From positions 1 to 54,697 of the forward strand of contig JANYGK010000010.1 of the NCBI GenBank assembly GCA_025362395.1: DNA of 54,697 bases, read 5' to 3'. Numbering within the stretch: position 1 is the stretch's first letter; every line of letters starts with the position of its first letter. This DNA comes from Bacteroidota bacterium. GTDB lineage: Bacteria; Bacteroidota; Bacteroidia; B-17B0; Aurantibacillaceae. The notes under the pieces are model-generated. The model made no database searches and was not told the DNA's origin. It was given only the letters and a program-made list of their open reading frames with translations. The position numbers and the translations under genes are program-made. Below, one piece after another: positions 1-54,697 of this stretch.

Positions 1-1379
1 TTTTGCCCGGACGATGTTTGCAGCAGGTTTCTGAATTCAATGCTGTTCATGTTTTTGTATGCTTTTTGTTGCAGCACATATTTTAATCCCATAAAAAAAG
101 CGGCATCACCCATATAACTTCGCAAGGTATGGGCCACATCAGCTCCTTTTTTATATACATGATCGCCGTAGGTATAATTATGGGGTACACCTGATATGGC
201 TCTGAATCCTTTTTCGCGCAGGTGAATATATTTTACAGCGTCATCATGCAACAGTTTTATTTCAGATAAATATTTTGCATAAGTATAGGTATACTCTAAA
301 AATAAACGCTCGCTGTAACTTGCCATGCCTTCATTGAGCCACATGTCTTCCTGAGTTTCACAGGTCATTAAATCGCCCCACCAATGGTGTGATAATTCGT
401 GGGCCATTAATTGCGATTCGTAAGCTATATTGCCTATAGCTGCCTGTGGATAAGCAATGTTAGTGGCATGCTCCATAGCGCCACTGCTAAAGGGAACCAA
501 AACATACCCTACCCTGTTCCATACAAAGGGTCCGTAAAAACTCTCAAAACCTAAAATAGCATTCGGCAAATGCACAAAACCTGTTTTAAGTGCTGTTGTA
601 TCAGTAGGCCTTGCAGCCAGTATGATCGGTAAATTACCGTTCGCCGCGTTAATATTCCAATTTACCTGCGTATAATCAGCTACAGCCACTGAAGCAAGGT
701 AAGAAGGGATTTCTTTAGGCATTACCCATCTCCGAGTGCGTTTGCCGGCATTTGTTACATCACTCATTAATGCCCCGTTACAATAAGATGTTTTTGCAAG
801 GTCTGTTATAATATTAAATTCATAGGTTGATTTTTCAACAAAATTATCAAAGCAAGGAAACCAAACTCTGCCATAGTTATGCGGCTTTGCGCCAAAACCT
901 ACACCTAAATTATAAGCATAATTTCCGCTAAATGAAAAGCCGCCCCAACCCGAAGGATCACCCTGAGGCACACCGTGATAATATACTGTAACATTGGTAG
1001 TATCGGTTGTATTTAGTGCAAGAGGTAAGTTTACTTTCAATACTGTATCATTATAGGTATACGTTAGCAATGCCGTATTTTGCTTAATGCTGTCAATGGT
1101 CATTTTTAAGAGATCAAGCCTGATCTTATTTTGAGCATTTAATTTTGGAGCAAATCTTACTATTGTATTCCCGCTAATTTTTTGTCCCGCAAAATCAGTA
1201 ATATCAAGGTTAATGGTATATTTAATAATATCAATGGTATCGCTTCTTAAATTTTCGGCAGAGTAATACAATGAAGCAATAGACGTATTTTTGTGACTTT
1301 GACAGTTAGCACATTGCCCGGTTATGGTATTGGTATTTAATACTAAAAGAATAGAAAAGAATGTGTAAATAAATTTCAT
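1..1379 (-). CDS. Secreted M1-family metallopeptidase, 3' end outside window
   Basis: The reading frame opens at ATG 1379 and runs off the left edge without a stop, giving 459 residues. A signal peptide covers about residues 1-21. The zinc motif HELSH is at 327-331 (H327, E328, H331), the third ligand is E350 in a NEG motif, and a GAMEN-like substrate motif (GAMEH) is at 300-304. These define gluzincin aminopeptidases of the aminopeptidase N type, which remove N-terminal residues from peptides; export suggests nutrient peptide degradation. The missing C-terminus may carry a type IX sorting tail, as is common in this phylum, but that cannot be seen. The next gene is divergent, across a 94-bp gap. 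Confidence 0.9.
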   Translation of the reverse strand, partial: MKFIYTFFSILLVLNTNTITGQCANCQSHKNTSIASLYYSAENLRSDTIDIIKYTINLDITDFAGQKISGNTIVRFAPKLNAQNKIRLDLLKMTIDSIKQNTALLTYTYNDTVLKVNLPLALNTTDTTNVTVYYHGVPQGDPSGWGGFSFSGNYAYNLGVGFGAKPHNYGRVWFPCFDNFVEKSTYEFNIITDLAKTSYCNGALMSDVTNAGKRTRRWVMPKEIPSYLASVAVADYTQVNWNINAANGNLPIILAARPTDTTALKTGFVHLPNAILGFESFYGPFVWNRVGYVLVPFSSGAMEHATNIAYPQAAIGNIAYESQLMAHELSHHWWGDLMTCETQEDMWLNEGMASYSERLFLEYTYTYAKYLSEIKLLHDDAVKYIHLREKGFRAISGVPHNYTYGDHVYKKGADVAHTLRSYMGDAAFFMGLKYVLQQKAYKNMNSIEFRNLLQTSSGQ

Positions 1380-1473
1380 CTTGTAAATTTTACAACTAAT
1401 TTAATTAAATTTACTCAATATTTATATTTAAACTAGGAGTTCAATAGTAAACTCTTATAAACTGTACTTCTAA

Positions 1474-3033
1474 ATGAATTTAATTTCAAAGAACGATCTT
1501 TTCGACTTGGTGAAATCACTTTCCAAGTCTGAAAAGCGATTTTTAAAATTAAATGCTGCCGCTACAAGCCTGCCGGGTAACTTGATTACTTTGTTTAATG
1601 ATATTGAGAATGAACCCGAATTTACGGAGGAAGTTTTTTCAAAAATAAAAAAAACAAAGGGTCAATCAGAAGACCTCACGAGCCAATCATCGGAAACACT
1701 TTATAATTTTATTCTTCAGTGCCTCAGGTCATTTCACGCCGACAGCAATGCGTCTTTCATTATTAAAGATGAAATTACAAATATTTTAAACTTGTTTGAT
1801 AAAGCCCAATATAAACAATGCCGCAAAATATTAAATAAACAAAAACAGGAAGCTTACCGTTTTGAAAGGTTCCATTTTATACTCGAATTAATAGGGTTGG
1901 AAAAATTGTTAATTACAATTGAAACTCAATTCAACATTAAAAACAATACGATTGAGAACCTGGTTAAGGAAAGTCGTGACGTAATTGAAAAGGCGCGTAA
2001 CCTGGGCGAATACTCTATTTTATTTTCTACTGTTAATTTAATGGCGAGAGAAAGTACAAAAGCAAAAACCAACAAAGAATTCCAAAAGGTAAATGAGTAC
2101 CTCGAATCCCCGCTGCTGAAAAATACACATGAGATAAAATGCGCCAAAGCATTGATCATCTATCATAATTGCCGCTTATTGCTGTTTGCAAAAAAACAGG
2201 ATAATTCAAATCGAAATAAGGAGTGCCATATTATTTTGGAACTCATGAATTCGCATCCTGAAATGATCGAAGAAATGCCTAAGCGTTATCTTACGGCAAT
2301 TAATAACCTGATCAGCGTTGCTTATGAAGATAAAAAATTTAAATCGTGCCACGAATATATTGCACAGTTGAGAAGCAAAATAGATCTGAAAGCGTTTAAT
2401 ACCACCGACCTTCAATTAAAGATTTTTACATCAACCTATAACGCCGAACTTATAACCTACACAGACAGTGGCAGATTTGAAGAGGCCATAAAGATTGTTG
2501 AGTCTATTGAAAAAGGTTTGCAGGAATTTAAGGGGAAAATCAATAAAGAAGAAGTATTGATCTTTTATTATAATATTGCCATTATGTATACGTATGCCGG
2601 TAATTTTGAAACTGCATTTAAATATATTACGCGTGTATTGTCTGAAGGCGATAAGCTGCTAAGACAAGATTTGCAGTCGTTCGCACGCATTATCAATATC
2701 GGCTTGAACTACGAGCTAAATAATTTTAAACATTTAACTTATATTATTTCTTCGTTAAAAGTATATTACAAAACACAAACCTCCCTGTTTAAAACTGAAA
2801 AGCTTATTTTAGCTTATATAGAAAAATTGTCTGAATTTAAATTGACAGGCAAGGGAAAAGAAAAAGAGATCTTTTTAAATTTCAAAAAGGATCTGGATAT
2901 TATCATGTTGGATCCGCATGAAAAAAATGTAAGCTTTTACTTCGACATTGAAACCTATGTAGAATCAAAGATAGAAGCTGTGCCAATGAATGTTTTGATG
3001 CAGAGTAAATTTTTAAAAGCCTGGCAAAATTAA
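1474..3033 (+). CDS. Helical protein of unknown function, first of tandem paralogues
   Basis: A 519-residue cytoplasmic-looking protein with no signal peptide or membrane segment. It starts with a motif like LFDLVKSLSKSEKRFLKL and is otherwise predicted helical, with TPR-like stretches (for example FEEAIKIVESIEKGL and AGNFETAFKYITRVL at about 340-400). The next gene, 9 bp downstream, has the same N-terminal motif and the same layout, so the two are paralogues from a tandem duplication and probably co-transcribed. I recall similar uncharacterised proteins in other Bacteroidota but cannot assign a function. A helical-repeat scaffold role is inference only. Confidence 0.8.
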   Translation: MNLISKNDLFDLVKSLSKSEKRFLKLNAAATSLPGNLITLFNDIENEPEFTEEVFSKIKKTKGQSEDLTSQSSETLYNFILQCLRSFHADSNASFIIKDEITNILNLFDKAQYKQCRKILNKQKQEAYRFERFHFILELIGLEKLLITIETQFNIKNNTIENLVKESRDVIEKARNLGEYSILFSTVNLMARESTKAKTNKEFQKVNEYLESPLLKNTHEIKCAKALIIYHNCRLLLFAKKQDNSNRNKECHIILELMNSHPEMIEEMPKRYLTAINNLISVAYEDKKFKSCHEYIAQLRSKIDLKAFNTTDLQLKIFTSTYNAELITYTDSGRFEEAIKIVESIEKGLQEFKGKINKEEVLIFYYNIAIMYTYAGNFETAFKYITRVLSEGDKLLRQDLQSFARIINIGLNYELNNFKHLTYIISSLKVYYKTQTSLFKTEKLILAYIEKLSEFKLTGKGKEKEIFLNFKKDLDIIMLDPHEKNVSFYFDIETYVESKIEAVPMNVLMQSKFLKAWQN

Positions 3034-3042
3034 GTATGATAC

Positions 3043-4584
3043 ATGAAGCCAACTAACCAGCTGTTCGATCTGATAAAGTCCTTATCACCCGAGGAAGAAA
3101 AAAAATTCACCCTCCTGTCCTCTTTACAGGCAGGGGATAAAAATTATATAAAGCTATTTAATTATATACAACAGCAAGACAGTTATGATGAGGATGATGT
3201 AAAAGATCATTTCAAAAAAGAGATTTTCGTGCAGCATTTTGCATCCGAAAAAAACCAGCTACTGCACCATATCCTCAAAAGCCTGCGCTTTCACAGGTAC
3301 GAAACTATTACCAGCGCTAAAATTGATGAGGATATTAAAAGCATACAGCTCCTGTTTAATAAATCGTTATACAAACAATCGCGCAAGCAGTTGAGTATGA
3401 TCAAAAAAAGAGCGCATGATTTTGAGTTATTTTACAGCCTGTTAGAAATTATTGAACTTGAAAAAGTACTAATTGACATGGAGGCGCACTTTGGTGACAT
3501 CAATTACAGATCACTGAAAGAATTAATTGAAGAAGAGAATACCGTTTTTAAAAAAATAGAAAATTTCACCGCTTACGAAGTGCAATTAGCAAAGCTTAAT
3601 AACCTGTCCTCAAAATTAATGATTGCCAGGAGTAAGGAAGACGTAAAAGAAATTACAGAGGTGTTAAAGGCCACAAACCTTATAACATCTACCACAGGCT
3701 TACTCGCTTATAAATCAAAAATTATTTATTTATATACCATTGGTTTAGGCTATAGGTTGCTTAATGAAATGGACGAAGCCTATAAAGCGTTTTCTGAATT
3801 GATCGTTCATATGGAAAATAAACCGGAAATTATTTCTGAAATGCCGGATTATTACATTTTATCACATGGGTTTTTAGTAAGGTATTTTGCCATTAAAAAA
3901 CAGTATAACGATGGGTTTAAAATGATAGATAAAATAAAATCATTGTCCCTTAATAAAATATTTAATGCCATCGATCTGCAAATTGCTGTTTTCATTCAAT
4001 CTTACATTACTGAAATAACATTATACGCTTACATTGGCCAGCATGATAAAGCAAAAAATATTATCCCTTATGTTATTAAAGGCCTCGATAAATATGAAGC
4101 TAAAATTAATAATGAAGAGCTGGTAAAAATATATCACACTATTAGTATGGTTTATTTTGGGGTAGGTGAATACAATAAAGCACTGGTATGGCTTAATAAG
4201 ATCATTAACACAAACTACGATGATTTGAGGCAGGATACAGTGCGAATTTCCAAGCTCATTAATTTAATTGTCCATTTTGAATTGGGTAACGACGACCTTT
4301 TATCCTACATTTATAAATCGAGCGTGCGTTTTTTCAATCATCAAAAAAAACAATACCGGTTTGAGTCGGTATTTTTAGATTACTTCAAAAAAATAGCGTT
4401 ATCAAAAAGAGACAGCAAGCAAAAAGAAACGTATGTAAAATTTAAGGAGGAGCTGCAAAGCGTCTTTAAAGACAAATATGAAAAAAACGCTTTAGAATTT
4501 TTTAATTTTTACGCATGGCTCGATTCTAAAATTCACTCTATTACATTTGCGGAAGCCATACAGATAAGGCGGCAAAATAATTAA
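3043..4584 (+). CDS. Helical protein of unknown function, second paralogue
   Basis: A 513-residue paralogue of the preceding gene. Shared landmarks in the same order are LFDLIKSLSPEEEKKF at the N-terminus, a LFNKSLYKQSRK segment matching LFDKAQYKQCRK, ELEKVLIDMEAHF matching GLEKLLITIETQF, and a DLRQDTVRI segment matching LLRQDLQSF. It is predicted mostly helical, without signal peptide or membrane span. The 9-bp spacing to the upstream stop suggests one operon. No catalytic motif is visible. It converges on purD with an 84-bp gap that contains no convincing terminator. Confidence 0.8.
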   Translation: MKPTNQLFDLIKSLSPEEEKKFTLLSSLQAGDKNYIKLFNYIQQQDSYDEDDVKDHFKKEIFVQHFASEKNQLLHHILKSLRFHRYETITSAKIDEDIKSIQLLFNKSLYKQSRKQLSMIKKRAHDFELFYSLLEIIELEKVLIDMEAHFGDINYRSLKELIEEENTVFKKIENFTAYEVQLAKLNNLSSKLMIARSKEDVKEITEVLKATNLITSTTGLLAYKSKIIYLYTIGLGYRLLNEMDEAYKAFSELIVHMENKPEIISEMPDYYILSHGFLVRYFAIKKQYNDGFKMIDKIKSLSLNKIFNAIDLQIAVFIQSYITEITLYAYIGQHDKAKNIIPYVIKGLDKYEAKINNEELVKIYHTISMVYFGVGEYNKALVWLNKIINTNYDDLRQDTVRISKLINLIVHFELGNDDLLSYIYKSSVRFFNHQKKQYRFESVFLDYFKKIALSKRDSKQKETYVKFKEELQSVFKDKYEKNALEFFNFYAWLDSKIHSITFAEAIQIRRQNN

Positions 4585-4668
4585 TAATTTTGTTTTAACC
4601 ACATCAAACATAGATTTTCTTCATAATAAACTATGTTACCTATGTACCTATGCCATTAAATACTTAAC

Positions 4669-5952
4669 TCATTTCCAATTAATGAGATCCTTACCGATAT
4701 CGGTTCTGTAATATTTTTTTTCATAAGAAATACATTCGGCAGTTTTAAAGCTTTTAGTTACGGCTTCCAAAATTGTCTTTCCAAAAGATGTTACCGCGAA
4801 TACACGCCCGCCGTTAGTTAAAACTTTATCATCTTTTAATATGGTGCCCGAATGAAAAATATGACTGTCGCCGTTATGCTCCAAGCCTGTAACTTCTTTA
4901 TATTTTTCATAATCTTCGGGGTAACCTCCCGAAACTAATACCACTGTTGCGGCAGTATCGTTTATGACACTAAATTGTTTTTCATGCAGGGTTTGTGCAG
5001 CAACCCCTTGCAGTAAATCAAGCAGGTCTGATTCTATTCGCGGAATAACCACTTCTGTTTCAGGATCCCCCATTCTGCAATTATATTCAATGACACTCGG
5101 CTCCCCATCGCAATTCATTAATCCTATAAAAATAAATCCGCGGTAATCTATCCCGTCTTTTAATAAACCGTTTATGGTAGGCTTAACAATTTTCTCTTCT
5201 ACCTTTTTTATAAAGGCTTCATCGGCAAAAGGCACAGGGCTCACAGCTCCCATACCACCTGTATTTAATCCTTTATCCCCAACGCCGATTCGCTTGTAAT
5301 CTTTTGCAGGCGGTAAAATTTTATAGGATTTCCCATCGGTTAATACAAAAACAGACAATTCTATTCCTTTTAAAAACTCTTCAATAACAACGGTATTTCC
5401 GGCACTCCCAAACTTTGCATTCAGGATCATGTTTTCCAGTTCGCGCTTTGCTTCCCGGCTATCGTCTAAAATTAAAACGCCTTTTCCGGCAGCTAATCCG
5501 TCAGCCTTTAACACGTAAGGAGGCGTTAAGGTATCCATAAAAGCAGAGGCTTCCGCGATATTTTGTTTTGTGAAACTTTTATATTTGGCGGTAGGTACAC
5601 CATGCCTGAACATGAATTGCTTACTGAAATTCTTACTTCCTTCCAACTGAGCACCATCCATTTTAGGGCCTATCACCGGAATTTCTTTCAGCACATCATC
5701 CTTTAAAAAGTAATCATGAATGCCCAATACTAAAGGGTCTTCGGGCCCAACCAAAACCATATCAATTCCTTTTTCCCATACTAAATTTTTGATGGCATTA
5801 AAATCGGTTGCCGATATATTAACGTTGGTGCCACATTGTGCAGTACCGGCATTCCCCGGAGCAATGTAAAGATTTTCGAGTTGTTTACTCTTTGCCAACT
5901 TCCATGCAAAAGCATGTTCCCTGCCTCCTGATCCTAAAATTAAAATATTCAT
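4669..5952 (-). CDS. purD: Phosphoribosylamine--glycine ligase
   Basis: A 427-residue ATP-grasp enzyme that joins 5-phosphoribosylamine and glycine to make GAR in de novo purine synthesis. The N-terminal MNILILGSGGREHAFAWKL motif, VLKADGLAAGKGVLI in the ATP-grasp core, and the metal/ATP site segment IEYNCRMGDPETEVV are all diagnostic, and the length fits the family. It is a single gene; purN lies some 40 kb away, so the purine genes are not clustered. A rho-independent terminator just upstream (6012-6040) isolates it from the next minus-strand gene, so it probably has its own promoter in 5953-6010, although no clear TAnnTTTG box is visible there. Confidence 0.97.
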   Translation of the reverse strand: MNILILGSGGREHAFAWKLAKSKQLENLYIAPGNAGTAQCGTNVNISATDFNAIKNLVWEKGIDMVLVGPEDPLVLGIHDYFLKDDVLKEIPVIGPKMDGAQLEGSKNFSKQFMFRHGVPTAKYKSFTKQNIAEASAFMDTLTPPYVLKADGLAAGKGVLILDDSREAKRELENMILNAKFGSAGNTVVIEEFLKGIELSVFVLTDGKSYKILPPAKDYKRIGVGDKGLNTGGMGAVSPVPFADEAFIKKVEEKIVKPTINGLLKDGIDYRGFIFIGLMNCDGEPSVIEYNCRMGDPETEVVIPRIESDLLDLLQGVAAQTLHEKQFSVINDTAATVVLVSGGYPEDYEKYKEVTGLEHNGDSHIFHSGTILKDDKVLTNGGRVFAVTSFGKTILEAVTKSFKTAECISYEKKYYRTDIGKDLINWK

Positions 5953-6011
5953 AATATGTTATTTACCCGTTCTACCTTAATTTCAGAACGTATTATTAAT
6001 GAGGCAAAAAT

Positions 6012-6040
6012 AAAAAATCCCAACCGGTAAGTTGGGATTT
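6012..6040 (-). terminator. Rho-independent terminator of the basic exported protein gene
   Basis: Perfect 10-bp inverted repeat AAATCCCAAC (6015-6024) / GTTGGGATTT (6031-6040) with a 6-nt loop. Read on the minus strand it is followed by a run of six T (6017-6012). It lies 23 bp past the stop of the minus-strand gene at 6063 and 60 bp before purD. Confidence 0.75.
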
Positions 6041-6062
6041 AATTTTTAAAGTTTTAAACCTG

Positions 6063-6470
6063 CTATCGTTTCGATTTACTAAAGCTTGAATTTCCTCTCA
6101 CCCTCGTAACACCCCTTTGCCTGTTCTGTCTGGCTAATATGCCGTCTCTGTATCTTTTTGATTTTGTCCTGTTCCTTGTAAATAGCTTAGGTTGTTCTCT
6201 ATTTTGCTTAATGCCGGGCCTGGTTTTTTTATAGGCCCAAGCACCCCCGCTTTTGTTACCATGAAATATTCTTGCAAAAAAACCCTTTTTTTGACCGCCT
6301 TTTGCAAAAGCATCCGCATGACCCCCGCTTTTTTTGAAATGAAAAAATCCGCCGCCGCTTCGTTGGTTGCGATGTTCTCTTTTTCTACCGCCTGTTTGCG
6401 CCATAACCGAGTTACTCGCCCCGATACAGAACAATAATAATAGAACAGCAAAAAGCTTTGATAATTTCAT
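6063..6470 (-). CDS. Small, highly basic exported protein
   Basis: ATG at 6470 gives 135 residues starting MKLSKLFAVLLLLFCIGASN with a classical signal peptide ending at about residue 25 (VMAQ). An upstream in-frame start at 6488 would put six extra residues before the signal peptide and is less likely. The mature part is dominated by Arg, Lys, Gly, Gln and Asn, with several FxxFxxxK/G segments and almost no acidic residues. It resembles small basic periplasmic or secreted proteins of unknown function in Bacteroidota. Binding to anionic envelope material or nucleic acid is possible but is inference. It has its own downstream terminator. Confidence 0.6.
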   Translation of the reverse strand: MKLSKLFAVLLLLFCIGASNSVMAQTGGRKREHRNQRSGGGFFHFKKSGGHADAFAKGGQKKGFFARIFHGNKSGGAWAYKKTRPGIKQNREQPKLFTRNRTKSKRYRDGILARQNRQRGVTRVRGNSSFSKSKR

Positions 6471-6646
6471 TATTACAATATTATACAATTTAAGTTACAA
6501 AATCCAACATATTGGACTCTTATTCACCTAATAAATTAACAAGATTTTAACAAATTTGATTTTATAACTCTTTTTTTTAACAAATGCGCTATTTAAGGAA
6601 CTTAACATGCACAATTTTTTTCAATAAATAAATGTAGATTCGCTCA

Positions 6647-7675
6647 ATGACAGCAAATGCGTTACCTGTAATTGATTTTTTAAATAAAAGCAAAAATGAG
6701 TTGATCATTGACGTTCGTGCGCCCATTGAATTTTTTAAAGGACATCTTCCAAATGCTGTTAACATTCCCCTTTTTGAAGACAGTGAACGGGCCGAAATAG
6801 GAACTTTATTTAAACAGCAGGGAAAAGATACAGCCGTTACAAGAGGCTTAGAAATTGTATCGCCTAAAATGGTACCGTTCGTTGATAAAGTAAAAACGCT
6901 TTCTAAAAATAAAAAAGTATTTGTATATTGTTTCAGGGGCGGTATGCGCAGCAACAGCTTTGCATGGTTAATGAATACGTCGGGCATGGACGCCTGTATA
7001 TTAAAAGGCGGTTATAAAGTTTACAGAAATTATGCACTCGATTATTTTGAACAAAAAAAGAAAATAGTATTACTGGGAGGCAATACCGGAAGCGGTAAAA
7101 CAGATATTTTAAAACGACTTGCTCAATTATCCGTACAGACAATTGATCTGGAAGGGCTTGCTCACCACAAAGGCTCTGCCTTTGGCGCTATTAATGAACA
7201 AAAACAGCTTCCGCAACAAAATTTTGAACACAGCCTCTTTGAAAATCTTCAATTAATAGATGCCGGTAAAGTAGTTGTACTGGAAGATGAATCAAAAAGC
7301 ATAGGGTTTAATAAATTGCCTCACGGTTTGTGGCTTCAAATGAAGGAAGCAACAATTATTAAACTGGAAATTCCGTTTGAATTACGGGTGCAAAAACTGG
7401 TAGAGGACTACACAACCGTTAACATAAACGAGCTGAAAGAATGTGTCGTAAAAATTTCGCAACAATTAGGGACATTAAACACAAAATTATGTTTGCAGTA
7501 TTTAGATGAGCGAAATTTACATGATGTTGCACGCCTTTCTCTATTATATTATGATAAGGCTTACGGGTTTATATACCTCAACAAAAAACAGCCCATCATT
7601 CCTTTACCTTCCGTTACAATAGATGCCATGGTTAATGCTCAAAAAGTAAAACACATTATCGATACCCTAAACTAA
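6647..7675 (+). CDS. mnmH: tRNA 2-selenouridine synthase
   Basis: A 342-residue enzyme (MnmH/SelU/YbbB) that uses selenophosphate to convert 2-thiouridine at the wobble position of tRNA-Lys, -Glu and -Gln to 2-selenouridine through a geranylated intermediate. The N-terminal rhodanese domain (about 8-130) has its active Cys at C95 in YCFRGGMRS. The C-terminal P-loop domain carries GGNTGSGKT at 144-152. It is followed after 5 bp by selD, which makes its selenium donor, so the two form an operon. The length is typical for the family. Confidence 0.95.
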   Translation: MTANALPVIDFLNKSKNELIIDVRAPIEFFKGHLPNAVNIPLFEDSERAEIGTLFKQQGKDTAVTRGLEIVSPKMVPFVDKVKTLSKNKKVFVYCFRGGMRSNSFAWLMNTSGMDACILKGGYKVYRNYALDYFEQKKKIVLLGGNTGSGKTDILKRLAQLSVQTIDLEGLAHHKGSAFGAINEQKQLPQQNFEHSLFENLQLIDAGKVVVLEDESKSIGFNKLPHGLWLQMKEATIIKLEIPFELRVQKLVEDYTTVNINELKECVVKISQQLGTLNTKLCLQYLDERNLHDVARLSLLYYDKAYGFIYLNKKQPIIPLPSVTIDAMVNAQKVKHIIDTLN

Positions 7676-7680
7676 ATACT

Positions 7681-8709
7681 ATGTCGGTTAAACTTACGCA
7701 ATACAGTAAAGCATCAGGCTGCGGATGTAAAATTGCACCCGCTGTGTTGCAGGAAATTTTGAACGGATGTAAGCAAACCGTTACCTTTAAAAATTTGCTG
7801 ATTGGTAACGAAACAAAAGACGATGCCGCCGTTTATGAATTAAATGACGGCAATTGTATAATAAGCACCACCGATTTTTTTACACCCATTGTAGATGACG
7901 CTTTCGATTTCGGAAAAATTTCGGCCTGCAATGCCATAAGCGATGTATATGCTATGGGTGGAAAACCACTAATGGCAGTGGCAATTTTAGGTTGGCCCGT
8001 AGATAAGATTCCTGCCGAGGTAGCGCAACAAGTTATTAAAGGGGCACAGGAAATTTGTAATAAAGCCGGTATTCCGCTAGCCGGGGGACATAGTGTTGAT
8101 ACTCAAGAACCTTTGTTCGGACTGGCAGTAACGGGTATCATAAGAAAAGAACATATTAAAAAAAATAATTCCGTAAAAGAAAATGATATACTTTACCTCA
8201 CAAAGCCTTTGGGAATAGGTATTTTAAGTACGGCCTTAAAAAGAGGGTTGCTCAATGAAACCAATTATAACTTATTATTATCCCATACAACTACATTAAA
8301 TGCTGTTGGAGAAACATTAGGCGCATTACAGTATGTAAATGCTATGACAGATGTAACCGGTTTTGGTTTTGCCGGTCATTTATTAGAAATGCTTGAAGGA
8401 ACTGATCTGTCAGCCATCATAAAAAAAGAATCGCTTCCTTTAATAGAGTCCGCCGTAAACTACAGCAAACAATTTGTATTTCCTGACAATACAACCCGCA
8501 ATTATAATGCGCAATCAAAATTTATTGGGGGAATGACTGATCTCGATTTTATTATATATTGTGACCCGCAAACCTCAGGCGGCTTATTATTTAGTGTTGC
8601 CGCAGAGCACGAACATGAAATGGATACATTTTTAAATTTACAACAACAGTATTTTGCAAAGGTGGGAAAGATCGTTCCAAAAAAAGAAAAAGAAATTGTA
8701 TTTATTTAA
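7681..8709 (+). CDS. selD: Selenide, water dikinase (selenophosphate synthetase), Cys form
   Basis: A 342-residue enzyme that makes selenophosphate from selenide and ATP. The GCGCK motif near the N-terminus gives C14 and K17, equivalent to E. coli C17 and K20. The catalytic position is Cys rather than selenocysteine, so no in-frame UGA recoding is needed. The glycine-rich AGGHSVDTQEP and the C-terminal DPQTSGGLL motif are also present. It is the second gene of the mnmH-selD operon. No selA, selB or tRNA-Sec is in the window, so selenium use here may be limited to tRNA modification. A structured dispersed repeat begins about 8 bp after its stop. Confidence 0.96.
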   Translation: MSVKLTQYSKASGCGCKIAPAVLQEILNGCKQTVTFKNLLIGNETKDDAAVYELNDGNCIISTTDFFTPIVDDAFDFGKISACNAISDVYAMGGKPLMAVAILGWPVDKIPAEVAQQVIKGAQEICNKAGIPLAGGHSVDTQEPLFGLAVTGIIRKEHIKKNNSVKENDILYLTKPLGIGILSTALKRGLLNETNYNLLLSHTTTLNAVGETLGALQYVNAMTDVTGFGFAGHLLEMLEGTDLSAIIKKESLPLIESAVNYSKQFVFPDNTTRNYNAQSKFIGGMTDLDFIIYCDPQTSGGLLFSVAAEHEHEMDTFLNLQQQYFAKVGKIVPKKEKEIVFI

Positions 8710-8716
8710 TTTACAG

Positions 8717-8876
8717 GTGCGCCTCTCATACGTTGGCAGTAACGCTGTGGATGTGGACTAGCGGCGCGAACTGCTATTTTTATAGCACATCGTGGTGGCT
8801 TCCGGTCGTATAAAAATAGAAGTGGCTTTCGTCCTTGACTTTTTTATTTCTTTTTTCGTCAAGGAAAAAAGAAATT
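8717..8876 (+). repeat. Dispersed structured repeat, copy A
   Basis: This stretch is visibly related to 43219-43374. Both share the blocks CTCTCATrCkTTGGyArTA, a GCrAACTGC segment, a GGTGGCTT/GGGGGCTA segment, GAAGTkGG, and a terminal T-run followed by GTyCAAG. Between them lies a perfect 11-bp inverted repeat CTATTTTTATA (8774-8784) / TATAAAAATAG (8809-8819). The corresponding stem in copy B has a different sequence. An alternative small hairpin TGCTAT/ATAGCA (8772-8787) competes for the left arm. It lies between the convergent genes selD and the Gcr-family gene and is richer in G+C than ordinary spacer here. Its function is unknown. Confidence 0.6.
8833..8875. repeat. Two interlocking inverted repeats at the end of repeat A
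   Basis: Perfect 7-bp repeat CCTTGAC (8833-8839) / GTCAAGG (8858-8864) overlaps a perfect 11-bp repeat ATTTCTTTTTT (8846-8856) / AAAAAAGAAAT (8865-8875). The right arm of the first lies in the 8-nt loop of the second, which is a pseudoknot-compatible arrangement. There is no GC-rich stem plus U-tract, so it is not a textbook terminator, though it lies between convergent genes. Confidence 0.55.
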
Positions 8877-8915
8877 TAAAATAGATGTAAGTAACTATTT
8901 AGTTTTTGTATCAGC

Positions 8916-10802
8916 TTATATGTATTTAGACAATCCTACTAAAATTTTTAAAGATTGCTTCCACGAGAGATCGCGCGACCGACACGCCAATATAAAGGAA
9001 ATTAAAAAACTGGACGCTATATTTATAACTCCTATCAATATAATACCCACAAAAACGGTAATTACTAAGTACAGGTCTTCCCTATGCTCGTTACCGATCG
9101 CTAAAGCAAAATTGCCCGATGAAATAGTAACGTGCCTGATATCAAAAGGGATACCAATAAATTTACCGATGTTTCCTGCCATGCCCAACGAAAAGCCAAG
9201 AAATAAATTTCCGAGTATCGCACCAAGATTTTTCTCTACAAAACCGGCTAATTTTTTTCGTTTGCCGAATCGATAATTCGGATCAAAATTCGGGTGTTTT
9301 ATAATGCGTTCCGCAATTTCAGAATACACTACTTTATTGTCTATATAACCAATAATAATTCCTGACAGGGCAAGAAAGACTCCTGCGATAGCGGCATAAA
9401 TAAGCGAAGCGCTGTATAACGGATGATTTGCATATAATTGTGCTTTTGATTCTGCGTCGTTAAAAACAGAAACATGAAAATAATAATGCATTGCCCAAGC
9501 CGATAAAAAACATAAAGGCAATACAACAATTAAATTTCCTATAAGGCTTATAAACTGGCTTCGAATGATTTGTTTAAATATATGCCAAGGCTTTGTCCCG
9601 GTATCAGCTCCATTACCAATGTTTTCAGCAATGTAAGAGGCCGTCATAGCAGGTTGTTTCGTTGCTAAAGTAAAATGCATTAAATGCATAAGCACAAAGC
9701 CCAAACCATAATTTAACCCGAATAAAAAGCCTTCAAAAAACAAAGACACATGTAAATGATGGATCAGGTACTTTATATATACTAAAAAAACTACAATAAG
9801 TCCCCCACCCATTGCCGACTTAAACAATCTGTAATTATCCTTCCTGGAAAACCCTATATATCCTTCTCCTTTTTGCGAGGTATGGCTCACAATGCGGTAC
9901 GCCAACATATTGGTATTTTCTTTTATAAATTTTCTGACGCTATTTTTGGTGTGTTCCGCTTTTACCAATTGAATAACCAACCGAGAAATTACATTTACCT
10001 TATTGCTGTACTGCTTTGTTATAAATAACCGCAACAATAATCTTATCCTATCTACATGCTGTTGGGCGCGTTTTAATAAAACCGTTAAATGCAGGCTTGT
10101 TCCTATCTTATCTTTTTGGTTTTGAATATCGATAAAAATTTGTTCACATCGGTCAAGGGTATTCAAAACACTCTTTAGCTCCTCGTGATTGAGCTCAAGT
10201 GTTTTATCATCTAAATGTTTTTTTACAAAAACAGCCGCCTGCTGATTCAATTGAAAGAAAGGCGAATTGTTATCATCAATTTCAGGAAGCTTACTCACCA
10301 AATACTGATCAATGCCAATGGCGGTAAAGCGATGGCATAAAATGATAATAGCATTGTAAATTTGTTGAGAAATTTTTTCGGAATGTAATACTAAGGGGCC
10401 TGTATCAATTAATGCCAATAGGTTTGTCCAGTTTGAAATATCTACTTTCTCTAACCATACATAATCATCTTTTTTATTAAATAATAATACAATAAACCGG
10501 CTCAGTTCATCATCGGGCAAATTAAGCGGTAAAATTTTGTGTTTAATTTTACTGTATACTTCAGGGAAAAATTCGCGGTTCGATTGAATGCCATAATCAG
10601 CAAAAGCATTTACAAAAAAAGCATTATCCAATACTAAAAAAGTATATTCGGTAAGCTGCCTTTTAAATTCTTCGTCTCTCGTTCTTTCATCAATTAAATT
10701 CTTAAGAATTCTGTTAAATTTTAATACATCCGAAACAGAGATTTTCCTTATCCGGTTAAGGAGTTGCATGATATGTTCAAATTTATAATGAGAAAAATCC
10801 AT
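8916..10802 (-). CDS. Gcr-family ('site-specific recombinase') membrane protein
   Basis: A 628-residue protein matching the COG4389/Pfam SpecificRecomb family, first named from gonococcal gcr. Family landmarks include MTASYIAENI, NPHFDPNYR-like HPNFDPNYRFGKR and GNIGKFIGIPFDIRHVTISSGNFA. The N-terminal half (1-330) is soluble and helical. The C-terminal half has about six hydrophobic segments, around residues 330-375, 410-440, 465-490, 530-555 and 585-612. No serine- or tyrosine-recombinase catalytic motif is visible. The recombinase label is historical and probably wrong; an integral membrane protein of unknown function is the better description. It is transcribed toward selD and has no operon partners. 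Confidence 0.8.
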   Translation of the reverse strand: MDFSHYKFEHIMQLLNRIRKISVSDVLKFNRILKNLIDERTRDEEFKRQLTEYTFLVLDNAFFVNAFADYGIQSNREFFPEVYSKIKHKILPLNLPDDELSRFIVLLFNKKDDYVWLEKVDISNWTNLLALIDTGPLVLHSEKISQQIYNAIIILCHRFTAIGIDQYLVSKLPEIDDNNSPFFQLNQQAAVFVKKHLDDKTLELNHEELKSVLNTLDRCEQIFIDIQNQKDKIGTSLHLTVLLKRAQQHVDRIRLLLRLFITKQYSNKVNVISRLVIQLVKAEHTKNSVRKFIKENTNMLAYRIVSHTSQKGEGYIGFSRKDNYRLFKSAMGGGLIVVFLVYIKYLIHHLHVSLFFEGFLFGLNYGLGFVLMHLMHFTLATKQPAMTASYIAENIGNGADTGTKPWHIFKQIIRSQFISLIGNLIVVLPLCFLSAWAMHYYFHVSVFNDAESKAQLYANHPLYSASLIYAAIAGVFLALSGIIIGYIDNKVVYSEIAERIIKHPNFDPNYRFGKRKKLAGFVEKNLGAILGNLFLGFSLGMAGNIGKFIGIPFDIRHVTISSGNFALAIGNEHREDLYLVITVFVGIILIGVINIASSFLISFILACRSRDLSWKQSLKILVGLSKYI

Positions 10803-10934
10803 AATTACCGTTCCGAATTTAACTGTTTAAAGCCGTTAATACTACTCATCATAGACTTTATGCGAGCAAAAACGCTATTTACTATTAACGTTTGTTAACC
10901 ACAATGCGCATAATAACCGGATCAATACCTCGTT

Positions 10935-10963
10935 TTTGGAATTAATAAAATAGCTTATCTTTG
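10935..10963 (+). promoter_or_regulatory. Bacteroidota-type promoter for dxs
   Basis: TTTG (10935-10938) and TATCTTTG (10956-10963), 17 bp apart, fit the TTTG / TAnnTTTG consensus of the Bacteroidota primary sigma factor. Transcription would start near 10970, some 60 nt before the ATG at 11030. Confidence 0.65.
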
Positions 10964-11029
10964 TAAAGGATTAAAATTACAGATGCAACCATTGTGATTT
11001 TTTCCGGCAGATTAAATGTAAACCAATTC

Positions 11030-12979
11030 ATGGAAATTATTAAAGGTTCAGGCGTAATACCCGGTGAATTATTAGCCAAAGTAAATTCTCCGGCTGATCT
11101 GAAATTACTTAAAGAAGACCAACTGGAAGAATTCTGTAAAGAACTTCGTCAATACATCATCGACATAGTTTCGACAAAAGGCGGACATTTTGGAGCATCA
11201 TTGGGCGTAGTTGAATTAACAACCGCTTTACATTACGTATTTAATACACCATACGATCAATTAGTGTGGGACGTAGGCCATCAGGCTTACGGACATAAAA
11301 TAATTACGGGACGAAAAGATATTTTTCACACAAACCGTATCTATAAAGGTATCAGCGGATTTCCAAAACGTTCGGAAAGTGAATATGATACATTCGGTGT
11401 TGGCCACTCCTCCACCTCAATTGGTGCAGCTTTAGGAATGGCAGTTGCTTCACGTTATAAAAAACAATATAACAGGCAACACATTGCCGTTATCGGCGAT
11501 GGCTCTATGACTGCGGGAATGGCCTTTGAGGCACTGAACCATGCAGGTGTTGAAAATGCAAACTTACTGGTTATTTTAAATGATAACTGTATGAGCATTG
11601 ACCCCAACGTTGGCGCTTTAAAAGAATACCTAACAGACATTACTACTTCACATACTTATAATAAAGCAAAAGATAAAATTTGGGAACTACTCGGTAAGAT
11701 TAGCAAATTCGGGCCTAACGCGCAGGAAATTGCCTCTAAAATTGAGAACGCCGTTAAAACAAGTTTATTAAAACAAAGTAATTTATTTGAATCATTAAAA
11801 TTCAGATATTTTGGCCCTGTTGATGGGCACGACGTGGTACGTTTAACAAAAGTAATGCAGGACCTGAAAGATATTCCCGGCCCTAAAATATTGCACGTTC
11901 TCACACAAAAAGGAAAAGGTTACCAGTTCAGTGAATCAGGAAACCCAACGATATGGCATGCCCCGGGCTTATTTAATAAAGATACCGGTGAGATCATTAA
12001 AATAGTGCCTAAAGAACCTCAGCCCCCAAAATACCAAGATGTATTTGGACATACCATTGTTGAGTTGGCAGAACTAAATCCGAAAATTATGGGAATTACT
12101 CCTGCTATGCCATCGGGCTGTTCCTTAAATATAATGATGAAAGCCATGCCTGACAGGGCTTTTGATGTTGGTATTGCCGAACAGCATGCGGTTACTTTCA
12201 GCGCCGGTTTAGCAACACAAGGCTTAGTGCCTTTTTGTAATATTTATTCTTCATTTATGCAACGTGCCTACGACCAGGTTGTACATGATGTAGCCTTACA
12301 GAATTTAAAAGTAGTATTGTGTTTAGACAGGGGCGGCCTTGCCGGTGCAGACGGACCAACACACCATGGCGCTTTTGATATTGCCTATTTTCGCTGCATA
12401 CCAAATATGATTGTAAGTGCTCCGATGAATGAAGAAGAGCTTCGCAACTTAATGTATACGGCGCAATTGGATGAAATAAAAGGGCCGTTCAGCATTCGTT
12501 ACCCTCGGGGAAACGGTGTAATGGTTGACTGGAAAACACCATTTAAAAAATTAGAAATAGGTAAAGGCCGTAAGTTAAAAGACGGAAAAGACATCGCTAT
12601 TTTATCATTAGGACACCCGGGTAATTTTGCCGCTGAAGCCATTAAAAATCTGGAAGCGGACGGAATTAAAGCAGCGCATTATGATCTGCGTTTTGCCAAG
12701 CCTTTGGATGAAACCATGCTGCATGAAGTATTTTCATGTTATAAAAAAATAATCACTATTGAAGACGGCACTATTGTTGGCGGCGTAGGAAGCGCTATTC
12801 TTGAATTTATGGCCGATCATAATTACAGCGCGGAAGTAAAGCGTTTAGGCATCCCCGATAAATTTATTGAACACGGCGAACAAAGCGAGTTGTATGAAGA
12901 GTGCGGATTTTCTGTAAGCCAAATACAACATGAAATTCAGGAGCTGTTAAAAGAAAAGAAAGAAAGAAAAACGGGATAA
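11030..12979 (+). CDS. dxs: 1-deoxy-D-xylulose-5-phosphate synthase
   Basis: A thiamine-diphosphate enzyme that condenses pyruvate and glyceraldehyde-3-phosphate, the first step of the MEP isoprenoid pathway (DXP also feeds thiamine and pyridoxal synthesis). From ATG 11030 it has 649 residues. The LLAKVNSPADLKLL N-terminus is typical of the family; an in-frame GTG at 10994 would add 12 atypical residues. Seen motifs are GDGSMTAGMAFEALNHAG (ThDP/Mg2+ site, near 156), DVGIAEQHAVT with the catalytic Glu, and DRGGLAGADGPTHHG. A consensus promoter lies at 10935-10963. It is monocistronic: the next gene follows after about 390 bp. Confidence 0.96.
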   Translation: MEIIKGSGVIPGELLAKVNSPADLKLLKEDQLEEFCKELRQYIIDIVSTKGGHFGASLGVVELTTALHYVFNTPYDQLVWDVGHQAYGHKIITGRKDIFHTNRIYKGISGFPKRSESEYDTFGVGHSSTSIGAALGMAVASRYKKQYNRQHIAVIGDGSMTAGMAFEALNHAGVENANLLVILNDNCMSIDPNVGALKEYLTDITTSHTYNKAKDKIWELLGKISKFGPNAQEIASKIENAVKTSLLKQSNLFESLKFRYFGPVDGHDVVRLTKVMQDLKDIPGPKILHVLTQKGKGYQFSESGNPTIWHAPGLFNKDTGEIIKIVPKEPQPPKYQDVFGHTIVELAELNPKIMGITPAMPSGCSLNIMMKAMPDRAFDVGIAEQHAVTFSAGLATQGLVPFCNIYSSFMQRAYDQVVHDVALQNLKVVLCLDRGGLAGADGPTHHGAFDIAYFRCIPNMIVSAPMNEEELRNLMYTAQLDEIKGPFSIRYPRGNGVMVDWKTPFKKLEIGKGRKLKDGKDIAILSLGHPGNFAAEAIKNLEADGIKAAHYDLRFAKPLDETMLHEVFSCYKKIITIEDGTIVGGVGSAILEFMADHNYSAEVKRLGIPDKFIEHGEQSELYEECGFSVSQIQHEIQELLKEKKERKTG

Positions 12980-13118
12980 AGGATCTCTTTAAATAATTTT
13001 CGGATAATGAAAAAGGTTAAGTAAATACTCAGCCATTTAAGTATTAAGTTTTCCCACGCTTATATTGAATTGGCTCTGTACATGACTTACGCGTTTTTTA
13101 CGGCATTGCCTGCGAGCG

Positions 13119-13298
13119 TTATTTCAACCTTGTAAAATCTTGTTCATACCATGTGCTTTTATGATTTCCTGCCCATCTTATGTTTGCTTCATTACTTGTA
13201 AAGTGTGCTTCCCATCTGTCAATTTTCCTAGTACAATTTTCGATAAAACATAATCGTGTTATGGTTAAAGCATTTGTATACCTAACTACAAAACACAT
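13119..13298 (-). CDS. Doubtful small ORF, Trp-rich, possibly a gene remnant
   Basis: ATG at 13298 (or TTG at 13307) opens a 59-residue frame ending at 13119. The product has three Trp and a run resembling folded-protein sequence (WEAHFTSNEANIRWAGNHKS), unlike most spurious frames in this AT-rich DNA. No promoter or family match is apparent. It could be a real small gene, the remnant of a longer one, or chance. Confidence 0.25.
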   Translation of the reverse strand: MCFVVRYTNALTITRLCFIENCTRKIDRWEAHFTSNEANIRWAGNHKSTWYEQDFTRLK

Positions 13299-13347
13299 AT
13301 TTAACAAAAGATATAAAGGATAAATTTAAATGCTCTATGCTTTTTAT

Positions 13348-13355
13348 TAAATTTG
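13348..13355 (+). promoter_or_regulatory. TAnnTTTG -7 box before the coiled-coil gene
   Basis: TAAATTTG, an exact -7 match, ends 16 bp before the TTG start at 13372. The -33 region is only TTTA. This predicts a very short leader and supports the TTG start. Confidence 0.4.
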
Positions 13356-13371
13356 TGTAAATACCGATACA

Positions 13372-16300
13372 TTGGCTCCTCAACAAAACATACTGTTACT
13401 AAAGTTAGATGAATTTATACGTAAGTATTATAAGAACCAACTTATAAAAGGATTTTTATATACTACGGGATTATTAGTAGCCGCATTTTTATTTTTAGTA
13501 GCAGCCGAATACTTTGCTGAATTCGGAACAATTACCAGAACCATTTTATTTTATTTATTTTTAGCGGCAAGCGGGTTTGTTTTGACGCGCTACATTATTA
13601 TTCCCGCTTTAAAACTAAACAGGCTTGGAGATACTATCAGCTATGACGAAGCCGCTACTATTGTAGGCAAGCATTTTCATTCCATTAATGATAAGCTTTT
13701 AAACACTTTACAGCTTCAACGTAATTCCGGCTCTGTTTTTTCTGTTGATTTATTAACCGCAAGCATCAATCAAAAAATGGAAGAATTAAAGCCTGTTCCA
13801 TTTACGTCTGCCATTAATTTAAATGAAAACAAACGCTATCTTAGGTTTGCACTTCCGCCGGTGCTGTTAATGTTATTGGTACTAGCCGTAAAACCTAATA
13901 TTATTAAAGATGGCACCGAGCGTATGATCTATCACCAAACGTATTTTGAAAAAGCATCACCGTTTCAATTTGTCATTAACAATAGATCGTTAGATGCCGT
14001 TCAGCAACAGGATTATGTGCTCGAATTAAAATTGAACGGCAATGAAATTCCAAACGAAGTATTTATAACCGTTGATGGCATTGAACACAAAATGGAAAAA
14101 GTGGATAATGTAAATTACACATACACTTTTAAAAATATTCAAAAAAAGAGTGGCTTCGTTTTTAACGCCGCAGGCTTCAACTCTAAGTCGTATGAGCTTA
14201 ATGTACTGCCTAAGCCTATGCTTATGAAATTTGACATTCAGCTGACCTATCCTGTTTATCTGAACAAAAAAAATGAAATGGTATCAAATGTAGGAGATAT
14301 GCAATTACCGCAAGGCACCAAAATGCAATGGGTTTTTCATACAAAAAACGCGGATAATATATTTTTAAATTTTGCTGATACATTAATTGACATTCAACAT
14401 ACAGGCAATGATGAGTTTTCGTTTTCTAAAAGAATGATGCAAAGTACTACTTACAGTATTAAAACCATGAATCATTTTTTAAAACAAAATCCTGATTCGG
14501 TAAATTATACACTTAGTATTGTTCCTGATCAGTCTCCCGCCATTGATGTCAGTGAAAAAACGGATTCTTTAAATACTAAAAATATTTATTTTTCAGGCAC
14601 TATAAAAGATGATTACGGTTTTACGCGCCTCAGTTTTAAGTACACGCAATACACACAAGACTCTACCGGAAGGCCACAGGTTAGGACAGGAGAACAGGTA
14701 ATGGGATTAAATAAGCAACAGATCACACAGCCCTATTTTTATTTTTTAGATGCGTCGCGTTTTCAATTATTACCGGGTGATAAGATAGAATACTTTTTTG
14801 AAGTGTGGGACAATGACGGTGTAACAGGCGCTAAATCAGCCAAAACACAAACCATGTTGTTTAAAGCGCCAACAGTTGATGAGATGAATGAGGCGACTGA
14901 CAAGAGCAATTCAGAAATTAAAAAAGACCTGGATGACGGCATTAAAAAAGCTAAAGACCTTCAAAAAGACATTAATGACCTTGCTAAAAAGTTGAATGAT
15001 AAAAAACAACCGGGATACGAGGAGAAGAAAAAACTGGAAGAAATTTTAAAGAAACAGAATGAGCTGAAAAATAAAATTGAAGAAACAAAACAGGAAAACC
15101 GGCTTAATAATCAACAGCAGCAAGAATTTACACCACCTGATGAGTCGCTCTTAGAAAAGCAAAAACAATTAGAACAATTGTTTGAAAACATTATGACCCC
15201 TGAAATGAAAAAATTATTTGATGAGCTGAATAAGCTGTTGGATAAAATGGACAAGAACCGGGTGCAAGAAAAGTTGGAAGAGTTAAAGCTGTCCAATAAA
15301 GACATGGAGAAAGAGCTCGACAGAACCCTTGAGGCATTTAAACAAATGGAAGTTGAGCAAAAAATGCAGCAAGCCATGGATAAACTGGATGAATTAAAAA
15401 ATAAACAAGACGCGCTGAAACAAGAGACGGATAAGACAAAAGACAATAAAGACAAGTCGGCAGAGGATAACAAACAAAAAACGGAAGACGGTAAAAAAGA
15501 AAACAATAAAGAAAAAACAAGCAAAGAATTAGAGCAGAAACAAAATGAGCTTAATAAAGAATTTGATAAATTAAAAGAGGACTTAAAAGAAATGCAGGAA
15601 AAAAATGCAGCTCTTGAACAGCCTAATGAAATTCCTAAAACAGAAGAAAAACAAAATGAGATCAGTAAGGAAATGGAAAAAAGTTCTGATCAGTTAAATC
15701 AGAACAATAAAAAAAATGCGTCTAAATCACAAAAACAAGCTTCCGATAAAATGGAAGAAATGAAAGCGCAGATGCAGCAAGCCATGGATAAGATGGAAAA
15801 GGAAGAGCAGGAAGAAGATATGCAGGCTGTAAGACAAATTTTAGAAAATTTATTGAATTTATCATTTGCGCAGGAAGACCTGATGGGACAATTATCTAAA
15901 TTACGTTCAGATAATCCGCAGTATTTAAAAATTACACAAATACAAAAAAAATTACAAGATGATTCTAAAATTATTGAAGACAGTTTATTAGCCGTCAGTA
16001 AAAGACAGCCCGACATAAGTGCTGTAGTTAATCGGGAAATTGCCGCTATTAATATGAATATGGGAAAAGCGGTATCTGAGCTGGCTGAACGGATGCAGGC
16101 TAACGCGCAAATGCGGATGCAATATTCTATGACTTCCATTAACAATTTAGCCCTTATGCTTAACGAATCGTTAGAGAGCATGCAAAAGAAAGCTAAAGAA
16201 AGCAAGAAACCGGGTAATGGCAGCTGCAAAAAACCGGGGAAGGGAAAACCTTCTTCAAAACCTGGCGACGGTAAACCAACCATGCAAAGCATGAAACAAA

Positions 16301-16902
16301 TGCAGCAAAAATTAAATCAGCAGTTGGAAGAATTAAAAAAACAATTAGAAAAAGGCCAAAAACCCGGAGGGCAAAAACCGGGAGATAAGCCGGGTCAAAA
16401 ACCGGGTGGGCAGAAACCCGGTGGACAAGGGCCGGGGCAACAAGGACAACAAGGCATGATGCCGGGCATGCAGGGCCGGGGTATGAGTGAGCAATTGGCT
16501 AAAATGGCGGCACAGCAAGAGGCTATCAGGCGCCAGATGCAGCAAATGATGGATAAAATTAAAAAAGACGGCGGCTCTAATCCCGGTGGAAATTTGACTG
16601 ATTTAATGGAACAAACAGAAAAAGATATTGTTAATCGACAAATTACACAGGAAACGATGAAACGCCAACAAGATATCTTAACTAAACTTTTAGAAAGTGA
16701 AAAAGCCGAGCGGGAACGCGAACAAGACGAGCAACGCAAAAGTAATGAAGCGAAAAATCAAAATTTAAGTAACCCTACGCAGTTTTTAGAGTATAAAAGA
16801 ATTAAAGAAAAAGAATTAGAGCTGTTAAATACTGTGCCTCCCGGTTTAACGCCTTATTATAAACACAAAGTAAACGAATATTTTAACAGCGTAAATAAAT
16901 GA
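13372..16902 (+). CDS. Giant coiled-coil inner-membrane protein (DUF4175-like)
   Basis: An 1176-residue protein starting at TTG 13372 (no in-frame ATG nearby; a -7 box sits just upstream). Two membrane helices at about 25-47 and 53-78 and a third near 155-172 are followed by a beta-rich periplasmic-looking region (about 180-505). A very long charged coiled coil (about 505-980) is rich in Lys, Glu, Gln and Asp. A Lys-Pro-Gly-Gly-Gln low-complexity stretch lies at about 995-1035, then a second helical segment to the end. The layout resembles large Bacteroidota proteins labelled DUF4175 or 'ATPase', but no P-loop is visible. It overlaps the next gene by 4 bp, so its translation is coupled to the RsbW-like protein. 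Its function is unknown. Confidence 0.8.
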   Translation: MAPQQNILLLKLDEFIRKYYKNQLIKGFLYTTGLLVAAFLFLVAAEYFAEFGTITRTILFYLFLAASGFVLTRYIIIPALKLNRLGDTISYDEAATIVGKHFHSINDKLLNTLQLQRNSGSVFSVDLLTASINQKMEELKPVPFTSAINLNENKRYLRFALPPVLLMLLVLAVKPNIIKDGTERMIYHQTYFEKASPFQFVINNRSLDAVQQQDYVLELKLNGNEIPNEVFITVDGIEHKMEKVDNVNYTYTFKNIQKKSGFVFNAAGFNSKSYELNVLPKPMLMKFDIQLTYPVYLNKKNEMVSNVGDMQLPQGTKMQWVFHTKNADNIFLNFADTLIDIQHTGNDEFSFSKRMMQSTTYSIKTMNHFLKQNPDSVNYTLSIVPDQSPAIDVSEKTDSLNTKNIYFSGTIKDDYGFTRLSFKYTQYTQDSTGRPQVRTGEQVMGLNKQQITQPYFYFLDASRFQLLPGDKIEYFFEVWDNDGVTGAKSAKTQTMLFKAPTVDEMNEATDKSNSEIKKDLDDGIKKAKDLQKDINDLAKKLNDKKQPGYEEKKKLEEILKKQNELKNKIEETKQENRLNNQQQQEFTPPDESLLEKQKQLEQLFENIMTPEMKKLFDELNKLLDKMDKNRVQEKLEELKLSNKDMEKELDRTLEAFKQMEVEQKMQQAMDKLDELKNKQDALKQETDKTKDNKDKSAEDNKQKTEDGKKENNKEKTSKELEQKQNELNKEFDKLKEDLKEMQEKNAALEQPNEIPKTEEKQNEISKEMEKSSDQLNQNNKKNASKSQKQASDKMEEMKAQMQQAMDKMEKEEQEEDMQAVRQILENLLNLSFAQEDLMGQLSKLRSDNPQYLKITQIQKKLQDDSKIIEDSLLAVSKRQPDISAVVNREIAAINMNMGKAVSELAERMQANAQMRMQYSMTSINNLALMLNESLESMQKKAKESKKPGNGSCKKPGKGKPSSKPGDGKPTMQSMKQMQQKLNQQLEELKKQLEKGQKPGGQKPGDKPGQKPGGQKPGGQGPGQQGQQGMMPGMQGRGMSEQLAKMAAQQEAIRRQMQQMMDKIKKDGGSNPGGNLTDLMEQTEKDIVNRQITQETMKRQQDILTKLLESEKAEREREQDEQRKSNEAKNQNLSNPTQFLEYKRIKEKELELLNTVPPGLTPYYKHKVNEYFNSVNK

Positions 16903-17309
16903 TACCGGCTAAAGGAGAAAAATTGGATATTACCTCATCGTTTGATAATATGCGGTTGGTAGAACGATTGGTAGAAGACGTATGTGACGTGTTTAATGTG
17001 AATGAAGACAGTTACGGCAATATACTGATAGCTGTGACAGAAGCGGTAAACAACGCTATTTACCATGGCAATCAGGGCAATCCCGATAAACATATTAAAA
17101 TAGGGTTTGAATCGGGGAATGATAATATTAAATTTTCGGTAGCTGATGAAGGCGACGGATTTGACTATAACAGCTTACCGGATCCTACCGATCCGTTGAA
17201 CATCGACAAACCACACGGCCGCGGCGTTTTTTTAATGAAAAATTTAGCGGATAAAGTAGAATTTAATAACAACGGCCAGGAAGTGTTGCTGACGTTTAAT
17301 TTAAATTAA
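16899..17309 (+). CDS. RsbW-like ATP-binding protein (HATPase_c_2)
   Basis: A 136-residue single-domain GHKL ATPase of the anti-sigma-factor/serine kinase type. The N box is EAVNNAIYHGNQ, the G1 box DEGDGFD, and the G2-like loop GRGVFLMKNLADKV. Relatives phosphorylate STAS-domain antagonists or bind sigma factors; neither partner is encoded nearby. It starts within the stop of the coiled-coil gene (ATGA overlap) and its own stop overlaps the ybeY start (TAATG), so the three genes are tightly coupled. Linkage of this ATPase to ybeY is familiar from other Bacteroidota. Confidence 0.85.
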   Translation: MIPAKGEKLDITSSFDNMRLVERLVEDVCDVFNVNEDSYGNILIAVTEAVNNAIYHGNQGNPDKHIKIGFESGNDNIKFSVADEGDGFDYNSLPDPTDPLNIDKPHGRGVFLMKNLADKVEFNNNGQEVLLTFNLN

Positions 17310-17728
17310 TGATCTCCTTCCAGAACCAAAGTATTTCTTTTAAGCTTGCCGAAAAAACAAAGCTTAAACAATGGATCAAAACTATTACCGAAAAAGAAAA
17401 ATACATTTTAGGTAACATCAATTACATTTTTTGCAGCGATGAAGAATTGCTTGAAATAAATATCAGGCATTTGAATCATAATACCTATACTGATATCATC
17501 ACCTTTGATTATACGGAAGGAAAAAAAATAAGCAGTGATATGTTTATAAGCATTGACAGAGTTACAGAGAATGCTAAAAAATTTGATGTAAGCTTTGAAG
17601 ACGAGCTGCACCGCGTAATGATACACGGCATTTTGCACTTATGCGGCTATAAAGATAAAACCACAGCGGATGCTGAACTGATGCGCAAGAAAGAGAATGG
17701 AGCATTGAAAGTGTTTAATAAAGTTTAA
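17309..17728 (+). CDS. ybeY: Endoribonuclease YbeY (rRNA maturation factor)
   Basis: A 139-residue metalloprotein involved in 16S rRNA 3'-end maturation and ribosome quality control. The motif IHGILHLCGYKD supplies H106 and H110. The third ligand, His in E. coli HGxLHxxGYDH, is aspartate here (D116), a substitution I believe is common in this phylum. It is last in the operon with the coiled-coil protein and RsbW-like ATPase, overlapping the latter by one base. Its stop overlaps by 4 bp the stop of the convergent ABC exporter gene. Confidence 0.93.
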   Translation: MISFQNQSISFKLAEKTKLKQWIKTITEKEKYILGNINYIFCSDEELLEINIRHLNHNTYTDIITFDYTEGKKISSDMFISIDRVTENAKKFDVSFEDELHRVMIHGILHLCGYKDKTTADAELMRKKENGALKVFNKV

Positions 17729-19554
17729 TGCAACTCGTACTGAATTTTACTCAGCTTATAATAAAGCCCTTGGTCTTGCATAATTAATTCTTTATGCGTT
17801 CCTGTTTCAATAACCTCTCCTTTTTGCAATACCACTATTTTATCAGCATTACGAATAGTTGATAAACGATGCGCGATAACAATTGATGTTCTTCCTACCA
17901 TTAACTTATCCAATGCATCCTGCACTAAGCGTTCGCTTTCACTGTCTAAGCTGCTGGTTGCTTCATCTAAAATTAAAATAGAAGGATTTTTTAATACAGC
18001 TCTTGCGATAGCCACACGCTGGCGTTGCCCGCCTGATAACTGAATGCCCCTGTCGCCTACCCGTGTTTCAAATTTGTCAGGGAAGCTCATAATAAAATCA
18101 TAGGCGTTGGCCTGTTTTGCCGCATCAATAATTTCTTCTTCCGTTGCGGTCGGTTTTCCGTATAAAATATTTTCTTTAATGGTTCCTCCGAACAATAAAA
18201 CGTCTTGCGGTACAATAGCCATCTGGTCGCGCAACTCGGTTAATTCATAATCAGATGATCTTTTTCCGTCAATTAGATACTCGCCTCCATCGGGTTCATA
18301 AAACCGTAATGCTAAAGAGGCTAATGTAGATTTACCACTTCCGCTGCTGCCAACCAAGGCAATGGTTTCGCCGGGTTTGACATGAAACGAAATATTATGC
18401 AGCACTTTAAAATCGGGGCGTGTAGGGTATGTAAATTGAACGTTCCTAAATTCAAGGTCGCCTTTTACCCTTTTAATATTTTGATTAGTTTGGTATTCTA
18501 AATTAATTATTTCATTTTCATCATCAATTATGTCAAATACTCTGTCGGTTGCTCCTAACGCTCTTTGAATAGAAGCTAACTGCTCAGGCAGTCCGCCTAA
18601 TGAACCGGCAATAAATAAAGATAACATCATAAACTTACCGAACTGTTCTCCTGTTATCTGCTTATCAAACTTTAATTGAATCATTTGATAAAGAATAAAA
18701 AAAATGGCTCCGAAAATACAAGTTATAATAAATGCAAAAAAGGTTCCTCGCATTATTCCATACTTAATTCCAAATTTTCTGACTTCTGAGGTTACTTTAT
18801 CATACCTGTCAATTTCGAGTTTTTCGTTAGTGAAAGATTTTACACTTGTTATTCCTGTTAAAGACTCAGATACAATTATCCCTGATTCCGCAATTTTATC
18901 TTGAAAATCTTTCGCATATTTTCTAATTCTCTTACCGTAAAAAATCGCTATTACTGTTATTGGCGGTATAATTATAATAAACCATTTTGCTACGTTCCAA
19001 TCAGTATAATAAACCAGCAGCACTAAACCTCCAATACCAACTATGGTTTGCCTTATTACCTCCGCAATATTGGTTGTAAATGCTTCGGAAATTACATTTA
19101 TATCAGTAGCCACTCTACTGCTCAAATCCGCTACCTGGTTCTTAGAAAAAAAACTCATAGGCATTCGAATTAATTTATTAAAAGTATCTGTTCTTAATCC
19201 CTTTAACATATTCTCCGTAACTAATGAAAACATGTAAACTCTGCCAAATGAAAAGAATCCTTGAAGAATAAGTAATACAAGTAAAGTTATTCCTGTTTTA
19301 ACTACTTCGGGCCTAATAGTTTCAAATGAATTTGTATCAGCACCGAAGAACCCGAATAATTTACCAGCTATAACCGGAAAATAAAGTCCCATTGCCGCCG
19401 TACCTGCTAAAAAAAACATCCCTAACCCAAACTGTCCTTTACTTTTTTCAATATAATTAAATAATCGAAATGATTTTTTGAAATTTTCTTTAGAGAACTT
19501 AGCTTTTGGAATATCATCCTTTGCTTTATGCTTTACACGGGTCACCTTTGCCAT
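17725..19554 (-). CDS. ABC exporter, fused permease and ATPase (MsbA-like)
   Basis: A 609-residue half-transporter. About six membrane helices span residues 40-340 (ABC_membrane type 1), then a nucleotide-binding domain with Walker A GSSGSGKST at 402-410, signature LSGGQ at 506-510, Walker B LILDE near 527-531 and H-loop His near 562. It works as a homodimer or heterodimer to export lipids, peptides or drugs; the substrate cannot be told. It is a single gene with a perfect TACATTTG box 17 bp before its ATG. The MsbA lipid-flippase role is one option and is not provable here. Confidence 0.9.
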   Translation of the reverse strand: MAKVTRVKHKAKDDIPKAKFSKENFKKSFRLFNYIEKSKGQFGLGMFFLAGTAAMGLYFPVIAGKLFGFFGADTNSFETIRPEVVKTGITLLVLLILQGFFSFGRVYMFSLVTENMLKGLRTDTFNKLIRMPMSFFSKNQVADLSSRVATDINVISEAFTTNIAEVIRQTIVGIGGLVLLVYYTDWNVAKWFIIIIPPITVIAIFYGKRIRKYAKDFQDKIAESGIIVSESLTGITSVKSFTNEKLEIDRYDKVTSEVRKFGIKYGIMRGTFFAFIITCIFGAIFFILYQMIQLKFDKQITGEQFGKFMMLSLFIAGSLGGLPEQLASIQRALGATDRVFDIIDDENEIINLEYQTNQNIKRVKGDLEFRNVQFTYPTRPDFKVLHNISFHVKPGETIALVGSSGSGKSTLASLALRFYEPDGGEYLIDGKRSSDYELTELRDQMAIVPQDVLLFGGTIKENILYGKPTATEEEIIDAAKQANAYDFIMSFPDKFETRVGDRGIQLSGGQRQRVAIARAVLKNPSILILDEATSSLDSESERLVQDALDKLMVGRTSIVIAHRLSTIRNADKIVVLQKGEVIETGTHKELIMQDQGLYYKLSKIQYELH

Positions 19555-19571
19555 TTAGAGAAATTTGTATG

Positions 19572-19579
19572 CAAATGTA
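19572..19579 (-). promoter_or_regulatory. TAnnTTTG -7 box for the ABC exporter
   Basis: TACATTTG on the minus strand, 17 bp upstream of the ATG at 19554. No good TTTG -33 element is seen at the usual distance. Confidence 0.4.
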
Positions 19580-19640
19580 CAGTTTTAACAGAGGTATTAT
19601 TTAAAAAACAGGGGTATTTATAATTAAATTTGGCAAAAAA

Positions 19641-19671
19641 TTTGCGACTTTATAAAAATCCTTTATCTTTG
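19641..19671 (+). promoter_or_regulatory. Bacteroidota-type promoter for rpmH
   Basis: TTTG (19641-19644) and TATCTTTG (19664-19671), separated by 19 bp, are an exact match to the TTTG-N19-TAnnTTTG consensus. Start codon of rpmH is 43 bp downstream. This is the best promoter in the window. Confidence 0.75.
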
Positions 19672-19714
19672 CAGTCCAAAATTTAAAATTGATTAACATT
19701 AAATACTTAATATC

Positions 19715-19870
19715 ATGAAACGGACCTTCCAACCATCGCAACGTAAAAGAAGAAACAAACACGGATTCCGCGAGCGTATGTCATCGCCAAATGGCCGTAG
19801 AGTTATAGCTTCACGTCGATTAAAAGGACGTAAGAAATTAACTGTATCAAGCGAAAAAACTCATAAATAA
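19715..19870 (+). CDS. rpmH: 50S ribosomal protein L34
   Basis: A 51-residue basic protein, [20 protein letters not shown] at its N-terminus and [16 protein letters not shown] in its second half, unmistakably L34. It is a structural protein of the large subunit. In many bacteria it lies beside rnpA and dnaA at the origin; here neither is adjacent, which is common in Bacteroidota. A consensus promoter is upstream and a strong terminator follows at 19904-19935, so it forms its own transcription unit. Confidence 0.97.
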
Positions 19871-19903
19871 TAGCTTACTAAAGCAATTTAGTGCCTTTTT
19901 AAC

Positions 19904-19935
19904 AAAGCTGTCTGTGTCTTACAGATGGCTTTTTT
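19904..19935 (+). terminator. Rho-independent terminator of rpmH
   Basis: A 12-bp stem (19904-19915 with 19921-19932) containing two G-U wobble pairs, a GTCTT loop and a T-run through 19935, some 33 bp past the rpmH stop. Confidence 0.75.
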
Positions 19936-19965
19936 GCTATATTTACTTGCCTAAACGCCGTTATC

Positions 19966-22900
19966 ATGAAAAAATTGCTACCTTTTTTGCTCCTCTGCCC
20001 CTTCATTTTTTCTGCCCAACAATCCATCATCCGGGAGCAAAGTAATCTGTATAAAAATTACGGTTTTTCAAATGAAGCTCAGTGGGACAGTTTAAATTTT
20101 ATTGAACAAGGCATTTCCGTTCATCCTTCTTCTTCCGCATTAAGAGCAACCTCTGCTCCAAGTTGTACCTTAACTAAAAAAGTTTACGGCTGGCATCCTT
20201 ACTGGGTTGGCTCTGTGTACACTAATTATGATTGGAGCATGCTAAGCGATTTTTGCTATTTCGATTATTCGGTAAGTCCTACAACGGGTAGCAACACTAA
20301 CGCATCCTTTGCTTGGAGTACCAGTGCAGCAGTTACCGCGGCAAAAACAAACAGCGTTAATATTCATTTTTGCGCCACCATGTTTGCTAGTCACTCAACA
20401 TTTTGGGCCAGTTCAACAGCTCAACAAACCTTTATTACCAACGCTATAAATTTATTGAACAGCCGCGGCGGTAACGGAATAAATATTGATTTTGAAGGAA
20501 TGGGAAGCGGCGATAAAGTTCCTTTCAAAAATTTCATGATCAGCTTGTGTAATCAAATGCATGCTGCCAATCCCAATTATAAAGTATCAATTGCCTTATA
20601 TGCTGTCGACTGGAGCACAAGCTTTGATATACCCGCATTAAATACTGTTGTAGACAACTTTATTATTATGGGCTATGATTATTATTATTCAAGCTCAACA
20701 ACAGCAGGTCCTGAAGCTCCCTTATATAATTTCCAAACGGGCTATAACTATACGTTATCAAAATCCATTACTTATTATTTAAAACAAGGAACCACTCCCA
20801 ATAAATTATTACTTGGCTTACCTTGGTATGGCCGAGAATGGGAAACAACGGCAAGTACCGCACCCTCTTCCACTACCGGTAATTTTACTTCATCACGCAC
20901 CTTTACTTATGTAAAAAGCAATCCTGCCACCTACTCTGCGGCTAACAAACATTGGGAACCTACAAGCTTTACGCCTTACTATAGCTACGTAAGCGGTGGT
21001 GCTAATCGCCAATGTTGGATAGACGATTCGTACAGCTTAGGGAGAAAATTTGACCTGGTAAATCAACGCGGCTTAGGAGGCATAGGCATTTGGGCCTTAG
21101 GGTATGATGATGGTTACCGTGATTACTGGCAGGCTATTCAAGATAAATTTTCGAGCTGCTCAGTAGTTGCTTGTACTGATAGTATTTATGACATGGGGGG
21201 GCCGGCAAGAAATTATTACGATAACGAATCCTACATTTACACGATTGCTCCGACCGGAACAAATAAGGTGCGTTTAACCTTTAGCCAGATGGACCTTGAG
21301 GCAGGTTTTGATTCGCTTTACTTATTTGACGGACCAACAGTTGCTTCTGCATTATTGGGTGCGTATACAGGCAGTGTAGTTCCGGGAATTATAAACTCAA
21401 CAGGGCCAAGCATTACCATAAAATTTAAATCGGACGGTGCTACTAACAAAGGTGGTTTTAAGGCTGTTTGGAATTGCATACAGGATAATACAAGTCCCAC
21501 CACGCAAATTACAGTGCCCGGCGGATGGATCACCCAAGACTTTACGACGAACTTTACGGATGCGGATAATACGGGCGGTACAGGCATAGAAAAAAGTTTT
21601 TACCAACCGAGCTATTATAACGGTATTGAGTGGAGAGGAAACGGCAACAGGGGGTTTTTTAATGATGATTTTAATACGACTGCAATTCACAGTGACTGGA
21701 CAAGCCCTGCTGCATCAGGTACATGGAGCATTACAACAGGAGCGCTAGTGCAAAGTGATGAAACCAACTCTAATACTAATTTATATGCGGCCGTAACACA
21801 AAGCTTATCGAACCGCTATTTATATTGCTTTAAAGGTACTATTAGCGGGACAGGAACAACACGAAGAGCAGGGATCCATATTTTTTGTGATGCGCCGACA
21901 CAGAGTAACCGCGGAAATAATTACATGGTGTGGCTGCGCCCTGATAATGGCACTATAGAGTTATATAAAAATTCAGCCAACGTATTAACTGTTGTAAAAA
22001 CAGTAACCGTTGCAATTACTCCGAATGTTGCTTATGATTATAAAATTTCATTTGACCGCATCAGCGGTGAATTGAAATTATGGATCAATAATACATTTGT
22101 TACTTCATGGATAGATGTAAGCCCTTTTGCAAGCGGAAGCGCTGTATCTTTTAGAAGCGGTAATGCGAAATTTAGTGTTGACAACTTTAAAGTGTTTCGT
22201 TCAAGAGCTAACAGCAGCATGGTATTAGTGGGTGCAGCCAATACGAATGATCTGAGAAATGAAAACACATCCACCTCAGCTTCATCCGGAAAAATAAGCA
22301 GCATCACAAAAGATAACACCGATAATATTTCGACCATAAGCTCTCAGCTTGTAAATATAGATTGGACAAAACCGGTTATTACAAATATGGCTGTTAAAGA
22401 CGGAACAGCCGCAGATATTGATACCACTCATGTAGGGACACAATTAGATTTGAATTACACTGCCGCAAAAGACACCAACTCGGGAGTTTCGACTTATTAT
22501 TTTGCGATTGGAACTACGGCGGGCGCTCATAATACAGCAAACTGGACAGCTAACAGTTTAGGTTTATCGGCTACTGACACCGTAACATTACAAAACAATC
22601 AAAAATATTACATTATGGTTAAGGCCATGAATGGCGCAGGTTTGGTGAGTGACAGCGTAGTAAGTGACGGCGTGGTGTATTTGAGTTCTATTAGCGCAGG
22701 TATTAAAACGAATGATGTATTTAATAATTTAAGTATCTACCCGAACCCTACAAATGACAAAGCAACTATCAGTATTATCAGTTCGGATAACGAAAAAATT
22801 AATTACACCTTATTGGATGCACAAGGTAAATTAATGGAACATAAAGCGCTTGAAGTTAATACAGGCATTAATATATTAGAAATAAATACGGGACAACTTC

Positions 22901-22977
22901 AATTAAGTAAGGGCATTTATTTTATTACCTTGCAAACCGGTAATAAAACCATTACTAAAAAATTAGTTGTTGAATAA
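19966..22977 (+). CDS. Secreted GH18-type glycosidase with CUB domain and T9SS tail
   Basis: A 1003-residue exported protein. Signal peptide 1-17. The GH18 chitinase-like barrel covers about 70-390, opening with KVYGWHPYW. The DxxDxDxE motif reads N170-G-I-N173-I-D175-F-E177: the acid Glu and the last Asp are kept, the first two Asp are Asn. A CUB-like domain lies at about 400-505, a concanavalin-like region at about 565-750, an FN3-like segment at about 795-905, and a type IX sorting domain from about 925 (IYPNPTNDKATISI to KLVVE). It probably acts at the cell surface or is released to hydrolyse chitin or peptidoglycan-like glycans. The substrate is inferred only. The glycosyltransferase gene follows after 7 bp. 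Confidence 0.85.
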   Translation: MKKLLPFLLLCPFIFSAQQSIIREQSNLYKNYGFSNEAQWDSLNFIEQGISVHPSSSALRATSAPSCTLTKKVYGWHPYWVGSVYTNYDWSMLSDFCYFDYSVSPTTGSNTNASFAWSTSAAVTAAKTNSVNIHFCATMFASHSTFWASSTAQQTFITNAINLLNSRGGNGINIDFEGMGSGDKVPFKNFMISLCNQMHAANPNYKVSIALYAVDWSTSFDIPALNTVVDNFIIMGYDYYYSSSTTAGPEAPLYNFQTGYNYTLSKSITYYLKQGTTPNKLLLGLPWYGREWETTASTAPSSTTGNFTSSRTFTYVKSNPATYSAANKHWEPTSFTPYYSYVSGGANRQCWIDDSYSLGRKFDLVNQRGLGGIGIWALGYDDGYRDYWQAIQDKFSSCSVVACTDSIYDMGGPARNYYDNESYIYTIAPTGTNKVRLTFSQMDLEAGFDSLYLFDGPTVASALLGAYTGSVVPGIINSTGPSITIKFKSDGATNKGGFKAVWNCIQDNTSPTTQITVPGGWITQDFTTNFTDADNTGGTGIEKSFYQPSYYNGIEWRGNGNRGFFNDDFNTTAIHSDWTSPAASGTWSITTGALVQSDETNSNTNLYAAVTQSLSNRYLYCFKGTISGTGTTRRAGIHIFCDAPTQSNRGNNYMVWLRPDNGTIELYKNSANVLTVVKTVTVAITPNVAYDYKISFDRISGELKLWINNTFVTSWIDVSPFASGSAVSFRSGNAKFSVDNFKVFRSRANSSMVLVGAANTNDLRNENTSTSASSGKISSITKDNTDNISTISSQLVNIDWTKPVITNMAVKDGTAADIDTTHVGTQLDLNYTAAKDTNSGVSTYYFAIGTTAGAHNTANWTANSLGLSATDTVTLQNNQKYYIMVKAMNGAGLVSDSVVSDGVVYLSSISAGIKTNDVFNNLSIYPNPTNDKATISIISSDNEKINYTLLDAQGKLMEHKALEVNTGINILEINTGQLQLSKGIYFITLQTGNKTITKKLVVE

Positions 22978-22984
22978 GTAAATT

Positions 22985-24091
22985 TTGCCCTCTATTCTCT
23001 TTATAGCAGACCATCGTTTAAACCGCTCCCCGAGCCAACGTTATAGGTTTGAGCAGTATTTAAGTTATTTTAAATCGCAGGGTTTTAATTGGAAGTTGTC
23101 AGAGATTATTTCCGAAAAAGACGATACCGTTTTTTATCACAAAGGAAATTACATTAAGAAAATAAAGATCATTTTAAGATCGTTTTACATTAGACTGAAA
23201 GATCTGCAAAGAGCAAAAAACTTTGACCTGATTTTTATTCAGCGGGAAGCTTTATTAGTAGGTTCTTCTTTTTTTGAAAAGCAATTCTATAAAAAAAATA
23301 ACGTTGTTTTTGATTTCGATGACAGTATTTGGTTATTGGATACTTCACCGGAAAACAAAAAATTTGAGTTTCTTAAAAATCCCGATAAAACAAAGATCAA
23401 TATTAAGCATGCGCATGTTGTTATTGCAGGCAACGAGTTCTTGGCTGATTATGCGAGACAATTCAATTCAAACGTAGTTGTAATTCCCACAACCATTGAT
23501 ACGGACTTACATAAACCCGCAAAGAATGTAAACTTACCTTATGTTTATGATAATTTTCCCGGAAAAAAAATAGTGATCGGCTGGAGCGGCAGCATCAGCA
23601 CCATTAAGCATTTTGAATTAGTGATTCCTGTATTGAAAGAAATTCAAAAAAAATACCCGAACCAAACAGAAATTCATGTCATGGGTCAGGGTTCCTATTC
23701 ACACCCTGACGTTACACTTATCAGTAAAACCTGGAATTCAAAAACAGACGTAGAAGACCTCAATGCATTTGACATTGGCATTATGCCTTTACCGAATGAT
23801 GAATGGGTAAAAGGAAAATGCGGTCTCAAAGGGCTGTCCTATATGGCTTGCGGGGTTGCTACCATTATGTCGAATGTGGGCGTGAACCCGGAAATCATTA
23901 AGCACGGAGATAACGGTTTATTAGCGAACTCAGACCGGGAATGGATAGAGCATTTATCTCTGCTTATTGAAAATCCTGAACTAAGATATAAAATAGGACA
24001 AGCCGGCAGAAAAACCGTGGTTGAAAAGTATTCGGTAGAAGCTAATAAACACAAGTATTCAGCGGTTTTAAATTCATTAATAAAACAGTAG
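22985..24091 (+). CDS. Family 4-like glycosyltransferase
   Basis: A 368-residue GT-B enzyme starting at TTG 22985, 7 bp after the previous stop; no in-frame ATG fits the conserved N-terminus (PSILFIADHRLNRSPSQRYR). The C-terminal half has GWSGSISTIKHFE and a donor-site region GIMPLPNDEWVKGKCGLKGLSYMACG, then EIIKHGDNGLLA. Such enzymes transfer a sugar from a nucleotide-sugar donor during glycan synthesis. Its acceptor is unknown. It has no signal peptide or membrane span, so it acts at the cytoplasmic face. Confidence 0.85.
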   Translation: MPSILFIADHRLNRSPSQRYRFEQYLSYFKSQGFNWKLSEIISEKDDTVFYHKGNYIKKIKIILRSFYIRLKDLQRAKNFDLIFIQREALLVGSSFFEKQFYKKNNVVFDFDDSIWLLDTSPENKKFEFLKNPDKTKINIKHAHVVIAGNEFLADYARQFNSNVVVIPTTIDTDLHKPAKNVNLPYVYDNFPGKKIVIGWSGSISTIKHFELVIPVLKEIQKKYPNQTEIHVMGQGSYSHPDVTLISKTWNSKTDVEDLNAFDIGIMPLPNDEWVKGKCGLKGLSYMACGVATIMSNVGVNPEIIKHGDNGLLANSDREWIEHLSLLIENPELRYKIGQAGRKTVVEKYSVEANKHKYSAVLNSLIKQ

Positions 24092-24100
24092 ATTTGCTTT

Positions 24101-24235
24101 ATGAATTCCGACGCGAAAAAAAACGCTATACCAAATGAAGTTTACGTAAAACGGTATAAAGATTTTATTCGCTTAGTCAGAATTTCCAAAATGCTCTCAC
24201 AAGCAAAAATCATTAAACACATTAATCAAAAATAA
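24101..24235 (+). CDS. Small basic hypothetical protein
   Basis: ATG at 24101 opens a 44-residue frame 9 bp after the glycosyltransferase stop and 18 bp before gcvT. It is Lys/Ile/Asn-rich and basic, with a helical-looking second half (YKDFIRLVRISKMLSQAKII). Its in-line position in a tight run of plus-strand genes is the main support. No family is recognised. Confidence 0.4.
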   Translation: MNSDAKKNAIPNEVYVKRYKDFIRLVRISKMLSQAKIIKHINQK

Positions 24236-24253
24236 ATACTATACTATTCTTAT

Positions 24254-25336
24254 ATGAAAAATACAGCACTTACACAAACACACACTTCCTTAGGAGCTAA
24301 AATGGTTCCGTTTGCAGGTTATAATATGCCTGTTTCGTACAGCGGTTTAAACGACGAGCATGCTACAGTGCGCAACGGCGTTGGTGTATTTGATGTGAGC
24401 CACATGGGCGAATTTATTTTAAAAGGTGATAACGCTCTAAACTTAATTCAAAAAGTAACCAGTAACGATGCGTCCGGTTTAATCGACGGCAAAGCACAAT
24501 ACTCTTGTTTACCAAATAACGACGGCGGTATTGTTGACGATTTAATTGTTTACCGTATTGATGAAAAAACATATATGTTGGTAGTAAATGCTTCCAACAT
24601 TGAGAAAGATTGGAACTGGATTAAGCAAAACGATGCATGGAATGTGGATATGAAAAACATTTCTGAAAACACTTCTTTGCTTGCTATTCAAGGCCCTAAA
24701 GCAATGGATACTCTTCAAAAATTAACGGATGTTAAGCTGGCAGATATTCCTTATTACTCTTTTGTTAAAGGAAAGTTTGACGGCGTTGATAATGTCGTTA
24801 TTTCCAACACGGGCTATACAGGTGCAGGAGGTTTTGAAATTTATTTTGAAAATCAACATGCCGAAAAAATATGGAACGCTATTTTTGAAGCAGGTAAAGA
24901 ATTCGGCATTAAACCAATCGGCTTAGGTGCGCGCGATACGTTACGTTTAGAAATGGGCTTCTGTTTATACGGAAATGATATTGATGATACTACTTCGCCT
25001 ATTGAAGCAGGTTTAGGTTGGATCACTAAATTCACTAAAGATTTCACAAACCGTGCTGCTATTGAAAAACAAAAAACAGACGGTGTTACAAAAAAATTAG
25101 TTGGCTTTGAAATGATCGATAGAGGAATTCCACGTCACGATTATGAAATTGCTGACGCGTCGGGAAAAATAATCGGTAAAGTAACTTCAGGAACACAGTC
25201 ACCTACTCTGAACAAAGCTATTGGTATGGGTTACGTCACTAAAGAATTGGCAAAGCCGGATACGGAAATTTACATTATGATAAGAGATAAAGCCATTAAA
25301 GCGAAAGTGAGTAAAATACCTTTCCTGAAAAAATAG
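24254..25336 (+). CDS. gcvT: Aminomethyltransferase (glycine cleavage T protein)
   Basis: A 360-residue folate enzyme that takes the aminomethyl group from lipoylated H protein and gives methylene-tetrahydrofolate and ammonia. The N-terminus [19 protein letters not shown], the [11 protein letters not shown] motif with the catalytic Asp region, [12 protein letters not shown] and [20 protein letters not shown] are all typical. gcvH and gcvP are not in the window, so the system is dispersed. A 17-bp perfect inverted repeat separates it from the ComB homologue. Confidence 0.96.
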
Positions 25337-25342
25337 TATACT

Positions 25343-25394
25343 AAGTATTAAGATTAAAGTATTAAGACAATTAAAATCTTTAATCTTAATACTT
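25343..25394. repeat. 17-bp inverted repeat between gcvT and comB-like gene
   Basis: AAGTATTAAGATTAAAG (25343-25359) pairs perfectly with CTTTAATCTTAATACTT (25378-25394) over an 18-nt spacer. Within the left half AGTATTAAG is repeated in tandem. The stem is almost pure A/T and no U-tract follows, so it is a poor terminator; an operator or an mRNA structure before the 25415 gene are alternatives. Confidence 0.6.
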
Positions 25395-25414
25395 TAATCT
25401 TTAAACCAAGATAA

Positions 25415-26122
25415 ATGAACATAGAAGTTTGTCACACGCCACAGGCCTATAGTCTTTTCCATAAAGAAGAAGCTATTGTTGTAGTGATTGATATTTTCAG
25501 AGCGACCTCAGCCATTGTTACCGCGTTTTATAACGGCGTTAGCAAAATGATACCGGTAGCAACCGTTAACGAGGCTAAAGAATATCAAAACAACGGTTAC
25601 CTTGCTGCTGCCGAACGAGACGGTGAAGTAATAGAAGGGTTTGAATTGGGCAACAGCCCTTTTGGCTATATGAATAATAAAGTAAAAGGAAAAATCATTG
25701 CTATATCAACCACAAACGGCACACAGGCTATTGAAGCGAGTCGTAAAGCATCAAAAATTGTGATAGGAAGTTTTTTAAATTTAGATGTATTGTGTGAATA
25801 CCTAATGGTACAAAAAAAAGATGTAATCCTATTATGTGCAGGATGGAAAAATAAATTCAATCTTGAGGACACTGTATTTGCAGGTGCTGTAGTGGAAAAA
25901 TTAACTTCGCAGGGCATTTATCAAATTGATTGCGATTCAGCTATTGCCGCTAAACATTTATATAATTTGGCAAAAAATAATTTATTCAATTTCCTGGCAG
26001 ACTCTTCACATCGCCAACGCCTTGCGAAGCTAGACCTGGAACGCGACATTAAATATTGTCTTACACCAAATCAATGTCCTGTAATACCCGTTATGGAAGG
26101 CAAATATTTAGTTAAGCTCTAA
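25415..26122 (+). CDS. ComB-family 2-phosphosulfolactate phosphatase homologue
   Basis: A 235-residue protein of the ComB family (Pfam 2-ph_phosp). Family landmarks are VVVIDIFRATSAIVTAFYNG, AAERDGEVIEGFELGNSP, STTNGTQAIEAS and CAGWKNKFNLEDTVFAGAVV, with acidic Mg2+-binding residues. ComB dephosphorylates 2-phosphosulfolactate to sulfolactate, on the way to coenzyme M in methanogens and to sulfolactate in some bacteria. No ComA or other sulfonate gene is nearby, so the substrate in this organism is uncertain. A small membrane-protein gene follows after 7 bp. Confidence 0.85.
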   Translation: MNIEVCHTPQAYSLFHKEEAIVVVIDIFRATSAIVTAFYNGVSKMIPVATVNEAKEYQNNGYLAAAERDGEVIEGFELGNSPFGYMNNKVKGKIIAISTTNGTQAIEASRKASKIVIGSFLNLDVLCEYLMVQKKDVILLCAGWKNKFNLEDTVFAGAVVEKLTSQGIYQIDCDSAIAAKHLYNLAKNNLFNFLADSSHRQRLAKLDLERDIKYCLTPNQCPVIPVMEGKYLVKL

Positions 26123-26129
26123 TTATTTT

Positions 26130-26684
26130 ATGGAAAACCTTATACCGATCGGTAAACGCTCCTCTCTTCTTATTAAAGAAAATGTATTCAGTTTAGTTAT
26201 TATTCCTACCGACCAAAAACGTAAAACCGGCATTTTGTTTTTATGGTTGTTTGCCTGGACAGTCAGCGGACTTATTATTATCACAAGCTACGCGCAGATG
26301 CAACAAAATGCTAAAGTATTTATGATCGTATGGCTTGCCTTTTGGGCTTACTTTGAATTTAAGATCATCAGGGTATTTATGTGGAAACGATTCGGTAAAG
26401 AGAAATTATGGGTCAAAAACAGAACTGTATTTTACCGGCGGGAAATAAACGGCAGGGGAAAGATAAAACAATACGACATTAATTTAATGTCCGGCCTTAA
26501 AGTGATTGAAGTCGAAAAAACAAATTTCGCCGACAGCTTTAACCAAAGCTTCTGGGTAAAGGGCGGAGAGCGCATTCAGTTTACATGCCAATCAAAAATT
26601 GTTAAGCTTGGGATGCAGCTTCCTGATGAAGATGCGATAAAAATTGTTTCGGAACTAAGTAAATTTTTAATACGTATATCTTAA
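26130..26684 (+). CDS. Small two-helix membrane protein of unknown function
   Basis: 184 residues. Two adjacent membrane helices at about 34-53 and 62-82 are followed by a beta-rich soluble part (RTVFYRREINGRGKIKQYDI onward) reminiscent of PH-like domains in bacterial membrane proteins. It lies 7 bp after the comB-like gene and converges on the pseudouridine synthase gene. No catalytic motif is seen. Confidence 0.7.
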   Translation: MENLIPIGKRSSLLIKENVFSLVIIPTDQKRKTGILFLWLFAWTVSGLIIITSYAQMQQNAKVFMIVWLAFWAYFEFKIIRVFMWKRFGKEKLWVKNRTVFYRREINGRGKIKQYDINLMSGLKVIEVEKTNFADSFNQSFWVKGGERIQFTCQSKIVKLGMQLPDEDAIKIVSELSKFLIRIS

Positions 26685-26717
26685 CTGAAAGGAATACCCG
26701 GCATTTTAATTCCTTAA

Positions 26718-27347
26718 CTATTCTGGCATAATATCTACATTTTTCCAATTCTCAATCTTCAATTTTTCGAAAAACTCATTCTCTTCAATTTCTCTTACTT
26801 GCCCTGCCTGAAGATCGCCTAATGTCAGATCTTCAATAGAAACCCTCACCAATCGCTTACAGGGATGGTATACCTCCGATACCATTTTACGGATCTGGTG
26901 ATATTTCCCTTCCGTTAACGTCATTCGTAGCCACGTTTGCGGCAAGTCTACTCTAAACTCGTGGTCGCGCTTATGTAACTCTACAGGTTTTTCAATAATA
27001 TCTACCTCGCAGGGTGTAGTTATATAATAACCTCCGCCTTTTATTCGTATAGAGATTCCTGTTCTTAACTTATGTAACGTTTCAGGGCTTACCCTTCGTT
27101 CAACCTGTATAACGTAGGTTCGTTTATGCGGTGTATCACTTTCAAATAATAATTTAGTAACGCGTTTGTTGGTTGTTAATATCAACAGGCCCTCTGAGTT
27201 ATTGTCTAATCGGCCGATAGCGTGTATTCCTTCCGGGAAATTAAAATCCAAAGCACCTAATAAATTTACGTTATCGGGACTTACAAACTGGGAAACCATT
27301 TTGTAGGGTTTATTAATAATAAAATAACGGTTGGCTATATCAATCAT
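26718..27347 (-). CDS. RNA pseudouridine synthase, RsuA/RluE/RluF family
   Basis: From ATG 27347, 209 residues. The start overlaps the stop of the upstream glycosyltransferase (ATGA); the frame extends further 5' but that part (35 residues) is just the other frame of the upstream gene. The catalytic Asp is D48 in AIGRLDNNSEGLLILT, and the family motifs KRTYVIQVE and LTEGKYHQIRKM are present. It lacks the N-terminal S4 domain, as in RluE. It isomerises a uridine in rRNA, probably 23S; the exact site cannot be read from sequence. Confidence 0.9.
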   Translation of the reverse strand: MIDIANRYFIINKPYKMVSQFVSPDNVNLLGALDFNFPEGIHAIGRLDNNSEGLLILTTNKRVTKLLFESDTPHKRTYVIQVERRVSPETLHKLRTGISIRIKGGGYYITTPCEVDIIEKPVELHKRDHEFRVDLPQTWLRMTLTEGKYHQIRKMVSEVYHPCKRLVRVSIEDLTLGDLQAGQVREIEENEFFEKLKIENWKNVDIMPE

Positions 27348-28546
27348 TTTACAGGCTTGTAGCCGAAAATTTTTAAAAGAATAAAGGTTATTAGAAACCC
27401 TGCAATGCCTGCCACAACAGATAAAACTGTAGCCCCCACTAAATAGATCCATCCTATATTAATTGCTGTTTTAATGGTGATAGCATGGCTAAAACTTAAA
27501 TGTATTTTTTCTTTTAATACATATTCTCCCATTTTTACGCTCGCGTATATAATAAGAGGGATCATTGGCGGCACACTTATTTGCGCCGTTAACCCTACAA
27601 TGACCTTATTTAATTTAAAATACACTGCAGCAATTATAGCCAATGCAAACTGTAGCCCCCATATAGGCACAATGCCGAAAAATAACCCTACTCCTACTGA
27701 TACTGCTTTATTAGAAGCGCTTTCATGAGCAGCAATTACTTCCTCTTTCCATGCTCTCTTAAAATTCTTCAAGGTCATTTTCCGGATCAGCATCACCGGT
27801 CTCCAAAATAACGCGGCCAGAATAACTAAATACGTATTTAAAAAACTAATGCGTGTAGAATCTACACCGGGTTTAAAATGAGAGATCCTTTCACCTTGCG
27901 GCGCATAATAAACGCTAACAGGAACAGATAGAACAGGAACATCGCGCCATGCCGCTTTTACAATAACCTCTATTTCCAATTCAAATTTAGTTGTAAAAAG
28001 ATGAATTTTTTTAAGTCGTTGTACAGGGTATAACCGGTACCCGCTTTGTGTATCAGGTAATGCAATTCCTGTTTCCGCCCAAAACCAAAAATTACTGAAT
28101 TTATTACCGAAAGTACTTTTACCGGGAACATTTTCCGCGGTCATGTTTCTTGCGCCAATGATAAGGCTTCCGGGAACCTCTTCCACTTTATTTAAAAATG
28201 CAATAAAGTCTTTCGGGAAATGTTGTCCGTCGCTGTCTATACTAATTGCATAAGTATAACCAAGCTCAACTGCTTTTTTAAATCCGTTTCTCAAGCCAAC
28301 GCCTTTACCTTTATTTACAGGATGTGTAACAATATTTAATTGAGGATATCTAAAAAGTATTTGTTTTGTATCATCTGTGCAGCCGTCATCAATAACAATT
28401 ACATCGTCACAGTATTCTAAAGTTGATACGATAACCGACTCAATCGTTTTTGCATTATTGTATGTAGGAATAAGTACACAGCATTTAAGCCGGTTAAACT
28501 TTTGCTTTACAAGTGATTTTTGTTCTAATGTATCTATGGCCGCCAT
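27344..28546 (-). CDS. GT2 glycosyltransferase fused to DUF2062 membrane domain
   Basis: From ATG 28546, 400 residues (a TTG at 28552 is an alternative). The N-terminal GT-A domain (about 20-245) is like dolichol-/undecaprenyl-phosphate sugar synthases, with VLIPTYNNAKTIESV and the metal-binding DSD at 104-106. The C-terminal DUF2062 domain (about 275-395) begins AVSVGVGLFFGIVPIWGLQ and has two or three membrane helices. It likely builds a lipid-linked or lipid-modifying sugar at the inner membrane. It overlaps the pseudouridine synthase by 4 bp, so the two are co-translated although functionally unrelated. Confidence 0.88.
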   Translation of the reverse strand: MAAIDTLEQKSLVKQKFNRLKCCVLIPTYNNAKTIESVIVSTLEYCDDVIVIDDGCTDDTKQILFRYPQLNIVTHPVNKGKGVGLRNGFKKAVELGYTYAISIDSDGQHFPKDFIAFLNKVEEVPGSLIIGARNMTAENVPGKSTFGNKFSNFWFWAETGIALPDTQSGYRLYPVQRLKKIHLFTTKFELEIEVIVKAAWRDVPVLSVPVSVYYAPQGERISHFKPGVDSTRISFLNTYLVILAALFWRPVMLIRKMTLKNFKRAWKEEVIAAHESASNKAVSVGVGLFFGIVPIWGLQFALAIIAAVYFKLNKVIVGLTAQISVPPMIPLIIYASVKMGEYVLKEKIHLSFSHAITIKTAINIGWIYLVGATVLSVVAGIAGFLITFILLKIFGYKPVK

Positions 28547-28692
28547 TTTCAAGGGCTAAAAGTAATCAATAAACATTAATACGTTTCTAATATTTAGGCA
28601 AATGTTTCATTAAAAGTTTTATGCTTTTTTTCTGCTTGTACATTCTTTGGTTACTCGTAATTTTTTATAGTTCTTTACTGTTAAAATAACTA

Positions 28693-28726
28693 AAACAAAA
28701 AACCTCCGATATTACTACCGAAGGTT
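28693..28726 (-). terminator. Terminator after the 28748 gene
   Basis: An imperfect stem AACCTcCG (28701-28708) / CGaAGGTT (28719-28726), followed on the minus strand by TTTTTTGTTTT. It lies 22 bp past the stop of the minus-strand secreted-protein gene. Confidence 0.6.
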
Positions 28727-28747
28727 CATTTGTAAACTTTTAAAAAA

Positions 28748-29539
28748 CTATTTCTTTTTGTCGAATTCTGTAACTTGATTGTCATAACATAAATAATATT
28801 TCCCCTTAGCAAGGTTCTCAATATTAGTTTCTTTTCCAAAGCCTTTCTTAACAACTGTTCCAAAGGCATCGTACACTTCAAAACCTGTTTCATAAGAATA
28901 TTGAATCGATTTCAGATCTTTACTAACCATAAAGGTTGGCTTTTCTTTCATTGAGTTTAAAAGAACAGCGGTGGAAATTTTAGGAGCTACGCCTAAACCG
29001 ACTTGTTTAATTCTGAATTTATTTTCCCCACTGTGAGTGGTTACCTGGAAGGAATAATCGTGCGTGTCGGCACTCCCAATACCTTGTACTTCACCAACTA
29101 ATACCCACTTATTCCATTTAAATTGTTCAATAACATAAGGTAAAGATCCGCTTTCATTTTTAGAGGTCCATTTTAAAATATCGGATGAATTGATATTCAT
29201 ACTTACTACTTCAAATGTTGGACGCGGTTTTAAAACTTCCGGATTTAAAACTACAGGAATGCAGTCGCTTTTATGCAAAATTTCGATGGTAACTTTTTGT
29301 CCTAATTTAATATTCATTGCCGTAAGGTCAATTTCAAAAGCGCTTGAATTTACCTCATCTGTTGTAACTACTCCGTTAACTTTAATTTCGGTAGCGCAAA
29401 AACCAACCCCGTTAGCGCCGAACGAATTTTGTATATATACGTTTTTATTTTGAAATTTTCCTTCCACAACTAATACGCCCGCTTTCGATATGAAAACGTA
29501 ACATAAAAAACAGAATAATAAAATGAGTGGTTTTTTCAT
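28748..29539 (-). CDS. Secreted protein of unknown function
   Basis: 263 residues. Signal peptide about 1-20. The mature part is beta-rich: a carboxypeptidase-regulatory- or Ig-like first half (GKFQNKNVYIQNSF to SDCIPVVLNPEVL), a second sandwich-like region near 105-185, and a short C-terminal module (YETGFEVYDAFGTVVKKGFG to YYLCYDNQVTEF) that resembles a shortened type IX sorting domain. The function is unknown; an envelope or surface location is inferred. It has its own terminator. Confidence 0.7.
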   Translation of the reverse strand: MKKPLILLFCFLCYVFISKAGVLVVEGKFQNKNVYIQNSFGANGVGFCATEIKVNGVVTTDEVNSSAFEIDLTAMNIKLGQKVTIEILHKSDCIPVVLNPEVLKPRPTFEVVSMNINSSDILKWTSKNESGSLPYVIEQFKWNKWVLVGEVQGIGSADTHDYSFQVTTHSGENKFRIKQVGLGVAPKISTAVLLNSMKEKPTFMVSKDLKSIQYSYETGFEVYDAFGTVVKKGFGKETNIENLAKGKYYLCYDNQVTEFDKKK

Positions 29540-29596
29540 TTTGATGGTTTATTTACTTGAAATGTACGACAAAAATAAGACAAATTATGACTTGTC

Positions 29597-29788
29597 TTAT
29601 ATATAATGTCTCATTTTAACAAATAAAAACATAATTACGAGCACTAATATAATGATAGCAAGAGTTTTTGAAGCTCCTTTGAAATGAATTTTATCATAAA
29701 AACTATCTTTATTATATGCCCAAACCATCCCGATTATAAAAACAATTACAAAACATATCGCAAATGCGATTTCACCGGTTGTCAACAT
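29597..29788 (-). CDS. Conserved-looking 63-residue membrane protein
   Basis: Two membrane helices (about 6-24 and 43-60) joined by a charged cytoplasmic loop (YNKDSFYDKIHFKGASK). The layout matches small hypothetical membrane proteins I recall from Bacteroidota (helix, YxKD...HxKG.., helix). It lies between the minus-strand secreted-protein gene and the divergent WG-repeat gene, 46 bp from the latter. No function can be assigned. Confidence 0.6.
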   Translation of the reverse strand: MLTTGEIAFAICFVIVFIIGMVWAYNKDSFYDKIHFKGASKTLAIIILVLVIMFLFVKMRHYI

Positions 29789-29834
29789 CTTTTAATTGAA
29801 TTTAAGCCGCAATTTATAATTTTACAGCCAATTG

Positions 29835-31925
29835 ATGAAAAAAATTATTCTTATTTTATTGATCAGTAGTGCCGCCAATGCTTTTGCGGGTAAAATTGCT
29901 GCTGCTTATAAAGCATTAAGAAGTTACGATTATTTTAAAGCTAAAGAATTATTTTACGGTGCTCTTTCCAAAAATCCCTGTGAAGCTTCATACGGGCTGG
30001 CAACTATTTATTATAGAAATGACAACCCGTTTTCAAACATTGACAGCGCTGCAAAATATATAACAACGTGCAAACGCAGCTTTAAAAATACCGTTACACT
30101 ATCATCCTATTTTATTTCACGATTTACAATAACGGGCTTAATGTATTTTATAAGCAATAAAGGATTTAAAATTTACTCTGCCAACAAAAATATTGCGGAA
30201 TTAAATCACTTTTTGCAACACTTTTACTTTAGTCCTGATACCCTTTTAAATAGGGCTTTTTTATTAAGAGATGAAACTTATTTCACAAAATATAATGCTG
30301 CATCGTCAAGCGACAGCATGAATCTTTTTTTATTGGGTCATCCCGAAACTAGTTTATATGCTAAAGCACGAACTGCTTTTTATGAGTATCAATATGCAGA
30401 ACAAACACAACAAAATACAGCATTTGAGTACAAACGATTTATAAAATTACACCCTTTAAACCCAAATGTAACTCAGGCAGAATACAAACTTTTTGAGCTT
30501 ACCAAGCCACTTCATTCGGCAGATAGTTTATACACATTTATTAAATACTACAGTAAGCATACTATGGATGATGCCTGGAAAATGTTGTATAGTATATCGG
30601 TTAAAAATTATTCTAAAAAAGAACTGAAAGAATTTCTCGATAAATATCCTGAGTATCCTTACCGTGATGCTATTGAAAAAGAAATTTTTCTGTCGCAGCA
30701 AATCCTGTTTCCTTTAAAAAACAGTGCTGATAAATACGGGTATATCGATACACTGGGCAATTGGATCATAAAACCATGCTTTGATGATGCTGCAGCCTTT
30801 ATAGAAGGATTTGCGGGAGTTTGTAAAAACGACAGCTGTTTTTTTATTAATAAAGAAGGCATTAAAACATCACACCTTTATTTTGAAGAAACGGAAGATT
30901 ATACTAACGGTTTAGCCATTGTAAAAAAACAAAACAACTACTACCTTATAAACCGGTCGGGACAATTAATTACAAAAGGGTTTGAGGACATTAACAATGC
31001 CTCCGATAATTTATTTGTATGTAAACAAAACGGTTTATACGGCGCTATTAATGCTAAGGCGGAAACAGTGATTCCGTTCTCCTACAAAAAATTAGGAAAT
31101 TTTAAAAACGGCTACGCTTATTATTTGTCAGGTAAATACGGGTTGGTAGATGTCTACAACAAAGCTTTAAAAGACCGGTGGGACTGGATCTCAGAGATTG
31201 ATACTAATAATTTAGTAGTCGTAAAAAAAGGCCTGTGGTTCGGATTAATGAAATTAGATGAGAGCTTATTACTTAGCCCGGAATTTGATTATATAAGCCA
31301 TTGTGAAAACGGAATTTATTTAACAGTAAAAAAAGGTTTGTACGGTTTTTATAACGCAATGGAACAGTGCTACATTACTGACATAGCATATAACTACGAC
31401 AAATTATTTGATAATAATTATTATACCAACGGAAAACAATTTAAATTAATTGAGGATGAAGGCGTGGCGTTAGCAGATATTAACGGCCGAATGAGCATTG
31501 GATTTGGAACTTATACGAATATTTTTTTTGCGAAAAACGATATTATAAGAATTAAGAAAGGAAAAAAATTCGGCTATGTAACCCGAAAATTAAAACCGTT
31601 AACCGCCGTAGAGTTCGATGAAGCATCTGACTTTGAAAATAACACGGCCATCGTTATAAAACAGGGCAATACGCAACTGATCAACAGATCGGGGAAACCG
31701 TTATTTATTTTAAAAGAAGGCGCTCTAAAAACGGACGAGGCAGGCTTTTTTCAGGCTAATTTGAACGGCTTATGCGGGCTTATAAATACTAACGGTGAAA
31801 CGGTATTAGCAACTGAATTTTCTTCCATTAAATACATAGGTCACAACCTCTGGATCTGCGTTAAAAACAACGAATTGTTTTTATATAAAGCAGCTCATAA
31901 GGTTTTAATTAAAATACCCGGTTAA
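29835..31925 (+). CDS. Exported WG-repeat protein
   Basis: From ATG 29835 (a TTG one codon upstream is possible), 696 residues. Signal peptide 1-18. Residues 20-270 look helical and TPR-like. From about 285 to 690 come repeats of the WG type, for example KYGYIDTLGNWIIKPCFDDA, GLYGAINAKAETVIPFSYKK, KYGLVDVYNKAL and GLCGLINTNGETVLATEFSS. WG repeats form beta-structures of uncertain, probably binding, function at the cell envelope. Its stop overlaps by 4 bp the stop of the convergent histidine kinase gene. Confidence 0.85.
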   Translation: MKKIILILLISSAANAFAGKIAAAYKALRSYDYFKAKELFYGALSKNPCEASYGLATIYYRNDNPFSNIDSAAKYITTCKRSFKNTVTLSSYFISRFTITGLMYFISNKGFKIYSANKNIAELNHFLQHFYFSPDTLLNRAFLLRDETYFTKYNAASSSDSMNLFLLGHPETSLYAKARTAFYEYQYAEQTQQNTAFEYKRFIKLHPLNPNVTQAEYKLFELTKPLHSADSLYTFIKYYSKHTMDDAWKMLYSISVKNYSKKELKEFLDKYPEYPYRDAIEKEIFLSQQILFPLKNSADKYGYIDTLGNWIIKPCFDDAAAFIEGFAGVCKNDSCFFINKEGIKTSHLYFEETEDYTNGLAIVKKQNNYYLINRSGQLITKGFEDINNASDNLFVCKQNGLYGAINAKAETVIPFSYKKLGNFKNGYAYYLSGKYGLVDVYNKALKDRWDWISEIDTNNLVVVKKGLWFGLMKLDESLLLSPEFDYISHCENGIYLTVKKGLYGFYNAMEQCYITDIAYNYDKLFDNNYYTNGKQFKLIEDEGVALADINGRMSIGFGTYTNIFFAKNDIIRIKKGKKFGYVTRKLKPLTAVEFDEASDFENNTAIVIKQGNTQLINRSGKPLFILKEGALKTDEAGFFQANLNGLCGLINTNGETVLATEFSSIKYIGHNLWICVKNNELFLYKAAHKVLIKIPG

Positions 31926-34900
31926 ACAATTGCTTTTGGAAGCTTGATCACAAAAACAGTACCGTCATTAATAACGGTTTCAAAAAAAATAGTTCCACCA
32001 AATGATACAATGCTGTTTTTAACCATTGCCAGGCCTAATCCCGTACCGGTAGTTTTTGTAGTAAAATTAGGTGTAAAAATTTTTGATCTTAACTCATCCG
32101 GGATTCCGGCGCCGTTATCGCTTATTTTTATGATCACTTCCTTCTCATCAGAAAAAGCAATTATTTCTATTTTACCCTGCCTGTTTTTAGGAATGGCTTG
32201 TTCCGCATTTTTCACCAAATTGGTAAATATCCTTATAAACTGGTCCCTGTCTGCCATTATATATAAGGGCTCTGTAACACTTACTACAATTTCACAATCG
32301 GTATTCTGCATAAATAAATGCGCTGCGTTTTCGAGGATCTCATTTACATGGACAGGTTCTAAATTTGCTTTCGGCAATTTAGCGAAATTCGAAAACTCGG
32401 TTGCAATGTGAGATAATGTATCAATTTGCTCTATTAAAACGGTTGAAACCCTGTTTACACGATCTGCCATATCTTCAGGATTACTCAATGCCACGCGCTG
32501 CAAATGCTGTATGTTAAGCTTCATAGGTGTTAACGGATTTTTAATTTCGTGCGCAACCTGCTTGGCCATTTCTCTCCAAGCACTTTCTCTTTCTGACTGT
32601 GCCAACAGCTCCGAATTTTTTTCCAACTTCACCAACATTTTATTATACTCCTTCACGAGCTCACCTATCTCATCGTCTGCCTGCCAGTCAATTGATTCGT
32701 TGCGGGAACCAAATTTAATATTTGAGATCTGTTGTTTGATAATTCTTAATGGTTTAGTTAATAAATTGGAAACCAATAAAGCGATAAGTGTGGTAATAAC
32801 AAATAATATAGTATAAATATTTATAAGTGTGGTCAGGTAAGCCGTCAGCTCCTTTTCAAGATCTTTTTGCCGTGCAAAATAAGGTAAATTAATATACCCT
32901 AACAACCTGTCGTTTTTATTGTAAAATGGAATATAGGCCGATAAATATTTTAGAGAGCCGATGCTTTCTTTTTGAGTATAGCTTGCATGTGCCTGTTTTG
33001 AAAAATAGCTGAACGCTTCAGGGTTCATAAATCTGGAGAGCAGCCCCTGATCAAAGATAGCAGGTTGTGAGGTAGAAAACAAAATGCCGTTTTTTGTAAA
33101 TAAAGAAATATCACTGCCAAACATAAGTGCCAGTTTTTTCAAAGAAAAAGAAGTATAATCCTTATAAGAAGCCTCAAGCATACTCAGATCGCCGATATTT
33201 TGCTGCAATTCATTTAATACAGAATGCGACTTCGAAATCAGCTCTTTTTCATTTTTTGCTTCAAACTGCGAGGTCGCTATCCATACTGTACCTATAACTA
33301 CGCCTGTGAGTGATAAAATAACGATCGATACAAAAATAAACTGGATCCTTGTATTTAAAGAGTTAAAGTTATTGAGCTTATTAATTACTATTGAATTAAA
33401 AAAAACAGAGCTTAATACGATCAGGGAAAAAAACAAGAACAAGTATGAATTAAAAGTAAACTTTTGCCAAAATCCGAATTTTTTATCACTGATAATAATC
33501 TCTGTATTTTTCTGATAATTATAAACATAATGCATATATTCTTTATCAGAATTTATAAATGAATGCTCTAAAAACACGGGGTATTCATATTCCCCGTGTG
33601 TGCTTAGTAATTTATTAGATTCGTATATGGCATAGGATATATCTTTTGACCGTAACTTGCTTTCAATTGATTTATCAAGCAACAGATCAGGAAATGCTCC
33701 CAAGTTAACAGCCTGTTTAGGTTCGAGTTGCAAATACAATTTAAATGTTTTTCCCGGGTTTTTATTAACATCCTCAATGTCAATTTCTGCAATGTACCGG
33801 ATAGATTTTTTTTCCTTATTAATAAAATAAAGATTGTCGCAAATAGTTTGAAAACCATCTTCCTTAATTTGTTTTTTAAAATAATTTTCGGTGAAGTTGA
33901 TTTGATCCGCGGTTTTAAATACCGACGATGAATCACTTTTAAATAAGGACATAACAACTTCATAACGCTCAAAGTACCCGCTAAAATTTACCTGGCGGAT
34001 GCGTTGTTCAATTTGTTCGGCGCTAAGCGGCAGCAGTGAAAGCAGGTTCTTTAATTTAATATCGGTTTGTATGGATGTAATAATTTTCGTGAATTCATTT
34101 TCAGCAATAACATCCTGCCTGTCCGTTAAATTAAGCGATACGGCATTATACGTTTGTTGTTTATTTAACTGCTCATACTTACTGAAAAGAGTAAACGTAA
34201 TTAAAGTAGAAACTAATATGATAAGCCCGGTATTTATAAAATTATATGAAGCTTTATATTTTCTTAAAAAGTAGGATATGATAATTAGAGGTACCGGCCA
34301 CAAATAATTGGCATAGCTTAAATGTAGGTAATGAACAAACAGCGCTGTTACAATAGCCGTTATAAAAAAAAGAGTATTATTTAAAGGAGTTAATTTATTG
34401 TTGCTCAATAAACTCATAATGGTTTTTTCTACCGCCAAGTAAAAAGAAAACAACAGTAAAGCCACAGACAGTAAGCCTAACAAGCTTAACCATTTAAAGT
34501 TAAAGAGTTCGTTAATATTATACGAAATGGTTGAATTATTAACCAAACTATCAATCAAGATAGGAATATTGAAATATAAAAAGAATATAAAAAAGGTACT
34601 GAAAAATAACGCCGTTAAATTAAATGCCCTGCTTCGGCGGGTAAAATCATAATTTAATTTATACATAAAACCGGCCACCATAAAAATTAAAATGCTGTTA
34701 AATACCACATCACCCATGTAAGAGAAATAAAATGAGGAGGCATTGGCAAATATGTTTGCGTCGTATAATATATTATTATAAAAAATCCCGGGGTACTTAA
34801 AGTAGATCATGCCTGTTCTTGCAACAAAACAAAACGACGTGAAAATGAACAATAGAACAATTTTGTTTTTTATCCTGTTCCTCAAAAAAGAAAAGAAAAA

Positions 34901-35650
34901 CAATAAAAACAGGAAACCCGAAATAATAGCGAATATTATGGTATATACATTAATGCTTTTTCTTTTATGCAGGCCGTCGCTTCGGTAAATCTCAAATAAA
35001 GTTTTTCCGAATTTTGATTTAATGGAAGGATTCGCGTAATTAAATTCTGTTTTAAGTTCTGTACTAAGGGGTAAACGAAGCCAGCTGCTAAAATGATTAT
35101 TTATGTAGCTGTTTTCAAAATCGTACTCCGGCTTAATTAAAATAAGCGCTGCAACCGTGCATTTTATATGAGTACGGTCTTTTTGTTTAATACATTCATA
35201 CCATCCATTTCTTATTTTAATAAGCTGTACATTAAAACTGCCGGTATCCGAGTCTGTAGTTAAATCGGGGGTGGCCGATTCGCTTGCAAAATAATAGTTA
35301 TTGGAAGTTTTGGCGTAAGCGTACAGGTCAACGGCAGGTTGGTTATCTGACCAAAAAACAAGGCTGTCATTTGTGTAAACATATAAGGCTATCCCTTCCT
35401 CCTTATAAAGGTCGGAAGTGTTACCGGTGTATTTTCCGAATAATTCCTTTGGCCCTGTTTTTTTAAGTAAGGATGAAATAATATTAAGATTCTTTTGAGC
35501 GATAAGCTCCTTAGCATGTAAGTTTAACTCAGCTGTTCGAGCCAGTTCGGAAGTCGTGTAATTATTAGTACGAGATATAATGAAAGCCGTAAAGGCACTG
35601 ATAATAGCGCAACCCAAGAGTAGATATAAATTTAAAGGGCGCTTAAACAT
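31922..35650 (-). CDS. Large NtrY-like membrane sensor histidine kinase
   Basis: 1242 residues. One N-terminal helix, an extracytoplasmic segment (about 30-235), a block of eight or so membrane helices (about 235-500), a second extracytoplasmic segment (about 500-760), then helix pairs near 735-800 and 945-965 bracketing a third sensor region, HAMP (about 965-1015), HisKA with phospho-acceptor H1034 in VAHEIKNPLTPMK, N box near N1148 (TNLVKNAEQAIP) and G boxes DNGAGIP and TTGTGLGLAM. The C-terminal half is NtrY-like. It autophosphorylates and passes phosphate to a response regulator; none is encoded in the window, so it is an orphan locally. Confidence 0.9.
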   Translation of the reverse strand: MFKRPLNLYLLLGCAIISAFTAFIISRTNNYTTSELARTAELNLHAKELIAQKNLNIISSLLKKTGPKELFGKYTGNTSDLYKEEGIALYVYTNDSLVFWSDNQPAVDLYAYAKTSNNYYFASESATPDLTTDSDTGSFNVQLIKIRNGWYECIKQKDRTHIKCTVAALILIKPEYDFENSYINNHFSSWLRLPLSTELKTEFNYANPSIKSKFGKTLFEIYRSDGLHKRKSINVYTIIFAIISGFLFLLFFFSFLRNRIKNKIVLLFIFTSFCFVARTGMIYFKYPGIFYNNILYDANIFANASSFYFSYMGDVVFNSILIFMVAGFMYKLNYDFTRRSRAFNLTALFFSTFFIFFLYFNIPILIDSLVNNSTISYNINELFNFKWLSLLGLLSVALLLFSFYLAVEKTIMSLLSNNKLTPLNNTLFFITAIVTALFVHYLHLSYANYLWPVPLIIISYFLRKYKASYNFINTGLIILVSTLITFTLFSKYEQLNKQQTYNAVSLNLTDRQDVIAENEFTKIITSIQTDIKLKNLLSLLPLSAEQIEQRIRQVNFSGYFERYEVVMSLFKSDSSSVFKTADQINFTENYFKKQIKEDGFQTICDNLYFINKEKKSIRYIAEIDIEDVNKNPGKTFKLYLQLEPKQAVNLGAFPDLLLDKSIESKLRSKDISYAIYESNKLLSTHGEYEYPVFLEHSFINSDKEYMHYVYNYQKNTEIIISDKKFGFWQKFTFNSYLFLFFSLIVLSSVFFNSIVINKLNNFNSLNTRIQFIFVSIVILSLTGVVIGTVWIATSQFEAKNEKELISKSHSVLNELQQNIGDLSMLEASYKDYTSFSLKKLALMFGSDISLFTKNGILFSTSQPAIFDQGLLSRFMNPEAFSYFSKQAHASYTQKESIGSLKYLSAYIPFYNKNDRLLGYINLPYFARQKDLEKELTAYLTTLINIYTILFVITTLIALLVSNLLTKPLRIIKQQISNIKFGSRNESIDWQADDEIGELVKEYNKMLVKLEKNSELLAQSERESAWREMAKQVAHEIKNPLTPMKLNIQHLQRVALSNPEDMADRVNRVSTVLIEQIDTLSHIATEFSNFAKLPKANLEPVHVNEILENAAHLFMQNTDCEIVVSVTEPLYIMADRDQFIRIFTNLVKNAEQAIPKNRQGKIEIIAFSDEKEVIIKISDNGAGIPDELRSKIFTPNFTTKTTGTGLGLAMVKNSIVSFGGTIFFETVINDGTVFVIKLPKAIV

Positions 35651-35723
35651 AATAATTGATAAGGCAATTTACTCATTTTAACTAATTTTTTTATCTTAAA
35701 AATCATTTTTTTGAAGATTTAAG

Positions 35724-35731
35724 TATATTTG
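35724..35731 (+). promoter_or_regulatory. TAnnTTTG -7 box for the TMTC-like gene
   Basis: TATATTTG, 17 bp before the ATG at 35749. A TTTG at 35710-35713 is too close to act as the -33 element. Confidence 0.4.
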
Positions 35732-35748
35732 TATACTAACATATAAAT

Positions 35749-38460
35749 ATGGCAAAGAAGACTCCTCCGGCAGATAAACAACCTGTTTTTAACGAATTAG
35801 ATAATAGCTTCCGCTTTTTTCCTTTCAAAAACTTAAAAGCACCTTACATCGTCATTATTTTATTAGGCTTAATTTTTAATTTAACCTCACTGCATAATGA
35901 ATATGCCTTGGATGACGGGATCATCATTCACCAAAACGACCATGTTATAAAAGGCGCTGTGGGCATTAAGGATATTATGACCAAGGATGCTTACGAAAGC
36001 TTTTATCGTAAAATGAATGCGACCGATCAGTTAGCCGGTGGTCGTTACCGTCCATTATCCGTTGTTAGTTTTGCCCTTGAGCAGGAAATTATAGGAATTT
36101 ACCCTACAGGAAATTACACAGCTACGGAAGACAAAAATCATAATGGTGTGATTGATAAAAATTCGGATCCGTATAAAGCAGAATATAATAAATGGAATGA
36201 TTTAAATTCCAACGGCGTAGTTGATCCCAACGAGTGCATTAATTGCTGGGACTTAAACGAAAACGGAAAACAGGATTTGGACAGTGAAGACTTGAATGAT
36301 GACGGGATAATTAATGAAGTTGATTGCCAGGTGAAAGATGCATCTATAAGACATGGGGTAAACATTGTTACTTTTATTATTGGTGTTATGCTTTTCTATT
36401 TGTTTTTAAGCACTTGCATTTTCAGCGATTTTAAAGATCTGGCGTTCCTCTCGGCTTTATTATTTTTAATGCATCCCCTGCATACAGAGGTAATTGCCAA
36501 CGTTAAGAGCAGGGATGAAATTTTCTCGCTCATCTTTCTCTCCCTCACGTTCTTTTATTCCTTTAAATACACCGATTATCAAAATTATCTTAAAACTCCG
36601 GGGTTCTTCACCAATACTTCCGATGAAATTAAAAAACTTTATTTTGTAATTGTTGCACTTATTGTCGGATTCTTCTTATTTTTAATGAGAACAAGCGGTG
36701 TAGCAGTAATGGTTCCTTCTGTTGCTATTGCCGGTATGATCCTATACAGGTCATACTTAACTTTTTTCAAAAATCAAAAATACAGTCGTAATGAAATGCT
36801 GCTTTGGGCCTCATTCTCCTTCTTCCTTTCCTTATTATCAAAAGAATATGCCGTAACACTTTTAATATTGATACCGGTAGCCATGTATATTTTTCATAAA
36901 AATGATTTTGAAATAAAACCTTTTCTAATTGCACTGGGAGCGTTAGCGGTTATTGCTTTTGGCGCCATATTGTTTCTTAAAGCAGGTTCGCCTGATATGA
37001 AGAAAAACGCTGTTATGCTTAAAGCCGCGGCTGTAGTAATTGCTGTTGGAGGCGGTTATGTTTTATCTAAATATTTTAAGCGTTACATGAACATATTCCT
37101 CGTTATGTTCCTGTTTATCATATCTGCGGGTATTATGTTATACTTAAAATATAGATCAGATATTGATCCTAACCCAAATCACAAACCTAATTATGGCTAC
37201 TGGTTATTTCCGTTTATTTATTTAGGCTTAGGCATTTTTGTAGTAGGAAAAACCAACAAACAAAACAATTTCCATACTTTATTAAGTTGGATGTATTTTG
37301 TAACCCTGTTTTATTTGGCCATGCGTTTGGTAGCCGTAAAACTAAAACCGGGTGTACCCGATACCGAAATTTTAAATAACCCGTATTTATTAGCAACGCA
37401 GGCCGAGCAGTGGGCAACAAAAGTATTTGTATTACTAAAATACTTTATGCTGTGTTGGTTACCGCATCCGTTATCGTCCGATTATTCATTCAACACTATC
37501 GAATTCAGATCCTGGACCAGTTGGGATACCATTGTATCTTTATTCTTACACATTGGCTTAGCCATATTAGGATTATGGTTATTCATGAAAAAACACATTC
37601 TCGGTTTTGCTATACTTATTTACTTCGCGTTTCTGTTAATGATCGGTAACATTTTAATGGACATTGGAGCTACCATGGGCGAGCGTTTGTTATTTCACTC
37701 AACTATAGGATTTGTTATTGCCTTTGCATGGCTTATTCTTAAAGCCTTCGAAAAAATTCCTAACTCTGTATCCTTGACTACTAAACGAATCGGTTTCTTA
37801 AGCTTATTGGCCGTTATGACATTTTTATACGGTTGTAAAACATGGGAACGTAACTGGGATTGGAAAAATGATATTTCTCTTTTCTTAAAAGACGTAGAAA
37901 CTGTTCCTAACTCCGTATTGGTTCTTGGTAATGCCGGAGCGCGTTATATTGACCTGTCAGACACCAAAAACTTCGTGGCTCACCGTAAAGAATCTTTAGA
38001 AAAAGGGATCAAATATTTAAAACACGCGGTTGAACTACATCCCCGTTACGTAAACGGCTACTTAAATTTAGGTTTAGGAAGCTATAAACTAGGCCGCGAC
38101 CGTGACGCTTTATATTATTGGAAACAGGCAGAGGCTTTATACCCTAACAATCCTTACTTAAAAAATTATTACATAGTTATGTATAACGACCTGTTGAACC
38201 GCGGTTATCAAAAGGCACAACGCGGACAGTTAGACAGTGCCATTTATGAATTAAGAAAAACCATTATTTTAGACAAGCTTAACCCTGAAGGATTTTATAA
38301 TATTGGCGGTGCTTATTACCAAAAAAGAAATTATGATAAAGCGAAAATGTATTGGGAGCAATGTTTAAAATTAAACCCTAACCATGTACAGGCTAAAGCA
38401 GGCTTATCAACTATTGTAACAGTAACGGTTCCAACTGCACCACAACCTGTTGTAAAATAA
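35749..38460 (+). CDS. TMTC-like GT-C membrane protein with calcium-loop insert and TPRs
   Basis: 903 residues. The first membrane helix (about 32-49) leads into a periplasmic loop with the acidic DD pair D55-D56 (YALDDGIII) and GGRYRPLSVVSFALE, as in GT-C mannosyltransferases of the TMTC/PMT type. HPLHTEVIANVKSRDEI follows the next helix. Residues 128-193 carry four DxNxNG/DG loops, at 128-136, 151-159, 168-176 and 181-189, plus C163, C166 and C193. These look like dockerin/thrombospondin-3 calcium sites. About a dozen more helices run to near residue 700, then TPRs (about 755-885). Likely O-glycosylation of exported proteins from a polyprenyl-linked sugar, by inference from TMTC. Confidence 0.75.
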   Translation: MAKKTPPADKQPVFNELDNSFRFFPFKNLKAPYIVIILLGLIFNLTSLHNEYALDDGIIIHQNDHVIKGAVGIKDIMTKDAYESFYRKMNATDQLAGGRYRPLSVVSFALEQEIIGIYPTGNYTATEDKNHNGVIDKNSDPYKAEYNKWNDLNSNGVVDPNECINCWDLNENGKQDLDSEDLNDDGIINEVDCQVKDASIRHGVNIVTFIIGVMLFYLFLSTCIFSDFKDLAFLSALLFLMHPLHTEVIANVKSRDEIFSLIFLSLTFFYSFKYTDYQNYLKTPGFFTNTSDEIKKLYFVIVALIVGFFLFLMRTSGVAVMVPSVAIAGMILYRSYLTFFKNQKYSRNEMLLWASFSFFLSLLSKEYAVTLLILIPVAMYIFHKNDFEIKPFLIALGALAVIAFGAILFLKAGSPDMKKNAVMLKAAAVVIAVGGGYVLSKYFKRYMNIFLVMFLFIISAGIMLYLKYRSDIDPNPNHKPNYGYWLFPFIYLGLGIFVVGKTNKQNNFHTLLSWMYFVTLFYLAMRLVAVKLKPGVPDTEILNNPYLLATQAEQWATKVFVLLKYFMLCWLPHPLSSDYSFNTIEFRSWTSWDTIVSLFLHIGLAILGLWLFMKKHILGFAILIYFAFLLMIGNILMDIGATMGERLLFHSTIGFVIAFAWLILKAFEKIPNSVSLTTKRIGFLSLLAVMTFLYGCKTWERNWDWKNDISLFLKDVETVPNSVLVLGNAGARYIDLSDTKNFVAHRKESLEKGIKYLKHAVELHPRYVNGYLNLGLGSYKLGRDRDALYYWKQAEALYPNNPYLKNYYIVMYNDLLNRGYQKAQRGQLDSAIYELRKTIILDKLNPEGFYNIGGAYYQKRNYDKAKMYWEQCLKLNPNHVQAKAGLSTIVTVTVPTAPQPVVK

Positions 38461-38475
38461 AGAATGTAACAATAA

Positions 38476-38510
38476 AAAAAGTCTCCTGTAAGTACTACGG
38501 GAGACTTTTT
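38476..38510. terminator. Bidirectional terminator between convergent genes
   Basis: Perfect 11-bp stem AAAAAGTCTCC (38476-38486) / GGAGACTTTTT (38500-38510) with A- and T-runs on either side, between the TMTC-like gene and the convergent phosphatase gene. Confidence 0.8.
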
Positions 38511-38569
38511 ATTTTACAAAAATGAAGCGTGAATCTAAAGAAAGTACTATAAAGTATGGGCAATATCAA

Positions 38570-40582
38570 CTATATTACTTTAATCCCGATCACACTTACA
38601 TCGTCTATTTGCTCGTAGCTGCCTTTCCAGGCTTCAAATGTTTTTTCTAAGTTTTCCTTTTGAGAAAGTGTATCCTGATCGCTTATCTGTATCAACAGAT
38701 CCATAAACGGTTTATATTTCATTTTCTTGCCTCTTTCTCCTCCAAACTGATCGGCATAGCCGTCTGTACTTAAATAGATGATATCGCCTTTCTGTAAAGG
38801 AATAACCATACTATTAAAGGGATGCTCTGTTTCGAGGTAAGTACCGATTGGCATCTTATCTGCTTTATATTCGGTTATCTGCCTATGTCTTAAAAGCCAT
38901 AGGGGATTATTAGCGCCGGCAAACTCAAGGGTATTATCCATTTTATTCCAAACGCACAAAGAAATGTCCATGCCGTCTTTCTGTTCTGTCATTCCTTTTT
39001 GTTCAAGCGCGGAAATAATTTTAGAACGAAGTTTGTTTAAAATTTCATCGGCCTTAAAGATTTTATTTTCCACAACGATCTCATTTAAAAAACTATTGCC
39101 AAGCATGCTCATAAATCCTCCGGGAACGCCATGTCCCGTGCAATCGGCAAGGGCAAATACAGAGCGACCGTTGGGCGTGTTGTATGCCCAATAGAAATCG
39201 CCGCTCACAATGTCTTTTGGTTTAAATACAATAAAATGTTCTTTCGATATTTTATTCCATACGTCTTCTCCCGTTAAAACAGCCTGTTGAATCCGTTTAG
39301 CATAATTAATGCTGTCTATGATCTCCTTTTGCTTTATATCTACCAGTTCTTTCTGTCGCGTAATCTCTTCGTTTTTAAATTCTACCTGCATTTTCTGGTT
39401 CTCGATAATGAGGTTTGCCTTTTTGGTTTTGCGGAAGTTTACAAAGGCTATAACACCAAAAAAACCCGACCCGAGTAATGCAAGAGAACCTAACAGAATA
39501 ATAAATGATTTTTGCTCATTTTGTCTTTCTTTGAAATCAATTTCCAGCGATTGATTTTGTATTTGAAGCTCTTTTTTCTCCGTTTCGTATTTTGCTTCCA
39601 TCTCATGTGTTAATTGCATGGCCTGCTGTTGAGCTAACGTATCAATAACACTAAGCGTCTGCGAAAAATAGTATTTCGCACTGTCATAATTTTTTTCGAA
39701 AAGATAAACCATCGCAAGGTCTTTATATACAAATCTTAAATTATCTTTTGCGCCTGATAACAGTGAATAGTTTTTAGCCTTTAGTAATGCTGCCTTTGTA
39801 GCTTTTTGGAAAGCCGGACCTTTTGAATCCAAAACCAAAGCCAGATTAATGTACGCAGGGATCAACAAGTTGTACATAGTGTTCTTCTCAAGAAAAGAAG
39901 AAGACAGATTCACATAATAAATGGCAGAATCTACCTGTGAAGAATGACAAAGCTTGCTTCCGTAAGATGACATCATTGAGTAATACTTAAGGCTGTCATT
40001 TAAAAGTTTAGAATTAGAAAATGCCATCTTTGCATAGCTGATTGCTCCGGGATAATTGTTTAATTTAACGCAAGAAGACGCAATGTTATTATATACATTT
40101 ATTACGCCAACGCGCCAGTTTATTTTTTCAAATATGACCGCCGCTTTTTTACTATCCTCAATAGCGCCGGAAAAATCACCGGTTGAGTTTTTGACCAAAG
40201 CAAAACTTTGATATACTTTACCGATCCCTTTATCATTACCTGTTTTTTGAAAATAAACCAATGCCTTCTTGTAATAGCTCAAAGCGCTGTCCATTTTGTT
40301 CTCCATGTGATAGCTGTTTCCAAATTGAACAAATACATCACCTTTTACCACACTGTTCGCTTCTGCCAATAGAGCAGCAATACCGGCATATTTCCTTACG
40401 CTGTCAGAATTGACCCCTGTAAAAATGTTTGCGATCTTAACGTATAATTTGGCTGCCGAATCCTTTTTTACAGTTGAGGCGATCTTTTTCAAAGAATCAA
40501 CAATAGGCATTTGCGCCGAAACATCACCGGAATGGCAGATGAACGGTATACATATTATAAAAGCCAACCAATAACGTTTCAT
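38570..40582 (-). CDS. TPR-SpoIIE serine phosphatase
   Basis: From ATG 40582, 670 residues (the frame extends to 40627 but that would overlap radA and precede the signal peptide). Signal peptide about 1-24, TPR repeats to about 330, a membrane helix near 350-375, a coiled-coil linker, then a PP2C/SpoIIE domain (about 445-670). Seen motifs are KPKDIVSGDFYWAY, ALADCTGHGVPGGFMSM and LSTDGYADQFGG with metal-binding Asp residues. Sensor TPRs outside and a phosphatase inside suggest control of a phosphorylated STAS antagonist, but no such target is nearby. It lies 20 bp downstream of radA on the same strand. Confidence 0.88.
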   Translation of the reverse strand: MKRYWLAFIICIPFICHSGDVSAQMPIVDSLKKIASTVKKDSAAKLYVKIANIFTGVNSDSVRKYAGIAALLAEANSVVKGDVFVQFGNSYHMENKMDSALSYYKKALVYFQKTGNDKGIGKVYQSFALVKNSTGDFSGAIEDSKKAAVIFEKINWRVGVINVYNNIASSCVKLNNYPGAISYAKMAFSNSKLLNDSLKYYSMMSSYGSKLCHSSQVDSAIYYVNLSSSFLEKNTMYNLLIPAYINLALVLDSKGPAFQKATKAALLKAKNYSLLSGAKDNLRFVYKDLAMVYLFEKNYDSAKYYFSQTLSVIDTLAQQQAMQLTHEMEAKYETEKKELQIQNQSLEIDFKERQNEQKSFIILLGSLALLGSGFFGVIAFVNFRKTKKANLIIENQKMQVEFKNEEITRQKELVDIKQKEIIDSINYAKRIQQAVLTGEDVWNKISKEHFIVFKPKDIVSGDFYWAYNTPNGRSVFALADCTGHGVPGGFMSMLGNSFLNEIVVENKIFKADEILNKLRSKIISALEQKGMTEQKDGMDISLCVWNKMDNTLEFAGANNPLWLLRHRQITEYKADKMPIGTYLETEHPFNSMVIPLQKGDIIYLSTDGYADQFGGERGKKMKYKPFMDLLIQISDQDTLSQKENLEKTFEAWKGSYEQIDDVSVIGIKVI

Positions 40583-40601
40583 AAAAGTAAATTTAAAAAA
40601 A

Positions 40602-41984
40602 TTACCCGAACAGTTTAGAAAAAACATCCTCCATCTTTGTAACGGCCACCACTTCTATTTTAAATTGCTTTAAGTCAAGGCCCTTCAAATTATAGGATGA
40701 AATATAAATGGTTTCAAATCCCAGTTTCTGCGCTTCCGAAATGCGCTGATCTATGCGGTTCACCGGGCGTATCTCTCCCGTTAAGCCAACCTCTGCGGCA
40801 AAGCAAACATTTTGTGCAATGGGCAGGTCTTCATTACTTGATAATACGGCACAAACCAAAGCTAAATCAATTCCGGGGTCTTCCACTTTTAAGCCACCCG
40901 CAATATTAATAAACACATCTTTAGCCCCTAACCTAAACCCACAGCGTTTTTCCAGCACTGCCAGTAACATCGACAGCCTTCTGAGATCGAAGCCCGTAGA
41001 AGAGCGCTGTGGCGTGCCGTAAGCTGCCGTGCTTACCAAAGCCTGTGTTTCAATTAATAAGGGGCGATTGCCCTCCAACGTTGCCGCAATAGCTACGCCG
41101 CTGGTAGCATCCTGCCGGTTGGTAATTAAAATTTCCGACGGGTTCAACACTTCTTTTAAGCCTTCGCCGTTCATTTCATAAATGCCCATTTCGTTAGTGC
41201 TGCCAAACCGGTTTTTGGTAGCGCGTAATAAACGGTAAATATGATTTCGGTCGCCCTCAAACTGTAGCACTGTATCAACCATGTGCTCCAAAACTTTCGG
41301 ACCTGCTAAACTTCCCTCCTTCGTAATATGGCCTATCATAAACACCGGTATATTGGTTTCTTTGGCAAAACGTAAAAATTCAGCGGCACATTCGCGCACT
41401 TGGCTTACACTGCCCGGGCTGCTGTCAATATAGCTTGTGTGAATGGTCTGTATAGAATCAATTACCACCAACTGAGGTTGAACGATATTAATTTGTGTAA
41501 ATATATTCTGTGTATTGGTTTCCTGTAGAATAAAGCAGTTTTCGGTGGTAATACCGATGCGTTCAGCGCGCATTTTTATTTGCTGCTCACTTTCTTCACC
41601 ACTTACATACAGTACTTTTAAATTCTTTAATCGTAAGGCCAACTGCAGCATGAGAGTTGATTTCCCAATTCCGGGTTCACCTCCAAACAATACTAAGCTG
41701 CCGGGAACAATTCCGCCGCCCAACACACGCGTTAATTCTTGTCCCGGTACGGGAATACGGGGGTACTCGGCCAAACCTATTTCCTGCAATAAAATAGATT
41801 TATTCGATTGGTTATTTTCGTTTTTTGAAGATGAAAATAATTGCAAGCGATCGTTCTTGTTTTCTTTGTGAACAATTTCTTCTACCATGGTATTCCATTC
41901 ATTGCAGCTGTTACATTTGCCGGCCCATTTAGCAGCTTGTGCACCACAGCTTTGGCAGAAATACGATGTTTTTGTTTTTGACAT
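40602..41984 (-). CDS. radA: DNA repair protein RadA
   Basis: 460 residues. The N-terminal zinc finger has C10, C13, C24 and C27. The RecA-like core has Walker A GEPGIGKST (102-110) and the RadA signature KNRFG (257-261). The C-terminal domain is Lon-like (ISEAQKLGFETIYIS region) without a catalytic protease role. RadA promotes branch migration in homologous recombination. Start at ATG 41984 gives the canonical KTSYFCQSCG N-terminus. The TPR-SpoIIE gene follows on the same strand. Confidence 0.97.
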   Translation of the reverse strand: MSKTKTSYFCQSCGAQAAKWAGKCNSCNEWNTMVEEIVHKENKNDRLQLFSSSKNENNQSNKSILLQEIGLAEYPRIPVPGQELTRVLGGGIVPGSLVLFGGEPGIGKSTLMLQLALRLKNLKVLYVSGEESEQQIKMRAERIGITTENCFILQETNTQNIFTQINIVQPQLVVIDSIQTIHTSYIDSSPGSVSQVRECAAEFLRFAKETNIPVFMIGHITKEGSLAGPKVLEHMVDTVLQFEGDRNHIYRLLRATKNRFGSTNEMGIYEMNGEGLKEVLNPSEILITNRQDATSGVAIAATLEGNRPLLIETQALVSTAAYGTPQRSSTGFDLRRLSMLLAVLEKRCGFRLGAKDVFINIAGGLKVEDPGIDLALVCAVLSSNEDLPIAQNVCFAAEVGLTGEIRPVNRIDQRISEAQKLGFETIYISSYNLKGLDLKQFKIEVVAVTKMEDVFSKLFG

Positions 41985-42074
41985 TATTGTAAATTTTAAT
42001 ATACCAAAAATACAATAAGTTATAGCGGGACGTTGCTACAAATTGTAGCTAATTATTTAAAGAGAGTATTTATA

Positions 42075-43076
42075 TTAAAGCTTAAGCGTGTTCTTTTTTC
42101 CGATATACTCATAATTTTCTGTGATCCAGGTATCACAGGCTTTATATCCTAAATCTTTTAAATACATCATAAAATCCCAGGTCGTATTTAATTTAGACGA
42201 TAAGTTAAGTGACCCCAATTCATTATCGGCACTGATATTATGTAAATAAACCGGCTTCAGCTTTCCGCCAAGCGTAATGCCCTGCTCTACTAATTCCTGT
42301 TTAAATTTTATGAGTTTTAATTCAAGCATTAAGGAAGAGTTAAAACTCAATTCATTCACCCTGTCTTTTATATCTTCGATACTCGTAGGAACTGTTTTTA
42401 TGTTTTTAGGGTTTATTTGTATCAGTAAAATATCATCCGTGTTTTCTGTATGATCTATCAATGGCTGTAGCGGAGGATTACCGATGTACCCGCCGTCCCA
42501 ATAATATTCCCCGTCAATTTCAACGGCATCATACATATAAGGCAAACAGGCCGATGCCAAGATGGTTTTTGCCGTTATCTCGGAATGACCGAATACACGG
42601 GCCTCGCAGGTTTTTACATTAGTAGCGCATACAAATAATTTTGGTGGATTTAATTTATGTAATTCCGTAAAATCAATCACCTCATTCAATATTTTTTCGA
42701 GCGGGTTATACTGCATCGGGTTTAATTGCTTTGGTGTAAAATTTTCAGCGCTCATACTAAATAACCTGTAAGTAGGAGAAAAATCCATATTTCCCGGGCT
42801 CATCATTTTATCAAGCCAGCTCGGCTGCAAGGGCGATAACTTTCCGGCTTCCGATATTTTATGCCAAAACTTAACAAGCAAATGTTTCGCTAAATTTTTG
42901 CCGCCTTTTTTTAATCCGTAAATCGTACATACGCCATTCATTGCTCCGGCACTGGTGCCGCAAATCCCGTCAATTTCTATGCGTTCATCATCAAGTAATC
43001 TGTCTATAACGCCCCAAGTATAAGCCCCGTGAGCCCCGCCTCCCTGTAAGGCCAGATCAATTTTTTTAGTTTTCAT
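42075..43076 (-). CDS. Patatin-like phospholipase
   Basis: From ATG 43076, 333 residues (TTG 43085 is possible). The oxyanion-hole motif GGGAHGAY, nucleophile S42 in GTSAGAMNG, and catalytic Asp D194 in WDGGYIGNPPL give the Ser-Asp dyad of patatin lipases. No signal peptide is present, so it is probably cytoplasmic and acts on membrane phospholipids or acyl esters. It is a single gene between radA and the repeat-bearing gap after dnaX. Confidence 0.9.
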   Translation of the reverse strand: MKTKKIDLALQGGGAHGAYTWGVIDRLLDDERIEIDGICGTSAGAMNGVCTIYGLKKGGKNLAKHLLVKFWHKISEAGKLSPLQPSWLDKMMSPGNMDFSPTYRLFSMSAENFTPKQLNPMQYNPLEKILNEVIDFTELHKLNPPKLFVCATNVKTCEARVFGHSEITAKTILASACLPYMYDAVEIDGEYYWDGGYIGNPPLQPLIDHTENTDDILLIQINPKNIKTVPTSIEDIKDRVNELSFNSSLMLELKLIKFKQELVEQGITLGGKLKPVYLHNISADNELGSLNLSSKLNTTWDFMMYLKDLGYKACDTWITENYEYIGKKNTLKL

Positions 43077-43178
43077 GACCAACAAAATATTTACTTAAAA
43101 TTAGCAAAAAAATTTAAGTATCCTAATTGCTCGCTCAACGGTTAAGGTAAAGAATACATGGAATTGATAAATTAAAAC

Positions 43179-43457
43179 GATAAAGATTAATATAAGATAT
43201 TAGAATACGTTAAGTTGAGTACGTCTCTCATGCTTTGGTAATAGGAGTGCGGCGTATTTTGAGCGAACGGTGCAAACTGCAAGTTTGAAAGGCATATGCG
43301 GGGGCTACTTGAAGTTGGCGTTTGCTCTTGTTCCTCAAACTTGCGGGATTGTTTTTTTTGTTCAAGCGAAAGATAGAAGAAGATAAATTAAAATACCAAT
43401 TCCGGTTTCCATATTATTCTAATATGCCATTATAAATAAAAAGATAAAGATTAATAT
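43179..43457 (+). mobile_element. MITE-like unit containing repeat B, next to dnaX
   Basis: A 15-bp perfect direct repeat GATAAAGATTAATAT occurs at 43179-43193 and 43443-43457; the right copy includes the dnaX stop codon. Just inside lies an 11-bp inverted repeat, ATATTAGAATA (43197-43207) / TATTCTAATAT (43415-43425). The dispersed repeat copy B fills the centre. The arrangement is that of a small non-coding transposed unit with a target duplication, but both flanking repeats are AT-rich and no transposase is present, so chance or local duplication remain possible. The rest of the 374-bp gap (43077-43450) holds nothing I recognise. Confidence 0.35.
43219..43374 (+). repeat. Dispersed structured repeat, copy B
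   Basis: Homologous to 8717-8876 in scattered blocks (CTCTCATGCTTTGG, GTGCAAACTGC, GCGGGGGCTAC, GAAGTTGG, T-run then GTTCAAG). Its central stem is a perfect 10-bp inverted repeat GCAAGTTTGA (43279-43288) / TCAAACTTGC (43335-43344), different in sequence from copy A's stem but in the equivalent position. An alternative hairpin CAAAC/GTTTG (43273-43287) competes for the left arm, as in copy A. It is non-coding and noticeably richer in G+C than the surrounding spacer. Confidence 0.6.
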
Positions 43458-45160
43458 TCGATATCCAGGTCAAACCTCTTTTTCAATTCAAGTAAAGAAG
43501 GATTTTTCTCAGCCATTAGTTTAAATTTATCTTGCGGCTTATAGGCTTTTACTTCGCCCTGTAGTTCTGATACTTTTATTTCGAGCTGCGCTTGCTTATT
43601 AATCAACATATTCCTAAGCTCATCAAGCATGTCTTGTTTAATACTGGTAAGCATTTGCATTTGCACCTCGTTATTAAGCATAATAACAATAGTGCTTTGT
43701 TGTAAGCTTATATTACTCGATGTTAAGGTGGCATACAATTGTTTATTGCCCATTTTAGATTTTTCTTCGGCAAATTGTTTTACCGCATTCGCTACTCTCT
43801 CAATGCTAAGCTCAACATCCACACTGTTGGCATACTCTTTAACATCAATGGTTTCAACTACAGTCTGTGCATGCTTTGCGGTATCCTGTAATAAAAATTG
43901 CGATTTTATTTTTAGTTCGGTAAACCCTACAACAGGCCTGCTGCTGGTTTGAATAATTGGTTGTGAAGAAAATTTTACAGAGGCCGGCCCCTGCTCTAAT
44001 TCTTTTGGTTGAGCCTGAGACCCAAAACCGTTACTTAACTCATTTTTTTTTTCCGCATCCTGTGACGCGGTATTTAAATAGCTGATCTGCATTAAGGCCA
44101 TCTCAACCTGCAGTCGCTGGTTTTTAGCGGCTTTGTAATGAATATCGCATTTATTAATAACAGCCAGCGATTTTAATAAAAAAGGAGTAGCGCATAGTTG
44201 TGCCTGTTGAGCAAAACGTTGCTTTAAATTTTCACTTACTTCTAATAACTGAACCGTATACTGATCTTTACTTACCAATAAATTCCGCAAGTGTTCTCCA
44301 AATCCGATAATGAAATTATGCCCGTCGAATCCCTTTTTCAAAATATCGTCAAACGTTACCATTACTTCCGGTAAACGCCCGTTAATGGCGGCATCCGTTA
44401 ATTTAAAGTAGTAATCATAATCAAGCACATGCAAGTTTTCTACAACTTCTTTATACGTTAAATGATTTCCCGTAAAGGTTACCATTTGGTCAAAAATAGA
44501 ACAGGCATCACGCAAACCGCCATCCGCCTTTTGAGAAATTACGCTTAACGCTTCCGGCTCAAACGTAATATGCTCGCTGTTGGCAATATGCACCAATTGT
44601 TCGGTGATATCTTCCGCCTTAATACGGTTGAAGCTAAACACTTGGCAACGCGATAAAATCGTAGGAATAATTTTGTGCTTCTCTGTAGTTGCCAAAATAA
44701 ATTTAGCGTGCTTAGGCGGTTCTTCCAACGTTTTTAAAAACGCGTTAAACGCTGCGTTCGATAACATGTGCACTTCATCTATCACATACACTTTATAATC
44801 GCCCAACTGGGGCGCAAAACGCACCTGGTCTACTAAATTACGAATGTCTTCGACGGAGTTATTTGATGCCGCATCTAATTCATATACATTTAAAGACGCG
44901 CCTGAATCGAACGACACACATGACTCACACGCGTCACATGCCTCACCTTCGGGTGTAAGATTTGTACAGTTAATGGTTTTAGCGAAAATACGCGCGCAGG
45001 TGGTTTTACCTACCCCGCGCGGCCCGCAAAATAAATAAGCCTGGGCAACCTTACCGTTTTTAATGGCCTGCTTTAATGTATTGGTAATATGGCTTTGCCC
45101 AACCACCGTGTTAAAGTGCTGTGGACGATACTTACGAGCCGATACAATAAAATTATCCAT
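43451..45160 (-). CDS. dnaX: DNA polymerase III subunit gamma/tau
   Basis: 569 residues. The clamp-loader AAA+ ATPase domain has Walker A GPRGVGKT (46-53), zinc ligands C65, C75, C78 and C81, and Walker B VYVIDEV (124-130), followed by the SRC motif LSRCQVF. Domain III and a C-terminal tau-like extension follow. The protein loads the sliding clamp and couples polymerases at the fork. A TAAATTTG box (45174-45181, minus strand) lies 13 bp before the ATG. Its last codons and stop form one copy of the 15-bp direct repeat described at 43179-43457. Confidence 0.97.
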   Translation of the reverse strand: MDNFIVSARKYRPQHFNTVVGQSHITNTLKQAIKNGKVAQAYLFCGPRGVGKTTCARIFAKTINCTNLTPEGEACDACESCVSFDSGASLNVYELDAASNNSVEDIRNLVDQVRFAPQLGDYKVYVIDEVHMLSNAAFNAFLKTLEEPPKHAKFILATTEKHKIIPTILSRCQVFSFNRIKAEDITEQLVHIANSEHITFEPEALSVISQKADGGLRDACSIFDQMVTFTGNHLTYKEVVENLHVLDYDYYFKLTDAAINGRLPEVMVTFDDILKKGFDGHNFIIGFGEHLRNLLVSKDQYTVQLLEVSENLKQRFAQQAQLCATPFLLKSLAVINKCDIHYKAAKNQRLQVEMALMQISYLNTASQDAEKKNELSNGFGSQAQPKELEQGPASVKFSSQPIIQTSSRPVVGFTELKIKSQFLLQDTAKHAQTVVETIDVKEYANSVDVELSIERVANAVKQFAEEKSKMGNKQLYATLTSSNISLQQSTIVIMLNNEVQMQMLTSIKQDMLDELRNMLINKQAQLEIKVSELQGEVKAYKPQDKFKLMAEKNPSLLELKKRFDLDIEY

Positions 45161-45173
45161 GAATTTAGAACAT

Positions 45174-45181
45174 CAAATTTA
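45174..45181 (-). promoter_or_regulatory. TAnnTTTG -7 box for dnaX
   Basis: TAAATTTG on the minus strand, 13 bp before the dnaX ATG; no clear -33 TTTG at the expected spacing. Confidence 0.4.
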
Positions 45182-45238
45182 CGACTAATATCCCCATAAA
45201 AAAGGTTAAATTATTAACCGGGTGTGAATAAGTATCTA

Positions 45239-45246
45239 TATATTTG
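45239..45246 (+). promoter_or_regulatory. TAnnTTTG -7 box for the 45274 gene
   Basis: TATATTTG, 27 bp before the TTG start at 45274. It supports expression from this short divergent region shared with dnaX. Confidence 0.35.
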
Positions 45247-45273
45247 ATTTGAGCAAAACCCAAATACATTTTT

Positions 45274-45972
45274 TTGAAAAAACATTTCCATATTCTTTTC
45301 CTGCTTGCCTGTTTTTTCTCATTTCAAAGTTATAGCCAAAATATTATTAAAGGTATTGTTACCGAACCCGACAGTACAACACCAATGCCCTTTGTATATG
45401 TAATCAATGCGGAAACAGGCAGGGGACAAATGAGTGATGGTAACGGTAAATTTACGGTTATTGCTAATGATAAGGATTCAGTTATTTTTTCCTTTGTAGG
45501 ATACATCCGTTTAAAAATTCCGGCAAATAAATTATATACCGCTGTTTATAAAGAATGTAAAGTAGTAATGGTTGAAACCGCTTATAAATTAAATCAAGTA
45601 GTTGTGAGCGATTTTAAATTAAAGCCATACGAAAAAGATTATATGAAACGTGTAATCCAAGGCTCTAAAACAACCGCGATCAATGTTATGCAAAGCCCTA
45701 TTACAGCATTATACCAACAGTTTAGTCAAAAAGGCCGTGAACAAAGAAAGCTTGCTAAAATTTTTGAAGATATTTTTATCAAAGAAGAGGTGGCGAAAAA
45801 ATTTAATGCTGAAACATTACGTAAGCTAACGGGAGACGATAAAATTGACTTTGAAAAGTTCAGTAAATATTGCTATTACTTAAGTGATGATTTTATTTTA
45901 ACCCACGACGGCTATGACTTATATGCCCGCGTTATGGATTGTTATAAAAGATGGAAATCGGAAGGCAGGTAA
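45274..45972 (+). CDS. Exported CarboxypepD_reg-like domain protein
   Basis: 232 residues from TTG 45274 (no in-frame ATG at the start of the signal peptide). Signal peptide about 1-21. A carboxypeptidase-regulatory-like beta-sandwich (about 24-105, IIKGIVTEPDSTTPMPFVYV to FSFVGYIRLKI) is typical of Bacteroidota surface proteins and TonB-receptor N-termini. A helical, basic second half of unknown function follows. There is no beta-barrel, so it is not a receptor. It is likely periplasmic or outer-membrane attached. Confidence 0.8.
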   Translation: MKKHFHILFLLACFFSFQSYSQNIIKGIVTEPDSTTPMPFVYVINAETGRGQMSDGNGKFTVIANDKDSVIFSFVGYIRLKIPANKLYTAVYKECKVVMVETAYKLNQVVVSDFKLKPYEKDYMKRVIQGSKTTAINVMQSPITALYQQFSQKGREQRKLAKIFEDIFIKEEVAKKFNAETLRKLTGDDKIDFEKFSKYCYYLSDDFILTHDGYDLYARVMDCYKRWKSEGR

Positions 45973-45975
45973 TAA

Positions 45976-46545
45976 TTATCCGGAAATTATTGTTTCGATT
46001 GCTTTAGGAAAATATTCCATCTCTAATTCCTTTATTTTTACGGCAAGCGTTTCGGCGGTATCCGTCTCATCAATGCTGCATTTTGCCTGTAAAATAATTT
46101 CTCCTTTATCGTATTCTTCATTTACGTAATGCACGGTTATCCCGCTTACCTTCTCTTTTCCGGCAATAACCGCGCTATGTACGTTCATGCCGTACATCCC
46201 CTTTCCGCCATAGTTGGGTAACAAAGCAGGGTGAAGATTAATAATTTGATTCGGAAACGCTTTAATAAATTGTTCCGGGATTTTCAATAAAAATCCGGCT
46301 AAAATAATGATATCAATATCCTCTGTTTTTAAAAATTCTATTATTTGAGAAGTATATTCATACAAAGCGGTTTTGCTAATAATATGAACATTTTTTTTAT
46401 ACTGTTCCGCTCTTTTTACAATGCCCGCCGTATCAACATTAGTAACAACCAATTTTATTTTTATTCTTTTATCGTTACTGAAATATTTAAATATATTTTC
46501 AGCATTAGTTCCTTCACCCGAAGCAAATATGGCAACATTTTTCAT
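45976..46545 (-). CDS. purN: Phosphoribosylglycinamide formyltransferase
   Basis: From ATG 46545, 189 residues; the extra 17 residues of the longer frame precede the conserved MKNVAIFASGEGTNAENIF and are not expected. Catalytic residues are N103 and H105 in NLHPALLP and D146 in YVNEEYDKG. It transfers formyl from 10-formyl-tetrahydrofolate to GAR, the step after PurD. It converges with the 45274 gene, with 3 bp between the stops. Confidence 0.96.
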   Translation of the reverse strand: MKNVAIFASGEGTNAENIFKYFSNDKRIKIKLVVTNVDTAGIVKRAEQYKKNVHIISKTALYEYTSQIIEFLKTEDIDIIILAGFLLKIPEQFIKAFPNQIINLHPALLPNYGGKGMYGMNVHSAVIAGKEKVSGITVHYVNEEYDKGEIILQAKCSIDETDTAETLAVKIKELEMEYFPKAIETIISG

Positions 46546-46660
46546 TACCGCGAAAATACAATTTTTATATGATGAATACAGTGCCCCATTCAGCATGAGT
46601 TAGTTTGCTAAGGTTAATTGTTAAAATTAACATCTACTGCTTTAAAATTGATTTTACCTG

Positions 46661-48088
46661 TTAAATTTCTATACCGATTAAGCATATATCATCCACTTGT
46701 TCCAGTTCCTGTTTCCAATCGTGGAATGCTTTTTCAAGGCTGATTTTTTGATCGGCTAAAGATAATTTATTGGTTGCCAAAAGAATTTCTTCAAACTGTT
46801 TATATTTAAACTTTTTACCCGCGGGCCCGCCAAACTGGTCAGCATAGCCATCCGTAAACAAAAAAACCCTGTCCCCTTTTCCCAGCTCTAATTGATGCGA
46901 AGTAAATAATTTTCGATCCATAAACTTACCTATAGGCTGTTTATCCGCCTTTATTTCCTCTACTTTGCCTGTGTTTTTTTTAAGGATCCATAAAGGATTG
47001 TTTGCACCGCTCCATTGAACCTTTGCAATCGAATCGGTTTTATGAGCCGTTATTTTAAGCAAAGAAATATCCATTCCGTCTTTTAGCTCGTCCACGCTTT
47101 TCTCAAAAGTTTCTTCTACTAATTCCGATAATTTATCAAGGATTTTACCTGTATCATGTATCCCGAATTCTTTTACACAACGGTTTAAACCATTGTTACC
47201 AACCACGCTCACTAAAGCCCCGGGTACCCCGTGTCCTGTACAATCTACCGCTGCAATATAAGTTTCAGCCGCAGTTATGGGAGATGCGGGATAACTGTGC
47301 ATCCAATAAAAATCGCCGCTCACAATGTCTTTCGGTTTAAATAAAATAAAGCAATTCAGTCCCGATTCAGCAATTGTTTTATCGGAAGGAAGCAACGCGT
47401 TTTGAATATATTTTGCATAGGTTATAGAATCCAATATCTCTTTATTTTTATGTTCAACAATTTCTTTTTGTTTTGAAATGATAAAATTTGCTTTCCGTTT
47501 TTGGTTATAACTTCTTAGTACGATCAGCACTAAACCCGACAAAATGATTAACCCTAAAATAGCGTATGCCGTTAATTTTTTCTGACTTTTTATTTCCGCG
47601 TTATACACAGCCTGCCTGTTGTCGGCCTCTACCCTTTGTAGTTCCTGCTTTTGATTAAAGGCATATTCCAATTCTTTTTTAAGGATCTCATTTTTACTTT
47701 CATCACTTTCCTCTTTTTCTTTTAACGACATATAAAGATCCTGGTAAATAAATGCTTTTTTAAAATCGTTTTTTTGCCTGTACAATTCGCTCAGGTATTT
47801 ATACACTTCTACCTTTACCCCTTCCAATTCACTGTTTTCAGATATCTTTAATGAGTTTAATAAATAGGTTTCCGCTTCATTCAATTTGCCTTCCTGTAAC
47901 AATGTATTCCCCAGCTCTAAATAATTATAAGCATGCCCAATGTTAGGACTCATGTAGTTAAGATAGCCTAATGATTTATTAAAAAAGAAAATGGCAGAAT
48001 CTTTATCATTGGTTAACTGGTGATTGATGCCTATGTTGTGGTAAGCCATTGCCATACCAATAGTGTCATGCTTTTCCTGCCGAAGCAC
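46661..48088 (-). CDS. TPR-SpoIIE phosphatase, C-terminal part of a frameshifted gene
   Basis: A 475-residue frame, nominally starting at GTG 48088, with TPR repeats (1-165), a membrane helix near 172-192, a coiled-coil linker and a complete SpoIIE domain (about 230-475; KPKDIVSGDFYWMH, AAVDCTGHGVPGALVSV, FTDGYADQFGG). It has no signal peptide because the N-terminal part is encoded in another frame at 48031-48609. The two frames meet at 48090-48086, where one missing base would join NKSL to VLRQEK inside a TPR. It is a paralogue of the gene at 38570. If the shift is real, this half may be untranslated. Confidence 0.75.
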   Translation of the reverse strand: MLRQEKHDTIGMAMAYHNIGINHQLTNDKDSAIFFFNKSLGYLNYMSPNIGHAYNYLELGNTLLQEGKLNEAETYLLNSLKISENSELEGVKVEVYKYLSELYRQKNDFKKAFIYQDLYMSLKEKEESDESKNEILKKELEYAFNQKQELQRVEADNRQAVYNAEIKSQKKLTAYAILGLIILSGLVLIVLRSYNQKRKANFIISKQKEIVEHKNKEILDSITYAKYIQNALLPSDKTIAESGLNCFILFKPKDIVSGDFYWMHSYPASPITAAETYIAAVDCTGHGVPGALVSVVGNNGLNRCVKEFGIHDTGKILDKLSELVEETFEKSVDELKDGMDISLLKITAHKTDSIAKVQWSGANNPLWILKKNTGKVEEIKADKQPIGKFMDRKLFTSHQLELGKGDRVFLFTDGYADQFGGPAGKKFKYKQFEEILLATNKLSLADQKISLEKAFHDWKQELEQVDDICLIGIEI

Positions 48089-48609
48089 AGGGATTTATTC
48101 AAATAAATTTGTGCGGAAGAATACTGCTTTAGTTTTTGATAACAGGTAGCGATGTTATTGTAATTAATGGCCAAGTAATTTTTTTTGTTCTGTTCCGAAT
48201 TTATTTTCTCCGCTTTAAAATAATACGATAAGGCTGTTCTGTATTCCTTTATTTCTGCATATATTAAGCCGATATTGTTTTGTACGCCTGCAACTTCCGC
48301 GGGAAGTTTTAATTCTTCAAACAACTTCAATGCAGGTAAATAATTATCAAGCGCCTCTCTTAAATCAGACTGATCCCGGTTAATAATTCCCTTTAAATTA
48401 TAAGCTTCCGCAATACCCGGCTTATAATTTAATTTTTTAGAAATAATCAGTAAGCTGTCTGCCTTTACCTGCGCCAATTCATAATTTCCATTATCGATCA
48501 AGTCACTGATGTGATCATCGTACTTATCAAAATAAGCAGTATCAACCTGGCAGTAGCTTTTTACTGCCGAAACAAAAAATATAAAAAGTATGTACTGTTT
48601 TATTTTCAA
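48031..48609 (-). CDS. TPR-SpoIIE phosphatase, N-terminal part of a frameshifted gene
   Basis: 192 residues: signal peptide about 1-20, then TPR repeats (for example AEAYNLKGIINRDQSDLREALDNY). Authentic sequence ends near residue 173 (IYLNKSL); the last 19 residues are the other frame of the downstream part. Together with 46661-48088 it makes a normal-length TPR-SpoIIE protein. A TTTG-N21-TACATTTA promoter-like pair lies just upstream on the minus strand. A sequencing error, a recent pseudogene or phase variation are all possible; no canonical -1 slippery heptamer is present. Confidence 0.7.
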   Translation of the reverse strand: MKIKQYILFIFFVSAVKSYCQVDTAYFDKYDDHISDLIDNGNYELAQVKADSLLIISKKLNYKPGIAEAYNLKGIINRDQSDLREALDNYLPALKLFEELKLPAEVAGVQNNIGLIYAEIKEYRTALSYYFKAEKINSEQNKKNYLAINYNNIATCYQKLKQYSSAQIYLNKSLCFGRKSMTLLVWQWLTTT

Positions 48610-48661
48610 GAACGCTAAATGTAAAATTAAACAAGCCGAGAAGCAAATTCTTTACTCATTC

Positions 48662-50650
48662 TTACCGGATAACGGTGCGGCCTAGAATTTTATTAACGCG
48701 TTTTTTTTGATTTTCAAGCATGATCACAAATTCATATACATTCTTATTTTCAAAAGGATCGGCCACTTTCAAAAGCTCTTTAGCGTCTTTAATAATCTGA
48801 TTCAACCGTTTTTCTTTTAAACTGAATAACTGGTGCTCAATGCCTTTTTTAATCGAGTAGATTTCTTCGGGCACATGAACCCCAAGCTTGCCCCATTTAG
48901 GACTGACAGAATCAGGAAAAGAAGCGATGTTAATTGCCACTTGCGAAACCGCCGGGTTGGCATGATTTACAAACGTATGCATTGCGGGAATAGTACCACT
49001 TTCAAGCTCATGGTGAAATTCGTCCATTACCATTTGATAAACAGGGTTCATAAACTGAATATCATCCCTCCACATTTCAAATATTACAAACTCACAAACC
49101 GTTAACTGAAAGGATTGCTGTATATTATCTGTATCTTCTGCTTCCACTTCTACCAATACATTTCCGTATTGCATCATCATCCGCAACAGTTCTTTTTCTT
49201 CACTGTCTAAAATAAGGTCTTTTGGTTCTTCTTTTTCAAGGTATTCGTCCGGAATAAATGTGTTCAGGTCTTCCGATTGATTTTGTGTAGTTGAATTGCC
49301 GGCAGCTTGCTTCCCACTATGTTTACGAATCAGTTTATTAATTTCTATCTGCAGAATTTGCTCGCTGATGTCCATGATCCGCGAACATTCTTTTACATAT
49401 ACGGAACGATTGATCGCATCCGGGATCACAGAAATACTTTCAACAATATCTTTAATAAGATCTGCCCGTTTTATCGGATCATTTTTTACTTCTTCATAAA
49501 GCAAACTCGTTTTAAAAGAAATAAAATCTTTGCTGTTATGCTTTATAAATTCTTTAAACTCTTCGTTACTTACTTTTTTACTGTACGAATCAGGGTCATC
49601 ACCATCCGGGAATAACAATACCCTCACATTCATCCCTTCTTCCAATATCAGGTCAATTCCCCTGAAACTGGCTTTAATACCGGCTACATCCCCATCATAT
49701 AAAATAGTAATGTTTTTAGTAAAGCGATGAATCAGCTTTATTTGCTCAACGGTAAGGGATGTTCCTGAAGAAGCAACTACATTTTCAATACCTGATTGGT
49801 GCATGGAAAGAACATCCGTATAACCTTCAACCAAATAACAGTTATCGTTCTGAATGATCGTTTTTTTAGCCTGAAAGAGCCCGTATAGTGTTTTACTTTT
49901 ATCGTAAATATCTGTTTGCGGGGAATTAATATACTTCGCTAATTTTTTATCGCTTGTCAGTATCCGTCCGCCAAAACCTATTATTTTTCCTGAAATATTA
50001 TGAATAGGAAACATCACACGTCCCGTATAACGGTCAAAAATATCAGTAACGGTTATCGGGTTGCCTTCTACGTGATTATTTGATAAAATAGACATCCCGG
50101 TCTTAACCAAATATTCGGGCTTATAACTATTTTTAACGGCAGTTTCCGAAAACCTGCGCCGTTCTTCTGAACTATATCCTAATTGAAACTTATCAATAAT
50201 AGCCTGCGTAAATCCCCTCTCTTTAAAATAGCCTAAGCCAACGGAACGCCCCAAATCATCGTTCAATAAAAGATCCGTAAAATACTTTTGCGCGTATTGC
50301 ATCACAATATACAAGCTCTCTTTTTCATTTTGCTGAGCCTTCTCCTCAACGGTTACTTCTTTTTCTACAACCTCAATACCGTATTTATTGGCTAAGTATT
50401 TTAAAGCCTCAGGATAGGTTAGGCTTTCATGATCCATTATAAAATTTACCGCTGTTCCTGACTTGCCACAGCCAAAGCATTTATAAATGCCTTTAGCGGG
50501 AGAAACCGTAAACGAAGGAGATTTTTCACCATGAAAAGGACATAATCCCAATAAATTTGCACCTCGCTTTTTTAAGGTAATAAAATCACCGATAACATCC
50601 TCTACTCGGGCGGCATCAATAATTTTATCTATAGTAAATTTAGGGATCAA
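48662..50650 (-). CDS. dnaG: DNA primase
   Basis: 662 residues. The CHC2 zinc ribbon has C37, H40, C58 and C61, followed by the catalytic core (GYFKERGFTQAIIDKFQLGYS), TOPRIM with VEGYTDVLSMHQSG and the DGD motif LYDGDVAGIKA, and a C-terminal helicase-interacting region. It synthesises RNA primers for replication. The start is TTG 50650: the resulting MIPKFTIDKIIDAARVEDVI matches the conserved family N-terminus, so the unusual codon is credible. The divergent hydrolase gene starts 34 bp away. Confidence 0.96.
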   Translation of the reverse strand: MIPKFTIDKIIDAARVEDVIGDFITLKKRGANLLGLCPFHGEKSPSFTVSPAKGIYKCFGCGKSGTAVNFIMDHESLTYPEALKYLANKYGIEVVEKEVTVEEKAQQNEKESLYIVMQYAQKYFTDLLLNDDLGRSVGLGYFKERGFTQAIIDKFQLGYSSEERRRFSETAVKNSYKPEYLVKTGMSILSNNHVEGNPITVTDIFDRYTGRVMFPIHNISGKIIGFGGRILTSDKKLAKYINSPQTDIYDKSKTLYGLFQAKKTIIQNDNCYLVEGYTDVLSMHQSGIENVVASSGTSLTVEQIKLIHRFTKNITILYDGDVAGIKASFRGIDLILEEGMNVRVLLFPDGDDPDSYSKKVSNEEFKEFIKHNSKDFISFKTSLLYEEVKNDPIKRADLIKDIVESISVIPDAINRSVYVKECSRIMDISEQILQIEINKLIRKHSGKQAAGNSTTQNQSEDLNTFIPDEYLEKEEPKDLILDSEEKELLRMMMQYGNVLVEVEAEDTDNIQQSFQLTVCEFVIFEMWRDDIQFMNPVYQMVMDEFHHELESGTIPAMHTFVNHANPAVSQVAINIASFPDSVSPKWGKLGVHVPEEIYSIKKGIEHQLFSLKEKRLNQIIKDAKELLKVADPFENKNVYEFVIMLENQKKRVNKILGRTVIR

Positions 50651-50684
50651 AAAAGTGTAATTTTACAGTATAAATATACTAAAA

Positions 50685-52019
50685 ATGCTCATTTTAAGAT
50701 TCAAAATAATTGTATTGCTTTTACTGTTTTGTGCTATAGAAACAAGGGGGCAGGTACCCCTGCAATTGTCTAAACAGGTTTTTGACTATTTAAAAAACAA
50801 AAACTTTGATAAAATAGATGCAATGTTTGATACGACAGGAATTTTAAATTTTATAACAGGTATTGAAAAAGACACTTATAAGAAAGACTTTAAAAGTTTT
50901 GGCAAGCTTAAAAAGCTCATCGGTGTTGAAGACGAGCCTAACGGCTTTAAAACAAAAACAGCTTTAGGTTTACAATTTAAAAAAGAAAAAAAATTGTTGA
51001 TCCTTGTTTTCAACCAAAAAAATAAATTAGAAAAATGTTCATTTGAAGAGTATACTGAAACGCCTTTTTTTCACTTAAAAGGATACAAAGGTTTTGCGGA
51101 GGTTACCGATTTAGCAACAGAAGTAAAAACACGCGACGGCTTAACACTGGGAGCTAACCTGGCTTTTGGGGATACAAGCAAAAAAAAATCGCCTTTGGTT
51201 ATTTTCGTACATGGCTCCGGACCTAATGATCGCGATGAGACAATCGGGCCTAATAAACCGTTTCGGGATTTGGCACAAGGATTGGCGCAGCAAGGGATTG
51301 TAAGCTTGCGTTATGATAAACGCACGTTCACGTATCAATACGATTTTAAAATATTATCTGATAGTTTAACTCTTTTTGAAGAAACTATTTACGATGCAAT
51401 TGATGCAGTAAACATTGCAAAACAATTTACATTTATTGACACTTCAAAAATATATATTATCGGGCACAGCCAAGGGGCTATGTGTGCGCCTAAAATTGCT
51501 GAATTGTGCCCAAAATTAAAAGGGATAGTAATGATGGCAGCTCCTGTAAATAACCTTGTTAACCTTTTGCCGGAACAAATAGAATACATGGCTTTATTAA
51601 ATGATACTATTTCAAATGCAGAGCAAATGCAGATTACATCCATTAAATGGCTGGTAGATAAAATTAAATCGCCGACACTAAGTTACAGTACACCAAAGGG
51701 AATGCTAATGGGGGTAAGCGCTAAATACTGGAAAAGCATATTAAATTATAACCAGGCAGAAACAGCTCAAAGGTTAACTTTACCGATTTTAATTTTAAAC
51801 GGCGAACGCGATTACCAAGTACCTATAAAAGAATTTAATTTATGGAAGCAAGATCTGATAAATAAAAACAATCTTCAATTTAACTCTTATTCAAAACTAA
51901 ATCATTTATTTTTAGAAGGCGAAGGCAAGCCAAACCCTTCTGAATACAATACGCCCGGGCATATCCCACAATATGTGATAGATGATTTAGTGAAGTTTAT
52001 TAATAACACTTACCGCTAA
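50685..52019 (+). CDS. Exported alpha/beta hydrolase with DUF3887-like N-domain
   Basis: 444 residues. Signal peptide about 1-22. An N-terminal region (about 25-130) resembles the DUF3887 module often fused to such hydrolases. The hydrolase domain (145-440) has the oxyanion segment VHGSGPNDRDE, nucleophile S262 in GHSQG, D376 in NGERDYQVP and H407 in LNHLF. It is probably a periplasmic esterase or peptidase-like enzyme; the substrate is unknown. Its 3' end overlaps the convergent gene by 20 bp. Confidence 0.87.
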   Translation: MLILRFKIIVLLLLFCAIETRGQVPLQLSKQVFDYLKNKNFDKIDAMFDTTGILNFITGIEKDTYKKDFKSFGKLKKLIGVEDEPNGFKTKTALGLQFKKEKKLLILVFNQKNKLEKCSFEEYTETPFFHLKGYKGFAEVTDLATEVKTRDGLTLGANLAFGDTSKKKSPLVIFVHGSGPNDRDETIGPNKPFRDLAQGLAQQGIVSLRYDKRTFTYQYDFKILSDSLTLFEETIYDAIDAVNIAKQFTFIDTSKIYIIGHSQGAMCAPKIAELCPKLKGIVMMAAPVNNLVNLLPEQIEYMALLNDTISNAEQMQITSIKWLVDKIKSPTLSYSTPKGMLMGVSAKYWKSILNYNQAETAQRLTLPILILNGERDYQVPIKEFNLWKQDLINKNNLQFNSYSKLNHLFLEGEGKPNPSEYNTPGHIPQYVIDDLVKFINNTYR

Positions 52020-52830
52020 TCCAAATAATTAAGGAATGGCATTTCACGCGTTGATATGCAGAACCTGTTCCCGGACTATTATCGTTATAATTAGTGTCAT
52101 TTTTAGAATAGGCATACCCCAATTTTAAAGACGTTCTTTTATAAATCCTGTAAGAAACGCTTGTTGTAAAATTGTGTGTAAATAGAGGTACACTCCTTGG
52201 CTCTATATAATCTGTCATAATATTATAAACCTGTGTATTTTGCAGAGTATGGTTCAAATCATAGTATTCTGAAAACATAACGGCACTTATAATCTTATTA
52301 GCACAGAAAAAATAATCAACATCAAACGTAAATCGTCTATACTTTTTAGAAATCCCTAAACCTAAATATGTTCTTATACTTTGTATTTCGTACCTGTTTT
52401 TGTTGTATCCCATTTTAGTTTGAGTATTATAGCTCCCAATAGGCGTTGGGTCAGGAGTATATAGTGCGGTAGAATCATAAATATACTGCTTGCTACTACC
52501 GATACGATCCATGTTAGGTGTAACAAATTTTAAACGGTTATAAATAATCCCGCAGGTTACTTTAAGCCAAATAGGAAGTTCAAAATCTAATTTAATTTCA
52601 GGAGTTAAAATCGGTACGGGTTTTATAGTCCCCTCAAAAGCGGCATATTCGCTACGGCTATTGGTTTTGTATTCATAATAATATCCGGTTGAATTTGAAA
52701 ATTTAAAAGTGGTTGATGTATATTTCAAAAGACAGGATAATCTTACTTTATAATGATCCTTTTTGATTGAATCCTGTGAAAAAGTGACAGATAATTTAAA
52801 AAGTAGTAGCACTAATACACAATAACGCAT
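52000..52830 (-). CDS. Exported beta-rich protein, possibly an outer-membrane barrel
   Basis: 276 residues. Signal peptide about 1-18. The mature chain is a series of amphipathic, aromatic-rich strands (YKVRLSCLLKYTS, FTTSVSYRIYKRTSLKLGYAYS, RTYLGLGISKKYRRFTFDVDYFF) spaced like an outer-membrane beta-barrel of 8-12 strands. No family is recognised. It overlaps the end of the hydrolase gene by 20 bp on the opposite strand. Confidence 0.65.
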   Translation of the reverse strand: MRYCVLVLLLFKLSVTFSQDSIKKDHYKVRLSCLLKYTSTTFKFSNSTGYYYEYKTNSRSEYAAFEGTIKPVPILTPEIKLDFELPIWLKVTCGIIYNRLKFVTPNMDRIGSSKQYIYDSTALYTPDPTPIGSYNTQTKMGYNKNRYEIQSIRTYLGLGISKKYRRFTFDVDYFFCANKIISAVMFSEYYDLNHTLQNTQVYNIMTDYIEPRSVPLFTHNFTTSVSYRIYKRTSLKLGYAYSKNDTNYNDNSPGTGSAYQRVKCHSLIIWISGKCY

Positions 52831-52864
52831 CTATCTAAAGTACATTAAATTCTTGATTATTTCC

Positions 52865-52872
52865 TATCTTTG
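52865..52872 (+). promoter_or_regulatory. TAnnTTTG -7 box for gatB
   Basis: TATCTTTG, identical to the -7 boxes of rpmH and dxs, 21 bp before ATG 52894. A TTG at 52870 that would lengthen GatB lies inside this box, which argues against that start. Confidence 0.5.
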
Positions 52873-52893
52873 ATCTTCAATTTATACAGCAAA

Positions 52894-54345
52894 ATGTCAG
52901 TTTACGATAAATATAAAGCAGTAATTGGGTTAGAATGCCACATACAATTATTGACCAAAACAAAAATGTACAGCGATGATGTGGCTGAGTATGGCGCTAT
53001 CCCAAACACAAATGTAAGTGTGATTACATTAGGCCATCCCGGAACTTTACCTAAGGTAAATAAACGCGCAGTTGAGTTTGCAGTTAAATTAGGAATTGCT
53101 TTACATTCAACTATTCGCGAAGAAAATCAATTTGCGCGTAAAAATTATTTTTATGCCGATTTACCGAAGGGTTATCAAATTACACAAGATAAAACACCTA
53201 TCTGTACAGGTGGTTACGTAGATATTAAATTAAAAGACGGAACAGAAAAAAGAATCAATCTCACTCGCATCCACATGGAAGAAGATGCTGGTAAAAGTAT
53301 GCATGATATTGATCCGTTTGAATCCCTAATTGATTTGAACCGTGCCGGAACACCCTTGTTGGAAATCGTTACCGAGCCTGATTTTACAACCAGCGAAGAA
53401 GCTTACAGCTATTTAACTGAAGTAAAAAAACTAGTGCGTTACCTTGATATTTGTGATGGTAACATGGAAGAAGGCTCGTTACGTTGTGATGCCAATATTT
53501 CGGTGATGCTGAAAGATGCAAAAGAGTACGGAAAAAAAGTGGAAGTAAAAAACATGAATTCTTTTCGCAATGTACAACGCGCCATTGATTTCGAAGTTAA
53601 AAGGCAAATCGATTTAATTGAAACCGAAGAATTAATTGCAGGAGAAACACGAAGCTTTGATGCTACGAATGGTTCTACGTTTTCGCTTCGAAGTAAAGAA
53701 AATGCAAATGATTATCGCTATTTTCCTGAGCCCGACCTTCAACCCATTTTAGTAAAACAAAACTATATAGATTCTATTAAGGCTATTATGCCGGAATTAC
53801 CAAGCGATCTGTTTAAAAAATTTACAAAAGAGTTTGGCTTATCAGAATATGACGCTTATAATTTAACTGATCTTAAAGGGCTTGCTTTATATTTCAATGA
53901 ATTAGTCGAACACACTAAAAATTATAAAGCAGCCGCTAATTGGATGATGGGAAGCATTAAGTCTTACCTGAATGAAAATGCTATTGCCATTGAAAAATTT
54001 AAAGTAATTCCAAAAACAATTTCTGATTTAATTGCATTAATTGATGAAGGAAAAATAAGTAATGCTGCTGCAACGCAAAAATTATTTCCTGAATTAATGC
54101 TTAATCCTAATGAATCACCTTTAAGCATTGCACAACGTTTAGATATTCTGCAAAGTAATGATACTGGTGCTTTACAGGAACTGGTAAATCAAGCCTTAGC
54201 AAAATATCCCGAAAAAATTACTGAATACAAAAGCGGTAAAGTAAATTTATTGGGTTTATTTGTTGGCGAAGTCATGAAACTTGGAAAAGGAAAAGCGGAT
54301 CCTAAAATGGCAAACCAACTTGTAAAAGAAGCCCTGGAAAAATAA
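52894..54345 (+). CDS. gatB: Asp-tRNA(Asn)/Glu-tRNA(Gln) amidotransferase subunit B
   Basis: From ATG 52894, 483 residues. Landmarks are VIGLECHIQLLTKTKMYSDD, YFYADLPKGYQITQ, the SLRCDANISV motif, and SKENANDYRYFPEPDLQP, then the helical and YqeY-like tail. GatB binds mischarged Glu-tRNA(Gln) or Asp-tRNA(Asn) and, with GatA and GatC, converts it to the correct amide. gatA and gatC are not adjacent, as is frequent in this phylum. A -7 box is upstream and a terminator follows at 54371-54404. Confidence 0.96.
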   Translation: MSVYDKYKAVIGLECHIQLLTKTKMYSDDVAEYGAIPNTNVSVITLGHPGTLPKVNKRAVEFAVKLGIALHSTIREENQFARKNYFYADLPKGYQITQDKTPICTGGYVDIKLKDGTEKRINLTRIHMEEDAGKSMHDIDPFESLIDLNRAGTPLLEIVTEPDFTTSEEAYSYLTEVKKLVRYLDICDGNMEEGSLRCDANISVMLKDAKEYGKKVEVKNMNSFRNVQRAIDFEVKRQIDLIETEELIAGETRSFDATNGSTFSLRSKENANDYRYFPEPDLQPILVKQNYIDSIKAIMPELPSDLFKKFTKEFGLSEYDAYNLTDLKGLALYFNELVEHTKNYKAAANWMMGSIKSYLNENAIAIEKFKVIPKTISDLIALIDEGKISNAAATQKLFPELMLNPNESPLSIAQRLDILQSNDTGALQELVNQALAKYPEKITEYKSGKVNLLGLFVGEVMKLGKGKADPKMANQLVKEALEK

Positions 54346-54370
54346 TTATTATTTATGTGTTTCAATTTGA

Positions 54371-54404
54371 CCTCATTTACTTGTTAGTGAATGAGGTTTT
54401 TTTT
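54371..54404 (+). terminator. Rho-independent terminator of gatB
   Basis: A 10-bp stem CCTCATTTAC (54371-54380) / GTGAATGAGG (54387-54396) with one wobble pair, a TTGTTA loop and eight T (54397-54404), 25 bp past the gatB stop. Confidence 0.85.
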
Positions 54405-54581
54405 ATGCTTCTCCGGTCGGATGTAAATTTATGTTTTTCATTATGCTATAACTTGGCTCAAAACTCTACCTTATTGTAAAACAGTACGCTTGTATATTCG
54501 CAAATGTTTGTAATGTGTAGGTGCGGAGATATTTCGTTTAACGATCTTATGCTATTACAGTACACTATTTCAAAAACGCAA

Positions 54582-54611
54582 AAACCCTTTCTAATATGTT
54601 AGAAAGGGTTT
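54582..54611 (-). terminator. Terminator of the rRNA operon
   Basis: Perfect 13-bp stem AAACCCTTTCTAA (54582-54594) / TTAGAAAGGGTTT (54599-54611) with a TATG loop, placed about 12 bp after the 3' end of 5S rRNA on the minus strand. T-rich sequence follows in that direction. Confidence 0.8.
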
Positions 54612-54623
54612 AGGGATTTAAAG

Positions 54624-54697
54624 ATTGGCATCGACATACTCTCCCGGGCTTTAGACCAAGTACCATCTGCGCTGGTGGGCTTAACTTCTCTGTTCGG
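54624..54697 (-). rRNA. rrf: 5S ribosomal RNA, 3' part (5' end outside window)
   Basis: On the minus strand the sequence reads CCGAACAGAGAAGTTAAGCC, then CCAGCGCAGATGGTACT and GGGAGAGTATGTCGATGCC, the conserved loop B to 3' end of bacterial 5S rRNA. About 74 nt are inside the window; the first 35-40 nt lie beyond it. The 23S and 16S genes should follow further out on the same strand. The exact 3' end (54623-54626) is estimated. Confidence 0.9.

What the first reader, a model, noticed from the sequence alone, without database searches (positions are those of the whole stretch)
8717..8876. Two diverged dispersed repeats share a scaffold but carry different, self-complementary stems
The spacer after selD (8717-8876) and the spacer next to dnaX (43219-43374) align in scattered blocks over ~155 bp. 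At the same relative place each has a perfect inverted repeat, 11 bp in copy A (8774-8784/8809-8819) and 10 bp in copy B (43279-43288/43335-43344), yet the stem sequences are unrelated. Both also have a competing short hairpin using the left arm. A kept pairing with changed sequence suggests selection for structure in RNA or single-stranded DNA. A non-coding RNA, a REP/MITE-like element or a recombination site are candidates.
Basis: seen in the sequence. Interest (0 to 1): 0.65.

Follow-up and report, generated by a model that had tools for sequence, protein, structure and literature searches.

The report
Dispersed hairpin-pseudoknot repeats of Bacteroidota
The two spacers hold diverged copies of a small repeated element found throughout this uncultured genus, whose base-pairing is kept while its sequence changes and whose tail module turns up in related bacteria, so its folded single strand, probably RNA, appears to be under selection.

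Summary
A covariance model built from 23 copies finds 30 at E<1e-6 in this genome and at least one in 19 of 19 other genus genomes. Copy B is missing from the same dnaX-patatin spacer in 8 other genomes, so the element disperses. Pairing is kept while sequence changes: 23 of 25 pairs show two-sided changes over 108 copies.

A pattern that leaves those lengths free finds module-like sites in 30 other genomes of the class (22 other genera). Rfam has no match at threshold.

Best reading: non-autonomous REP/ERIC-like repeats selected for a single-strand fold, probably an RNA hairpin plus pseudoknot, possibly with a U·A-U triple helix. Function and mobiliser are not shown.

The parts
8716..8876 (+). 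copy A of the dispersed element (full length), between selD and a convergent PF10136 gene
   Evidence: R1 match 1-145, 100 bits; neighbours
8723..8748 (+). copy A: conserved 5' box (CTCTCATACGTTGGCAGTAACGCTGT), unpaired in the model
   Evidence: invariant and nearly invariant columns
8755..8762 (+). copy A: P1 5' arm (GGACTAGC), partly decayed
8827..8834 (+). copy A: P1 3' arm (TTTCGTCC)
8834..8839 (+). copy A: S1 5' strand CTTGAC (its C is shared with the end of P1)
8840..8845 (+). copy A: loop-1 T-run (n=6)
   Evidence: sequence; family statistics
8847..8857 (+). copy A: S2 5' strand TTTCTTTTTTC (n=6)
8858..8863 (+). copy A: S1 3' strand GTCAAG (loop of S2, complementary to CTTGAC)
8864..8874 (+). 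copy A: S2 3' strand GAAAAAAGAAA (n=6)
43218..43379 (+). copy B of the element, between a patatin-like gene and dnaX (both on the minus strand)
   Evidence: R1 match 1-145, 110 bits; neighbours
43225..43252 (+). copy B: conserved 5' box (CTCTCATGCTTTGGTAATAGGAGTGCGG)
43261..43268 (+). copy B: P1 5' arm GAGCGAAC
43275..43283 (+). copy B: P2 5' arm AACTGCAAG
43320..43327 (+). copy B: P1 3' arm GTTTGCTC
   Evidence: gap columns of the other copies in the alignment; similar inserts in other copies
43350..43376 (+). copy B: rest of the 3' module (S2 strands and TTCAAG), degenerate

Best explanation
A and B are copies of a small (about 145-165 nt), non-autonomous, dispersed repeat. Shown by computation: it is multicopy; the dnaX copy sits at a site that lacks it in relatives; helices P1 and P2 keep pairing through many sequence changes; the 3' module has two crossing covarying helices and matched T-run lengths; the module occurs in many genera of the class, behind other long hairpins in the loci looked at. 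Inferred: the working form is one folded single strand, most likely RNA read from the strand given here, made of a hairpin (P1/P2) joined to an H-type pseudoknot. In it loop 1 (U-run) runs along stem S2 (U-run paired with an A-run), as either a length-matched spacer or the third strand of a U·A-U triple helix. The likely effect is that of an ERIC/REP-like element: wherever it lands it gives a transcript a stable, exonuclease-resistant structure. It spreads by an unidentified enzyme acting in trans or by recombination.
For: Copies: 30 at E<1e-6 in the genome, 23 of them training copies; 19 of 19 other genus genomes have at least one match at E<=0.01. Dispersal: 8 genomes keep the dnaX-patatin order without the element. 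Pairing: sequence-only alignment of 23 copies, 16 of 25 pairs with two-sided changes against 10.8 in shuffles (reached by 1 of 500) and 4-9 in slides; 108 copies in a model-fitted alignment, 535 two-sided cells against 178 in shuffles and 12-81 in slides; sequence-only alignment of the same 108 copies, P1 91%, P2 85%, S1 94%, S2 97% paired. S1 is not part of the fitted model, yet has 62 two-sided cells against 19 in shuffles and 0-20 in slides. T-run lengths of loop 1 and stem equal in 72 of 87 loosely parsed copies (21 of 108 unparsed) and in 64 of 65 strictly parsed copies (43 of 108 unparsed). Class-wide gapped pattern: of 82 rows outside this genome 66 are module-like; in these x-x' pairs in 64, y-y' in 65, run lengths equal in 53. 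At one site shared by three species the element is 85-88% identical and its flanks 48-59%; there the P1 sequence differs on both sides with pairing kept.
Against: No transcript evidence. Orientation to neighbouring genes shows no clear bias: upstream ORF on the same strand 15, opposite 11, none found 4, of 30 copies, with a crude ORF caller. G-U outnumber A-C mismatches 61 to 15 in P1+P2 of the model-fitted alignment, but in the sequence-only ones clearly only in P2 (30 to 11), not P1 (22 to 17), S1 (14 to 7) or S2 (14 to 13), nor in the 23 copies (15 to 9, P1+P2), so the RNA strand is not proven. S1 varies on both sides at only 2 of 5 pairs; on the measures 'pairs with two-sided change' and 'further pair types' it does not exceed shuffles (281 and 486 of 500 reach it). 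The pseudoknot leaves no bases between S1 and the 3' strand of S2, which is geometrically tight; the two helices could be alternatives. Copies share ancestry and may exchange sequence: the shuffles ignore this. Only 4 independent pairs on supported branches are available, all concordant, p=0.125. At two other shared sites the element is less well kept than its flanks (kas 86 v 94%, pyk 57 v 66%); at relA it is better kept (68 v 51%). Copies without a parsable module, B among them, are common.
Confidence: 0.5

Rival explanations
1. Single-stranded DNA substrate: the fold is recognised by an HUH (Y1/RAYT-type) enzyme that moves the element, as REPs are by their RAYT, and pairing is kept for transposition and not for RNA.
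For: Dispersed, hairpin-based, without an evident gene, and with the same kind of small palindrome inserted after CTTG in several copies. A paper reports Bacteroidetes RAYT genes (subclass 2.6, RAYT group 5) flanked by 'atypical secondary structures' with copies elsewhere in the genome (PMC6006769, passages and section 25 read). RAYT-like genes are in 6 of 20 genus genomes and Y1 genes in 12 of 20, this genome among them with one IS200-type gene.
Against: No match to the element better than chance level near 24 Y1 loci (best E 0.39) or 15 RAYT-like loci (best E 0.92), and no module by regex. No RAYT-like gene in this genome (32 matches), G016 (38), G009 (24) or G007 (15), and no Y1 gene at all in G016 and G007. 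Flanks are at most about 1.5 kb and some loci are cut by contig ends; the paper's structures were not compared by sequence.
Confidence: 0.25
2. A MITE body carried by a DDE or other dsDNA transposase; the structured core is a passenger and its pairing reflects gene conversion or cruciform symmetry.
For: In some genomes copies share longer flanks, some with inverted ends (G001/G014 AGTGGAATT..AATTCCACT; G016 GATACTTTTGCAAAAGTATC ends).
Against: Flank-to-flank pairing is not above random overall (median rank 52.5 of 104; 9 of 104 in the best 5%, about 5 expected). The core is shared across genomes while such flanks were seen in some lineages only. Two crossing helices with matched loop length are not expected from a palindrome.
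Confidence: 0.12
3. A transcription terminator or 3'-end module: hairpin followed by a U-rich tract.
For: P1 is followed directly by a CTTGAx and T-rich tract in most copies printed.
Against: No clear orientation bias to upstream ORFs; the terminator scan finds none over B and, over A, one inner hairpin that is not P1 (1 found, 0.4 expected); it does not explain the conserved x'TCAAG and A-run strands downstream.
Confidence: 0.1

Closest known systems
ERIC/IRU and related intergenic repeat units of enterobacteria
   Same: About 127-bp dispersed intergenic repeat that folds into a long stem-loop; reported to act through RNA hairpins in Yersinia (PMC2267715, passages)
   Different: Different phylum and sequence; ERIC is described as a single long stem-loop, here a hairpin plus a crossing 3' module; P1 and P2 are replaced in sequence between copies
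REP sequences and RAYT/TnpA-REP, especially subclass 2.6 (RAYT group 5) of Bacteroidetes
   Same: Dispersed structured repeats in Bacteroidetes with 'atypical secondary structures' (PMC6006769, passages and section 25)
   Different: No RAYT-like gene found next to a copy and none found in several copy-rich genomes; GT[AG]G foot not tested
H-type pseudoknots with major-groove triple helix (SAM-V riboswitch: start of abstract in the listing; telomerase RNA, MALAT1/ENE recalled)
   Same: Order of strands (U-rich loop, U-rich stem strand, A-rich stem strand) and length matching; the comparison is from recall
   Different: No ligand domain, gene association or experimental structure; no linker between S1 and the 3' strand of S2
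Flavo-1 RNA (RF01705)
   Same: A sub-threshold match (29.9 bits, threshold 42) lies beside copy C95a
   Different: The match lies outside the element; the element itself reaches no Rfam family's threshold in the loci searched

Membership tests
REP/RAYT system | cognate RAYT (Y1 HUH) gene flanked by copies | tested here: not met
   no match at E<=0.01 at 24 Y1 loci or 15 RAYT-like loci, flanks up to about 1.5 kb; no module by regex; structures of subclass 2.6 themselves not compared
REP/RAYT system | RAYT present in genomes rich in copies | tested here: not met
   6 of 20 genus genomes; none in G000, G016, G009, G007
REP/RAYT system | GT[AG]G tetranucleotide at the foot of the hairpin | not tested
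   no dedicated test
MITE | terminal inverted repeats shared by copies | tested here: not met
   no general flank pairing, 104 copies; inverted flanks in some copies of some genomes only
MITE | target site duplication | tested here: inconclusive
   imperfect direct repeat of about 28 nt around copy B (43168-43197, 43433-43460; seen by eye); other sites not tested
structured RNA family | covarying helices in one strand | tested here: met
structured RNA family | transcription | not testable with these tools
   no RNA data
structured RNA family | match to a known Rfam family | tested here: not met
   window at gathering threshold, 0 matches; 5 own loci and 20 class-wide loci at E-value threshold, none on the element reaches its family's score
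triple-helix pseudoknot | two crossing helices | tested here: met
   S1 and S2 cross and both covary; simultaneous formation not shown
triple-helix pseudoknot | third-strand U-run matched to A-U stem | tested here: inconclusive
   equal lengths in 64 of 65 strictly parsed copies, but shared ancestry and loop-length geometry are alternatives

The most novel reading that the evidence does not exclude
A previously undescribed, Bacteroidia-wide class of mobile structured RNA: a hairpin domain free to change its whole sequence, joined to a 3'-terminal pseudoknot in which a U-run, a second U-run and an A-run of equal length form a U·A-U triple helix that protects the RNA's 3' end, so that a selfish repeat spreads by giving transcripts a nuclease-proof tail.
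Probability: 0.22. Interest if true: 0.88.

Novelty: new variant of a known kind. Interest (0 to 1): 0.68.

Why it matters
It links two things that are usually seen apart: a dispersed bacterial repeat, and a complex fold with covarying crossing helices and matched strand lengths. If the fold is RNA, bacteria carry a common mobile module with the strand order of the triple helices known (from recall) in telomerase and long non-coding RNA tails. If it is single-stranded DNA, it gives a defined, testable substrate for an unknown mobiliser in Bacteroidota. The tail module gives a sequence handle for finding the class in other genomes.

Tried and rejected
Outer pairing of the flanks (insertion into terminator loops): a few striking cases, but own 3' flanks rank near random (median 52.5 of 104). 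Y1 or RAYT-like genes as neighbours: no copy beside those tested. A gene family shared by neighbourhoods: the largest cluster (28 loci) looks like translated repeat sequence, judged from one sample ORF; others were mostly ordinary genes, which led instead to shared sites. IMG/VR: the only pattern hit is a chance match inside a phage-like ORF. Plasmid collection: no match to copy A. Integron/attC and immunity-gene cassette arrays: considered because of tandem copies, but L355 holds no ORF of 50 aa between copies and L370 only a repeated 65-aa ORF; attC core sites were not tested by a tool. IS110 bridge RNA and IS200 guide sequences: considered from recall only. Two regex attempts to locate P1 by anchors picked wrong stretches, as their printed arms show (266 of 832 and 211 of 760 cells paired), and were dropped; the sequence-only alignment replaced them. 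The G-U against A-C strand test is only partly supportive. A2 was made from 94 of the 105 loci then held (L061-L105, L157-L216); 11 were left out to stay under the cap, some of them overlapping others. Literature: searches showed no description of this element or module in the held library; I saw listings with starts of abstracts, passages of PMC3733652, PMC6006769 and PMC2267715, and section 25 of PMC6006769.

Full report
Observation. Both inverted repeats are present at the stated places. The spacers are copies of one family, although blastn with one copy does not list the other; they are joined by third copies that both find. I built a model from 23 copies of this genome (four weak or deleted copies C43a, C51b, C91 and C12 were left out). 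Over the genome it finds 30 matches at E<1e-6, of which 23 are training copies, and 32 at E<=0.01. All 19 other genomes of the genus that were searched have at least one match at E<=0.01, from 1 to 44; outside the genus 11 of 21 genomes match, mostly weakly. Of 55 pattern hits in named genome records 54 are titled Bacteroidota/Bacteroidetes/Bacteroidia MAGs and one Magnetospirillum.

In copy A the right arm is the partner of the left arm in helix P2. In copy B the right arm chosen lies in a 19-nt palindromic insert downstream of P1; the homologous partner is 43308-43316. Similar palindromes sit at the same place in C84a and C7a and, in relatives, in L176, L269 and L278.

Dispersal. dnaX and the patatin-like gene remain neighbours in G016, G019, G017, G005, G009, G007, G013 and G018, and no model match at E<=1 lies between them; of the genomes looked at only this one has it. 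I inspected 12 of 26 dnaX loci by eye and gave 19 of 26 to the model search; G004 and G014 have another neighbour and G006 has other sequence there. For the selD side, 8 of the 10 loci of relatives with the PF10136 gene were searched and none has a model match at E<=1 within about 1.5 kb, but synteny with selD was not checked. The 30 copies of this genome lie between the longer ORFs; 14 overlap a short ORF of 70-111 aa, and there is no clear orientation rule. Some copies are at shared sites in two or three species, so insertions can also persist. In G016 copies sit head to head with other hairpin types that have the same tail module.

Structure. On the sequence-only alignment of 23 copies the named structure has 88.7% of cells paired, above every shuffle and every slide; for pairs with two-sided change 1 of 500 shuffles, and for further pair types 5 of 500, reach the observed value. 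With 111 matches (108 distinct), 23 of 25 pairs have two-sided changes (this alignment is fitted to the model). P1 exists in many versions, such as GGACGAAC/GTTCGTCC, CCAATTCG/CGAATTGG and GGCGAAAC/GTTTCGCC. A sequence-only alignment of the 108 copies gives 91, 85, 94 and 97% paired for P1, P2, S1 and S2. S1 (TTGAx with x'TCAA) was not in the model and still covaries: 62 two-sided cells, shuffles 19.3, slides 0-20; but only 2 of its 5 pairs vary on both sides, and two of the five measures do not exceed shuffles.

The 3' module. Its form is CTTGAx, Tn, G, TTTC, Tn, y, x'TCAAG, y', An, GAAA. S1 and S2 cross. The loop-1 T-run and the stem T-run have the same length in 72 of 87 loosely parsed copies and 64 of 65 strictly parsed ones; 21 and 43 of 108 copies respectively did not parse. 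On a tree of the upstream part the lengths change at least 13-14 times. Exchange of whole modules between copies could explain many of these joint changes, and only 4 independent pairs on supported branches are available (all concordant, p=0.125). In the G010 copies a C interrupts both T-runs.

Wider class. A fixed pattern (n=5, up to one mismatch) hits 20 of 395 phylum genomes, this one included; the reversed control shows a single hit. A pattern with both run lengths free hits 46 of 395 genomes and 33 of 197 genera of the class, with 89 places against 7 for the reversed control. Of the 82 places outside this genome, 66 are module-like, in 30 genomes (22 genera by the group codes); x pairs with x' in 64, y with y' in 65, and run lengths are equal in 53. 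Ten of the 13 others come from one genome, G582, each with one extra G. Upstream of these modules lie hairpins of other sequence: of 20 loci folded (one is this genome's), 12 have a 3'-most predicted pair ending 0-1 nt before TTGA; no shuffled control was run. Some stand in tandem, about 330-460 bp apart in L355 and about 380 in L370. Rfam: no match to the element at threshold in the loci searched.

Function. Conservation at one three-species site (element 85-88%, flanks 48-59%), with a two-sided P1 difference there, argues for selection on the fold, though copying from another copy could produce it, and three other sites do not agree with one another (kas 86 v 94%, pyk 57 v 66%, relA 68 v 51%). 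I favour RNA because two crossing helices with matched strand lengths are a typical RNA pseudoknot arrangement (recalled), and because G-U exceeds A-C in P2 (30 to 11); P1, S1 and S2 do not show this clearly. The mobiliser is unknown: no copy was found beside the Y1 and RAYT-like genes tested; RAYT-like genes are missing from several copy-rich genomes, and G016 and G007 have no Y1 gene either, while this genome has one IS200-type Y1 gene. The nearest published lead is the 'atypical secondary structures' flanking subclass 2.6 TnpA-REP genes in Bacteroidetes (PMC6006769, passages and section 25); I could not compare their sequences.

Noticed in passing
   Followed up: partly
L355 1487-3026; L370 1487-2293: Tandem arrays of a different long-hairpin element with the same 3' module; no ORF of 50 aa between copies in L355, only a repeated 65-aa ORF in L370.
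   Followed up: partly
window 43331-43349; L176, L269, L278: Short palindromes (CCCGCAAGCTTGCGGG, CCCGATAGCTATCGGG, CACGCCAAGGCGTG) inserted at one place in loop 1 of the module in several copies and species.
   Followed up: partly
L045 1682-1762: Sub-threshold Flavo-1 RNA match (29.9 bits, threshold 42) directly after copy C95a.
   Followed up: no
dnaX loci L143-L156 (G011, G015, G001, G002, G010, G008): dnaX matches as two pieces, about residues 1-373 and 368-569, neighbouring or slightly overlapping on the contig: split gene or frameshift in six genomes.
   Followed up: no
window 43168-43197 and 43433-43460: Imperfect direct repeat of about 28 nt on both sides of copy B, perhaps a target duplication.
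   Followed up: no
L280 5810-5830: The 5' box occurs in a contig labelled Magnetospirillum without a model match at E<=0.01 in the stretch held: mis-binned contig or chance.
   Followed up: no
downstream of copies L063, L066, L083, L088 (this genome): Copies in this genome share downstream sequence, in some with GAGATTGCTTC..GCAATGACG-like repeats, making mosaic repeat clusters.
   Followed up: no
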